Positions 1 to 64,000 of a DNA stretch of 64,000 nt are shown one piece after another (position 1 is the stretch's first letter; each line of letters opens with the position of its first letter). Made by a program: the position numbers and the translations under genes. Source of the DNA: Lichina pygmaea (taxonomy: Eukaryota; Ascomycota; Lichinomycetes; Lichinales; Lichinaceae); assembly GCA_963422465.1 (NCBI GenBank), contig OY730173.1:1-64000 (forward strand), in the 5' to 3' direction. The notes beneath the pieces were generated by a model. The model made no database searches. It saw only the letters and a program-made list of their open reading frames with translations, and had not been told where the DNA came from.

Positions 1-152
1 CCCTAACCCTAACCCTAACCCTAACCCTAACCCTAACCCTAACCCTAACCCTAACCCTAACCCTAACCCTAACCCTAACCCTAACCCTAACCCTAACCCT
101 AACCCTAACCCTAACCCTAACCCTAACCCTAACCCTAACCCTAACCCTAACC
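1..152. repeat. Telomere, (CCCTAA)n
   Basis: Twenty-five perfect CCCTAA units plus CC run from the first base. The C-rich strand reads 5' to 3', so this is the left end of a chromosome with the common fungal TTAGGG repeat. The array passes straight into a retrotransposon LTR at 153, with no subtelomeric repeat or gene between. Confidence 0.98.
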
Positions 153-389
153 GGGGTATCATCTTCTTGTGTGGACAAGCTCCTCACTTAGCTTCTGCTT
201 GTCCACCAGACAAGCTTCTTGCTTAGCTTCTGCTTGTCCACTGGATGAGCTCCTTGCTTAGCTCCTGCTCATCCACCAGACAAGCTTCTTGCTTAGCTCT
301 TGCTTGTCCACTGATTTGGTCAGATGTTGTTCTGTATAACTAACACTCCTCCCTCACTTACCTAGGCTGTTCTGGCCTAGGCCTTAACA
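153..389 (-). repeat. A1 3' LTR, partial
   Basis: It matches the U3 part of the other A LTRs and ends in CCTTAACA, the complement of the LTR start TGTTAAGG. Four roughly 35-bp tandem units (about 173-310) carry the family dyad. R and U5 are missing, replaced by telomere repeats. A polypurine tract, read on the minus strand, abuts at 390. Confidence 0.92.
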
Positions 390-527
390 CTATCCCCTCT
401 CTCCAAGAGTTCTGTCCCCAGATCCTTTTCCTTCCTACTTCTCTTTTGTCATGAACCAAGATCAGACAACTTGAACTTGTTGTCACAGTTCTCTTTCTTG
501 TCGCATTGGCAAAATAGGCAAGGAATC

Positions 528-1023
528 AAAAATCACATGCGGTGCTTGTTGTCATGACTACGCTAAGTGTGTTGTGAGTTCTGTATTGTCTTTTTGTTGT
601 GGGTGCATCAAGAAGAGTTGTCGCTGCAACCTTCATCTCTCAGAATCAGAATAGAGTAAGATGGAACTTGAGTGTGAGTAGCTTGAGGCTCAGCTGTGAG
701 AGACTGATGACTAATTGTCAAAGTTGCTTCCCTGGCAGATCTGACTCTGCTGGCAGCTGGGTTGTCTCTTACAGAAGAAGGCTGATGCTATCCATCGTGA
801 GCTGTCAGCTATCAAGGATCAAGAGTCCCTTGATGCTCAGGAACAAGAGACTCTCTGTGTTATCTGCGAACAGAAGGCTAGTCAGGCTGCTGCTCCACTG
901 TTCTTTGAGGACATCTTCTCTTCAGAGACTTTGGCTTCTCTCAAGCTGTTGTCCCTGTCAGACTTGGTTGCTGCAGGTTTGCTTGGTGGTAATCCACCAG
1001 CTTCTGGTTTGTCGCAGAGCTGA
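528..1023 (+). pseudogene. A1 antisense zinc-cluster/coiled-coil ORF, decayed
   Basis: This is the counterpart of the antisense ORFs in A2, A3 and A4, here in a decayed copy. It lies on the strand opposite to pol, next to the 3' LTR, and converges on the chromodomain end of pol. The Cys-rich start and the long charged middle are recognisable, and it ends in the Gly-Ser-rich tail shared by the family. The start codon is not resolved. Confidence 0.7.
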
Positions 1024-3868
1024 AGTTCTTGGTTGGTTCCCACAAATTCTCCTCTTTGTCAAATCCTAACCACTTCACCAGGTACTTGGTTTTCTTTCTA
1101 TTTCTTCAACTATCCAGGATTCTTTTAATATCGTACTCTTCTTTGTCATCCTTGAAGTTCTATTCTCTCTTGATCTCTGTGTTGCTGGGTACTGGTTCAA
1201 GCAGCAAGATGTGGAATACTCAGTGTATCCTTACTTTTTGTGGTAGTCTCAGTCAATAGTTGACCTTCCCAGTGCACTTCTTGATTTTGAATAGTCCAAT
1301 TTGTACATGGTCCAGCTTTTTGCTCAGTCACTTTGAGCGCAGGTTTTTTGTTGATAGGTAGACCTTATCCCCCTTTTCCAGGGTTAGTCTCTTCAACCTT
1401 TTGTTGTGTAATCAGCGGGTGGTGGTATTCTGGGTACAGTTGATTGTTGTTTTCATCATCTTGTGTATAGCAGTGAGTTTATCAACATTGACAATGTTGC
1501 CTCCTGCTGTTGCCTGCTATCAGGGGTTTCTTCTGTAGTTCGCAAAGAACAGTGTTATCCCTGTCACACTATGTTGCTGGTTGTTGTACACAAACTGGGC
1601 TATTGGTAGCAGTTCCACCCAGTTATCCTGCTGGTGGTTGACATAGTGTTGTAGATACTGCTCCATCATCTGGTTTGTCTGCTCAGTTTGTTTGTCAGTT
1701 TGTGGGTGGTAGACTGTTAACATCCTTGTATCAATACCAAGTTGCCTTGTCCATATATTCCAGAATTTCAAGATGAAGAGTTTGTCTTGATCTGAGATGA
1801 TTGTTTTTAGTAGCTCTTGGTGGCTTACCAGCTCTTTGAGTAGGACACTTGCAAGTTTATTTGTGGTTCCTGACTCTTTCCACAGGACCAGGTGGGTGTA
1901 TTTGGTGAGCTTATCAACAACCACCAAAATACTATCATATACCACCTTTGTTGCTGGGTCTGTTGACTTTGGCAACTTGACTACAAAATCCATTATGATA
2001 GTTTCCCATAGTACCTCAGGTAGGTCTATTTGCTGTGCCTGCTTGTAGGGCTTATGTCTTGATAGTTTGTTTTCTGTGCACTGTTCACAGTTGTAGATGA
2101 ACTCTGTCATCTTGCATTTCATTCTGTTGAAGTGGTAGTTCCTTTAGATTTTCTCCAAGGTTTTATCTTGCCTGGAGTGTCTGTGCAAAGACCTGTCATA
2201 GTGCCTCTGGATCACCTCCTCTTGTGCTCTTTCTGGCACAATTTCCTTTTTGTTTGCTGCCTTGTGGCTAAGAGTAAGGAGTGGACTCTTTGTTTCAGTT
2301 GTTGCCAGTTGGGGTTGGGCATAGACCAGGGTTTGTTCTTTTGTTGCTAGGATTGGGTGTTTCTCTGTTGTTTTCTTGTTCATCAGGTCTGGTCACCTGC
2401 TGAGTGTGTCTGCTTGAGTATGTTCAGTGCCCTTCTGGTAGAGAATTTGAAAGTTGTATGATAACAACAACTCTGCCTATTGAACTTGTCTTCAGTTTAG
2501 CTTCTTTGTTGTTGTGAAGGAAGCTAAGTTCTTGTAGTCCGAGTACATATCTACCATGTATTTTACCTTCTCCAAGTAAGGCCTCTATTCTTGGAATATA
2601 TTGACAATTGCTAACAACTCTTTGTTGTGAACATCGTACCTCAGTTCTGGGCCAGAGAACTTTCTTGATCAGTATGTGACAGGGTGTAAGTGTTTGTCAG
2701 TGTCTGGTTGACACAAGCAGGATCCCAATGCTTGGTCTGAGACATCAGTGTCTAAAATAATCCTTTTCTCAGAGTCAAATGATGCCAAAATAGGTGTGGA
2801 GATGAATTTGTTCTTTAACTCCTGGAAGGCCACTTGTTGGCTCTTCCCCCACCTGAAAGATTTGTTCTTTCTGGTTAACTCTGTCAAGACTGCTGCTGTT
2901 CTTGAGTAGTTCTTGATGAATTGTCACTAGAAGTTTGCAAATCCTAGGAAGGATTGTACTTCTTTGAGGTTTTTGGGTGTTGGCCAGTCTTGTACTACTG
3001 CTGTCTTTGTGTTGTCTATTCAGATTCCTTCTGTTGTTAGAATCAACCCTAAATATTCCACTTCCTTTGTGTGGAAAATACTTTTATCAAGGTGTAACCT
3101 CATGCCTGCTTTCTGGAGTATATGTAGGATTGTTTTGATATGCTGTTTATACTCCTCCAAGGTTCTGTTGGTGTATACCAAGATATCATCAATGTAAGCA
3201 GTGACAAATATATCCAGGTATTGTTGGAGGACAGCATTAATAAGTGATTGGAATGTCACCAGTGTATTCGTAAGGCTGAATAGCATCACAGTATACTTGT
3301 AGTGCCTGTACCTTGTACAAAAGACTGTCTTCCATTCTTCACTATCTTTCATTCTAACCAGGTTGAAAGCACCTCAAATATTGAACTTGGTAAACTATTT
3401 GGCTTCTTGGATCTGGTCTTGGATTTCCAATATCAATGGCAGTGGGTAGCAGTTTTTCACTGTGATCACATTTAGCTGCTGATAATCAACACACAGTTGA
3501 AGTTTGCTATCTTTCTTTCACACAAACAATATTGGGTATCCAGCTGGTGATGTTGAAAGTCTTATAAACCCTTTCACTAGGTTCTTGTCCAGGTAGTCTC
3601 TCAGAGCCTCAAGCTCTTTTGCTGACAGAGTGTAGATAGGGCTATGTGTGGGTTGTTTTCTGTCTTCCAGCAGAATCTTGTGGTCTCACTCCTGATGTTC
3701 TGGTAGTGTCACAATCACTATTTCTTTGAACATCTCCTGGTATTCTTTATACTCACTTGGCAACTGTGGTGCCTGAGTCTTGCCTACAGCATCTTGTGTA
3801 GTGCAAAGTTGTTGTGTTCAGAGTTTCATCCAGGCCACACAGACCTCCCCACACTGGTGGTATTTCTT
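1024..3868 (-). pseudogene. A1 pol, RT to chromodomain
   Basis: Reading leftward from 3868 come the RT amino end and palm with a YIDD-type catalytic region (near 3200), RNase H (about 2580-2890), the integrase His/Cys zinc finger (about 2100-2300), the integrase core (about 1520-2090) and a chromodomain-like end. The polyprotein would copy RNA into DNA and integrate it, with the chromodomain tethering integrase to chromatin. It is a decayed fossil with many breaks. Its gag-protease half lies beyond A2, at 16479-18531. Confidence 0.88.
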
Positions 3869-4224
3869 TGTTAAGGCCTAGGCTGGAACAGTCCAGGTAA
3901 GCGAGGGAGGAGTGTTAGTCATGCGGAACAACATCTGACCGATCCGGTGGACAAGCAGGAGCTAAGCAAGGAGCTTGTCCACGCAAAAGGATGATACCCC
4001 TTGAGGAGACCCCCCCCTTGGGGCATCTGTATAAAGACCCCCCAAAGGGCCCAGAGGGATTAGCTCTCCAGGCTGAACAAACAATACAAACTCATCGTAC
4101 TGAGACAATAGCACAGGAGAGTTACCCCACCTGTCTATTCCTCTACCAAGTCCCTGTCTAGAATCCACCCTGCGAAGCAACAGACTGAGCCACCTTCTGT
4201 GTGAACCCAGCCCAGCCTGTAACA
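3869..4224 (+). repeat. A2 5' LTR (356 bp)
   Basis: It begins TGTTAAGG and ends TGTAACA. U3 holds a single copy of the 35-bp dyad unit (about 3950-3982), against three in the 3' LTR. A TATA box lies at 4030-4036. The sequence after it is shared by all A LTRs. Confidence 0.95.
4030..4077 (+). promoter_or_regulatory. A2 LTR promoter and predicted RNA 5' end
   Basis: TATAAAG at 4030-4036 is followed 40 nt downstream by AGGCTGAA (4070-4077), about where fungal transcripts start after a TATA box. The octamer is the exact reverse complement of bases 3-10 after the LTR (4227-4234). This suggests that the 5' end of the RNA primes reverse transcription by folding back, as in Tf1. The start site is inferred. 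Confidence 0.55.
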
Positions 4225-4242
4225 GTTTCAGCCTCTAACATA
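4225..4242 (+). promoter_or_regulatory. A2 primer-binding region
   Basis: The 18 bases after the LTR do not resemble the 3' end of initiator-Met or another common primer tRNA. TTCAGCCT at 4227-4234 complements AGGCTGAA at 4070-4077 inside R. The same arrangement is kept in A3 (12323-12330 and 12458-12465, minus strand). Confidence 0.55.
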
Positions 4243-4262
4243 CAGAACACTGACTTGATACG

Positions 4263-5530
4263 ATGGTGGATCCACAAAGCCCTACCCTTTCTCAGGCAGC
4301 CCAAGCCCAAGCTGCTCAGGTGGCTCAGGCCCAGGCTGTCCAGGCAGTACCTATTGTTAAACTACCCCCGAAGCCCTTGAAGGTAGGTGCTCTGAAGAGG
4401 TACGATAGATCCAGGGGAGGACTGGAGTTGTTCTTCTCACAGCTGGAGCTCTACTATAGGTTCAACACAGCCCAGTTCCTGACAGACCAGGAGAAGATGC
4501 TGTTTGCAGCCTCCTACCTGGAAGGACCAGCCTTCGCTTGGTTCAACGTCTACTTAAGGGATTACCTAGACAATCAGGCAGACTCCAAGGAGCAAGAAGA
4601 TAATACCTGACAGGTCATGGGAAGCTTGAAAATCTTTAAGACAGCTATGAGGAAGATGTTTGGGATCCTTGACAAGGAAAGGGATGTGGAATGAAAGCTC
4701 CAAGCACTGCAGCAAACTGGATCAGCATCAGAATTCACGGTGAAGTTCTAACAACTAGCAGTGAGGACTCAGTGGGGAGACAGTGCACTAACAGCACTAT
4801 TCTACCAAGGCCTCAAGGAACAAGTCAAGGATGACATTGTGCGAGGAGACCAACCAACCAAGCTCTACAAAATGATTGAGACTGCAGCTCGCATCAACAA
4901 CTGACAGTTCGAGAGAGAGCTTGAGAAGTGAGGCAAGCAGATGAAACTATGGGTGAAGAAAAAGCCAACACCTGCCAAAGATAACTACAGCTTGGTACCT
5001 ATGGAAATCAATACAGTGGAACCACAAAAGAAGGAGACACAGAAGTGTTACAACTGTCAGAAAGTGGGCCACCTTGCAGTGAACTGCAGGAGCAAGAAGA
5101 AGAACAAGAAGAGCAAAGGGAAGCAGTTGAACACCACGAGTGCCTGGAAAGGCAGGAAGATGGAGAAGCCCCAGAGGGCCCCCCAAGGCACACTACCCCA
5201 CAATCACCCTGAGGCAGCACTCCTCAGAGAGGAGGACAACCTCCGACAACATGCCAAAAAACTCAAGAACATGCTCCAAGAAACCTTGGACCACCTTGAC
5301 AAGGTCTGAAGGAAGGTTGACAGAATCTACTGGGAGGACAACCTGATCTCCGAGTTTGACACAACTGGCTATATGGAGGAACAGGTTGACAACAAAGAAC
5401 CCCAGCCACCACCAGTCCCCAACAAAACTGTCCTTCAACGACAGGACACAACCCTATCAGAAATAGAGAAGGTGCAAGTGCTATGATAGGTCGACAATAC
5501 CCTCAGCATCACACAGGTCAGAGACATTGC
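4263..5530 (+). pseudogene. A2 gag and Cys/His region
   Basis: ATG at 4263, 38 bases after the LTR, opens a gag with an Ala/Gln/Pro-rich leader, the capsid-like FFSQLELYY block and a CCHC knuckle CYNCQKVGHLAVNC (near 5050). A charged region and the Cys/His stretch follow. Gag would form the particle and bind RNA. It is a decayed copy with several breaks. Confidence 0.88.
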
Positions 5531-5536
5531 TGATGA

Positions 5537-6276
5537 TTGCAACCAAGACCTGGGGGAATGATGCACCACCACACGATGCAAACAACACGTGGTAGAGTGT
5601 CAGGCCCAGAGCCTAGGCAGCTCAAAAAACTAGCAGCACTCTTCAAAACCAGGGTCGGAAGAGCAGGCAAGACAACACCCCAGGAGGAAGGAGTCAAGCT
5701 GAGCCTTGACGCAACAGCCTGCAGCCTGCACTTTCACATCAAGATCAGAGTCAATAGGTGGTTGGCTAAGGCCATGATCAACTCTGGTACGACTAGCAAC
5801 TTCATGTCAGAAAGCTTTGCCAGAAGAAACAAGGTTCCAGTCTAAGGCAAGAAAAACCCCTACCAGTTGACAGTAGTGGACAGAACACCACTCTCCAAAG
5901 ACAAGGGACAAGTGACAAAGAAGACCAAAAGTCTGAGACTGAGTGTCCATGGCATGATAATCAGAACAGAGAAATTCGACTTAGTCCAGATACCACATGA
6001 AGTTATATTGGAACTTCCATGGTTGGAAAAACAAAACCCAAGGATTGACTGGAGAAGAAGGCAACTAGTCTTTCCAGATAAGACACTGGTCACGTCAGAA
6101 CCAGGGGTGACGATTAAAGAAATCTCACTGACACACTGGAAGAAATACCACCAGTACGGGTAGGCCTGTGTGGTCTGGATGAAACCCCAAACACAACAAC
6201 TTTGCACCACGCAAGACGCCGTGGGCAAGACTCAGGCACCGCAGTTGCCAAGTGAGTATAAAAGATACCAGGAGAT
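5537..6276 (+). pseudogene. A2 protease and start of pol
   Basis: A retropepsin-like segment with the family's active-site region near 5780 and the later LPWLEKQNPRIDW block (about 6015-6050). It follows the conserved slippery heptamer at 5624-5630. A3 interrupts pol after 6276 and it resumes at 12706. Decayed copy. Confidence 0.85.
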
Positions 6277-6749
6277 TGTTAAAGGCCAGTCCACGTTCAC
6301 ACAGAATGTGGGTGGTCCTGTCTTCGACCGAGGAGGGCAGGGACTCAATAGATGAATAGCAAGTGGGGTAACTCTCTTGCTATTGTCGCTTGTAATGTGC
6401 GTTCAGCCTGGAGAGCTAATCCCTCCGGGCTCTTTGGGGGTCTTTATACAGATGCCCCAGGGGGGGGGTCTCCTCGAGGGGTATCATCCTTTTGCGTGGA
6501 CGAGCTCCTCGCTTAGCTCCTGCTTGTCCACTGGACGAGCTCCTCGCTTAGCTCCTGCTCGTCCACCGGACGAGCTCCTCGCTTAGCTCCTGCTCGTCCA
6601 CCGGACGAGCTCCTCGCTTAGCTCCTGCTTGTCCACCGGACGAGCTCCTCGCTTAGCTCTTGCTTGTCCACCGGATCGGTCGGATGTTGTTCCGCATGAC
6701 TAACACCTCTCCCTCGCTTACCTGGGCTGTTCTGGCCTAGGCCTTAACA
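6277..6749 (-). repeat. A3 3' LTR (473 bp)
   Basis: On the given strand it runs from TGTTAAAG to CTTAACA. It has five 35-bp dyad units (6498-6669) against two in the 5' LTR, which explains the 105-bp length difference. Outside the array the two LTRs look nearly identical. Confidence 0.96.
6498..6669. repeat. A-type U3 minisatellite of inverted repeats
   Basis: Five tandem units at a 35-bp period start at 6498, 6533, 6568, 6603 and 6638. Each has arms GGACGAGC and GCTCGTCC (or GCTTGTCC) with a 16-bp spacer. Other A LTRs have GACAAGC/GCTTGTC or GATGAGC/GCTCATC, so the arms tend to change together. Possible roles are a dimer binding site or an RNA/DNA hairpin. Confidence 0.85.
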
Positions 6750-6888
6750 CTATCCCCTCCCTCCAAGGGTTCTGTCCCCAGATCCTTTTTGTTCCTGCTT
6801 CTCTTTTGCCATGAACCAAAGCCAGACAACTTGAACTCGTCGCCGTGGTTTTCTCTCTTGTTGTGTTGGCAAAATAGGCAAGGAATCA

Positions 6889-7383
6889 AAGATCGCATGC
6901 AGTGCTTGTCGTCGCGACCACGCCAAGTGTGTCGTGAGTTCCGCATCATCTTTTTGTCGTCGGTGCATCGAGAAGAGTTGTCACTGCAACCTTCATCTCT
7001 CGGAATCAGAATGGAAGAAGATGGAGCTTGAGCGCAAGCAGCTCAAGGCTCAGCTGCGGGAGACTGATGACCAACTGTCAAAGCTGCTTCCCCGGCAGAT
7101 CCGCCTCCGCCGGCAGCTGGGTTGTCTCTCACAGAAGGAGGCTGATGCCATCCGTCGTGAGCTGTCATCCATCAAGGATCAAGAGTCCCTCGATGCTCAG
7201 GAGCAAGAGGCCCTCCGTGTTATCCGCGAACAGGAGGCCCGTCAAGCTGCTGCTCCACTGTCCTTTGAGGACGTCTTCTCTTCAGAGGCTTTGGCTTCTC
7301 TCGAGCTGTTGTCTCTGTCGGACCTGGTCACTGCGGATTTGCTTGGTGGTAATCCACCAGTTTCTGGTTCATCGCAGAGCTGA
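6889..7383 (+). CDS. A3 antisense Zn2Cys6/coiled-coil protein
   Basis: An open frame on the strand opposite to pol, starting 140 bp inside the 3' LTR and overlapping the chromodomain end of pol tail-to-tail. Cysteines are spaced C-x2-C-x6-C-x8-C-x2-C-x6-C, the GAL4-type binuclear zinc-cluster pattern, with basic residues (CRRDHAKC) in the first half. A long charged helix follows (about residues 45-115, rich in Glu, Gln, Arg and Leu), typical of a coiled coil. The end is an acidic, Leu-rich, Gly-Ser tail. A DNA-binding dimer is the natural reading. The start codon is unresolved: no ATG is obvious, so a non-AUG start or a spliced leader is possible. Confidence 0.72.
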   Translation, partial: KIACSACRRDHAKCVVSSASSFCRRCIEKSCHCNLHLSESEWKKMELERKQLKAQLRETDDQLSKLLPRQIRLRRQLGCLSQKEADAIRRELSSIKDQESLDAQEQEALRVIREQEARQAAAPLSFEDVFSSEALASLELLSLSDLVTADLLGGNPPVSGSSQS

Positions 7384-10300
7384 AGTTCTCGGTTGGTTCC
7401 CACAAATTCTCCTCTTTGTCAAATCCTAACCACTTCACCAGGTACTTGATTTTCCGTCCGTTTCTCCAGCTGTCTAGGATCCTTTCAACATCGTACTCTT
7501 CTTCGTCGTCCTCGAAGTGCCATTCTGTTTCGATTGCTGCGTCGCTGGGTGCTGGCTCGAGCAGCGAGACATGGAATACTCGGTGTATCCGTGCCTTTTT
7601 TGGCAGTCTCAGTCGGTAGTTGACTTCTCCAGTGCGCTTCTCAATCTCAAACAGTCCGATTTGTACATGATCCAGCTTTTTGCTCAGTCACTTCGAGCGC
7701 AGGTTTTTTGTTGACAAATAGACCTTATCCCCCCTCTCCAGGGTTGGTCCCTTCAACCTTTTGCTGTTTAGGTGGTGGCTTGTTGTCTTTTGTGCGGATT
7801 CAATTGCAGTCTTCATTTCCTCATGCATAGCAGTGAGTTTTTCGATGTTTGTTGAAGTGCCACTTCCAGCCGCCATTGCTTCCCAGTGGGGGTTTCTGCC
7901 GTAGTTCGCAAAGAACAGCGTCATGCCTGTCACACTGTGTTGCTGATTGTTGTACGCAAACTGAGCCATTGGTAGCAGTTCTACCCAATTGTCCTGTCGG
8001 TGGTTGACGTAGTGGCGTAGGTACTGTTCCATCATCTGGTTTGTTCTCTCAGTTTGTCTGTCTGTTTGTGGATGGTAGGCAGTAGACATCCTCATGTCTA
8101 TCCCTAGCTGTCTTGTCCACATGTTCCAGAATTTCGAGGTGAAGAGTTTGTCTTGATCTGAGATAATCTTCGTGGGTAGCCCTCGCTGGCTAACCAATTC
8201 TTTGAGCAGGACATTGGCGAGTTCGCTCGCTGTTCCTGTCTCTCACCACGGGATCAGGTGAGCGTATTTGGTGAGTTTGTCAACAACCACCAAGATACTG
8301 TCATATTTCACCTTTGTTACTGGGTCCTCTGACCTCGGCAGCTTCACCACAAAATCCATTGTGATGGTATCCCAAGCCGCTTCTGGGAGGTCCATTTGTT
8401 GACTCTCTCCATAGGGTTTGTGGCATGACAGTTTGTTTTTCGCACACTCTTCGCAGTTGCGAATAAATTCCGTCACTTTCCACTTCATTCCGTTGAAGTG
8501 GTAACATCTCCGGATCTTTTCCAGGGTCTTGTCTTGCCCAGGATGTCCGTGTAGAGGTCCATCGTGATGTTGTCGAATCACGTCCTCTTGTGCGCTCTCT
8601 GGCACTTCTTCCTTGTTCGTGGCCGCAACGTTGTGGCCTAGGGTCAGGAGTGCACCCATTTCTTCAGTTTTCGCTAACTGAGGTTGAGCATAGACCAGAG
8701 TTTGTCCTTTTGTCACAAGGATTGGGCGCTCTTCTGTCATGTCATCTGTCGTCATATCAGGCCGCCTGCTAAGCGCGTCCGCTCGTGCGTTTTCTGATCC
8801 TTTTCGATAGAAGATCTGGAAGTCGTATGAAGCTAAAAGCTCCGCCTATCAGACTTGTTGTCTGTTTAGCTTCTTCGTCGTCGTGAAGTAAGCCAAATTC
8901 TTGTGGTCTGAGTACACGTCCACTGTGTACTTTGCTCCTTCCAGGTAAGGTCTCCACTCCTGGAATGTGTTGACAATCGCTAACAACTCCTTGTTGTGAA
9001 CATCGTACCTGAGTTCTGGGCCAGAGAACTTTCTCGATCGGTATGCGACAGGGTGTAGGTGGTTTTCGGCGTCTGGTTGACACAAGCAAGATCCAAGTGC
9101 TTGGTCCAAGGCATCTGTCTCCATGATGATCTGCTGTCCGGGATCAAATGATGCCAGTATGGGTGCGGAGGTGAACTTCTCTTTCAGCTCCTGGAACGCT
9201 CTCTCTTGGCTGTTCCCCTATGTGAAGGTTTCTTCCTTCTTTGTTAGTTCAGTCAAGGGTGCTGCTGTCCTTGAGTACTCCTTGATGAATCATCGGTAGA
9301 AGTTCGCAAATCCCAGGAAGGATTGGACTTCTTTGAGGTTTTTGGGTGTTGGCCAGTCTCGTACTGCCGTGATCTTTGTATCGTCCATACAGATTCCTTC
9401 CGTCGTCAGGATCGACCCCAAATATTCCACTTCTTTCATGTGGAAGACGCTCTTATCAAGGCGTAACCTTATTCCTGCTTCTTGGAGCGTATGTAGGATC
9501 TTCTTGACATGCTGTTTGTGCTTCTCCAGGGTTCCATTGGTGTAAACCAAGACATCGTTGATATAAGCAGTAACAAATATATCCAGGTATTGTCAGAGGA
9601 TGGCGTTAATGAGCGATTGGAACATCGCCGGTGCATTCGTAAGGCTGAATGGCATAACGGTATACTCGTAATGCCCGTACCTCGTACGAAAGGCTGTCTT
9701 CCATTCTTCGCCATCTTTCATCCTAACCAGGTTGAAAGCGCCTCGGATGTCGAACTTGGTAAACCACTTGGCTCCTTGGATTCAGTCCTGGATTTCTGAT
9801 ATTAACGGTAGCGGGTAGCGATTCTTAATCGTGATCACATTAAGCTGCCGGTAGTCGACACACAGTCGTAATTTGCTGTCTTTCTTTGGCACAAACAATA
9901 TCGGGTATCCGGCCGGTGATGTTGAAGGTCTTATGAACCCTTTCGCTAGGTTCTTGTCCAGGTAATCTCTTAAGGCCTCAAGCTTCTTTGCTGATAGAGC
10001 GTAAATAGGGCTATGTGTGGGTTTCTTTCCGTCTTCCAGCGGAATTTCATGATCCCACTCTTGGTGTTCTGGTAGCGTCACGACCACTTCCTCACCAAAC
10101 ATCTCCTGGTAGTCTTTATACTCACTTGGCAGCTGCGGTGCCTGAGTCTTGCCCATGGCGTCATGCGTGGTGTAAAGTTGATGGTTTCGGGGCTTCATCC
10201 AAGCTACATAGGCTCGCCCTCGCCGGTGGTGCTTCTTCCACCCTGCATATAAGATCTCTTTGATTCTCACTTTCTCTGGCTCTGCTCAAGTTGCCAGACT

Positions 10301-10846
10301 CCTCTTCGGAAAGACTAGGTGCCTTCTTTTCCAGTCGATCCTTGGGTTTTGACTTTCCAACCACGGAAGACCCAATATAACTTCATGTGGTATCTGGACC
10401 AAGTCGAATTCTTCTGATCTGATTGTCGTACTGTCGACACACAGTCGTAGGTTCTTGGTCTCCTTCGTCACTCGTCCTTGGTTGTTGGAGAGTGGTGTCC
10501 TGTCCACTACTGTTAGTTGGTATGGATTCCTCTTTTCCTGAGTCGGGATCTTGTGCTTCCTGGCGAAACTTTGTGACATGAAGTTGCCAGTAGCTCCAGA
10601 GTCGATCATGGCGTTTGTCAGGTGCCCGTTGACTCTCATCCTGATGCGAAAATGCGGACTGCAGGCTGTCACGTTGAGGCTCTGCTCGACCCCTTCTCTC
10701 CGGAGTGTTGTCTTGCCTGCTCTTCCGACTCCAGATTTGAAGAGCACTGCTAGTTTTTTGAACAACCAAGGCCCTGAGCCTGGTGTTCTGCCGCGTGTCT
10801 TTCGCACTTTTCGGTGAAGCATAGCTCCCATGCGTCTTCTCCGCAA
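7384..10846 (-). pseudogene. A3 pol: protease to chromodomain
   Basis: Reading leftward: protease with AMIDSGATGNF (near 10610) and LPWLESQNPRIDW (near 10365); RT with [19 protein letters not shown] (near 9830) and the catalytic loop near 9560; RNase H with KELLAIV and DHKNLAYF (about 8850-9120); the integrase finger with HPGQDK and CEECAKNK (about 8440-8560); the core with the TAYHPQTDRQTERTNQ block (about 8040); and the chromodomain end near 7400. It is a chromovirus polyprotein that is broken in places. Confidence 0.9.
10753..10759 (-). promoter_or_regulatory. Slippery heptamer A AAA AAC between gag and pol frames
   Basis: On the minus strand AAAAAAC sits in X-XXY-YYZ phase with the gag-side frame just before that frame ends. 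The protease frame lies -1 relative to it. The heptamer recurs at 5624-5630 (A2), 16988-16994 (A1) and 23126-23132 (A4). A -1 shift between gag and pol is known for Ty3/Gypsy elements; use here is inferred. Confidence 0.65.
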
Positions 10847-12294
10847 TCATCGTGTTCTTTCCCTTGCTGGCTTAGCTGGTGCTTGATGCTCCAGGCTTTC
10901 TTGTGGTATTCTGGGCCAGGGAAGTAGTGCCTTCTCCTTTTCTCTAGGAGATGTTCCTTGCAGTGGTGGTCCTCACATCCTTTCCAATAAGGACGTCTGC
11001 AGGCTGGTGTCGTAGCCTGGTGATAGTCCACTTGCACTGCGATGTCTCGGGGCTGTGAGATGCTGATGGTGTCATCCACCCATTGTGTCACTCTTGCTTC
11101 GCCGTCCTCCGACAAGGTCGCATCCTGTTGTCGGAGTAGTGGTGTCTCGGGAACTGGTGGCATGCCGGTTATGTTAATCTCGTAGTCTGTTGTGTCGAAT
11201 TCGGAGATCAGGTCATCCTCCCAATGAACCTTATCGATCTGGTCTTGGATTGCGTGCAGGTCCTCCAGTGACCTCTGCAGATCGTTCTCCAGTCTTTCGA
11301 TGTGCTGTCTGAGATTGTCCTCCTGTCCGAGGAGTGTTGCTTCTGACCGGTTCATGGGTAGCATGCCTCTGGGAGCCCTCGGTGGCTCCTGAATACCCTT
11401 GCCTTTCCAGGCACCGGTGGCATTCAACTGCTTACCCTTGCCTTCCTTCTTCTTCTTGCTTTGGCAGTTGGCTGCGAGGTGTCCTACCTTCTGGCAATTG
11501 TAACACTTCCGTGTTTCTTTCTTCTTTGTTGCCTGTGGTGTTGTTGCATCAATCTCCATGGGTGTCAAGCTGTACTTGTCTTGTGCTGGCGCTGTCTTTT
11601 TGCCCCATGGCCTTGCATGCTTGCCTTGCTTCTCGAGTTCTTGTTCGAATTGTCGGTCGTTGATGCGTACTGCTGTGTCAATCATATCCTCAAGGTCGGT
11701 GGGTCGGTCTCCTCGTGCGATGTCATCCTTGACTTGTTCCTTGAGAGCTTGGTAGAATAGTGCTGTCAAGGCACTGTCTCCCTATTACGTCCTCACTGAC
11801 AGCTGTTGGAACTTCACCGCAAAGTCTGATGCTGACCCTGTCTGCCGTAGTGCTTGGAGCTTTCGTTCCGCATCTCGTTCTTCATCAATGACCCCGAAGG
11901 TCTTCTTCATCTGGGTCTTGAAGGTAGAGAATCTCCCAATGATCTGCTGTGTCATAGTCTCCATGCTAGAGGGATCTTCCTTGTTGTCGAGGAAGTCTTG
12001 TAGGTAGACATTGAACCAGGCAAATGTTGGTCCGTCCAGGTAGGAAGCTGCGAACAGCACCTTCTCCTGTTCTGTAGGGAATTGTGCGGTGTTGAATCCG
12101 TAGTAAAGCTCAAGCTGAGAGAAGAATAATTCCAATCCCCCTTGTGATCCATCGTACCTCTTCGGCGTACCTACCTTCAACGGCTTTGGAGGTAAGGTGA
12201 GGGTGGTAGGGACAGGTGGTTCCTGGGCTTGCGCCTGAGGCGCAGCCCAAGCTTGGCCTGCCTGTGAAGAGGTAGGGCTGCGTGGATCTGCCAT
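10754..12294 (-). pseudogene. A3 gag with knuckle and Cys/His domain
   Basis: It starts MADPRSPTSS at 12294. A Pro/Gln-rich leader precedes the capsid-like FFSQLELYYGF and FAWFNVYL blocks (about 12020-12140), a CCHC knuckle CYNCQKVGHLAANC (near 11500), an acidic linker and a Cys/His-rich module (about 10780-11000) with WKGCEDHHCKEH, a FPG turn and WELCFTEKCERH. The module also occurs in B and C elements. The gag side of this copy is nearly whole. Confidence 0.85.
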
Positions 12295-12332
12295 CGTATT
12301 GAGCTGGTGTCCTATGTGTTAGAGGCTGAAAC

Positions 12333-12700
12333 TGTTAAAGGCCAGTCCACGTTCACACAGAATGTGGGTGGTCCTGTCTTCGACCGAGGAGGGCAGGGAC
12401 TCAATAGATGAATAGCAAGTGGGGTAACTCTCTTGCTATTGTCGCTCGTAATGTGTGTTCAGCCTGGAGAGCTAATCCCTCCGGGCTCTTTGGGGGTCTT
12501 TATACAGATGCCCCAGGGGGGGGGTCTCCTCGAGGGGTATCATTCTTTTGCGTGGACGAGCTCCTTGCTTAGCTCCTGCTCATCCACCGGACAAGCTCCT
12601 CGCTTAGCTCTTGCTCGTCCACCAGATCAGTCGGATGTTGTTCCGCATGACTAACACCTCTCCCTCGCTTACCTGGGCTGTTCTGGCCTAGGCCTTAACA
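12333..12700 (-). repeat. A3 5' LTR (368 bp)
   Basis: It has the same ends as the 3' LTR but only two dyad units. Two bases separate the LTR from AGGCTGAA (12323-12330), the primer-site octamer. Its complement is inside the LTR at 12458-12465, downstream of the TATA box. Confidence 0.96.
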
Positions 12701-12705
12701 GAGAT

Positions 12706-15469
12706 GTTCGAAGAAACAGTGATCACAACACTACCAGAACATCAGGAGTAGGACCACAAGATTCCACTAGAAGATGGAAAAAAACCCACACACAGCCCTA
12801 TCTACACTCTGTCAGCAAAAGAGCTTGAGGCCCTGAGAGACTACCTGGACAAGAACCTAGCGAAAGGGTTCATAAGACCTTCAACATCACCGGCTGGATA
12901 CCTGATATTGTTTGTGCTAAAGAAAGACAGCAAACTTTGACTGTGTGTTGATTACCGGTGGCTAAATGTGATTACAGTGAAGAACTGTTACCCACTGCCA
13001 CTGATATCAGAAATCCAAGACCAGATCCAAGGAGCCAAATAGTTCACCAAGTTTGACATTCAAGGCACTTTCAACCTGGTTAGGATGAAAGACAGCAAGG
13101 AATGGAAGACAGTCTTTTGTACAAGGTACAGGCACTACAAGTATACTGTGATGCCATTCAGCCTTACGAATGCACTGGTGACATTCCAATCACTTATTAA
13201 CACTGTCCTCTGATAATACCTGGACATATTTGTCACTGCTTATATTGACGATGTCTTGGTATACACCAATGGAACCTTGGAGGAGCATAAACAGCATGTC
13301 AAAACAATCCTACATGCGCTCCAGAAAGCAGGCATGAGGTTATGCCTTGATAAAAGTGTTTTCTACACAAAGGAAGTGGAATATTTGGGGTTGATCCTGA
13401 CAACAGAAGGAATCCGAATAGACGACACGAAGACGGCAGCAGTACAAGACTGGCCAACACCCAAAAACCTCAAAGAAGTACAATCCTTCCTAGGATTTGC
13501 AAACTTCTACTGATGATTTATCAAGGACTACTCAAGAACAGCAGCAGCCTTGACAGAGTTAACCAGAAAGAACAAATCTTTCAGGTGGGGGGAGAGCCAA
13601 CAAGTGGCCTTCCAGGAGTTGAAGGATAAATTCATCTCCACACCTATTTTGGCATCATTTGATCCTGAGAAGAGGATCATTCTGGAAACTGATGCCTCAG
13701 ACCAAGCATTGGGATCCTGCTTGTGTCAACCAGACGCCGACAACTGCTTACACCCTGTCGTGTATCGATCAAGAAAGTTCTCTGGCCCAGAACTGAGGTA
13801 TGATGTTCACAACAAAGAGTTGCTAGCAATCATCAACACATTCCAAGAATGGAGGCCTTACTTGGAGGAGGCAAAATACACAGTAGACATGTACTCAGAC
13901 CACAAGAACTTAGCTTACTTCACAACAACAAAGAAGCTAAACTGACAACAAGTTCAATGGGCAGAGTTGTTAGCATCATACAACTTCCAAATCCTCTACT
14001 GGAAGGGCACTGAAAATGCTTGAGCAGACACTCTCAGCAGGTGACCAGACCTGATGGATGAGAAAACAACAGAGGAACACCCAATCCTAGTGATAAAAAG
14101 ATGAACCCTGGTCTATGCCCAACCCCAACTGGTAACAACAGAAACAAAGAGTCCACTCCTTACCCTTGGCCACAAGACAGCAAACAAAAAGGAAATTGTG
14201 CCAGAAAGAGCACAAGAGGAGGTGATCCAGAGGCACTATGACAGGCCTTTGCACAGACACCCCGGGCAAGATAAAACCTTGGAGAAAATCCAAAGGAATT
14301 ACCACTTTGACAGAATGAAGCGCAAGGTGACAGAGTTCATTCGCAACTGTGAACAGTGTGCGAAGAACAAGCCATCAAGACATAAGCCCTACGGGCAGGC
14401 ACAGTAAATAGACTTACCCAAGGCACCATGGGAAACTATCATGATAGATTTCGTGGTCAAGTTGCCAAAGTCAACAGACCCAGCAACAAAAGTGGTATAC
14501 GATAGTATTTTGGTGGTTGTTGACAAGCTCACCAAATACACCCACCTGGTCCTGTGGAAAGAGTCAGGAACCGCGAACAAACTTGTGAGTGTCCTACTCA
14601 GAGAGCTGGTAAGCCACTGAGGGCTACCAAAGACAATCATCTTAGATCAAGACAAACTCTTCACCTTGAAATTCTGGAACACGTGGACAAGGCAACTTGG
14701 CATTGATACAAGGATGTCAACAGCCTACCACCCACAAACCAACAGACAAACTGAGCGGACAAACCAGACAATAGAGCAGTATCTACAATACTACATCAAC
14801 CACCAGCAGGATAACTGGGTGGAACTGCTACCAATAGCCCAGTTTGCGTACAACAACCAGCAACATAGTGTGACAGGGACAACACTATTCTTTGCGAACT
14901 ACAGAAGAAACCCCCAATAGCAGGCAACAGCAGGAGGTGATATTGTCGATGTTAGCAAACTCGCTGCTATGCACAAGATAATGAAAACAATGATCAACTG
15001 TGCCCAGAACACCACCACCCGCTGATTACACAACAAAAGGTTGAAGGGACCAACCCTGGAAAGGGGGGATAAGGTCTAACTATCAACAAAAAACCTGCGC
15101 TCAAAGTGACTGAGCAAAAAGCTGGATCATGTACGAATCAGACTATTCAAAATCAAGAAGTGTACTGGGAAGGTCAACTATTGACTGAGACTACCACAAA
15201 AAGCAAGGATACACTGAGTACTCCACGTCTCACTGCTCAAACCAGCACCCAGTGACACAGAGATTGAGACAGAATGGAACTTCAAGGATAACAAAGAAGA
15301 GTACGATGTCAAAAGGATCCTGGATAGTCGAAGAAACAGATGGAAAACTGAGTACCTGGTGAAGTGGTTAGGATTTGACAAAGAAGAAAATTCGTGGGAA
15401 CCAACCGAGAACTTCAGCCCTGCGATGAACCAGAAGCTGGTGGATTACCACCAAGCAAACCCACAGTGA
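12706..15469 (+). pseudogene. A2 pol, RT to chromodomain
   Basis: Continuation of A2 after A3: RT (about 12780-13520, YIDD near 13245), RNase H (13620-13950; LETDASDQALG, KELLAIIN, DHKNLAYF), integrase finger (about 14230-14400), integrase core (14430-14930; TAYHPQTNRQTERTNQ) and a chromodomain-like end WLGFDKEENSWEP (about 15370). Decayed, with many breaks. Confidence 0.88.
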
Positions 15470-15911
15470 CCAGGTCCAACAGAGACAACAGCTTGAGAGA
15501 AGCCAAAGTCTCTGAAGAGAAGATGTCCTCAAAGGATGGTGGAGCAGCAGCCTGACTGGCCTCCTCTTCGCGGATAACACGGAGAGCCTCCTGTTCCTGA
15601 GCATCAAGGGATTCCTGATCCTTGATGGCAGACAGCTCACAACAGATGGCATCAGCCTCCTTCTGTGAGAGACAACCCAGCTGCTGGCGGAGGCAGATCT
15701 GCCAGGGAAACAACTTTGACAATTGGTCATCAGTTTCCCGCAGCTGAGCCTCAAGCTGCTCACACTCAAGTTCCATCTTCTTCCATTCTGATTGTGAGAG
15801 ATGAAGGTTGCAGCAATGACCCTTCTCAACATACTGACAACAAAAAGATGATGCAGAGCTCATGACACACTTGGCGTGGTCACAACAACAAGCACCGCAT
15901 GTGATTTTCAA
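15414..15911 (-). CDS. A2 antisense Zn2Cys6/coiled-coil protein
   Basis: An open frame opposite to A2 pol, beside the 3' LTR, related to 6889-7383. The leading Cys/His-rich segment (CGACCCDHAKC, then CCQ) follows the zinc-cluster layout, and a long Glu/Gln/Leu helix and the tail GSSQG follow. The first codon of the frame is TTG, so the real start is uncertain. Its 3' end overlaps the chromodomain end of A2 pol. Confidence 0.65.
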   Translation of the reverse strand: MKITCGACCCDHAKCVMSSASSFCCQYVEKGHCCNLHLSQSEWKKMELECEQLEAQLRETDDQLSKLFPWQICLRQQLGCLSQKEADAICCELSAIKDQESLDAQEQEALRVIREEEASQAAAPPSFEDIFSSETLASLKLLSLLDLVTVGLLGGNPPASGSSQG

Positions 15912-16047
15912 TTCCTTGCCTATTTTGCCAATACGACAAGAGAGAAAACTGTGATGACAAGTTCAAGTTGTCTGGCTTTGGTTCATGACAAAAGAGAAGC
16001 AGGAACAAAAAGGATCTGGGGACAGAACCCTTGGAGGGAGAGGATAG

Positions 16048-16473
16048 TGTTAAGGCCTAGGCTGGAACAGTCCAGGTAAGTGAGGGAGGAGTGTTAGTCA
16101 TGCAGAACAACATCTGACTGATCTGGTGGACAAGCAGGAGCTAAGCGAGGAGCTTGTCCGGTGGACAAGCAGGAGCTAAGCAAGGAGCTTGTCTGGTGGA
16201 TGAGCAGGAGCTAAGTGAGAAGCTTGTCCACGCAAAAGGATGATACCTCTTGAGCAGACCCCCCTCTTGGGGCATCTGTATAAAGACCCCTCAAAGGGCC
16301 CGGAGGGATTAGCTCTCCAGGCTGAACAAACAATACGAACTCATCGTACTGAGACAATAGCACAGGAGAGTTACCCCACCTGTCTATTCCTCTACCGAGT
16401 CCCTGTCTAGAATCTGCTCTGCGAAGCAACAGACTGAGCCGCCTTCTGTGTGAACCCAGCCCAGCCTGTAACA
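16048..16473 (+). repeat. A2 3' LTR (426 bp)
   Basis: It follows a purine-rich tract ending GGATAG and runs TGTTAAGG to TGTAACA. It has three dyad units (about 16126-16229) against one in the 5' LTR; the 70-bp length difference equals two 35-bp units. Confidence 0.95.
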
Positions 16474-16478
16474 TTCTT

Positions 16479-18531
16479 CCACTGTGTCAGTGAGATTTCT
16501 TTAATCATCACTCCTGGTTCTGACTTGACCAGTGTCTTATTCAGAAAGACTAGTTACCTTCTTTTCCAGTCAATCCTTGGGTTTTGTTTTTCTAACCACA
16601 GAAGTCCCAATATAACTTTGTGTGGTATTCAGACCAAGTTGAATTCCTCTGTTCCAATTGTTATGCTATAGACACTCAGTCTCAGACTCTTGGTCTTCTT
16701 CATCACTTGTCTCTTGTCTTTGGAGAGTGGTGTTCTGTCCACTACTGTCAATTAGTAAGAGTCTTTCTTGCCTTGGACTGGAAGCTTATTTCTTCTGGCA
16801 AAGCTTTCTGACATGAAGTTGCCAGTCACACCAGAGTCAATCATGGCCTTAGCCAACCACCCATTGACTCTGATCTTGATGTGAAAGTGTGGGCTGCAGG
16901 CTGTTGTGTCAAGGCTCAGCTTGACTCCTTCCTCCTGGGGTGTTATCTTGCCTGCTCTTCCAACCCTGGTTTTGAAGAGCACTGCTAGTTTTTTGAGCTG
17001 CCTAGACCCTGGGCCTGATGCTCTACCACGTGTTGTTTGTATTGTGTGGTGAGGCATCATTCCCACAGATCTTGGTTACAATCATCTTGTTCAGAGTTGA
17101 CTCTTTGGATGTGCCTATTCCATCATGCTTCCACCTCAGACTCTGGGAACCACATCTTCTTTCTTTTCTCTAGAAGGTGTTCCTTGCAGTGGTTATCTTC
17201 ACACACCTTCCAATAAGGTTATCTGCAGGCTGCTGTTGTGGCCTGGTGTAAGTCCACTTGTGTGGTGATGTCTCTGACCTGTGTGATGCTGAGGGTATTG
17301 TTGACTCATCGTGACACTTGTGTCTCCCCTATTTCTGATAGGGTTGTGTCCTGTCATCAAAGGACAGGTTTGTCAGGGACTGGTGGTGGCTGAGCTTTCT
17401 TGTTGTCAACCTGTTCCTCTATGTAGCCAGTTGTGTCAAACTTGGAGATCAGGTCTTCCTCCCAGTAGATTCTATCAACTTTCCTTTAGACCTTGTTAAG
17501 GTGATCCAAGGTTTCTTGAAGTATGATCTCAAGTTTTTCAGCATGTTGTCAGAGGTTGTCCTCCTCTCTGAGGAGTGCTGCCTCAGGGTGATTGTGGGGC
17601 AGTGTGCCTTGGGGGGCCCTCTGAGGCTCCTCCATCTCCCTGCCTTTCCAGGTGCTTGTGGTGTTCAACTACTTCCCTTTGCTCTTCTTGTTCTTCTTCT
17701 TGCTCCTGCAGTTCACTGCAAGGTGGCTCACTTTCTGACAGTTGTAACACTTCTGTGTCTCCTTCTTTTGTGGTTCTGCCACATCAATTTCCATAGGTAC
17801 CAAGCTGTAGTTATCTTTGGCAGGTGTTAGTTTTTTCTTCACCCATGGTTTTGTCTGCTTGCCTTGCTTCTCAAGCTCTCTCTCAAACTGTCAGTTGTTG
17901 ATGTGAGCTGCAGTCTTGATTATTCGTAGAGCTCAGTTGGTCAGTCTTCTTGCACAATGTTGTCCTTGACTTGTTCCTTGAGGCCTTGGTAGAATAGTGC
18001 TGTTAGTGCACTGTCCCCCCACTGGGTTCTCACTGCTAGTTGTTGGAACTTTGCTGCAAACTCTGATGCTGATCCAGTTTGCCACAGTGCTTGGAGCTTT
18101 TATTCTGTATTCTTTTCCTTGTCAAGAATCCCAAACATCTTTCTCATAGCTGTCTTAAAGGTTTTCAAGCTTCCCATGACCTGTTGAGTATTGTCTTCTT
18201 GCTTCTTGGGGTCTGCCTGATTGTCTAGGTAATCCCTTAAGTAGATGTTGAACCAAGTGAAGGCTGGTCCTTCCAGGTAGGAGGCTGTGAATAGCACCTT
18301 CTCCTGGTCTGTTGGGAACTGGGCTGTGTTGAACCTATAGTAGAGCTCCAGTTGTGAGAAGAACAACTCCAGTCCTCCCCTGGATCTATTTTATCTTTTC
18401 AGGGCATCTACCTTCAAGGGCTTCAGGAGTAGGTTAACAATAGGTGCTGCCTGGACAGTCTGGGCCTGAGCTACCTGAGCAGCCTGGGCTTGAGCCACCT
18501 GGGAAGGGGTAGGGCTTTGTGGATCTACTAT
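16479..18531 (-). pseudogene. A1 gag to protease
   Basis: This is the first half of A1, displaced by A2. Reading leftward from about 18531: Ala/Gln-rich leader, FFSQLELYYRF and FTWFNIYL capsid-like blocks (about 18230-18366), knuckle region (about 17700-17780), Cys/His domain (about 17080-17280), slippery heptamer (16988-16994) and protease (16479-16900). Decayed, with many breaks. Confidence 0.86.
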
Positions 18532-18569
18532 CATATCAAGTCAGTGTCCTATATGTTAGAGGCTGAAAC

Positions 18570-18675
18570 TGTTAAAGACTGGGCTGAGTTCACACAGAAA
18601 TCAGTATAGTCTGTTACTTCACAGAGTGGATTCTGGACAGGGGCTTGATAGAGAAATAGACAGATAGAGAACTCT
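18570..18675 (-). repeat. A1 5' LTR, U5 end
   Basis: It starts TGTTAAAG next to the A1 primer site (AGGCTGAAAC at about 18560). A4 breaks it within U5 and it resumes at 24999. It is CpG-poor relative to the A4 LTRs. Confidence 0.92.
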
Positions 18676-19137
18676 TGTTAAAGGCTGGGCTAGGTTCACA
18701 CAGAAACTGGTACAGTCTGTTGCTTTGTAGGGCGGATTCTAGACAGGGACTTGGTAGAGGAATAGACAGGTGGGGTAACTCTCCTGTGCTATTGTCTCAG
18801 TACGATGGATTTGTATTGTGTGTTCAGCCTGGAGAGCTAATCCCTCCGAGCCCTTTGGGGGGTCTTTATACAGATGCCCCAAGGGGGGGGGTCTTCTCAA
18901 GCGGTATCATCCTTTTGCGTGGACAAGCTCCTCGCTTAGCTCCTGCTCATCCACCAGATGAGCTCCTCGCTTAGCTCCTGCTCATCCACCGGACAAGCTC
19001 CTCGCTTAGCTCCTGCTTGTCCACTGGACAAGCTCCTCACTTAGCTCTTGCTTGTCCACCGGATCAGTCAGATGTTGTTCTGCATGACTAGCACTCCTCC
19101 CTCACTTACCTGGGCTGTTCCGGCCTAGGCCTTAACA
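18676..19137 (-). repeat. A4 3' LTR (462 bp)
   Basis: It runs TGTTAAAG to CTTAACA on the given strand, with four dyad units (about 18921-19060). It is the same length as its partner, so no units were gained or lost. Confidence 0.96.
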
Positions 19138-19273
19138 CTATCCCCTCCCTCCAAGAGTTCTGTCCCCAGATCCTTTTTGTTCCTGCTCCTCTTTTGTCAT
19201 GAACTAAAGCCAGACAACTTGAACTTGTCATCACAGTTTTCTCTCTTGTCGTATTGGCAAAATAGGTAAGGAA

Positions 19274-19771
19274 TTGAAAATTGCATGCGGTGCTTGTTGT
19301 CGCGACCACGCCAAGTGTGTCGTGAGCTCTGTATCATCTTTTTGTTGTCGGTGTGTTGAGAAGGGTCATCACTGCGACCTTCATCTCTCGGAATCAGAAT
19401 GGAAGAAGATGGAACTTGAGTGTGAGCAGCTCAAGGCTCAGCTGCAGGAGACCAATGACCAATTGTCAAAGTTGCTTCCCCAGCAGATCCACCTCTGCCA
19501 GCAGCTGGGTTGTCTCTCACAGAAGGAGGCTGATGCCATCTGTCGTGAGCTGTCAGCCATCAAGGATCAAGAGTCCCTTGATGCTCAGGAACAAGAGGCC
19601 CTCCGTGTTATCCGCAAACAGGAGGCCTGTCAGACTGCTGCTCCACTATCCTTTGAGGACATCTTCTCTTCAGAGGCTTTGGCTTCTCTTGAGCTGTTGT
19701 CTCTGTCAGACCTGGTCGCTGCGGGTTTGCTTGGTGGTAATCCACCAGCTTCTGGTTCATCGCAGAGCTGA
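19274..19771 (+). CDS. A4 antisense Zn2Cys6/coiled-coil protein
   Basis: A 165-codon open frame opposite to pol. It starts 136 bp inside the 3' LTR and ends inside the chromodomain end of pol. CGACCRDHAKC then CCRCVEKGHHC give C-x2-C-x6-C-x8-C-x2-C-x6-C, the GAL4-type zinc cluster. The helix LHLSESEWKKMELE onward is strongly amphipathic, and the tail FEDIFSSEALASLELLSLSD is acidic and leucine-rich like an activation domain. It is the clearest full-length A example. The first codon is TTG, so the start is not certain. Confidence 0.74.
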   Translation: MKIACGACCRDHAKCVVSSVSSFCCRCVEKGHHCDLHLSESEWKKMELECEQLKAQLQETNDQLSKLLPQQIHLCQQLGCLSQKEADAICRELSAIKDQESLDAQEQEALRVIRKQEACQTAAPLSFEDIFSSEALASLELLSLSDLVAAGLLGGNPPASGSSQS

Positions 19772-22700
19772 AGTTTTTGGTTGGTTCCCACAAATTCTCC
19801 TCTTCGTCAAATCCTAACCACTTCACCAGGTACTCAGTTTTCTGTCTGTTTCTTCAACTATCCAGGATTCTTTCAACATCATACTCTTCTTTGTCATCCT
19901 TGAAGTTCCATTCTGTCTTGATCTCTGCGTCGCTGGGTGCTGGTTCGAGCAGTGAGACATGGAATACTCGGTGTATCCTTGCTTTTCGTGGCAGTCTCAG
20001 TTGATAGTTGACCTTCCCAGTGCACTTCTCAATTTTGAATAGTCCAATTTGTACATGGTCCAGCTTTTTGCTTGGTCACTTTGAGCGCAGGTTTTTTGTT
20101 GATAGGTAGACCTTATCCCCCCTTTCCAGGGTTGGTCCCTTCAACCTTTTGTTGTGTAATCAGCGGGCGGTGGTGTTCTGGGCACAGTCGATCATTGTTT
20201 TCATCATCTTGTGCATAGCAGCGAGTTTGCTAACATTGACAACGTTGCCTCCTGCTGTTGCCTGCCATCGGGGGTTTCTTCTGTAGTTCGCAAAGAACAG
20301 TGTCATCCCTGTCACACTATGTTGCTGGTCATTGTACACAAACTGGGCTATTGGTAGCAGTTCCACCCAGTTATCCTGCTGGTGGTTGACGTAGTGTCAT
20401 AGATACTGCTCTATTGTCTGGTTTGTCCGCTCAGTTTGTCTGTTGGTTTGTGGGTGGTAGGCTGTTGACATCCTTGTATCAATGCCAAGTTGCCTTGTCC
20501 ACATGTTCCAGAATTTCAAGGTGAAGAGTTTGTCTTGATCTGAGATAATTGTCTTTGGTAGCCCTCGGTGGCTTACCAGCTCTTTGAGTAGGACACTCGC
20601 AAGTTTGTTCGCGGTTCCTGACTCTTTCCACAGGACCAGGTGGGTGTATTTGGTGAGCTTGTCAACAACCACCAAAATACTATCGTATACCACCTTTGTT
20701 GCTGGGTCTGTTGACTTTGGCAACTTGACCACGAAATCTATCATGATAGTTTCCCATGGTGCCTTGGGTAAGTCTATTTACTGTGCCTGCCCGTAGAGCT
20801 TATGTCTTGATGGCTTGTTCTTCGCACACTGTTCACAGTTGCGAATGAACTCTGTCACCTTGCGCTTCATTCTGTCAAAGTGGTAATTCCTTTGGATTTT
20901 CTCCAAGGTTTTATCTTGCCCGGGGTGTCTGTGCAAAGGCCTGTCATAGTGCCTCTGGATCACCTTCTCTTGTGCTCTTTCTGGCACAATTTCCTTTTTG
21001 TTTGCTGTCTTGTGGCCAAGGGTAAGGAGTGGACTCTTTGTTTCTGTTGTTACCAGTTGGGGTTGGGCATAGACCAGGGTTCATCTTTTTATCACTAGGA
21101 TTGGGTGTTCCTCTGTTGTTTTCTCATCCATCAGGTCTGGTCGCCTGCTGAGGGTGTCTGCTCAAGCATTTTCAGTGCCCTTCCAGTAGAGGATTTGGAA
21201 GTTGTATAATGCTAACAACTCTGCCTATCGAACTTGTTGTCAGTTTAGCTTCTTTGTTGTTGTGAAGTAAGCTAAGTTCTTGTGGTCTGAGTACATGTCT
21301 ACCATGTATTTTACCCCCTCCAAGTAAGGTCTCCATTCTTGGAATGTGTTGACAATTGCTAACAACTCTTTGTTGTGAACATCGTACCTCAGTTCTGGGC
21401 CAGAGAACTTTCTTGATCAGTACACGACAGGGTGTAAGCAGTTGTCAGCATCTGGTTGACACAAGCAGGATCCTAATGCTTGGTCCGAGGCATCAGTTTC
21501 CAGAATGATCCTCTTCTCAGGATCAAATGATGCCAAAATAGGTGCGGAGATGAATTTATCCTTCAACTCCTGGAAGGCCGCTTGTTGGCTCTCCCCCCAC
21601 CTGAAAGATTTGTTCTTTCTGGTTAACTCTGTCAAGGCTGCTGCTGTTCTTGAGTAGTCCTTGATGAATCGTCAGTAGAAGTTTGCAAATCCTAGAAAGG
21701 ATTGTACTTCTTTGAGGTTTTTGGGTGTTGGCCAGTCTTGTACTGCTGCTGTCTTTGTGTTGTCCATTCAGATTCCTTCTGTTGTCAGGATCAACTCCAA
21801 ATATTCCACTTCTTTCGTGTGGAAAACACTTTTATCCAAGCGTAACCTTATTCCTGCTTTCTGGAGTGCATGTAGGATCTTCTTGACATGCTGTTTATGC
21901 TTCTCCAAGGTTCCATTGGTGTATACCAAGACATCGTCAATATAAGCAGTGACAAATATGTCCAGGTATTGTCGGAGGACAGTGTTAATAAGTGATTGGA
22001 ATGTTGCCAGTGTATTCGTAAGGCTGAATGGCATCACAGTATACTTGTAGTGCCTGTACCTTGTACGAAAGGCTGTCTTCCATTCTTCGCTATCTTTTAT
22101 TCTAACCAGGTTGAAAGTGCTTCGGATGTTGAACTTGGTAAACTATTTGGCTCCTTGGATCTGGTCTTGGATTTCTGATATCAATGGCAGCGGGTAGTGG
22201 TTTTTCACTGTAATCACATTTAGCTGCTGATAATCAACACACAGTTGAAGTTTGCCATCTTTCTTTGGCACAAACAATATCAGGTATCCAGCTGGTGATG
22301 TTGAAGGTCTTATGAACCCTTTCGCTAGGTTCTCATCCAGGTAGTCTCTCAGGGCCTCAAGCTCTTTTGCTGACAGAGTGTAGATAGGGCTGTGTGTGGG
22401 TTTTTTTCTGTCTTCCAGCGGAATCTTGTGGTCCCACTCCTGATGTTCCGGTAGCATCGTGATCACTGTTTCTTCGAACATCTCCTGGTATTCTTTATAC
22501 TCACTTGGCAACTGCGGTACCTGAGTCTCGCCCACAGCGTCTTGCGTGGTGCAAAGTTGTTGTGTTTGGGGTTTCATCCAGGCCACACAGGCCTGCCCAC
22601 ACTGGTGGTATTTCTTCCACCGTGTCAGTGAGATTTCTTTAATTGTCACCCCTGGTTCTGACGTGACCAGTGTTCTGTCCGGAAAGACTAGTTGCCTTCT

Positions 22701-23219
22701 TTTCCAGTCAATCCTTGGGTTTTGTTTTTCCAACCACGGAAGTCCCAATATAACTTTGTGTGGTATCCGGACCAAGTTGAATTCCTCTGTTCCAATTGTT
22801 ATGCTATGGACACTCAGTCTCAGGCTCTTGGTCTCCTTTGTCACTTGTCCCTTGTCCTTGGAGAGTGGTGTTCTGTCTACTACCGTCAACTGGTAGGGGT
22901 TTTTCTTGCCTTGGACTGGAACCTTGTTTCTTCTGGCAAAGCTTTCTGACATGAAGTTGCCAGTCGCACCAGAGTTGATCATAGCCTTAGCCAACTGCCC
23001 ATTGACTCTGATCTTGATGTGAAAGTGTGGGCTGCAGGCTGTTGTGTCAAGGCTCAGCTTGACTCCTTCCTCCTGGGGTGTTGTCTTGCCTGCTCTTCCA
23101 ACCCCAGTTTTGAAGAGCGCTGCTAGTTTTTTGAGCTGCCTAGGCCCTGGGCCTGGCGCTCTACCACGTGTTATTTGCATCGTGTGGTGGTGCATCATTC
23201 CCCCAGGTCTTGGTTGCAA
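19608..23219 (-). pseudogene. A4 protease to chromodomain
   Basis: Reading leftward: protease (about 22680-23060), RT (about 21700-22380; [18 protein letters not shown], then AYIDDVLVYTN near 21930), RNase H (21240-21635; LETDASDQALGSCLC), integrase finger (about 20800-20960), integrase core (20160-20770; STAYHPQTNRQTERTNQ) and a chromodomain (19608-19826; WLGFDEEENLWEP). The stretch from protease into RT (22143-23219) is open. Elsewhere there are several breaks. Confidence 0.9.
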
Positions 23220-23224
23220 TCATC

Positions 23225-24490
23225 AGCAATATCTCTGAACTGTGTGATGCTGAGGGTATTGTCAACCCATCGTGGCACTTGCGTCTCCCCTATTTCTGAT
23301 AGGGTTGTGTCCTGTCGTCGAAGGACAGGTTTGTCGGGGACTGGTGGTGGCTGGGCTTCCTTGTTGTCAACCTGTTCCTCCATATAGCCGGTTGTGTCAA
23401 TCTCGGAGATCAGGTCTTCCTCCCAGTGGATCTTGTCAACCCTCCTTTGGGCCTTGTTGAGGTGATCCAAGGTTTCCTGAAGCATGTTCTTGAGTTTTTC
23501 AGTGTGTTGTCAGAGGTCATCCTCCTCTCTGAGGAGTGCTGCCTCAGGGTGATTGTGGGGCAGTGTGCCTTGGGGGGCCCTCTGGGGCTCCTCCATCTCC
23601 CTGCCTTTCCAGGCGCTTGTGGTGTTCAACTGCTTCCCTTTGCCCTTCTTGTTCTTCTTCTTGCTCCTGCAGTTCACCGCAAGGTGGCCCACTTTCTGAC
23701 AGTTGTAACACTTCCGTGTCTCCTTCTTTTGTGGTTCCGCCGCATCAATTTCCATGGGTACCAAGCTGTAGTTATCTTTGGCAGGTGTTGGCTTTTTCTT
23801 CACCTATAGTTTTGTCTGCTTGCCTCACTTCTCAAGCTCTCTCTTGAACTGTCGGTTGTTGATGTGAGCTGCAGTCTTGATTATTTTGTAGAGCTCGGTT
23901 GGTCGGTCTCCTCGCGTGATGTCATCCTTGACTTGTTCCTTGAGGCCTTGGTAGAATAGTGCTATTAGTGCACTGTCCCCCCACTGAGTCCTCACTGCTA
24001 GTTGTTGGAACTTCACTGTGAATTCTGATGCCAATCCAGTTTGCCGCAGTGCTTGGAGCTTTTGTTCCACATCTCTTTCCTTGTCAAGAATCCCAAACAT
24101 CTTTCTCATGGCTGTCTTAAAGGTTTTCAAGCTTCCCATGACCTGTCAGGTATTGTCTTCTTGCTCCTTGGGGTCTGCCTGATTGTCTAGGTAATCTCTT
24201 AAGTAGATGTTGAACCAAGCGAAGGCTGGTCCTTCCAGGTAGGAGGCTGCAAATAGCACCTTCTCCTGGTCTGTCAGGAACTGGGCTGTGTTGAACCCAT
24301 AGTAGAGCTCCAGTTGTGAGAAGAACAACTCCAGTCCTCCCCTGGATCTATCGTACCTCTTCAGGGCACCTACCTTCAAGGGCTTCGGGGGTAGGTTAAC
24401 AATAGGTGCTGCCTGGACAGCCTGGGCCTGAGCCGCCTGAGCAGCCTGGGCTTGGGCTGCCTGGGAAGGGGTAGGGCTTCGTGGATCCAC
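23225..24490 (-). pseudogene. A4 gag with knuckle and Cys/His region
   Basis: It starts near 24490 with MDPRSPTPSQ. FFSQLELYYGF and FAWFNIYL mark the capsid-like part (about 24200-24370), and the CCHC knuckle CYNCQKVGHLAVNC lies near 23700. An acidic linker leads to the slippery heptamer at 23126-23132. Decayed copy. Confidence 0.87.
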
Positions 24491-24531
24491 TATTGTATCA
24501 AGTCAGTGTCCTGTATGTTAGAGGCTGAAAC

Positions 24532-24993
24532 TGTTAAAGGCCGGGCCAGGTTCACACAGAAACTGGTATAGTCTGTTGGTTTGTAGGGCGGATTCTAGAC
24601 AGGGACTTGGTAGAGGAATAGACAGGTGGGGTAACTCTCCTGTGCTATTGTCTCAGTACGATGGATTTGTATTGTGTGTTCAGCCTGGAGAGCTAATCCC
24701 TCCGGGCTCTTTGGGGGGTCTTTATACAGATGCCCCAAGGGGGGGGGTCTCCTCGAGGGGTATCATCCTTTTGCGTGGACGAGCTCCTCGCTTAGCTCCT
24801 GCTTGTCTACCAGACGAGCTCCTCGCTTAGCTCCTGCTCGTCCACCGGACAAGCTCCTCGCTTAGCTCCTGCTTGTCCACCGGACAAGCTCCTCGCTTAG
24901 CTCTTGCTTGTCCACCGGATCGGTCAGATGTTGTTCTGCATGACTAACACTCCTCCCTCGCTTACCTGGGCTGTTCCGGCCTAGGCCTTAACA
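24532..24993 (-). repeat. A4 5' LTR (462 bp)
   Basis: It partners 18676-19137. The dyad array (about 24778-24915) has four units, mainly with matched arms GACGAGC/GCTCGTC or GACAAGC/GCTTGTC. Confidence 0.96.
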
Positions 24994-24998
24994 ACTCT

Positions 24999-25353
24999 CT
25001 CTGTACTAATGTCTCAGTATGATGTGTGTATGTGTGTGTTCAGCCTGGAGAGCTAATCTCTCCAGACTCTTTGGGTGGTCTTTATACAGATGCTCTAGGG
25101 GGGGGGTCTTCTCCAAGGGGTATCATCCTTTTGTGTGGACAAGCTTCTTGCTTAGCTTCTGCTTGTCCACCAGACAAGCTCCTTGCTTAGCTCCTGCTTG
25201 TCCACCAGACAAGCTCCTTGCTTAGCTCCTGCTTGTCCACCAGACAAGCTTCTCACTTAGCTCTTGCTTGTCCACTAGTTCAGTCGGATGTTGTTCTGTA
25301 TGACTAACACTCCTCTCTCACTTACCTAGGCTGTTCTGGTCTAGGCCTTAACA
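24999..25353 (-). repeat. A1 5' LTR, remainder
   Basis: It resumes the LTR begun at 18570-18675 and ends TTAACA at 25353. Its four dyad units (about 25138-25275) all have arms GACAAGC/GCTTGTC, CpG-free but still complementary. Confidence 0.92.
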
Positions 25354-25901
25354 CACACCACAGCCACCAAGTTCTACTATAGATCTCAGCCACTCTAAGC
25401 TGACACCAGAAGAGCAAGAACATTGCTGAAGCAAAGGCCTCTGCTTCTACTGTGGGAACCAAGGTCATGTCTCAACCTTCTGTCCAGTGAAAAGCATGCC
25501 TGTTGTTGCCACCACCACAACCACCACCAAGTCTGCCACTGTTGAGACTACTCCAGAGTCAGAAAACAAGTAGTCCTTGGTTATCGTCACACCCAAGAAC
25601 ATGAAAAGAATCTCCATGTTGGCTATCTGTCTCCAGACCAGCCGTTGGACAGCAAGTGCTTGTTTCTTCCTTGTATCCTAGATAGGAAATTCAAGTGCAA
25701 TACTCTCATCAACTCTGGCTGTTCAGCATTTGGCTGCATTGGTGGTTTCTTTGCGCAATCTCTTCACCAAGAACCTCTCCTCTACCCACGCACATTGTGA
25801 TTGTTTGATGGCAAGATGTCACAAACCACACATCTTGCCAAGACAATCATGACTACAGTATATAGCATGCACCAGGAAGAAGTCTCTCTTTGTGTCTTCT
25901 G
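25354..25901 (+). pseudogene. Element D, gag knuckle and protease fragment
   Basis: The first surviving piece of a third Ty3/Gypsy family, truncated on the left by A1. It holds a CCHC knuckle LCFYCGNQGHVSTFCP (about 25437-25487), a Thr-rich linker and a protease-like stretch around 25690-25890. It is interrupted at 25901 by C1, which duplicated the last five bases. It is CpG-poor, badly decayed and the oldest layer of the window. Confidence 0.75.
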
Positions 25902-26505
25902 TGTTACAATCCCTGGGATAGGAGCCACTTATTTATAAGCAATCAGGCTGTGGACCAGGCAAGAGAACACCATGGAAGCCAAGTGACCAAAACTGACAAA
26001 GGGTTATGTGACTGTCAAGACAAACACAGGTAGCTTGACACAGCATGCATGAAGCATCAAGACAATCTTACCAGTCTTGATGCAGAGTGCAGGAAGTATC
26101 AAGACAATCTCACCCATCTTGACACAGCGTGCATGAAGTGTCAAGACAATCTCACCAGTCTCAACACAGGATGTATAACATGGTGGGACTGTCAAGACAA
26201 TCTCACCTGTCTTGATGTCAAGACTGTCAAGACAATCTTGATTGTCTTGACAGGCCAGCACTATATAGTCCAGTGATAGTTCTCTTATAGAACAATCATC
26301 TTCAACTTATATTGTGATCCAGACAACTAGATCTACTTCAATACAATCCTTTTGTATGAAGCCATCAATCAGGTGTCACCACCACCATATTCCACCAAAC
26401 CCCTTCACACTCCTTGACACTCCTCTTCTGCGAGAACCAACCTGCCTTCCACATCTCACTCTTAATTCTATACTTAGTTAGGACAGCACAGTACAGACTG
26501 CAACA
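25902..26505 (+). repeat. C1 5' LTR (604 bp)
   Basis: It runs TGTTACAA to GCAACA. U3 has a tandem array of TCAAGAC-N10-GTCTTGA-like dyads (about 26015-26260), then TATATAG (about 26263) and the R-U5 shared with B elements. Confidence 0.94.
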
Positions 26506-26523
26506 CTTTGAAGACCCTCAAGG

Positions 26524-28023
26524 ATGAGTATGTCAGGAGCAACCAACCCCAACTTCCCAGATAGAAAGATTAGTGTTGCCAAGCCAGACCTGTTCTACAG
26601 TGAAAGGAATAAAGTTGATGACTAGCTCATGCAACTTCAAGTCTACTTTCAATTCCAACCAGAGACAAGGCTACCTAAAGAAAAGTGGCCACTCTTTGCA
26701 ATCACTTACATGAGAGGCAATGCCCACTGATGGATTAAGTCTTACATCAACAAACACCTCTCAGGAAACAGAGATCACAACAGCACATCAGAATAGATGA
26801 TGAAATAGACATAATTCAAGGACAAGATCAAAAGGATCCTTGGACTATCTAACAAAGACAAAGTGGCTATACAAATAATCCAGCACATCAAGCAACAACA
26901 CTCAGCTGCAGAGTATACCACACAGTTCAAACAATACTCAGTACTGACTGACTGGGATGACAACACTCTGATGGTTATGTACTAACATGGACTCAAGGAA
27001 AACATGAAGGACAAGATCACCTTCAACAGACAAGTGGTCAACACACTGGATAAGCTTATCACACAAGCAATCAACATTGACAACAAGTTATTTGAGCAAG
27101 TGATAGAGAAGTGCCACAACAGAGGATACAGCCACCCCACATGGCATGTGAGCAACCACTACAAGCCACCTAACAAGACACCACTACATGATCTATATGG
27201 CTATACACCCATGGAACTGGATGCAGTCCACCACAGAGGAAGGTTCACAAAGGGAAGGAACAACAAAAAAAGGAAAGCACTGAAGTGCTATACCTGTGGC
27301 AAGCTAGACCACATAGTGAAAGACTGTTGTTCAAAGAACAAGATGTACTGACAGCAACTTAATACACTTGACAGAGACTGGAATGTCATCAAGCCAGAGA
27401 ACCCACCAGGAGAGGCCCAGCTATCTCTTGAACAATAGGATGATTACAATCAAACACTTGAAGCAGTCCACCAACTGGCAACATCAGAAAGCAAGGACCT
27501 ACCAGAACAGACAGGTCAGGACAAGGGATAGGAGCTCTTAACCACCTCTGATAGGGACTGAGACAAACCTATATCTATCAAAGAAGAAATACCACAAGGA
27601 AGCTATGCTTACAGCATGGACCCACAAAACTTACAGCACAGTGAACTACAGTGGAGGTTCTGCATGAAACACTACTGCACCTACCATGAACAACTACAAC
27701 AGTACAGAGGACACTCACCCTACCACGCCAACTGCCACAAGCATTAGGTCAATTGCGAGAAGGATGTGTGTGAGATCTACCTTTGGGACAAACACAAACA
27801 CACCACATTCCCCGGGCACACACATGATTAGCATGAACACCTCATATTCCTACAGCAAGGCAACAACAACAACTGCTACATCAACAATTGGCAGTACTAC
27901 CTCAAACCTGGATGTGACAAGCATCAGCAAGACAAATTCATGAACAGATTCCTCAGGACTGATAGGAAGGACTGGACCTATTGCCCAGTCAGTGGAAAAA
28001 CACTTCAATCAGGAAAAGACTGA
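26524..28023 (+). pseudogene. C1 gag and Cys/His domain
   Basis: ATG at 26524 lies 18 bases after the LTR. Gag has the FQFQPETRLPKEKWP block and a C-x2-C-x4-H-x4-C knuckle (about 27290-27335), ending at 27351. Downstream in the gag frame is the Cys/His domain (about 27619-28020) seen in all B and C copies. Decayed. Confidence 0.85.
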
Positions 28024-28040
28024 ACTCTCTTGTCAAGAGG

Positions 28041-29902
28041 TGACATCAGGAGCTCAACCACATAACCCCTAGCAACACAAAGCACCTGTGATTGCCTGTG
28101 TCACTACACACCAACACGCCAGTACAGACATATGCACTTGTTGATTCTGGAGCCAGTGGAAACTACATTTCAAGACAACTTTACAACACCCTCAGCACTG
28201 GAAAGAAACACAAGCAGCAGCCCTACCAGCTCACAATAGCAAATAGACAGACAGAGCTAGTCTGCCATAAGACACAGCCAATGGAAATAGTTACCAGACA
28301 CTATGCTGAAAGGATCTACCTTGATATTATCAAGTTGGCCACTCAGGATATCTATTTGAGGATGCCTTGGCTAGAGAAGCACAACCTAGTTGTTAATTGG
28401 AGGACAGGAGTACTCACATTTAGGAACTGCACTAACAACACAGCTTGGACCTGTTACCAGCTGTAGAAAGTGTGGACAGATGAGGGAAGGAGTCCTCAGT
28501 GGAACCTCACTGACAGAAAGGACAACTCTCAAGAGAAGAGGTCCACCTTAACAGGCACACCCCAGAACCAGGTGGCCAAACAGTCAGAGATGAAGAGAGA
28601 GGAAGTTGTTAACCCTCTGGAGATCTCTGAAGAGTACTGACCTGGGTATGATAACCTCTTTCAGGAAGAGACAACAACAGCAGTGTTGCCTAAGCACCAA
28701 CCTTGGGATCATGAGATCAAGTTGTAACCAGGGACAGAGCCAGAATTTGGACTAATTTACCAGTTATCAGAGAAAGAGCTCCAAGTACTTTGCGAGTACC
28801 TGGAGGAAAACCTGAAAAAGAGTTTCATTCAAGAATCTTGATCACCAGCAGGATACCCAATACTATTTGCACTAAAGAAAGACAGAAGTCTTCGACTTTG
28901 TGTGGATTACAGGAAACTCAACAACATTACTATCAAAAACTGATATCTGTTGCCAAATACAAACAAATTGTGAGACAGGATCAGCCAAGCTACAATCTTC
29001 ACCAAGCTGGGCTTGAAAGAAGCATACAACCTGATACACATGAAAAAAGAAGAAGAATGGAAGACAGCTTTCAGAACCTGATACAGACACTACAAGTATC
29101 TGGTTATACTATTCAGACTCATGAACACACCAGTAACATGTCAAGCATTGATCAACAACATCATCAGAGTATACCTGGACTAAACAGCTATCACCTACCT
29201 GGACAACATTCTTGTCTACTTGAAAACATAACAGGAATATACCAAACATGTGAAGGATGTTCTACAATACCTATAAGAGGTAGGGCTCAAGCTCAACCCA
29301 AAGAAATACAAGTTCAACAAACTGGAAGTTGAATTCCTCAGATACATCATAGGAATCAAAAAGATTAAGATTGACTCTGAGAAAGTCAAAGTGATTCAGC
29401 AATAGCTAACACTGACATCAGTCAAGAAAGTACAAGCCTTCCTAGGATTTGCCAACTTCAACCAACAGTTCATCAAGAACTACTCACAGACAGCAACACT
29501 ACTGACAGAACTCACAAAGAAGGATGTGGAGTACTGGTGGATGGAGAGATAACAAAAAGTATTCTAACAGCTCAAGGACACTTGTGCCAAGGAACCAGTT
29601 CTCCTCAACTTCAAGACAGGCCAGCCAACACAAATCAAAACAGACACTTCAGACCAAGTGGTGGGAGTATGTCTATGCCAACAGGCAGACAGCAAGTGGC
29701 ACCCAGTTGCCTACTACTCACGCAAAATGTCACAAGCAGAACAAAACTATGATATCTATGACAAAGAGCTACTGGCAGTTGTCAACACACTCGAACACTG
29801 GAGAGTGTACACAGAAAGCAGTTCTGAACTCACTATTCTCACAGATCACAAGAATCTGACAATATTCACAACAACCAAGAAGCTGAACAGATGACAAGTC
29901 AG
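28041..29902 (+). pseudogene. C1 pol part 1: protease, RT, RNase H start
   Basis: Protease with [15 protein letters not shown] (about 28137-28180), RT from about 28650, and RNase H up to the B1 insertion point (DHKNLTIFTTTKKLNR near 29870). Decayed with many breaks; continues at 36478. Confidence 0.85.
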
Positions 29903-29907
29903 ATAGG

Positions 29908-30537
29908 TGTTGCGGTCCGTACTGTACCGTCCTATCCGAGTATAGGATTAGGGCGAGAGGCGGAAGGTGGGTTGGTTCTCGCAGGAGAGGAGTGTCAAGG
30001 AGCGCGAAGGGGTTTGGTGGAACGTGGTGGTGGTGACACCTGATCAACGGCTTCGTACAAAAGGATTGTATTGAAGTAGATCTAGTTGTCTGGATCACAA
30101 CATGAGTTGAAGATGATCGTTCCATAGGGGAACTATCGCCTGGCTATATAGTGCCCAGTTCGTGAGCAGAGTGAGCTCTGCTCACTTTGCTCACTTGGTG
30201 AGATAAGTGAGCTCTGCTCACTTTGCTCACTTTTCATGCACGCTGCAGTGAGCTGGGTGAGCTCTGCTCACTTTGCTCACTTTTCATGCACACTGCGGCG
30301 AGCTGGGTGAGCTCTGCTCACTTTGCTCACTTTTCATGCACGCTGCGGCGAGCTGGGTGAGCTCTGCTCACTTTGCTCACTTGTTCGTGCATATGCATGC
30401 TGCGGCGAGCACCCCCTGGTTTGTCTCGCCGGTCACGTGACCAGTTCCCGTGTCACGCTGTCTGGTACTTCTGTCCAGTATCCTGTCTGCTGCTTTCTGT
30501 GAGTATATAAAGACCGTGTTCCTCCTGGGTCGTAACA
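29908..30537 (-). repeat. B1 3' LTR (630 bp)
   Basis: It runs TGTTGCGG to GTAACA on the given strand, with five GTGAGC-N12-GCTCAC dyads (about 30165-30385). The partner LTR has four. Confidence 0.97.
30504..30512 (+). promoter_or_regulatory. TATA box facing the B1 antisense ORF
   Basis: TATATAAAG on the + strand lies 26 bp before the inner edge of the 3' LTR, pointing into the element. The antisense zinc-cluster ORF begins about 80 bp downstream. On the other side of the dyad array is the usual TATA box for the genomic transcript, so the U3 looks bidirectional. Promoter activity is inferred. Confidence 0.55.
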
Positions 30538-30589
30538 CTATCCTCCTCTCTATCTTTCATTGTCTTGATGAAATCTGGTCATACCTCCA

Positions 30590-31081
30590 AAGTCACATGC
30601 GACTGTTAGCTGAACTCAGCTGGCTGCTCAAATCCGCGATCGGGGTTTTGTTTCGTGTACGCCCTGCGACTTTTGTGTTCTCTGTGGTCGTCCATGCTTC
30701 CAGATGCCGGGAGAGGACGATAAGTTGAAATGTGCTGCGTGCACTCGGCGCGGAAGGTCTTGTGTCTCTGTGTCCTGGGAATCTTTGAACATGTCCCGGG
30801 ACAACCTCCGTGAGGATGTTGCCGCTGACGAGGCAACACGTGATGCACTCTTTGAACAACTTGCCACAGTGCAGGCTTGTCTGTCTCGGAAGCGAAAGGT
30901 GTTGGAGGGTGCCGAGGTCCGTGCGAGGCAGAAGCTTCAGTGCTTGGTGAAAGAGATGGAGTCGGATGGCGAGGATTTGACTCGATCAGTCATTGACGCG
31001 TCCCTCCTGCAGGCCGAGCTGTTCGGTCCTGTTCCTGCCGAAACTGTCGCAGAAGAAGCTGGCAGTTCACGAGGTTCTTGA
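30590..31081 (+). CDS. B1 antisense Zn2Cys6/coiled-coil protein
   Basis: It lies opposite to pol and overlaps its last 90 bp or so tail-to-tail. The clearly open part runs 30704-31081, starting [20 protein letters not shown], the second half of a zinc cluster. The first half (CDFC...PC in B4) lies just upstream in the same frame. A helix [21 protein letters not shown] through about 30960 and a short acidic, Gly/Ser-rich tail follow. Comparison with C2 shows mostly synonymous change, so the frame is real. Its role is unknown; a DNA-binding dimer that regulates the element is my inference. Confidence 0.75.
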
Positions 31082-34000
31082 GTGGTTCCCAGGTATTTTC
31101 TGAGTCTGGGTATCCTTTCCACTTGACGAGGTATTGCTGACCTTTCCTAGCCAGGATCTGTTCAACCTCAAATTCTTGTTCTTCTTCGGGTTGGTAATGG
31201 AATGTTTCCTGCAAGGGTGTGCTCTGGTCGGCTGGTTCAATCATTGATATATGAAAGTTTGGATGGACTCTGGCATCCCTTGGTAGTCGCAGTCTGATGT
31301 TGACTGGTCTGGTTCTTTCTTCGACTGAAAATGGTCTGACCTTAACATGGTCCAGTTTCTTTGTTCTTGGTTTCTTTGTTTTCCAATTTCTTGTGAGGAG
31401 GTAGACTTTATCCCCCTTCTTTAGCTGAGGTGCCATTTTCGATTTCTTGTCTATTTGGCGTTGCATTCTTTCTGAGGTCTCTTGAAGGTAGTGCCTCATC
31501 ATCGTGTGCGTTTGTCGTAGGAGCTTGTCGTGTTGGAGTGCTTTCTCCGTGTTTGGTGAAGCTCTGCTTGGCATCCCGATGTTTGCATGTTGTCCAAAAT
31601 TGGCAAAAAATGGTGATTCCTTTGTTGAGTCTGATCTGTGCTGGTTGATTGCCAGCTGTGCCACCGGTAATAATTGTACCCAATTGCTGTGGGTTTTGTT
31701 GATGTAATACCGTAGGTAAGTCTCCAGGACTTGGTTTGCTCACTCTGTCTGGCCGTCAGTTCGTGGGTGATAGGCCGTAGACATTTTGGGTTTTGTTCCC
31801 ATGGCTGCACTGATTGTCTTCCAGTAGTTGGATGTGAAGAGTTTGTCTCTGTCTGTAATGATTGTGATCAGAACTCCGTGGTCTCTGACCAATCTGTCCA
31901 GTAAAAGGTGTCCCAACTGTTCTGCTGTGTGGGTTTCCTTGAATGGTACCGCTATTAGATATTTTGTGAATCTGTCCACTATCACCATAATTGAGTCGTA
32001 GGTGATTCCTGTGACTGGGTCTTTGGACTTGGGTAGCTTTGTGATGAAGTCCATTGACACGTCTTCCCACGGGCCTCTCGGTATTGTGTTCGGGTGTCCT
32101 TCTCCGTATGGCTTGTGTCTTCCATATTTGTTTTTCTGGCATAGTAGACACTTGCTGATGTAGTTTGTGACATGTTGTCAGAGGTTAATGACATTGTTCC
32201 CTGCCTGTTGGATAAGGTCTGTGGTTTTGGAGATTCCTGGGTGACCGTGTGCTGGGTTATCATAGTAGTTCCTTATTAGTTCTTCAGTGTCTTCTGCCGT
32301 GAGCTCGTTGATCTGTGGCTGGGGCACCAGGTTTCCTTGCTGGTCCTGCTGTAAGATCGTTCCTTGGTGTTCATCATCTTCCATGTAGTCTTTTCGTCGG
32401 CTTAGTGCGTCTGCTCTCCCATTGTCTCGTCCAGGGGTGTACAAGATCTTGAACTTGTGTTGCCCTAGGAGTTCAGCCCATCTGACTTGCTGTCTGTTCA
32501 GCTTCTTGGTTGTTGTGAACATTGTCAGATTCTTGTGGTCTGTGAGAATGGTGAGTTCGGAACTGCTTTCCGCGTACACTCTCCAGTGTTCGAGTGCGTT
32601 GACGACTGCCAGTAGCTCTTTATCGTGGATATCATAGTTTCGTTCTGCTTGTGTCATCTTTCGTGAGTAGTAGGCAACTGGGTGCCACTTGCCGTCTACC
32701 TGTTGGCATAGACATGCTCCCACTGCCTGATCTGAAGCGTCCGTCTTGATTCGTGTCGGCTGGCCTGTCTTGAAGTTGAGGAGAACTGGTTCCTTGGCGC
32801 AAGCGTCCTTGAGCTGTTGGAATGCTTTTTGTTGTCTCTCCGTCCACCGGTACTCCACGTCCTTCTTCGTGAGTTCTGTCAGTGGTGTTGCCATCTGTGA
32901 GTAGTTCTTGATGAACTGTCGGTTGAAGTTGGCAAATCCCAGGAAGGCTTGTACTTCCTTAACTGATGTTGGTGTTGGCCATTGCTGAATCGCTTTGATT
33001 TTCTCAGGGTCAATCTTGATCCCTTCGATCCCTATGATGTATCCGAGGAATTCAACTTCCAGTTTGTTGAACTCGCATTTCTTCGGGTTGAGCTTGAGCC
33101 CTGCCTCTTGTAGGCATCGTAGAACATCCTTCACATGTTTGGTATGTTCTTGTTGCGTGTTCAAGTAGACAAGAATGTCGTCCAGGTAGGCAATAGCTGT
33201 TTGGTCCAGGTGTGCTCTGATGACGTTGTTGATCAATGCTTGACATGTTGCTGGTGTGTTTGTGAGTCCGAATGGCATAACCAGATACTTGTAGTGTCCG
33301 TATCGGGTTCTGAAGGCTGTCTTCCATTCTTCTCCTTCTTTCATGTGTATCAGGTTGTATGCTCCTTTCAAGTCCAGCTTGGTAAAGATTGTAGCTTGGC
33401 TGATCCTGTCTCGCAATTCGTTCGCATTTGGCAACGGATATCGGTTCTTGATGGTAATGTCGTTGAGTTTCCTGTAATCCACACAAAGTCGAAGACTTCC
33501 GTCTTTCTTTGGTGCAAATAGTATCGGGTATCCTGCTGGCGATTGAGATTCTTGAATGAAACCCTTTTTCAGGTTTTCCTCCAGGTACTCGCGAAGTACT
33601 TGGAGCTCTTTCTCTGATAACTGGTAAATTGGTCCAAATCCTGGCTCCGTCCCTGGTTGCAACTTGATCTCATGATCCCAAGGTTGGTGCTTAGGCAACA
33701 CTGCTGTCGTTGTCTCTTCCTGAAAGAGGTTATCATACCCAGGTCGGTACTCTTCAGGGATCTCCAGAGGGTTAACAACTTCCTCTCTCTTCATCTCTGA
33801 CTGTTTGGCCACCTGGTTCCGGGGTGTGCCTGTCGAGGCGGACCTCTTCTTTTGAGAGTTGTCCTTTCTGTCGGTGAGGTTCCACTGAGGACTCCTTCCC
33901 TCATCTGTCCACGCCTTCTGCGGCTGGTAACAGGTCCGAGCTGCGTTGTTAGTGCAGTTCCTAAACGTGAGTACTCCTGTCTTCCAGTTAACAACTGGGT

Positions 34001-34403
34001 TGTGCTTCTTTAGCCAAGGCATCCCCAAGTAGATATCCTGAGTGGCCAACTCGACGATATCAAGGTGGATCCTTTCAGCATGGTGTCCGGTAACCATTTC
34101 CATTGGCTGCGTCTCATGGCAGACTAGCTCTGTCTGTCCATTTGCCATCGCGAGCTGATAGGGCTGCTGCTTGTGTTTTCTTCCAGTGCTGAGGGTATCG
34201 TAAAGTTGTCTTGAAATGTAGTTCCCACTGGCTCCAGAGTCAACAAGTGCGTATGTCCGTACTGGCGTGTTGGCGTGTAGTGACACAGGCAATCGCAGGT
34301 GCTTTGCGTTGCTAGGGGTCATGTTGTTGAGCTCCCGATGTCGCCCCTTGACAAGGGAGTTCAGTCTTTTCCTGATTGAAGTGTCTTTCCACTGACTGGG
34401 CAA
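30990..34403 (-). pseudogene. B1 pol: protease to chromodomain
   Basis: Open for 741 codons from 34403: protease [14 protein letters not shown] (residues 51-64), RT with [19 protein letters not shown] and AIAYLDDILVY (YLDD catalytic pair), RNase H with KTDASDQAVGACLC, DKELLAVVNALEHW and LTDHKNL, then NGRADALSRR and the integrase finger (HPGISKTTDL). The integrase core is at about 31740-32060 (STAYHPRTDGQTE), and then come [20 protein letters not shown] and the chromodomain [18 protein letters not shown] (about 31090-31145). A few breaks interrupt the integrase half. Confidence 0.92.
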
Positions 34404-34768
34404 TGGGTCCAGCCATTCCCATCAGTCCTGAGGAATCTGTTCATGAATTTGTCTTGCTGATGCTTGTCACATCCAGGCTTGAGGCAGTACTGCCAATTGT
34501 CGACGTAGCAGTTGTAGTTGTTGCCTTGCTGTAGGAACATGAGGCGTTTGTGCCAATCATGTGTGTGCCCGGGGAATGCGGTGTGTTGGTGTTTGTCCCA
34601 AAGATGGATCTCACACGCATCCTTCTCGCAATTGACCCAATGCTTGTGGCAGGTGGCGTGGTAGGGTGAATGTCCTCTGTACCTTTGTAGTTGTTCGTGG
34701 TAGGTGCAGTAGTGCCTCGTGCAAAACCTCCACTGTAGTTCACTGTGCCGTAGATTTCGTGGGTCCAT
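34361..34768 (-). CDS. B1 Cys/His-rich domain between gag and protease
   Basis: In the gag frame, downstream of the gag end. It is Cys/His-rich: FCTRHYCTYHEQ, HATCHKHWVNCEKDACEIH, AFPGHTHDWH and WQYCLKPGCDKHQQ. The W-x2-C-x4-C-x2-H modules and the FPG turn recur in family A (A3, about 10780-11000), so this is a conserved part of gag or gag-pol. It may bind zinc and RNA. I do not recognise it as a named domain. Translation would need read-through or another recoding at the gag end. Confidence 0.6.
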   Translation of the reverse strand: MDPRNLRHSELQWRFCTRHYCTYHEQLQRYRGHSPYHATCHKHWVNCEKDACEIHLWDKHQHTAFPGHTHDWHKRLMFLQQGNNYNCYVDNWQYCLKPGCDKHQQDKFMNRFLRTDGNGWTHCPVSGKTLQSGKD

Positions 34769-35032
34769 GCTGTAAGCATAGCTTCCTTGTGGTATTTCTT
34801 CTTTGATAGACGCGGGTTCGTCTCAGTCCCCATCAGAGGTGGTTAAGGGCTCCTGTCCCTTGTCCTGACCTGTTAGTTCTGGTAGGTCCTTGCCTCCTGA
34901 TGTTGCCAGTTGGTGGGCTGCTTCCAATATCTGATCGTAGTTGTCCCATTGTTCGAGGGATAGCTGAGCCTCTCCTGGTGGGTCCTCTGGCTCGATGACA
35001 TTCCAGTCTCCGTCAAGCGTATTAAGTTGCTG

Positions 35033-35860
35033 TCAGTGCACCTTGTTCTTTGAACAACAGTCTTTCGCTATGTGGCCTAGCTTGCCACAGGCATAGCACT
35101 TCAGTGCTTTCCCCTTTTTGTTGTTCCTTCCCTTCGTGAACCTTCCCTTGTGGTGGACTGCATCCAGTTCCATGGGTGCATAGCCATATGGATCATGTGG
35201 TGGTGCCTTGTTAGGCGGCTTGTAGTGGTTGCTCACATGCCATGCGGGGTGGCTGTATCCTCTGTCGTGGCGTTTCTCCATTGCTCGCTCGAATAGTTTG
35301 TCATCGATGTTGATTGCTTGTGCGATGAGTTCGTCCAGTGTGTCGACTGCTCGTCCGTCAAAGGTGATTTCATCCTTCACGTTTTCCTTGAGTCCACGTC
35401 GGTACATGACCATCAGGGCGTCATCATCCCAGTCAGTCAGTACTGAGTATTGTTTGAACTGCGTGGTGTACTCTGCGGCTGAGCGTTGTTGTTTGATGTG
35501 CTGGATCATTTGTATAGCCACTTTGTCTTCGTTAGATGGTCCAAGGATCCTTTTGATCTCGTCCTTGAATCGCGTCCATTTTGTCATCCATTCCGTTGTG
35601 CTGTCGTGGTCTCTGTTTCCTGAGAGATGTTTGTTGACGTAGGGTTTGATCCATCGATAAGCATTGCCTCTCATGTAAGTGGTTGCGAAGAGGGGCCACT
35701 TTTCCTTAGGCAGCTTCGTCTCTGGTTGGAATTGAAAGTAGACTTGGAGTTGCATGAGCCAATCGTCGACCTTGTTCCTTTCGCCGTAGAACAGGTCTGG
35801 CTTGGCGACGCTAATCTTTCCATCTGGGAAGTTGGGGTTGGTTGCTCCTGAGGTACTCAT
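35033..35860 (-). CDS. gag: B1 gag
   Basis: 275 codons, ATG at 35860, 18 bases after the 5' LTR. MSTSGATNPN leads into a capsid-like region with KPDLFYGERNKVDDWLMQLQ, FQFQPETKLPKEKWP and MRGNAYRWIKPYVNKHL, a helical middle, and a basic end with the CCHC knuckle CYACGKLGHIAKDC (about residues 257-270). It forms the virus-like particle core in this family. The copy is whole. Confidence 0.92.
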   Translation of the reverse strand: MSTSGATNPNFPDGKISVAKPDLFYGERNKVDDWLMQLQVYFQFQPETKLPKEKWPLFATTYMRGNAYRWIKPYVNKHLSGNRDHDSTTEWMTKWTRFKDEIKRILGPSNEDKVAIQMIQHIKQQRSAAEYTTQFKQYSVLTDWDDDALMVMYRRGLKENVKDEITFDGRAVDTLDELIAQAINIDDKLFERAMEKRHDRGYSHPAWHVSNHYKPPNKAPPHDPYGYAPMELDAVHHKGRFTKGRNNKKGKALKCYACGKLGHIAKDCCSKNKVH

Positions 35861-35878
35861 CCTTGAGGGTCTTCAAAG

Positions 35879-36472
35879 TGTTGCAGTCTGTACCGTACTG
35901 TCCTATCCGAGTATAGGATTAGGGCGAGAGGTGGAAGGCGGGTTGGTTCTCGCAGGAGAGGAGTGTCAAGGAGTGCGAAGGGGTTTGGTGGAACGTGGTG
36001 GTGGTGACACCTGATCAATGGCTTCGTACAAAAGGATTGTATTGAAGTAGATCTAGTTGTCTGGATCACAACATGAGTTGAAGACGATTGTTCCATAGGG
36101 GAACTATCGCCTGGCTATATAGTGCCCAGTTCGTGAGCAGAGTGAGCTCTGCTCACTTTGCTCACTTTTCATGCACGCTGCAGTGAGCTGGGTGAGCTCT
36201 GCTCACTTTGCTCACTTTTCATGCACGCTGCGGCGAGCTGGGTGAGCTCTGCTCACTTTGCTCACTTTTCATGCACGCTGCGGCGAGCTGGGTGAGCTCT
36301 GCTCACTTTGCTCACTTGTTCGTGCATATGCATGCTGCGGCGAGCACCCCCTGGTTTGTCTCGCCGGTCACGTGACCGGTTCCCGTGTCACGCTGTCTGG
36401 TACTTCTGTCCAGTATCCTGTCTGCTGCTTTCTGTGAGTATATAAAAACCGTGTTCCTCCTGGGTCGTAACA
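35879..36472 (-). repeat. B1 5' LTR (594 bp)
   Basis: It runs TGTTGCAG to GTAACA, with four GTGAGC-N12-GCTCAC dyads and a 16-bp perfect palindrome CCGGTCACGTGACCGG at 36364-36379. It abuts the 18-base leader of gag. Confidence 0.97.
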
Positions 36473-36477
36473 ATAGG

Positions 36478-37920
36478 CTGAACTCCTAGGGCAACACAAG
36501 TTCAAGATCTTGTACACCCCCAGACAAGACAATAGGAAAGCAGACACACTAAGCTGACAAAAAAACTACATGGAAGATGATGAACACCAAGGAACAATCT
36601 TACAGCAGGACTAGCAAGGAAACCTGGTGCCTCAACTACAGATCAACAAGCTCATGGCAGAAGACACTGAAGAACTAATAAGGAACTACCATGATAATCC
36701 AGCACATGGTCACCCAGAAATCACCAAAACCACAGACCTTATCCAACAGGCAGGGAACAATATCATTAACCTCTGACAACATGTCACAAGCTGCATCAGC
36801 AAGTGTCTACTATGCCAGAAAAACAAACATGGAAGACATAAGCTATATAGAGAAGGACACCCGAACACAATACCAAGAGACTCTTGGGAAGACATGTCAA
36901 TAGACTTCATCACAAAGCTACCCAAGTCCAAAGATCCAGTCACCAGAATCACCTACAACTTAATTATAGTGATTGTAGACAGATTTACAAAATACCTAAT
37001 AGTGGTACTATTCAAGGAAACCCACACAGCAGAGTAGTTGGGACACCTCCTACTGGACAGATTGGTTAGGGACCACAGAGTTCCAATCACAGTCATTACT
37101 GACAGAGACAATCTCTTCACATCCAACTACTGGAAAACAATCAGTGCAGCCATGGGAACAAAACCCAAAATGTGTACAGCCTATCACCCACAAACTGACA
37201 GCCAGACAGAGTAAGCAAACCAAGTTCTGGAGACTTATTTGCAGCATTACATCAACCAGACCCACAGCAATTGGGTACAGCTATTACCAGTGGCACAGCT
37301 GGCAATTAACCAGCACAGATCAGACTCAACAAAGGAATCACTATTCTTTGCTAATTTTGGGCAACACACAAACATCAGAATACCAAGCAGAGCTTCACCA
37401 AACACAGAGAAAGTACTCCAACATAACAAGCTCCTACAACAAACACACACAATGATAAGGCACTACCTTCAAGAGACCTCAGAAAAGATGCAATACCAAA
37501 TAGACAAAAAATCAAAAATGGCACCTCAGCTGAAGAAGGAGGATAAAGTCTACCTCCTCACAAAAAATTGGAAAACAAAAAAGCCAAAGACAAAGAAACT
37601 TGACAATATCAAGGTCAGACTATTTTCAGTTGAAGAGAAAACAGGACCAGTCAACATCAAGATACAACTACCAAGGGATGCCAGAGTCCATCCAAACTTT
37701 CATATATCAATGATTGAACCAGCTGACCAGAGCACATCCTTGCAGGAAACATTTCATTATCAACCAGAGGAAGAACAAGAGTTCAAAGTGGAACAGATCC
37801 TGGCTAGGAAAAGTCAGCAATACCTTGTCAAGTGGAAAGGATACTGAGACTTGGAAAATACCTGGGAACCACTCAAGAACCTCGTGAACTGCCAGCTTCT
37901 TCTGCAACAGTATTGGCAGG
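36478..37920 (+). pseudogene. C1 pol part 2: RNase H end, integrase, chromodomain
   Basis: Resumes after B1: integrase finger (about 36715-36830), core (36890-37210), the [19 protein letters not shown] block (about 37670-37720) and the chromodomain YLVKWKGY (near 37835). Decayed. Confidence 0.86.
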
Positions 37921-37929
37921 AGTAGGACT

Positions 37930-38390
37930 GAACAGCTCAGCCTGCAGAAGGGATATGTCAATGACTGATCAAGTCAAATCCTCACCATCTGACTCCATCT
38001 CTTTCACCAGACACTGAAGCTTCTTCCTCGCACAGACCTCAGTGCCTTCCAACACCTTTCACTTCTGAGACAGATGAACTTGCACTGCAGCAAGCTGTTT
38101 GAAGAGTATGTCACATGTTGCCTTTTCAGCAGCCACATCCTTGTGAAGATTATCTTGGGTCATGTTCAACAACTCCCAAGAAAGTGACACACAGGACTTC
38201 CCATAACAAGTGCATTCAGCGCACTTCAACTTATTGTTGTTGTCAGACATTCAGAAACAGGGCTTGTGGTTCAAAACACAGAAGTCACACAGAGTAAGTG
38301 ACATGAAGTTATGATCACAAATCTGGGCTGCCAGTTGTCTTCAGTAAGCAGAGGCATGTGATTTGGCAGACATACTCAAGAATTCATCAG
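37930..38390 (-). pseudogene. C1 antisense zinc-cluster ORF, decayed
   Basis: It lies between the pol end and the 3' LTR, on the opposite strand. The best block (38059-38250) reads MSDNNNKLKCAECTCYGKSC then VSLSWELLNMTQDNL, matching the C2 version with its second zinc-cluster half and coiled-coil start. Decayed like the rest of C1. Confidence 0.7.
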
Positions 38391-38417
38391 GACAATGAAT
38401 GAAGGAGAGGAGGGTAG

Positions 38418-39021
38418 TGTTACAATCTCTGGGATAGGAGCCACTCATTTATAAGCAATCAGGCTGCGGGCCAGGCAAGAGGACACCATGGAAGCCAAGT
38501 GACCAAAACTGACAAAGGGTCATGTGACTGTCAAGACAAACACAGGTGGCTTGACGCAGCATGCATGAAGTATCAAGACAATCTCACCAGTCTTGATGCA
38601 GGGTGCAGGAAGCATCAAGACAATCTCACCTATCTTGACACAGTGTGCATGAAGTGTCAAGACAATCTCACCAGTCTTGACACAGGATGTATAACATAGT
38701 GGGACTGTCAAGACAATCTCACCTGTCTTGATGTCAAGACTGTCAAGACAATCTTGATTGTCTCAACAGGCCAGCACTATATAGTCTGGTGATAGTTCCC
38801 TTATGGAATAATCATCTTCAACTCATGTTGTGATCCAGACAACTAGATCTACTTCAATACAATCCTTTTGTACAAAGCTATTGATCAGGTGTCACCACCA
38901 CCATGTTCCACCAAACCCCTTTGCACTCCTTGACACTCTTCTCCTGCAAGAACCAACCTGCCTTCCACATCTCACCCTTAATCCTATACTCAGTTAGGAC
39001 AGCACAGTACAGACTGCAACA
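38418..39021 (+). repeat. C1 3' LTR (604 bp)
   Basis: It is the same length as 25902-26505 and clearly similar. A purine tract ending GGGTAG precedes it. The dyad array spans about 38526-38765. Confidence 0.94.
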
Positions 39022-39247
39022 TCCTGGTCTTCACTATGATGTGATTCTGGGGATGCCATAGCTCCAGAAGCACAGGCCACACATTGATTGGACAAACACC
39101 TCAATCATGTTCAAGTCAGATCACTGCTGATCTGCATGCCTCAAGTCAAACAATAGCTATCCAATCTCTTTGGATCTTGAAGCCAAGATGTCTGCTGGAA
39201 AGGCTCAGAATCCCAAGCCTCTTTCTGCCACACTAATCCCCATCAAT
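39022..39247 (+). pseudogene. Element D, middle fragment
   Basis: It resumes D after C1. HYDVILGMP, then HRPHIDWTNTSIMF, is the usual segment after the protease active site (the GLPWL...DW block of other Ty3/Gypsy elements). It ends at the LINE1 insertion, whose duplication is 39235-39247. Confidence 0.72.
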
Positions 39248-39329
39248 TCTCAGAACTACACCAAAGTTTCTGACAACTATTTCTCTAAACTGGAGAACAG
39301 TCTGGCTGGAAAAACTAACTACTAACCAA

Positions 39330-39704
39330 GACTTCTGAAAGAAAAGTCTACAGAAAGTTTTCCACAAAGAATGGGAAGCTAGATGGCAGGTAAGCAGAGG
39401 AAATTGTTCTGCTATTTGGGACATGTTCACCAGAAGGCCACAGAAGAAAAACCTCAATATCTTCAAAGATTTGAGAAAAGCTGAGTCTAGTCTATTTCTT
39501 CAAATTCTGTCAGCAAGAATAGGACTGGCCAGTTTTCATTTCAGAGTAAATGTTCCAGACTTTAACTCCCCTCTATGCACCTGTGGTTTTGGAGAAGAAA
39601 CAGCCCAACACATCACTTTTTTCTGTAACAAATTTTCAAACCAAAGACAACAAGTCCAATTCCCTCTACAAGATTTCCTATCTATCTTATTCTCCTCCAA
39701 GCTA
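39330..39704 (+). pseudogene. LINE1 ORF2 carboxy end
   Basis: The ORF2 tail reads WQVSRGNCSAIWDMF, LRKAESSLFLQILSARIGL and FNSPLCTCGFGEETAQHITF, ending in a C-x-C-x8-H-x4-C finger (about 39573-39620), the knuckle typical of Tad1/I-like LINE ORF2 ends. RT and endonuclease are missing because of 5' truncation. B3 interrupts it at 39704; about 90 further codable bases follow from 46139. Confidence 0.75.
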
Positions 39705-40248
39705 TGTTACGACCCAGGAGGAACACAGTCTTTATATACTCACAGAAAGCAGCAGACAGGATACTGGACAGAAGTACCAGACAGCGTGACACGGGAACCG
39801 GTCACGTGACCGGCGAGACAAACCAGGGGGTGCTCGCCACAGCATGCATATGCATGAACAAGTGAGCAAAGTGAGCAGAGCTCACCCAGCTCACCGCAGT
39901 GTGCATGAAAAGTGAGCAAAGTGAGCAGAGCTCACCCAGCTCACTGCAGCGTACATGAAAAGTGAGCAAAGTGAGCAGAGCTCACTCTGCTCATGAACTG
40001 GGCACTATATAGTCTGGCGATAGTTCCCCTATGGAATGATCATCTTCAACTCATGTTGTGATCCAGACAACTAGATCTACTTCAATATAATCCTTTTGTA
40101 CGAAGCTGTTGATCAGGTGTCACCACCACCACGTTCCACCAAACCCCTTCACACTCCTTGACACTCCTCTCCTGCGAGAACCAACCCGCCTTCCACCTTT
40201 CGCCCTAATCCTATACTCGGATAGGACAGTACAGTACAGACTGCAACA
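39705..40248 (+). repeat. B3 5' LTR (544 bp)
   Basis: It runs TGTTACGA to GCAACA, with CCGGTCACGTGACCGG at 39798-39813, three GTGAGC-N12-GCTCAC dyads (about 39861-39985) and TATATAG near 40011. Confidence 0.96.
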
Positions 40249-40266
40249 CTTTGAAGACCCTCAAGG

Positions 40267-41766
40267 ATGAGTACCTCAGGAGCAACCAACCCCAACTTCC
40301 CAGATGGAAAGATTAGTGTTGCCAAGCCAGACCTGTTCTACAGCAAAAGAAACAAGGTTGATGACTGGCTCATGCAACTCCAAGTCTACTTTCAATTCCA
40401 ACCAGAGACAAAGCTGCCTAAGGAGAAGTGGCCCCTCTTCGCAACCACTTACATGAGAGGTAATGCTTATTGATAGATCAAGCCCTACGTCAACAAACAC
40501 CTCTCAGGAAACAGAGACCACGACAGCACAACAGAATGGATGACAAAATAGACACAATTCAAGGACAAGATCAAAAGGATCCTTGGACTATCTAACAAAG
40601 ACAAAGTGGCTATACGAATGATCTAGCACATCAAACAACAACGCTCAGCTGCAGAGTACACCACGCAGTTCAAACAATACTCAGTACTGACCAACTGGGA
40701 TGATAACACCCTGATGGTCATGTACTAACGTGGATTCAAGGAAAACATGAAGGATGAGATCACCTTTGACAGACAAGCAGTTGACACACTGGATGAACTC
40801 ATCGCACAAGCAATCAACATCGATGACAAGCTATTTGAGCGAGCGATGGAGAAACACCACGACAGAGGATACAGCCACCCCGCATGGCATGTGAGCAACC
40901 ACTACAAGCTGCCTAACAAGGCACTGCCACATGATCCATATGGCTATGCACCCATGGAACTGGATGCAGTCTACCACAAGGGAAGGTTCACGAAGGGAAG
41001 GAACAACAAAAAGAGGAAAGCACTGAAGTGCTATGTCTGTGGCAAGCTAGGCCACATGGCGAGAGACTGTCGTTCAAAGAACAAGGTGCACTGACAGCAA
41101 CTTAATACGCTTGATGGAGACTGGAATGTCATCAAGCCAGAGGACCCACCAGGAGAGGCTTAGCTATCTCTTGAACAATAGGACAACTACGATCAGACAT
41201 TGGAAGCAGCCCACCAACTGGCAACATCAGGAGGCAAGGACCTACCAGAACTAACAGGTCAGGACAAGGGACAGGAGCCCTTAACCACCTCTGATGGGGA
41301 CCAAGACAAACCCGCGTCTATCAAAGAAGAAATACCATGAGGAAGCTATGCTTACAGCATGGACCCACGAAATCTACGGCACGGCGAACTACAGTGGAGG
41401 TTTTGCACAAGGCACTACTGCACCTACCACGAACAACTACAAAGGTACGGAGGACATTCACCCTACCACACCACCTGCCACAAGCATTGGGTCAATTGTG
41501 AGAAGGATGCGTGTGAGATCCATCTTTGGGACAAACACCAACACACCACATTCCCCGGGCACACACATGATTGGCACGAACACCTCATGTTCCTACAGCA
41601 AGGCAACAACTACAACTGCTACGTCAACAATTGGCAGTACTGCCTCAAGCCTGGATGTGACAAGCATCAGCAAGACAAATTCATGAACAGATTCCTCAGA
41701 ACTGATGGGAATAGCTGGACCCATTGCCCAGTCAGTGGTAAGACACTTCGATCAGGAAAAGACTGA
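40267..41766 (+). pseudogene. B3 gag and Cys/His domain
   Basis: ATG at 40267. The gag blocks are as in B1, with the knuckle CYVCGKLGHMARDC near 41030 and gag ending at 41094. The Cys/His domain follows at 41359-41766 in the gag frame. Partly decayed in the capsid region. Confidence 0.87.
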
Positions 41767-41804
41767 ACTCCCTTGTCAAGGGGCGACATCGGGAGCTCAA
41801 CAAC

Positions 41805-44800
41805 ATGACCCCTAGCAACGCAAAGCACCTGCGATTGCCTGTGTCACTACATGCCAACACGCCAGTACAGACATACACACTTGTTGACTCTGGAGCCAGT
41901 GGAAACTACATCTCAAGACAACTTTACGATACCCTCAGCACTGGAAGGAGATGCAAGCAGCAGCCCTATCAGCTCGCGATGGCAAATGGACAGACAGAGC
42001 TAGTCTGCCATGAGATGCAGCCAATGGAAATAGTTACCAGACACCATGCTGAAAGGATCCACCTTGATATTGTCAAGTTGGCCACTCAGGATATCTATTT
42101 GGGGATGCCTTGGCTAAAGAAGCACAACCCAGTTGTTAACTGGAGAACAGGAGTACTCATGTTTAGGAACTGCACTAACAACACAGCTCGGACCTGTTAC
42201 CAGCCGCAGAAGGTGTGGACAGATGAGGGAAGGAGTCCTCAGTGGAACCTCACTGACAGAAAGGACAACTCTCAAAAGAAGAGGTCTGCCTTGACAGGCA
42301 CACCCCAGAACCAGGTGGCCAAACAGTCAGAGATGAAGAGAGAGGAAGTTGTTAACCCTCTGGAGATCCCTGAAGAGTACTGACCTGGGTATAATAACCT
42401 CTTTCAGGAAGAGACAACAACAGTAGTGTTGCCTAAGCACCAACCTTGAGATCATGAGATCAAGTTGCAACCAGGGACAGAGCCAGGATTTGGACCAATT
42501 TACCAGTTATCAGAGAAAGAGCTCCAAGTACTTCGCGAGTACCTGGAGGAAAACCTGAAAAAGGGTTTCATTCAAGAATCTCAATCACCAGCAGGATACC
42601 TGATACTATTTGCACCAAAGAAAGATGGAAGTCTTCGACTTTGTGTGGATTACAGGAAACTCAACAACATTACCATCAAGAACTGATATCTGTTGCCAAA
42701 TGCGAACAAATTGCAAGACAGGATCAGCCAAGCTACAATCTTTACCAAGCTGGACTTGAAAGGAGTATACAACCTGATACGCATGAAAGAAGGAGAAGAA
42801 TGGAAGACAGCCTTCAGAACCTGATACGGACACTACAAGTATCTGGTTATGCCATTCAGACTCACAAACGCACCAGCAACATGTCAAGCATTGATCAACA
42901 ACGTCATCAGAGCACACCTGGACCAAACAGCTATCGCCTACCTGGACGACATTCTTGTCTACTCGAACACGCAACAAGAACATACCAAACATGTGAAGGA
43001 TGTTCTATGATGCCTACAAGAGGCAGAGCTCAAGCTCAACCCAAAGAAATGTGAGTTCAACAAACTGGAAGTTGAATTCCTCAGATACATCATAGGGATC
43101 AAAGGGATCAAGATTGACCCTGAGAAAATCAAAGCAATTTAGCAATGGCCAACACTGACATCAGTTAAGGAAGTACAAGCCTTCCTAGGATTTGCCAACT
43201 TCAACTGACAGTTCATCAAGAACTACTCACAGATGGCAACACCACTGACAGAACTCACAAAGAAGGACGTGGAGTACCGGTGGATGGAGAGATAACAAAA
43301 AGTATTCCAACAGCTCAAGGACGCTTGCGCCAAGGAACCAGTTCTCCTCAACTTCAAGACAGGCCAACTGACGTGAATCAAGACAGACGCTTCAGATCAG
43401 GCAGTGGGAGCATGTCTATGCCAACAGGCAGACGGCAAGTGGCACCCAGTTGCCTACTACTCACGAAAAATGACACAAGCAGAACAAAACTATGATATCC
43501 ACGATAAAGAGCTACTGGCAGTTGTCAACGCACTTGAACACTGGAGAGTGTACGCGGAAAGCAGTTCTGAACTCACCATTCTCACAGACCACAAGAATCT
43601 GACAACATTCACAACAACCAAGAAGCTGAACAGACAGCAAGTCAGATGGGCTGAACTCCTAGGGCAATACAAGTTCAAGATTGTGTACACCCCTGGACAA
43701 GACAATGGGAGAGCAGACACACTAAGCCGACGAAAAGACCACATGGAAGATGATGAACACCAAGGAATGATCTTACAGCAGGACCAGCAAGGAAACCTGG
43801 TGCCTCAACCACAGATCAACAAGCTCACAGCAGAAGACACTGAAGAACTAATAAGGAACTACCATGATAATCCAGCACATAGTCACCCAGGAATCTCCAA
43901 GACCACAGACCTTATCCAACAGGCAGGGAACAATGTCATTAACCTCTGACAACATGTCACAAACTACATCAGCAAGTGTCTACTATGCCAGAAAAACAAA
44001 CATGGAAGACATAAGCTATACGGAGAAGGACACCCGAACACAATACTGAGAGGTCTGTGGGAAGACATGTTAATGGACTTCATCACAAAGCTACCCAAGT
44101 CCAAAGACCCAGTCACAGGAATCACCTACAACTTGATTATGGTAATAGTGGACAGATTCACAAAATATCTAATAGTGGTACTATTCAAGGAGACCCACAC
44201 AGCAGAACAGTTGGGATACCTCTTACTGGACAGATTGGTCAGAGACCACAGAGTTCCAATCACAATCATTACAGACAGAGACAAACTCTTCACATCCAAC
44301 TACTGGAAGACAATCAGTGCAGCCATGGGTACAAAACCCAAAATGTCTACGGCCTATCACCCACGAACTGACGGCCAGATGGAGTGAGTGAACCAAGTCC
44401 TGGAGACTTACTTACAGCATTACATCAACAAGACCCACAGTAATTGGGTACAGTTATTACCGGTGGCACAGCTGGCAATCAACCAGCACAGATCAGACTC
44501 AACAAAGGAATCGCTATTTTTTGCCAATTTTGGACAACATGCGAACATCAGGATGCCAAGCAGAGCTTCACCAAATGTGGAGAAAGCACTCCAACACAAC
44601 AAGCTCCTACAACAAACGCACACGATGATGAGGCACTACCTTCAAGAAACCTCAGAAAAAATACAACATCAAATAGACAAGAAATCAAAAATAGCACCTC
44701 AGCTAAAGAAGGGGGATAAAGTCTACCTCCTCACAAGAAATTGGAGAACAAAGAAACCAAGAACAAAGAAACTAGACTATGTCAAGGTCAGACTATTTTC

Positions 44801-45104
44801 AGTCAAAGAAAAAACCGGACCAGTCAACATCAGACTGCGACTACCAAGGGATGCCAGAGTCCATCCAAACTTTCATATATCAATGATTGAACCAGCCGAC
44901 CAGAGCACACCCTTGCAGGAAACATTTCATCACCAACCCGAAGAAGAACAAGAGTTTGAGGTTGAACAGATCCTGGCTAGAAAAGGTCAGCAATACCTTG
45001 TCAAGTGGAAAGGATACCCAGACTCGGAGAATACCTGGGAACCACTCAAGAACCTCGCGAACTGCCGGCTTCTTCTGCGACAGTTTTGGCAGGAGCAGGA
45101 CTGA
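41805..45104 (+). pseudogene. B3 pol: protease to chromodomain
   Basis: Protease [16 protein letters not shown] (about 41880), RT (about 42540-43060, YLDD near 42940), RNase H (about 43380-43640), integrase finger (about 43880-44010), core (44067-44387), and the carboxy part with [19 protein letters not shown] and chromodomain [18 protein letters not shown] (about 44994-45050). Several breaks. Confidence 0.9.
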
Positions 45105-45105
45105 A

Positions 45106-45535
45106 CAGCTCGGCCTGCAGGAGGGATGTGTCAATGACTGATCAAGTCAAATCCTCACCATCCGACTCCATCTCTTTCACCAAGCACTGAAGCTTCTGCC
45201 TCGCACGGACCTCAGCACCCTCTAACACCTTTCACTTCCAAGACAGACAAGCCTGCACTGTGGCAAGTTGTTCAAAGAGTGCATCACGTGTTGCCTTGTC
45301 AGTGGCAACATCCTCACAGAGGTTGTCCTGGGACATGTTCAAAGATTCCCAGGACACAGAGACACAAGACCTTCCGCGCTGAGTGCACGCAGCACATTTC
45401 AACTTATCGTCTTCTCCCGGCATCTGGAAGCACGGACAACCACGGAGAACACAAAAGTCGCAGGGCGTACGCGAAACAAAACCCCGATCGCAGATTTGAG
45501 CAGCCAGCTGAGTTCGGCTAACAGTCGCACATGAC
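45106..45535 (-). pseudogene. B3 antisense zinc-cluster ORF, partly decayed
   Basis: On the strand opposite to pol, beside the 3' LTR. The open block 45232-45423 begins [20 protein letters not shown] and continues into the coiled-coil helix. The first zinc-cluster half is recognisable upstream. It is decayed compared with B1 and B4. Confidence 0.7.
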
Positions 45536-45589
45536 TTTGGAGGTATGACCAGATTTCATCAAGATGATGAAAGATGGAGAGGAGGATAG

Positions 45590-46133
45590 TGTTACAACCC
45601 AGGAGGAACACAGTCTTTATATACTCACAGAAAGCAGCAGACAGGATACTGGACGGAAGTACCAGACAGTGTGACACGGGAACCAGTCACATGACCGGCA
45701 AGACAAACCAGGGGGTGCTCACCGCAGCATGGATATGCACGAACAAGTGAGCAAAGTGAGCAGAGCTCACCCAGCTCGCCGCAGCGTGCATGAAAAGTGA
45801 GCAAAGTGAGCAGAGCTCACCCAGCTCACTGCAGCGTGCATGAAAAGTGAGCAAAGTGAGCAGAGCTCACTCTGCTCACAAACTGGGCACTATATAGTCT
45901 GGCGATAGTTCCCCTATGGAATGATTGTCTTCAACTCATGTTGTGATCCAGACAACTAGATCTACTTCAATACAATCCTTTTGTACGAAGCCGTTGATCA
46001 GGTGTCACCACCACCACGTTCCACCAAACCCCTTCGCACTCCTTGACACTCCTCTCCTGCGAGAACCAACCCGCCTTCCACCTCTTGCCCTAATCCTATA
46101 CTCGGATAGGACAGTATAGTACGGACCGCAACA
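45590..46133 (+). repeat. B3 3' LTR (544 bp)
   Basis: It is preceded by the polypurine tract GGAGAGGAGGATAG. It has the same length and unit number as the 5' LTR. Confidence 0.96.
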
Positions 46134-46138
46134 AGCTA

Positions 46139-46420
46139 CTTCCTAAACTTCTTTTCTGGTTTGTCTTTGAAAAGTCTTGACCAGTTCAACCTAGCCCACC
46201 AACTCTCTTTCTAAGCTCTACCAAGTCAACTGTTTGTTTTAACAAATAGCTACATGTACAAATTTCCTTAGCTACTGCATATTCCACAAGATTTTCCCTA
46301 GTCTTTCCCAAGCTCCAGTTTTTATTCCTCCAAAGGTTTTCTGGAGAAACAAACATGTACCTAGAAGTTCTGCATGGCTCTACAGCTAAATCAGTGTAAG
46401 AATAAAATAAAATAAAATAA
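46139..46420 (+). other. LINE1 3' end and tail
   Basis: It continues LINE1 after B3: a short coding remnant (LLFWFVFE-like), then AT-rich 3' UTR and the tail of four or more TAAAA units from 46401. The tail meets the right copy of the 13-bp target duplication. Confidence 0.8.
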
Positions 46421-46786
46421 AATCCCCATCAATACTGCTGTATTTTCTCTCCTTACTGCCAAGCCAGATCACCAGGTGTTCAGTGTTTCTCTAAGAGACA
46501 TTAAGCAGGTGTTGAAGCTAAAGAAGTGTGTGGATCCTGCCACACTTCTCCCTGCTCAGTACCACAAGTTCCTGGACATCTTCAGCAAGGATAACACTGA
46601 CAAGCTTCCTTCTCTACACCCAGGAGTTGACTACAAGATCAAGATAGAACCAGGAACTCAGGCACTCTTTGGACCTCTGTACAGTATAAGCAGAGAAGAA
46701 CTTGAAGTTCTCAAGAAGTACCTGACAGAGAACCTGAACAAGAACTTTATTCAAGCATCTTCATCATCTGCTGCTACACCAGTCCT
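46421..46786 (+). pseudogene. Element D, start of reverse transcriptase
   Basis: It resumes D after LINE1. LPSLHPGVDYKIKIEPG and GPLYSISREELEVLKKYL, then NKNFIQASSSSAATPVL, are the canonical stretch at the start of a Ty3/Gypsy RT. The last recognisable D codons are near 46786, where LINE2 begins. It is quite readable despite its age. Confidence 0.82.
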
Positions 46787-47291
46787 CTCACCCCAAACTC
46801 TTCCCAGAACCACATCCTTCAAGAACTATCATTTTTGACAAACACCACAATTTGTCATATATTCTGGAAAACAGCCGAGTTCCTCTCTGAAACCACTCAA
46901 ACCTTAAGGTGAAAACCCATCACCTTTGAGAACCACGCGTGTTTGTCAAAAGTTGTGATCTTGAATCCACGATCTTCTTCTTTAACAACCAGCAATCTAC
47001 CCACAACCAGAGAGAGAGTCTCAGGATAAGAGGAATAGTTAGAGTCTGACTGACTCTGGAGCTAGCAGAGTCTTTGGCTCAAGGAAAGTCTAGATAGGGG
47101 GTCTGGTCCCTAGTCTAGGTTAATACTTCTAGCTTTGCCCAGAGCTTAGTTGGAAAAAGCTGCCCAGGAAAGTCTAGTCTTGGGGATTGGTCCCAGGACT
47201 AGATTATTACTGCTGGGAAACCAGGTGACTCTTCTTTCTGGCAGTACTCTGCAGACAGAAAACACTCAACCAGTGCCAAACAATCTCTAAC
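46787..47291 (+). other. LINE2 5' leader
   Basis: About 505 bp before ORF1. LINEs of this type carry an internal promoter here. Two related direct segments (AAAGTCTAG with GGTCCC and TCTAGTC-like sequence, about 47085-47125 and 47170-47205) may be an imperfect duplication. I see no ORF. Confidence 0.6.
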
Positions 47292-48683
47292 ATGGCTCCC
47301 AAGAAGAAAAAACCCACCTCTTCAGAAAGTAACACCAGAGCTACACCAGCTATACTCTTCCAACCAGCTTCCAGTCTGCCTAGCACCCAGTCCAGCTCTC
47401 CTACCCTCCAACCAGCTCCCCAGAATGACTACAAACTAGTAGACTCCTGGATCAAAACCCAACCAGTCCCAGAATCTATTCTGAAAAGCTGGGAAAATAT
47501 CAAAAAGAACTCCTTCTCTACAGAAGCCCAGTCTAGCTCTACTGGCCTCACCAACAGAATCTTCCAGGAGCTGGAGAATATCAACAAGTGGCTGGACAAA
47601 CAAGAAGCCAAGCCATCATATGCCCAGGCTGTCCAAAAATCTATTCCAGCACAAATCCCTCTACCTGCAAGAATTCTCAAAGAAGTTCTTGTACATCCTG
47701 GTATCCAGCCACCTGACATAGCTAATAGAACTCACATCCAGCTTTTCCAGGCTCTTCAAGACAGACTACCCAGCCCCTACAACAAGCAGGTCAGAGCAGT
47801 AAGGAAACTTCCTTCAGAGGATATCCTTATTAACACAGAAAACCAAGAGACTAAAGTCTTCCTAGAGAAAAACCCTGCCTGGGTATCAGCTATCTTCACA
47901 AAGGAAGCAACCATCCAGCCCAAGAGATTTCCAGTTCTGATCCATGGAGTCAGAACAGAAGATATCCAACCTGAAGACCTGGAGAAAACTTGCCAGATAA
48001 TCCAGAACAGTAACCCATCTCTGAGCAAGCAAATCACCATCCTGAGAGCCTACTGGTCTAAGAAGGCTATAGCTTAAAAGAAGCCAGTTACCTCTCTCCA
48101 CCTGGATCTGGCTACCCCTGAACAAGCCAATCTTTTGATTGAGAGTGGGCTAGTGCTGGGGCACAGGATGCATGAACCAGAACCTTTTCTGGCAGACACA
48201 GTTATTGCACAATGTTTCAAGTGCTTTGGCTATGGGCACCAAGCACACTTCTGCAAGAACAAAGCTGTATGTGGTGCCTGTGGAGGCCAGCATGAAAGGA
48301 GAGCCTGCCAAGTTCCTGAACAGCTTCTCAAGCCAAAATGCTGCAACTGCAGAGGAGCTCACCCAGCCTGGGCCAGTGTCTGTCCAGTACGCCAGGAAGC
48401 AGCCAAGAAGGCAAGAGAAGTATGGAACACACACCCAGGAAAATATGAGATCCCAACAGCTACCTCTGTTCCAGCTCTACAACCCCCTCCAGTTATGTCT
48501 TTCCCTCTCTCTCAGTCTCTACCAGGAGAGAAAAAACGTAAAACAGCTGAGCCAAGCAGAAGCTCAGAGCAACTCAGAGGTGCACTCCCAGAAGTGCAAA
48601 TTCTTTCTTCAAGATCAGCCAACTCTGGAGGAAAGCTACTAGCTAACTCCTTCAAGATCTTTGATGCTGAGATGTCTGCATGA
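47292..48683 (+). pseudogene. LINE2 ORF1, gag-like zinc-knuckle protein
   Basis: ATG at 47292; 463 codons to TGA at 48681-48683. It starts MAPKKKKPTSSES, with a Ser/Pro-rich leader, a helical centre and three zinc knuckles near 48210-48385: CFKCFGYGHQAHFC (C-x2-C-x4-H-x4-C), CGACGGQHERRAC and CCNCRGAHPAWASVC. The Lys/Arg/Ser-rich tail is typical. It binds LINE RNA. There is an in-frame TAA at 48075-48077 before the knuckles. The ORF2 ATG overlaps the stop (ATGA), suggesting termination-reinitiation. Confidence 0.87.
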
Positions 48684-50510
48684 AAGACACAAAGCTGACA
48701 CTTCTCCAGTATAATGTGCAAAAAAGCCAATCAGTCCAAGAGCTACTGCTAGCAACCTCAGCTCTCCAAGAGGTGGACATTATTGCACTTCAAGAGCCCT
48801 GGAAAAACCCTCACCTAGAAACAAGCACTTCAACTGTTTTCTCTTCCTTTCTTCCTCTCTACTGTTCAGAGATTGGCAGAACACTTTTTCTTATTAATAA
48901 AAATCTGAAACTCTCTTCTCTTCATCCTACCTTCTGGAATAAAGACTTTGTTTCTCTTGAAATCTACTTGGAAAACTCTTCTACTTCTCTTTGGGTACAT
49001 AATCTCTACTTCACCCCATCAAGTCAAGAAAACTACACAGAGGCATCAGAAGCTCTTCTCTGTTTACTCCAAAATACTTTACAAGAACAAGGACAACATA
49101 TTCTTCTCACAGACTCAAATCTTCACCACCCAGACTGGTTAAAGAAAAGAAGACTGTACTCTGAGACTGCAAACAAGTTTCAAGACCTAATGAAAGATTT
49201 AAATCTGGATTTAGCTATTGCACCTTTCACCCCTACCAGAGCAAGATCTCTTTCTGAAAAACCATGTTCTTCTATTGATCTGTCTTTTATTTCTTCTTCT
49301 CTTTCTAACTCTCTGATTTTCTCTAAAGTGGCTCTTCAGTTCTTTCATGGGTCTGACCACAGACCTGTACTAACCTGCCTGGACCTGGATCCTCCAAGGA
49401 AAATCTGGAAACCAGAAAGAAACTGGAGAACACTGGACTCAAACCTTGCAAGAGTAGAGTGTGAGAAGCTACACCTGCCCTTCCACTTCCAAGACAAATA
49501 TGAAGTGGATGAGTACTTGGAGTATCTTGACAACTTTCTCCAAGAAATAGCAAGCAAATCCACACAGCTCCAGAAGCAATCTGGCCACTCAGTTCCCTGG
49601 TGGAATCAAGAGATCCAAAACAAGGTTAAAGAGGAAAGAAGAGTAAGAAGAAAAGTGCAAAAAAGGCAAGCAAGTCAAGAGGAACTTGAGCAAGCAACTA
49701 AGCTCAAGAAAAAGGCAGTCAGAGATGGAAAACAGAACACTTTCAGACACCAAATCCATGAGCTGGCCAGCTCTTCAAAGTTCTGGAAGCTTGCAAAGTG
49801 GGGAAAGTCCAAAGCCAACAAGACTCCTGATCTTCCTCTGGTTCCTGACCTGGAAACACAAGAAGGAATAGCCAAAACCTTTGAGGAAAAGACTAAAGCC
49901 TTCTCACAACAGTTCTTTCCAAAAGCTCTAGTTCCAGAACCAGGCTCAGAAAGCTCCCAGACTATCTCTGAGATACAGCTCTCCCAGGAGGTAACATGTG
50001 AAGAAGTGGAGTAAATTCTGGCCAAGAAGAAACCTTTCACAGCAGGAGGGAGAGATAAGCTGCCAAATGGATTTCTGAGAGCTCTGGGGCCTAGGTTCTG
50101 CCAAGCTCTAGCTATTCTGACTTCAACATGCTGGAAACTGGAGTACTTCCCTGAAAGATTTAAGAGTGCAAAAACAGTCTGCTTGAGGAAACCTGGCAAG
50201 AGAACCTACAATCAAGCTAAAGCCTGGCGCCCTATAGCTCTGCTAAACACAACAGGCAAGCTGATGGAAGCTATTGCTGCAGCCAGACTAAGCAAGATAG
50301 CAGAAGAAGCTGGACTATTGCCAGATATCCAGATGGGCTTTAGGAAAGGAAGATCCACAGAAGCAGCACTTTTCCTTCTAACCTCCCAAGTGGAAAAAGT
50401 CTGGAAGGAAGGCATGGTTGCATCCCTACTCTCACTGGATATCTCAGGAGCCTATGACAGAGTTCTCCCCAAGATACTACAGCAAATTCTGAAAAGAAAA
50501 AGAATACCTG
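48680..50510 (+). pseudogene. LINE2 ORF2 part 1: endonuclease and RT start
   Basis: ATG at 48680 overlaps the ORF1 stop. An APE-type endonuclease runs to about 49380: LLQYNVQKSQ, DIIALQEPWKNP (catalytic Glu), LTDSNLHHPDW, SSIDLSFIS and HGSDHRPVLTCL (Asp-His). A basic linker leads to RT: KLPNGFLRALGPRF, AWRPIALLNTTGKLMEAI, GFRKGRSTEAALFLL and LLSLDISGAYDRV (first catalytic Asp). An in-frame TAA lies at 50012-50014. C2 interrupts at 50510. Confidence 0.9.
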
Positions 50511-50620
50511 TGTTACAACCCAGGGATGGGAGCCACTCATTTATAGGCAATCAGGCCGCGGGCCAGGCAAGAGGACACCATGGAAGTCAAGTGACCAACC
50601 AACAAGGGGTCACGTGACTG

Positions 50621-50856
50621 TCGAGACACACACGGGAGTCTCGACGCATGATGCATGAAGCATCGAGACAATCTCACCAGTCTCGACGCAGGGTGCATGA
50701 AGTATCGAGACAATCTCACCTGTCTCAACGCAGGATGCATGAAGCATCGAGACAATCTCACCTGTCTCGACGCAGGGTGCATAACATGGTGGGACCGTCG
50801 AGACAATCTCACCTGTCTCGACGTCGAGACTGTCGAGACAATCTCGATCGTCTCGA
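50621..50856. repeat. C-type U3 array of TCGAGAC-N10-GTCTCGA dyads
   Basis: Six inverted repeats, each with exactly 10 bp between the arms, start at 50621, 50663, 50705, 50747, 50798 and 50833. Five are perfect and one has a single mismatch. The first four are at a 42-bp period. A 16-bp perfect palindrome GTCTCGACGTCGAGAC (50815-50830) joins the last two. Fixed spacing fits a dimeric DNA-binding protein. Confidence 0.85.
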
Positions 50857-50867
50857 CAGGCCAGCAC

Positions 50868-50911
50868 TATATAGTCCGGCGATAGTTCCCTTATGGAACA
50901 ATCGTCTTCAA
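50868..50911 (+). promoter_or_regulatory. C2 LTR promoter and predicted RNA 5' end
   Basis: TATATAG at 50868-50874 is followed 36 nt later by GTCTTCAA (50904-50911), the reverse complement of TTGAAGAC (51113-51120) just after the LTR. The arrangement is as in B4 and points to self-priming. Confidence 0.55.
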
Positions 50912-51128
50912 CTCATGTTGTGATCCAGACAACTAGATCTACTTCAATACAATCCTTTTGTACGAAGCTGTTGATCAGGTGTCACCACCACCACATTCCA
51001 CCAAACCCCTTCGCGCTCCTTGACACTCCTCTCCTGCGAGAACCAACCCGCCTTCCGCCTCTTGCCCTAATCCTATACTCGGATAGGACGGTACAGTACA
51101 GACCGCAACACTTTGAAGACCCTCAAGG

Positions 51129-52628
51129 ATGAGTACCTCAGGAGCAACCAACCCCAACTTCCCAGATGGAAAGATTAGCGTCGCCAAGCCAGACCTGTTC
51201 TACGGCGAAAGGAACAAGGTCGACGATTGGCTCATGCAACTCCAAGTCTACTTTCAATTCCAACCAGAGACGAAGCTGCCTAAAGAAAAGTGGCCCCTCT
51301 TTGCAACCACTTACATGAGAGGCAATGCCTATCGATAGATCAAGCCCTACGTCAACAAACATCTCTCAGGAAACAGAGACCACGACAGCACATCGGAATG
51401 GATGACAAAATGGATGCAATTCAAGGACAAGATCAAAAGGATCCTTGGACCATCTAACGAAGACAAAGTGGCTATACGAATGATCCAGCACATCAAGCAA
51501 CGACGCTCAGCCACAGAGTACACCACGCAGTTCAAACAATACTCAGTACTGACTGATTGGGACGACAACGCCCTGATGGTCATGTACCAACGTGGACTCA
51601 AGGAAAACATGAAGGATGAAATTACCTTCGACGGACGAGCGGTCGACACACTGGACAAGCTCATCGCACAAGCAATCGACATCGACGACAAACTATTCGA
51701 GCGAGCGATGGAGAAACACCACGACGGAGGATACAGCCACCCTGCATGGCATGTGAGCAACCACTACAAGCCGCCTAACAAGGCACCACCACATGACCCA
51801 TATGGCTATGCACCCATGGAACTGGATGCAGTCCACCACAAGGGAAGGTTCACGAAGGGAAGGAACAACAAAAAGGGGAAAGCACTGAAGTGCTATGCCT
51901 GTGGCAAGCTAGGCCAAATGGTGAAAGACTGTCATTCAAAGAACAAGGTGCACTGACAGCAACTTAATACGCTCGACGGAGACTGGAATGTCATCAAGCC
52001 AGAGGACCCACCAGGAGAGGCTCAGCTATCCCTCGAACAATGGGATGACTACGATCAGATATTGGAAGCAGCCCACCAACTGGCAACATCAGGAGGCAAG
52101 GACCTACCAGAACTAACAGGTCAGGACAAGGGACAGGAGCCCTTAACCACCTCTGATGGGGACCGAGACAAACCCGCGTCTATCAAAGAAGAAATACCAC
52201 GAGGAAGCTATGCTTACAGCATGGACCCACGAAATCTACAGCACGGTGAACTACAGTGGAGGTTTTGCACGAGGCACTACTGCACCTACCACGAACAACT
52301 ACAAAGGTACGGAGGACATTCACCCTACCACGCCACCTGCCACAAGCATTGGGTCAATTGCGAGAAGGATGCGTGTGAGATCCATCTTTGGGACAAACAC
52401 CAACACACCGCATTCCCCGGGCACACACATGATTGGCACGAACGCCTCATGTTCCTACAGCAAGGCAACAACTACAACTGCTACGTCGACAATTGGCAGT
52501 ACTGCCTCAAGCCTGGATGTGACAAGCATCAGCAAGACAAATTTATGAACAGATTCCTCAGGACTGATGGGAATGGCTGGACCCATTGCCCAGTCAGTGG
52601 AAAGACACTTCAATCAGGAAAAGACTGA
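51129..52628 (+). pseudogene. C2 gag and Cys/His domain
   Basis: ATG at 51129, 18 bases after the LTR. The gag blocks are as in B1, with the knuckle CYACGKLGQMVKDC near 51890 and gag ending at 51956. Downstream in the gag frame are an acidic linker and the Cys/His domain (about 52230-52620; CEKDACEIHLWDKH and WQYCLKPGCDKHQQ). Nearly whole. Confidence 0.87.
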
Positions 52629-52666
52629 ACTCCCTTGTCAAGGGGTGACATCGGGAGCTCAACAAC

Positions 52667-55600
52667 ATGACCCCTAGCAACGCAAAGCACCTGCGACTGC
52701 CTGTGTCACTATACGCCAACACGCCGATACAGACATACGCACTTGTTGACTCTGGAGCCAGTGGAAACTACATTTCAAGACAACTTTACGACACCCTCGG
52801 CACTGGAAGGAGACGCAAGCAGCAGCCCTATCAGCTCGCGATGGCAAATGGACAGACAGAGCTAGTCTGCCATGAGACGCAGCCAATGGAAATAGTTACC
52901 GGACACCATGCTGAAAGGATCCACCTTGATATCGTCGAGTTGGCCACTCAGGATATCTACTTGGGGATGCCTTGGCTAAAGAAGCACAACCCAGTTGTTA
53001 ACTGGAAGACAGGAGTACTCACGTTTAGGAACTGCACTAACAACGCAGCTCGGACCTGTTACCAGCCGCAGAAGGCGTGGACAGATGAGGGAAGGAGTCC
53101 TCAGTGGAACCTCACCGACAGAAAGGACAACTCTCAAGAGAAGAGGTCTGCCTCGACAGGCACACCCTGGAACCAGGTGGCCAAACAGTCAGAGATGAAG
53201 AGAGAGGAAGTTGTTAACTCTCTGGAGATCCCTGAAGAGTACTGACCTGGGTATGATAACCTCTTTCAGGAAGAGACAACGACAGCAGCGTTGCCTAAGC
53301 ACCAACCTTGGGATCATGAGATCAAGTTGCAACCAGGGACAGAGCCAGGATTTGGACCAATTTACCAGTTATCAGAGAAAGAGCTCCAAGTACTTCGCGA
53401 GTACCTGGAGGAAAACCTGAAAAAGGGTTTCATTCAAGAATCTCAATCGCCAGCAGGATACCCGATACTATTTGCACCAAAGAAAGACGGAAGTCTTCGA
53501 CTTTGTGTGGATTACAGGAAACTCAACAACATTACCATCAAGAACCGATATCCGTTGCCAAATGCGAACGAATTACGAGACAGGATCAGCCAAGCTACAA
53601 TCTTTACCAAGCTGGACTTGAAAGGAGCATACAACCTGATACGCATGAAAGAAGGAGAAGAATGGAAGACAGCCTTCAGAACCCGATACGGACACTACGA
53701 GTATCTGGTTATGCCATTCGGACTCACGAACGCACCAGCAACATGTCAAGCATTGATCAACAACGTCATCAGAGCACACCTGGACCAAACAGCTATCGCC
53801 TACCTGGACGACATTCTTGTCTACTCGAACATGCAACAAGAACATACCAAACATGTGAAGGATGTTCTACGATGCCTACAAGAGGCAGGGCTCAAGCTCA
53901 ACCCGAAGAAATGCGAGTTCAACAAACCGGAAGTTGAATTCCTCGGATATATCATAGGGATTGAAGAGATCAAGATTGACCCTGAGAAAATCAAAGCGAT
54001 TCAGCAATGGCCAACACCGACATCAGTTAAGGAAGTACAAGCCTTCCTAGGATTTGCCAACTTCAACCGACAGTTCATCAAGAACTACTCACAGATGGCA
54101 ACTCCACTGACAGAACTCACAAAGAAGGACGTGGAGTACCGGTGGACGGAGAGACAACAAAAAGCATTCCAACAGCTCAAGGACGCTTGCGCCAAGGAAC
54201 CAGTTCTTCTCAACTTCAAGACAGGCCAGCCGACACGAATCGAGACAGACGCTTCAGATCAAGCAGTGGGAGCATGTCTATGCTAACAGGCAGACGGCAA
54301 GTGGCACCCAGTTGCCTACTACTCACGCAAAATGTCACAAGCAGAACGAAACTATGATATCCACGACAAAGAGCTACTGGCAGTCGTCAACGCACTCGAA
54401 CACTGGAGAGTGTACGCGGAAAGCAGTTCCGAACTCACTATTCTCACAGACCACAAGAATCTGACAACGTTCACGACAACCAAGAAGCTGAACAGACGGC
54501 AAGTCAGATGGGCTGAACTCCTAGGGCAACACAAGTTCAAGATCTTGTACACCCCTGGACAAGACAATGGGAGAGCAGACGCACTAAGCCGACGAAAAGA
54601 CCACATGGAAGATGATGAACGCCAAGGAACGATCTTACAGCAGGACCAACAAGGAAACCTGGTACCTCAACCACAGATCAACAAGCTCACGGCAGAAGAC
54701 ACTGAAGAACTAATAAGGAACTACCACGATAATCCAGCACATGGTCACCCAGGAATCACCAAAACCACAGACCTGATCCAACGGGCAGGGAACAATGTCA
54801 TCAATCTCCGACAACACGTCACAAGCTACATCAACAGATGTCTACTATGCCAGAAAAACAAGCATGGAAGACACAAGCCATATGGAGAAGGACACCCGAA
54901 CACGATACCGAGAGGCCCGTGGGAAGATGTGTCAATGGACTTCATCACAAAGCTACCCAAGTCCAAAGACCCAGTCACAGGAATCACCTATGACTTAATT
55001 ATGGTGATTGTGGACAGATTCACAAAATACCTAATAGTGGTACCATTCAAGGAAACCCACACAGCAGAGCAGTTGGGACACCTCCTACTGGACAGATTGG
55101 TCAGGGACCACGGAGTTCCAATCACAGTCATTACTGACAGAGACAAACTCTTCACATCCAACTACTGGAAAACAATCAGTGCAGCCATGGGAACAAAACC
55201 CAAGATGTCTACAGCCTACCACCCACGAACTGACGGCCAGACAGAGTGAGCAAACCAAGTCCTGGAGACTTATTTGCGGCATTACATCAACCAGACCCAC
55301 AGCAATTGGGTACAATTATTACCAGTGGCACAGCTGGCAATCAACCAGCACAGATCAGACTCAACAAAGGAATCACCATTCTTTGCCAATTTTGGACAAC
55401 ACGCAAACATCGGAATGCCAAGCAGAGCTTCACCAAACACGGAGAAAGCACTCCAACATGACAAGCTCCTACAACAAACGCACACAATGATGAGGCATTA
55501 CCTTCAAGAGACCTCAGAAAAGATGCAACGCCAAATGGACAAAAAATCGAAAATGGCACCTCAGCTGAAGAAGGGGGATAAAGTCTACCTCCTCACAAAA

Positions 55601-55966
55601 AATTGGAAAGTCAAGAAACCAAGAACAAAGAAACTGGACCATGTCAAGGTCGGACCATTTTCAGTCGAAGAAAGAACCGGACCAGTCAACATCAGACTGC
55701 GACTACCGAGAGACGCTCAGGTACACCCAAACTTTCACATCTCAATGATCAAATTAGCCGACCAGAGCACACCCTTGCAGGAAACATTTCATTACCAACC
55801 AGAGGAAGAACAGGAATTCGAGGCTGAACAGATCCTGAAGAGAAAAGGTCAGCGATACCTTGTCAAGTGGAAAGACTACCCAGACTCGGAAAATACCTGG
55901 GAGCCACTCAGGAACCTCGCGAACTGCCAGCTCCTCCTGCAGCAGTTCCGGCAGGAGCAGGACTGA
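52667..55966 (+). pseudogene. C2 pol: protease to chromodomain
   Basis: Protease [17 protein letters not shown] (about 52738), RT (53291-54060; [32 protein letters not shown]), RNase H (about 54150-54480; ETDASDQAVGACLC, DKELLAVVNALEHW), finger HPGITKTTDL with CLLCQKNKHGRHK, core VSMDFITKLPKSKDP to STAYHPRTDGQTE (about 54935-55245), and chromodomain [18 protein letters not shown] (about 55857-55910). It is mostly open with few breaks. Confidence 0.92.
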
Positions 55967-56093
55967 ACAGCTCAGCCTGCAGCGCGGACGCATCAATGAC
56001 CGTCGCCGACAAGTCTTCACCATCCACCTCCATTTCAGCAACAAGGCACTGGAGCTTCTTCCTTGCTTGACCCTCAGCACCCTCAAGAACCTT

Positions 56094-56408
56094 TCACTTT
56101 CGGGACACACGAGCCTGCAGCTCGGCAAGCTGCTTGACAAGAGCATCCCGCTTGGCCTCATCGACAGCCAAATCCTCGCGAAGGTTATCCCGAGTCATGT
56201 TCAGCGACTCCCAAGAAAGTGACACACAGGACTTTCCCTGACGAGTGCACTCAGCGCACTTCAACTTATCGTTGTCGTCAGACATTCGGAAGCAGGGCTT
56301 GTGGTTCAAAACACAGAAGTCACACGGAGCAAGCGACACGAAGTTATGATCACAGATCTGGGCTGCCAGTTGGTTTCGGTAAGCAGAGGCACGTGATTTT
56401 GGAGACAT
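56094..56408 (-). CDS. C2 antisense Zn2Cys6/coiled-coil protein
   Basis: It lies opposite to pol, with an ATG at 56408, 44 bp inside the 3' LTR. MSPKSRASAYRNQLAAQIC precedes CDFCVLNHKPC, an 11-residue linker and CAECTRQGKSC, giving C-x2-C-x6-C-x11-C-x2-C-x6-C, the GAL4-type zinc-cluster pattern. The helix NMTRDNLREDLAVDEAKRDA follows. The frame extends upstream into the LTR, but this ATG fits the transcript predicted from the antisense TATA box at 56480-56487. It is the best example with an ordinary start codon. Confidence 0.78.
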   Translation of the reverse strand: MSPKSRASAYRNQLAAQICDHNFVSLAPCDFCVLNHKPCFRMSDDNDKLKCAECTRQGKSCVSLSWESLNMTRDNLREDLAVDEAKRDALVKQLAELQARVSRK

Positions 56409-56452
56409 ACTCAAGAATTCATCAGGACGATGAATGAAGGAGAGGAGGGTAG

Positions 56453-57052
56453 TGTTACGACCCAGGGATGGGAGCCACTCATTTATAGGCAATCAGGCCG
56501 CGGGCCAGGCAAGAGGACACCATGGAAGTCAAGTGACCAACCAACAAGGGGTCACGTGACTGTCAAGACACACACGGGAGTCTTGACGCATGATGCATGA
56601 AGCATCAAGACAATCTCACCAGTCTTGACGCAGGGTGCATGAAGCATCGAGACAATCTCACCCGTCTCGACGCAGGATGCATGAAGCATCGAGACAATCT
56701 CATCTGTCTCAACGCAGGGTGCATAACATGGTGGGACTGTCAAGACAATCTCACCCGTCTCGACGTCAAGACTGTCGAGACAATCTCGATCGTCTCGACA
56801 GGCCAGCACTATATAGTCCGGCGATAGTTCCCTTATGGAATGATTGTCTTCAACTCATGTTGTGATCCAGACAACTAGATCTACTTCAATACAATCCTTT
56901 TGTACGAAGCCGTTGATCAGGTGTCACCACCACCACGTTCCACCAAACCCCTTCGCGCTCCTTGACACTCCTCTCCTGCGAGAACCAACCCGCCTTCCGC
57001 CTCTCGCCCTAATCCTATACTCGGATAGGACAGTACGGTACGGACCGCAACA
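56453..57052 (+). repeat. C2 3' LTR (600 bp)
   Basis: It is the same length as the 5' LTR. The dyad array mixes CpG-containing units (TCGAGAC/GTCTCGA) with CpG-lost but still matched ones (TCAAGAC/GTCTTGA). A polypurine tract ending GGGTAG precedes it. Confidence 0.97.
56480..56487 (-). promoter_or_regulatory. TATA box facing the C2 antisense ORF
   Basis: TATAAATG on the minus strand lies 28 bp inside the 3' LTR and about 72 bp upstream of the antisense ATG at 56408. The surrounding U3 is unrelated to that of B, yet B has a TATA box at the same place. Confidence 0.5.
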
Positions 57053-57422
57053 ACCTGCCTGGCTAGCTTCCTGGATCTACTCCTTCTGTGATAAGCGCTC
57101 TACCACTCTTGTCTTTGATGATTCTGAGTCTTATTCTATTCCTATTCATTGTGGAGTTCCTCAAGGTTCTCCATTATCCCCTATTCTTTTTCTATTCTAC
57201 ATTTCTGAATTGCATGAGACTGTGCATACTCCCTCTTCTGGTGTATCTGCCCTGGGGTTTGCAGATGATACAAATCTGCTTGCTTTTGGTCACTCCTTGA
57301 AAAGTAACCTTCTGAAGTTAAAGAACACACACCACAAATGTCTATCCTGGGCTGCAAGACATGGAATAGTCTTCTCACCTGAGAAATATGAAATACTTCA
57401 TTTTTCCAGAAGAAGATCAGAC
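57053..57422 (+). pseudogene. LINE2 ORF2 part 2: RT palm
   Basis: It continues RT in frame after C2: IPAWLASWIYSFCDKR across the junction, HCGVPQGSPLSPILFLFYI (RT block 4), GVSALGFADDTNLLAFG (catalytic FADD) and CLSWAARHGIVFSPEKYEIL. It is interrupted by B4 at 57422 after RRRSD and resumes at 63979. Confidence 0.9.
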
Positions 57423-57515
57423 TGTTACGACCCAGGAGGAACACGGTCTTTATATACTCACAGAAAGCAGCAGACAGGATACTGGACGGAAGTACCAGAC
57501 AGCGTGACACGGGAA

Positions 57516-57531
57516 CCGGTCACGTGACCGG
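57516..57531. promoter_or_regulatory. 16-bp palindrome CCGGTCACGTGACCGG
   Basis: A perfect palindrome centred on CACGTG, the E-box bound by fungal bHLH factors, with flanking CCG and CGG triplets (CCG-N10-CGG). It also occurs at 63437-63452, 39798-39813 and 36364-36379. The core GTCACGTGAC survives in the otherwise unrelated C-type U3 (50609-50618). Confidence 0.6.
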
Positions 57532-57579
57532 CGAGACAAACCAGGGGGTGCTCGCCGCAGCATGCATATGCACGAACAA

Positions 57580-57739
57580 GTGAGCAAAGTGAGCAGAGCT
57601 CACCCAGCTCGCCGCAGCGTGCATGAAAAGTGAGCAAAGTGAGCAGAGCTCACCCAGCTCGCCGCAGCGTGCATGAAAAGTGAGCAAAGTGAGCAGAGCT
57701 CACTTATCTCACCGAGTGAGCAAAGTGAGCAGAGCTCAC
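57580..57739. repeat. B-type U3 array of GTGAGC-N12-GCTCAC dyads
   Basis: Four 24-bp inverted repeats start at 57580, 57630, 57680 and 57716, each with 6-bp arms and exactly 12 bp between. The period is 50 bp, except for the last. The copy number varies among LTRs: three (B3), four and five (B1, B4). Confidence 0.85.
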
Positions 57740-57759
57740 TCTGCTCACGAACTGGGCAC

Positions 57760-57803
57760 TATATAGCCAGGCGATAGTTCCCCTATGGAACGATCGTCTT
57801 CAA
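57760..57803 (+). promoter_or_regulatory. B4 LTR promoter and predicted RNA 5' end
   Basis: TATATAG at 57760-57766. GTCTTCAA at 57796-57803, 36 nt on, complements TTGAAGAC (58005-58012), which begins at the third base after the LTR. The offset is the same as in family A. The transcription start is inferred. Confidence 0.55.
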
Positions 57804-58002
57804 CTCATGTTGTGATCCAGACAACTAGATCTACTTCAATACAATCCTTTTGTACGAAGCCGTTGATCAGGTGTCACCACCACCACATTCCACCAAACCC
57901 CTTCGCGCTCCTTGACACTCCTCTCCTGCGAGAACCAACCCGCCTTCCACCTCTCGCCCTAATCCTATACTCGGATAGGACAGTACGGTACGGACCGCAA
58001 CA

Positions 58003-58020
58003 CTTTGAAGACCCTCAAGG
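58003..58020 (+). promoter_or_regulatory. B4 primer-binding region and gag leader
   Basis: Only 18 bases separate the LTR from the gag ATG, so the primer site and the leader are the same sequence. It has no match that I recognise to a fungal primer tRNA, but it contains the self-priming octamer TTGAAGAC. Confidence 0.55.
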
Positions 58021-59520
58021 ATGAGTACCTCAGGAGCAACCAACCCCAACTTCCCAGATGGAAAGATTAGCGTCGCCAAGCCAGACCTGTTCTACGGTGA
58101 AAGGAACAAGGTCGACGATTGGCTCATGCAACTCCAAGTCTACTTTCAATTCCAACCAGAGACGAAGCTGCCTAAGGAAAAGTGGCCCCTCTTCGCAACC
58201 ACTTACATGAGAGGCAATGCTTATCGATGGATCAAACCCTACGTCAACAAACATCTCTCATGAAACGGAGACCACAACGGCACAACGGAATGGATGACAA
58301 AATGGACGTGATTCAAGGACAAGATCAAAAGGATCCTTGGACCATCTAACAAAGACAAAGTGGCTATACGAATGATCCAGCACATCAAACAACGACGCTC
58401 AGCCGCAGAGTACACCACGCAGTTCAAACAATACTCAGTACTGACTGACTGGGATGACAACGCCCTGATGGTCATGTACTGACGTGGACTCAAGGAAAAC
58501 ATGAAGGATGAAATCACCTTCGACGGACGAGCAGTCAACACACTGGACGAACTCATCACACAAGCAATCGACATCGATGACAAACTATTCGAGTGAGCGA
58601 TGGAGAAACACCACGACAGAGGATACAGCCGCCCCGCATGGCATGTGAGCAACCACTACAAGCCGCCTAACAAGGCACCGCCACATGACCCATATGGCTA
58701 TGCACCCATGGAACTGGATGCAGTCCACCACAAGGGAAGGTTCACGAAGGGAAGGAACAACAAAAAGGGGAAAGCACTGAAGTGCTATGCCTGTGGCAAG
58801 CTAGGCCACATGGCAAAAGACTGTCGTTCAAAGAACAAGGTGCACTGACAGCAACTTAATACGCTTGACGGAGACTGGAATGTCATCGAGCCAGAGGACC
58901 CACCAGGAGAGGCTCAGCTATCCCTCGAACAATGGGACAACTACGATCAGATATTGGAAGCAGCCCACCAACTGGCAACATCAGGAGGCAAGGACCTACC
59001 AGAACTAACAGGTCAGGACAAGGGACAGGAGCCCTTAACCACCTCTGATGGGGACTGAGACAAACCCGTGTCTATCAAAGAAGAAATACCACAAGGAAGC
59101 TATGCTTACAGCATGGACCCACGAAATCTACGGCACAGTGAACTACAGTGGAGGTTTTGCACAAGGCACTACTGCACCTACCACGAACAACTACAAAGGT
59201 ACGGAGGACATTCACCCTACCACGCCACCTGCCACAAGCATTGGGTCAATTGCGAGAAGGATGCGTGTGAGATCCATCTTTGGGACAAACGCCAACACAC
59301 CGCATTCCCCGGGCACACACATGATTGGCACGAACGCCTCATGTTCCTACAGCAAGGCAACAACTACAACTACTACGTCGACAATTGGCAGTACTGCCTC
59401 AAGCCTGGATGTGACAAGCATCAGCAAGACAAATTCATGAACGGATTCCTCAGGACTGATGGGAATGGCTGGACCCATTGCCCAGTCAGTGGAAAGACAC
59501 TTCAATCGGGAAAAGACTGA
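58021..59520 (+). pseudogene. B4 gag and Cys/His domain
   Basis: ATG at 58021. Gag has the same capsid-like blocks as B1 and a knuckle CYACGKLGHMAKDC (near 58788), ending at 58848. The Cys/His domain lies at about 59110-59520 in the gag frame. A few breaks in gag. Confidence 0.88.
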
Positions 59521-62500
59521 ACTCCCTTGTCAAGGGGCAACATCGGGAGCTCAACAACATGACCCCTAGCAACGCAAAGCACCTGCGATTGCCTGTGTCA
59601 CTACACGCCAACACGCCAGTACGGACATACGCACTTGTTGACTCTGGAGCCAGTGGGAACTACATTTCAAGACAACTTTACGATACCCTCGGCACTGGAA
59701 GAAAACGCAAGCAGCAGCCCTATCAGCTCGCGATGGCAAATGGACAGACAGAGCTAGTCTGCCATGAGACGCAGCCAATGGAAATGGTTACCGGACACCA
59801 TGCTGAAAGGATCCACCTTGATATCGTCGAGTTGGCCACTCAGGATATCTACTTGGGGATGCCTTGGCTAAAGAAGCACAACCCAGTTGTTAACTGGAAG
59901 ACAGGAGTACTCACGTTTAGGAACTGCACTAACAACGCAGCTCGGACCTGTTACCAGCCGCAGAAGGCATGGACAGATGAGGGAAGGAGTCCTCAGTGGA
60001 ACCTCACCGACAGAAAGGACAACTCTCAAAAGAAGAGGTCTGCCTTGACAGGCACACCCCGGAACCAGGTGGCCAAACAGTCAGAGATGAAGAGAGAGGA
60101 AGTTGTTAACCTTCTGGAGATCCCTGAAGAGTACCGACCTGGGTATGATAACCTCTTTCAGGAAGAGACAACGACAGCAGTGTTGCCTAAGCACCAACCT
60201 TGGGATCATGAGATCAAGTTGCAACCAGGGACAGAGCCAGAATTTGGACCAATTTACCAGTTATCAGAGAAAGAGCTCCAAGTACTTCGCGAGTACCTGG
60301 AGGAAAACCTGAAAAAGGGTTTCATTCGAGAATCTCAATCGCCAGCAGGATACCCGATACTATTTGCACCAAAGAAAGACGGAAGTCTTCGACTTTGTGT
60401 GGATTACAGGAAACTCAACGACATTACCATCAAGAACTGATATCCGTTGCCAAATGCGAACGAATTGCGAGACAGGATCAGCCAAGCTACAATCTTTACC
60501 AAGCTGGACTTGAAAGGAGCATACAACCTGATACGCATGAAAGAAGGAGAAGAATGGAAGACAGCCTTCAGAACCCGATACGGACACTACAAGTATCTGG
60601 TTATGCCATTCGGACTCACAAACGCACCAGCAACATGTCAAGCATTGATCAACAACGTCATCAGAGCACACCTGGACCAAACAGCTATCACCTACCTGGA
60701 CAACATTCTTGTCTACTCGAACACGCAACAAGAACATACCAAACATGTGAAGGATGTTCTATGATGCCTACAAGAGGTAGGGCTCAAGCTCAACCCAAAG
60801 AAATACGAGTTCAACAAACTGGAAGTTGAATTCCTCGGATACATCATAGGGATCGAAGGGATCAAGATTGACCCTGAGAAAATCAAAGCGATTCAGCAAT
60901 GGCCAACACCAACATCAGTTAAGGAAGTACAAGCCTTCCTGGGATTTGCCAACTTCAACTGACAGTTCATCAAGAACTACTCACAGATGGCAACACCACT
61001 GACAGAACTCACGAAGAAGGACGTGGAGTACCGGTGGACGGAGAGACAACAAAAAGCATTCCAACAGCTCAAGGACACTTGCGCCAAGGAACCAGTTCTC
61101 CTCAACTTCAAGACAGGCCAGCCGACACGAATCGAGACGGACGCTTCAGATCAGGCAGTGGGAGCATGTCTATGCCAACAGGCAGACGGCAAGTGGCACC
61201 CAGTTGCCTACTACTCACGAAAGATGACACAAGCGGAACAAAACTATGATATCCACGATAAAGAGCTACTGGCAGTCGTCAACGCACTCGAACACTGGAG
61301 AGTGTACGCGGAAAGCAGTTCTGAACTCACCATTCTCACAGACCACAAGAATCTGACAATGTTCACAACAACCAAGAAGCTGAACAGACGGCAAGTCAGA
61401 TGGGCTGAACTCCTAGGGCAACACAAGTTCAAGATCTTGTACACCCCTGGACGAGACAATGGGAGAGCAGACGCACTAAGCCGACGAAAAGACCACATGG
61501 AAGATGATGAACACCAAGGAACGATCTTACAGCAGGACCAGCAAGGAAACCTGGTGCCCCAGCCACAGATCAACAAGCTCACAGCAGAAGACACTGAAGA
61601 ACTAATAAGGAACTACCATGATAACCCAGCACACGGTCACCCAGGAATCTCCAAAACCACAGACCTTATCCAACAGGCAGAGAACAATGTCATTAACCTC
61701 CGACAACATGTCATAAACTACATCAGCAAGTGTCTACTATGCCAGAAAAACAAATATGGGAGACACAAGCTATACGGAGAAGGACACCCGAACATGATAC
61801 CGAGAGGCCCGTGGGAAGACGTGTCAATGGACTTCATCACAAAGCTACCCAAGTCCAAAGACCCAGTCACAGGAATCACCTACGACTCAATTATGGTGAT
61901 AGTGGACAGATTCACAAAATATCTAATAGTGGTACCATTCAAGGAAACCCACACAGCAGAACAGTTGGGACACCTTTTACTGGACAGATTGGTCAGAGAC
62001 CACGGAGTTCCGATCACGATCATTACAGACAGAGACAAACTCTTCACATCCAACTACTGGAAGACAATCAGTGCAGCCATGGGAACAAAACCCAAAATGT
62101 CTACGGCCTATCACCCACGAACTGACGGCCAGACAGAGCGAGCAAACCAAGTCCTGGAGACTTACCTACGGCATTACATCAACAAAACCCACAGCAATTG
62201 GGTACAATTATTACCGGTGGCACAGCTGGCAATCAACCAGCACAGATCAGACTCAACAAAGGAATCACCATTTTTTGCCAATTTTGGACGACATGCAAAC
62301 ATCGGGATGCCAAGCAGAGCTTCACCAAACACGGAGAAAGCACTCCAACATGACAAGCTCCTACGACAAACGCACACGATGATAAGGCACTACCTTCAAG
62401 AGACCTCAGAAAGAATGCAACGCCAAATGGACAAGAAATCGAAAATGGCACCTCAGCTAAAGAAGGGGGATAAAGTCTACCTCCTCACAAGAAATTGGAA

Positions 62501-62852
62501 AACGAAGAAACCAAGAACAAAGAAACTGGACCATGTTAAGGTCAGACCATTTTCAGTCGAAGAAAGAACTGGACCAGTCAACGTCAGACTGCGACTACCA
62601 AGGGATGCCAGAGTCCATCCAAACTTTCATATATCAATGATTGAACCAGCCGACCAGAGCACACCCTTGCAGGAAACATTCCATTACCAACCTGAAGAAG
62701 AACAAGAATTTGAGGTTGAACAGATCCTGGCTAGGAAAGGTCAGCAATACCTTGTCAAGTGGAAAGGATACCCAGACTCAGAAAATACCTGGGAACCACT
62801 CAAGAACCTCGCGAACTGCCAGCTTCTTCTGCGACAGTTTCGGCAGGAATAG
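59478..62852 (+). pseudogene. B4 pol: protease to chromodomain
   Basis: Protease [17 protein letters not shown] (about 59628), RT (60280-60970), RNase H (61040-61400; ETDASDQAVGACLC), finger HPGISKTTDL with CLLCQKNKYGRHK (about 61640-61770), integrase core (61825-62135; STAYHPRTDGQTERANQ), and [19 protein letters not shown] with chromodomain [18 protein letters not shown] (about 62748-62802). The region from 60987 to 62852 is open for 621 codons. RT has a few breaks. Confidence 0.93.
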
Positions 62853-62895
62853 GACCGAACAGCTCGGCCTGCAGGAGGGATGCGTCAATGACTGA

Positions 62896-63282
62896 TCAAG
62901 TCAAATCCTCGCCATCCGACTCTATCTCTTTCACCAAGCACTGAAGCTTCTGCCTCGCACGGACCTCGGCGCCCTCCAACACCTTTCGCTTCCGAGACAG
63001 ACGAGCCTGCACTGTGGCAAGTTGTTCAAAGAGTGCATCACGTGTTGCCTTGTCAGCGGCAACATCCTCACGGAGGTTGTCCCGGGACATGTTCAAAGAT
63101 TCCCAGGACACAGAGACACAAGACCTTCCGTGCTGAGTGCACGCAGCACATTTCAACTTATCGTCCTCTCCCGGCATCTGGAAGCATGGACGACCACGGA
63201 GAACACAAAAGTCGCAGGGCGTACGCGAAACAAAACCCTGATCGCAGATTTGAGCAGCCAGCTGAGTTCGGCTAACAGTCAC
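62896..63282 (-). CDS. B4 antisense Zn2Cys6/coiled-coil protein
   Basis: A 128-codon open frame opposite to pol, 62 bp inside the 3' LTR. CDFCVLRGRPC, an 11-residue linker and CAACTQHGRSC give the full zinc-cluster pattern C-x2-C-x6-C-x11-C-x2-C-x6-C. The helix [20 protein letters not shown] continues through [19 protein letters not shown], basic then acidic. The frame's first start-like codon is GTG and the true start may lie slightly upstream. The TATA box at 63369-63377 faces it. Confidence 0.77.
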   Translation of the reverse strand: MTVSRTQLAAQICDQGFVSRTPCDFCVLRGRPCFQMPGEDDKLKCAACTQHGRSCVSVSWESLNMSRDNLREDVAADKATRDALFEQLATVQARLSRKRKVLEGAEVRARQKLQCLVKEIESDGEDLT

Positions 63283-63343
63283 ACATGACTTTGGAGGTAT
63301 GACCAGATTTCATCGAGATGATGAAAGATGGAGAGGAGGATAG

Positions 63344-63973
63344 TGTTACGACCCAGGAGGAACACAGTCTTTATATACTCACAGAAAGCAGCAGACAGGA
63401 TACTGGACGGAAGTACCAGACAGCGTGACACGGGAACCGGTCACGTGACCGGCGAGACAAACCAGGGGGTGCTCGCCGCAGCATGCATATGCACGAACAA
63501 GTGAGCAAAGTGAGCAGAGCTCACCCAGCTCGCCGCAGCGTGCATGAAAAGTGAGCAAAGTGAGCAGAGCTCACCCAGCTTGCCGCAGCGTGCATGAAAA
63601 GTGAGCAAAGTGAGCAGAGCTCACCCAGCTCACTGCAGCGTGCATGAAAAGTGAGCAAAGTGAGCAGAGCTCACTTATCTCACCGAGTGAGCAAAGTGAG
63701 CAGAGCTCACTCTGCTCACGAACTGGGCACTATATAGCCAGGCGATAGTTCCCCTATGGAACGATCGTCTTCAACTCATGTTGTGATCCAGACAACTAGA
63801 TCTACTTCAATACAATCCTTTTGTACGAAGCCGTTGATCAGGTGTCACCACCACCACGTTCCACCAAACCCCTTCGCACTCCTTGACACTCCTCTCCTGC
63901 GAGAACCAACCCGCCTTCCACCTCTCGCCCTAATCCTATACTCGGATAGGACGGTACGGTACGGACCGCAACA
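63344..63973 (+). repeat. B4 3' LTR (630 bp)
   Basis: It is preceded by the polypurine tract GGAGAGGAGGATAG (about 63330-63343). Five dyads against four in the 5' LTR explain the 50-bp difference. The CACGTG palindrome is at 63437-63452. Confidence 0.97.
63369..63377 (-). promoter_or_regulatory. TATA box facing the B4 antisense ORF
   Basis: TATATAAAG on the minus strand, 25 bp inside the 3' LTR and about 90 bp upstream of the antisense frame. It is the same sequence and position as in B1 (30504-30512). Confidence 0.55.
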
Positions 63974-64000
63974 CAGACAATCTTCAGCTCAAGCTCAGAC
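63974..64000 (+). pseudogene. LINE2 ORF2 part 3, running off the window
   Basis: The B4 target duplication CAGAC is followed by ORF2 codons NLQLKLR, in frame with the part ending RRRSD at 57422. The rest of ORF2 and the 3' end lie outside. Confidence 0.8.

Follow-up and report, generated by a model that had tools for sequence, protein, structure and literature searches.

Four related families of LTR retrotransposons in the genome of Lichina pygmaea, assigned from their encoded domains to the Ty3/Gypsy chromoviruses, carry an additional gene that is encoded opposite to pol, starts a short way inward of the 3' LTR, and evolves as a protein between families. Its product has six conserved cysteines, and profile comparison gives good support, short of proof, for a Zn2Cys6-like cluster of the kind found in fungal transcription factors. 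A tandem array precedes the gene in the LTR of nearly all copies, and on balance we lean towards the reading that the gene encodes a regulator of the element's own LTR, a Zn2Cys6-like protein that would bind this array in U3.

The window, meaning the whole stretch of 64,000 nucleotides that was analyzed, is one end of a contig in a genome of 32.5 Mb in eight contigs. Long repeat matches between copies of LTR retrotransposons cover most of it, and neither Rfam matches at the gathering threshold nor tRNA genes were found within it. Scanning of three pol pieces detected reverse transcriptase, RNase H, protease, integrase, and SH3_Tf2-1 domains, with a chromodomain at the C-terminus of one of them, a combination that identifies the elements as chromoviruses. 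Families A, B, and C are represented in the window, and family D is found elsewhere in the genome. Positions 1 to 150 of the window hold 25 exact CCCTAA repeats and are telomere-like; LTR-element sequence follows directly, so that the retroelements extend to the contig end.

Nine copies of the antisense gene, from families A, B, and C, are present in the window (Table 1), and each carries at least one in-frame stop. The earlier note, made from the sequence alone, had named six antisense frames with a C-x2-C-x6-C-x8/11-C-x2-C-x6-C motif followed by a charged helix. All six exist, on the strand opposite pol, and the complete motif is present in five of them, one cysteine having been lost from the frame at 15414-15911; the count of six has to be raised by three further copies. 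The frames as named also start too late, the genes beginning further upstream, and the ATG of family A corresponds to a position 26 codons before 6889. The overlap between the antisense gene and the pol frame, measured up to the pol stop in two copies, is 56 nt in the family A copy at 6811-7383 and 53 nt in a family B copy (pol end at 62852). The 3' LTR of the family B element with the gene at 30581-31081 carries the array and both TATA sites of that copy, and a purine-rich tract, read on the pol strand, separates this LTR from the antisense gene.

Table 1. Antisense genes in the window with the associated LTR and pol features; all listed genes contain in-frame stops
Feature	Positions	Strand	Remarks
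Family A antisense gene	6811..7383	+	In-frame stop; 6889-7383 is its inner part
Frame of the earlier note	6889..7383	+	Six-cysteine cluster at residues 4-33 of translation P0001
Stop codon of the pol/chromodomain frame	7328..7330	-	Inside the 3' end of the gene at 6811-7383
LTR tandem array of the gene at 6811-7383	6498..6675	+	35-bp unit, about 5 copies
TATA-like site in the LTR beyond this array	6443..6448	-	Directed towards gag-pol
Family A copy	451..1023	+	Not named in the earlier note; many in-frame stops; array 174-311
Family A copy	15414..15986	-	In-frame stop; one of six cysteines lost; array 16122-16228
Family A copy	19199..19771	+	In-frame stops; array 18921-19063
Family B copy	30581..31081	+	In-frame stop, also within the named frame 30590-31081; altered start; TATA 30504-30513; array 30207-30391; TATA-like site beyond array 30145-30150
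3' LTR of the element with the gene at 30581-31081	29908..30537	-	TGTT..AACA on + strand; limits set by eye
Family C-like copy	37873..38373	-	Not named in the earlier note; several in-frame stops; TATA 38446-38453; array 38562-38685
Family B copy	45046..45546	-	Not named in the earlier note; in-frame stops; altered start; array 45736-45879
Family C copy	55908..56408	-	In-frame stop, which cuts short the named frame 56408-56094; TATA 56480-56487; array 56580-56724
Family B copy	62800..63300	-	In-frame stop; altered start; TATA 63368-63377; array 63490-63674; TATA-like site 63731-63736
pol part of the element with the gene at 62800-63300	60987..62852	+	RNase H, integrase, SH3 Tf2-1, chromodomain

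Searches of the whole genome returned at least 150 A-type matches (150 scored of 273 candidates) and at least 150 B/C-type matches (150 scored of 503), and the matched part, which leaves out the 26 upstream codons, is free of stops in 115 of the 150 scored A-type matches. The association with the chromodomain was examined from both directions. Among 50 chromodomain loci, comprising the 30 best and 20 chosen of 150 listed and reducing to 47 distinct loci after removal of 3 duplicates, every distinct locus (34 B, 8 C, 5 D) has an antisense-gene match on the opposite strand at a distance of -37 to 149 nt from the chromodomain, the match being partial at one of them (L064). The 150 listed loci are themselves a scored subset of 966 candidates, a sample from which families with degraded chromodomains fall out, and no A-type gene lies beside a chromodomain among the 47. 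In the reverse direction, the 3' end of the gene was accompanied by a chromodomain on the other strand in 29/29 copies of family A. The position and orientation of the gene agree with those of the additional antisense ORFs that chromodomain Gypsy elements carry between pol and the 3' LTR. Four loci (L035, L055, L071, and L083) hold two antisense genes within 3.5 kb, some of them partial and of the same or different families; these pairs are nested or tandem insertions.

For evolutionary analysis, weak, overlapping, short (<430 nt), and identical stretches were excluded, which left 89 copies, and removal of three partial ones (one A, two B) gave a set of 86, made up of 29 A, 6 D, 38 B, and 13 C copies after four copies initially labelled B were reassigned to C. 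An ATG is present in 78 of the 86 and all six cysteines in 81, and 23 copies, all outside the window, are open from ATG to stop, with lengths of 190 aa in A, 176 aa in D, and 166 aa in B/C. When stops were counted in all six frames, with the last 60 nt excluded here and in the dN/dS analysis, stop-free copies occurred in the gene frame only (17/35 for A+D and 6/51 for B+C). Between families, the ratio omega (Nei-Gojobori) of the gene frame is 0.241 for A-D (174 pairs) and 0.124 for B-C (494 pairs, with dS saturated in 47), and that of the other frames ranges from 0.88 to 1.90, except in the mirror frame rc1. Differences at the three codon positions follow the same pattern, at 0.26/0.18/0.44 for A-D and 0.27/0.18/0.51 for B-C, and keep this order when CpG sites are left out. 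Within families omega is higher, at 0.29 to 0.56, as is expected of dying copies. In pol of the same families omega is 0.159 for A-D (about 70 codons) and 0.157 for B-C (70 pairs from 35 B and 2 C copies), and the antisense gene is thus constrained about as strongly as pol (0.24 and 0.12 versus 0.16). The cysteine pattern was obtained in none of 100,000 shuffles of the family A ORF. We conclude that the gene evolves as a protein between families.

A chance open frame is rejected by the six-frame stop counts and by dN/dS. It might also be asked whether the frame mirrors the coding of pol, since omega is low in rc1 as well (0.38 for A-D and 0.23 for B-C), but such values are expected where, as in rc1, third positions coincide with those of the gene frame; rc1 is moreover full of stops (6.2 per copy in A+D and 4.6 in B+C) and open in 0/35 and 0/51 copies, and the overlap with pol spans just 53-56 nt where measured, with the last 60 nt excluded from the comparison. 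Together, the chance and mirror explanations are refuted here and retain next to no probability. A third explanation holds that the antisense RNA matters, through double-stranded RNA, silencing, or self-limitation of the element, the protein being secondary. Transcription across the end of pol would indeed make double-stranded RNA, and this alternative is raised in the available part of a published review of such genes (PMC7264820). An RNA role would not protect codons, however, and a dN/dS of 0.12-0.24 together with six cysteines kept over very different sequences disfavors antisense RNA alone, to the point that we regard it as very improbable.

The proteins of families A and D share 55-61% identity in local matches, and one open pair of B and C proteins shares 66%. 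The central cysteine loop is x8 in A/D and x11 in B/C. The Zn2Cys6 family PF00172 has the spacing C-x2-C-x6-C-x5..12-C-x2-C-x6..8-C, into which the cysteines of both groups fit, and 81 of the 86 copies keep the pattern. Protein searches recovered 70, 175, and 90 relatives in overlapping lists from other records, the distant ones (P0149, P0163, and P0196-P0230) being known as proteins alone; no relatives were found in viral contigs with three profiles. Alignments were built of 10 relatives and two loci (A3), of 23 relatives and two loci (A4), and of 22 chosen rows (A5), six of them from this genome, P0229 (one cysteine lost) and two fragments, P0154 and P0198, being left out. Aligned relatives are 23-66% identical to the first row of A4. 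The six cysteines are invariant in all 22 rows of A5 and each is at least 90% conserved in the 25 rows of A4; cysteines are lost in P0087, P0215, and P0229, and P0211 has a longer middle loop. The profiles of A/D and B/C match each other over cluster and helix with a probability of 83% (E 8.9e-6) when distant relatives are added, and weakly with narrower alignments (probabilities of 2.2% and 30.8%); on this comparison A/D and B/C are assigned to one family.

The identity of the cluster was addressed by profile-profile comparison with domains of the host, in whose genome the fungal domain PF00172 is matched 27 times. Against 12 host Zn2Cys6 domains, the N-terminal profile gave an hhalign probability of 90.7% and a score of 30.7, with the cysteines in register, and A/D and B/C taken separately gave 85.8% and 87.1%. 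Controls in which the joint profile was shuffled (30 each) reached scores of at most 15.2 with all columns shuffled and at most 21.1 with only the non-cysteine columns shuffled, and the joint profile scores above both. The single proteins scored lie at or below the PF00172 cut-off of 21 bits: P0214 scores 21.0, P0207 and P0209 score 20.6, the translation P0001 of the frame at 6889-7383 scores 18.0, and other scores are lower. In Pfam searches with alignment members, PF00172 was the top family for A4, with matches in 10/25 at E 1; in A2, at E 0.1, it and an unrelated family were each matched by 6/15 members, and in the B/C alignment A1 it was matched by 1/8 (E 0.82). Direct sequence searches of Pfam and the PDB returned weak Zn2Cys6 matches amid coiled-coil and other noise, the PDB chains of GAL4, PUT3, PPR1, and LEU3 being among the matches, all with E > 0.05, and a search of NCBIfam returned nothing credible. 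The Zn2Cys6 assignment of the earlier note rests mainly on the profile-profile match, and we describe the cluster as Zn2Cys6-like, an identity that is well supported but not proven. One relative, P0154, carries the precomputed Pfam family PF27583.1, which may have been created recently for this protein.

The cluster is followed by some 60 residues with 0-2 prolines. Heptad periodicity was significant at 5% or better in 15 of 22 proteins and absent in seven, among them both tested B/C proteins of this genome, L013 (B) and L065 (C); in this test of heptads and charge the cluster of P0014 was misplaced by the search pattern. The coiled coil predicted in the earlier note is thus suggested in the majority of the proteins without being secure. 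The N-terminus is basic and the C-terminus is net negative in 20/22 proteins. The broad outline of the earlier description is supported: next to the 3' LTR, and antisense to pol, lies a gene that encodes a Zn2Cys6-like cluster followed by a helix-like region.

The claim that no such gene had been described in these elements did not survive a search of the literature. In Botrytis cinerea, Boty-like elements were reported by Zhao et al. in 2011 (Virology 417:248) to contain an additional antisense gene, brtn, and its position, between pol and the 3' LTR, is in print (PMC8365987, PMC7264820, PMC4227169); Boty is a fungal Gypsy element whose gag-pol polyprotein holds a chromodomain (PMC4227169), and a Monilinia transcript resembles BRTN (PMC5987419). 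The genes described here share with brtn the orientation antisense to gag-pol, the location between pol and the 3' LTR, and the type of element, a comparison made by description only. They differ in that brtn is not called a zinc cluster in the accessible portions of these four papers, and the name BRTN is borne by none of the relatives listed from our protein searches. According to the accessible text of a 2020 review, no clear similarity is on record for antisense products of this kind, known from fungi and plants, and no function has been determined (PMC7264820). Among plant elements, gene23 of maize Grande is an antisense ORF with a predicted nuclear product (PMC7264820), and antisense ORFs of Retand encode a TRP28 domain with predicted DNA binding (PMC11963269). 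Both resemble the present gene in lying antisense between pol and the 3' LTR (PMC7264820, PMC11963269), and many Retand elements also contain family-specific tandem repeats, as far as described in PMC11963269. The same source places the Retand repeats between pol and the 3' LTR, not in U3, and Retand in a plant lineage outside the chromoviruses, and the TRP28 domain is, by its description there, another domain (PMC11963269). The Gal4-type regulators of PF00172 (GAL4, PUT3, PPR1, and LEU3) resemble the antisense product in cysteine spacing, basic N-terminus, acidic C-terminus, and profile match; in contrast to them, the present proteins are carried by a mobile element, are 166-190 aa long, and as single sequences do not exceed the Pfam cut-off. 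In the literature searched, to which subscription papers did not belong, neither a zinc-cluster antisense gene nor the array layout was found reported for fungal retrotransposons. As far as these searches reach, the position was known, and the type of protein and the regulatory layout are newly recognized.

The layout concerns the LTR upstream of the gene. In family B, TATAWA stands 75 nt before the gene start in 38/38 copies, reading TATATAAA in the five printed, and in family C it stands 79-81 nt before the start in 13/13 copies, where only the antisense direction gives a TATA reading. A tandem array is present in the LTR before the gene in 80/86 copies (27/29 A, 5/6 D, 36/38 B, and 12/13 C), with a unit of mostly 35 bp in A, 47 or 69 bp in D, 50 bp in B, and 42 bp in C. 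Beyond the array, 78 of the 80 copies with an array have a TATA-like site, a count made without a shuffle control; in the printed copies this site points to gag-pol in A, whereas in B, C, and D the core of the site can be read in either direction. From the TATA sites on its flanks, the array probably sits between the transcription start of gag-pol and that of the antisense gene. In the most frequent unit of family A, GCTCGTCC-ACC-GGACGAGC forms an 8-bp dyad, and 4 of 500 shuffles attained a dyad of this length. The unit of family D shares the half-site GGACGAGC, although the A and D LTRs may simply be homologous. The arrays may alternatively serve host factors only. It weighs against the regulator in this respect that none of the 35 A/D copies has TATAWA within 120 nt of the antisense start, and that the dyads of the D, B, and C units are matched more often by shuffles (25, 89, and 31 of 500).

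In the self-encoded regulator that we favor, this third gene would have an antisense promoter in the 3' LTR, at the outer border of U3, and its product of 166-190 aa would comprise a basic N-terminus, the binuclear Zn2Cys6-like cluster, a probable helix of about 60 residues that may dimerise, and an acidic C-terminus. The array in U3, with the gag-pol promoter on one side and the antisense start on the other, would be bound by the dimer, in the manner of Gal4 at a divergent promoter or of the antisense protein HBZ in HTLV-1. Since both LTRs are alike, the arrays in all 5' LTRs of a family could be bound by protein from any of its 3' LTRs, and array binding would determine in trans, for the family as a whole, how far sense or antisense transcription prevails. 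The protein would in this way control gag-pol and bind its own promoter too. As to the sign of the effect, the acidic tails suggest activation, and promoter competition or occlusion would give repression; feedback control is the form we favor. HBZ is a nuclear regulator made from a 3' LTR promoter that acts on the activity of its own LTR, according to the accessible part of PMC3185765, and an antisense gene with a promoter in the 3' LTR is what we propose here. The difference is that HBZ is a bZIP protein, not a zinc cluster, and works via CREB and p300/CBP (PMC3185765, as accessible), and no sequence relation is claimed.

Two other roles for a DNA-binding protein have to be weighed against LTR regulation. 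The product may instead be a DNA- or nucleic-acid-binding protein acting after transcription, for instance in nuclear import of the preintegration complex, targeting of integration, or protection of cDNA. A basic N-terminus with a cluster and an acidic tail would suit such a role, as would a constraint about equal to that of pol (0.24 and 0.12 versus 0.16), and the available portion of PMC7264820 raises the idea that such genes take part in retrotransposition, nuclear import being given as background. A separate antisense promoter, however, uncouples the protein from the gag-pol RNA, which would be odd for a part in the particle or in integration, and the arrays before the gene are left unexplained; we therefore consider a post-transcriptional role unlikely, though it is the strongest of these competitors. 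The protein might also have the host as its target and compete, for instance, with Zn2Cys6 factors of the host or with silencing. Pairing with host factors, or displacing them, could be within reach of a small Zn2Cys6-like protein that has an acidic tail, and HBZ controls cellular genes too, as stated in the accessible text of PMC3185765, but the family-specific arrays are in the element itself, and action on the host appears less likely still.

Extended beyond these four families, the self-encoded regulator leads to the proposal that fungal chromoviruses generally encode a Gal4-type factor together with its array between divergent LTR promoters, factor and array co-diverging into a private feedback circuit for each family. 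This wider proposal is tentative, and we hold it with less than even confidence. If true, DNA-binding regulators encoded antisense at the 3' LTR would have one more origin in addition to those of HBZ and the plant antisense ORFs, which would suggest repeated emergence of such regulators, among retroviruses as well as among retrotransposons. Because the present gene encodes a cluster recognizable as DNA-binding, is under clear selection, has many relatives, and is accompanied in the LTR by a candidate binding array, the function of the class of antisense genes between pol and the 3' LTR becomes directly testable in yeast.

Two further features of the sequences were observed. The window has a CpG observed/expected ratio of 0.41 and a CpA ratio of 1.33, and copies often differ by changes of the type Arg to Cys, His, Gln, or stop (uncounted), resembling methylation-type CpG decay. 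Between families, dS of the antisense gene is 1.0 for A-D and 1.9 for B-C, versus 0.44 and 0.40 in the adjacent end of pol, an excess of 2 to 5 times; one possibility is that an LTR-proximal module has been swapped between lineages.
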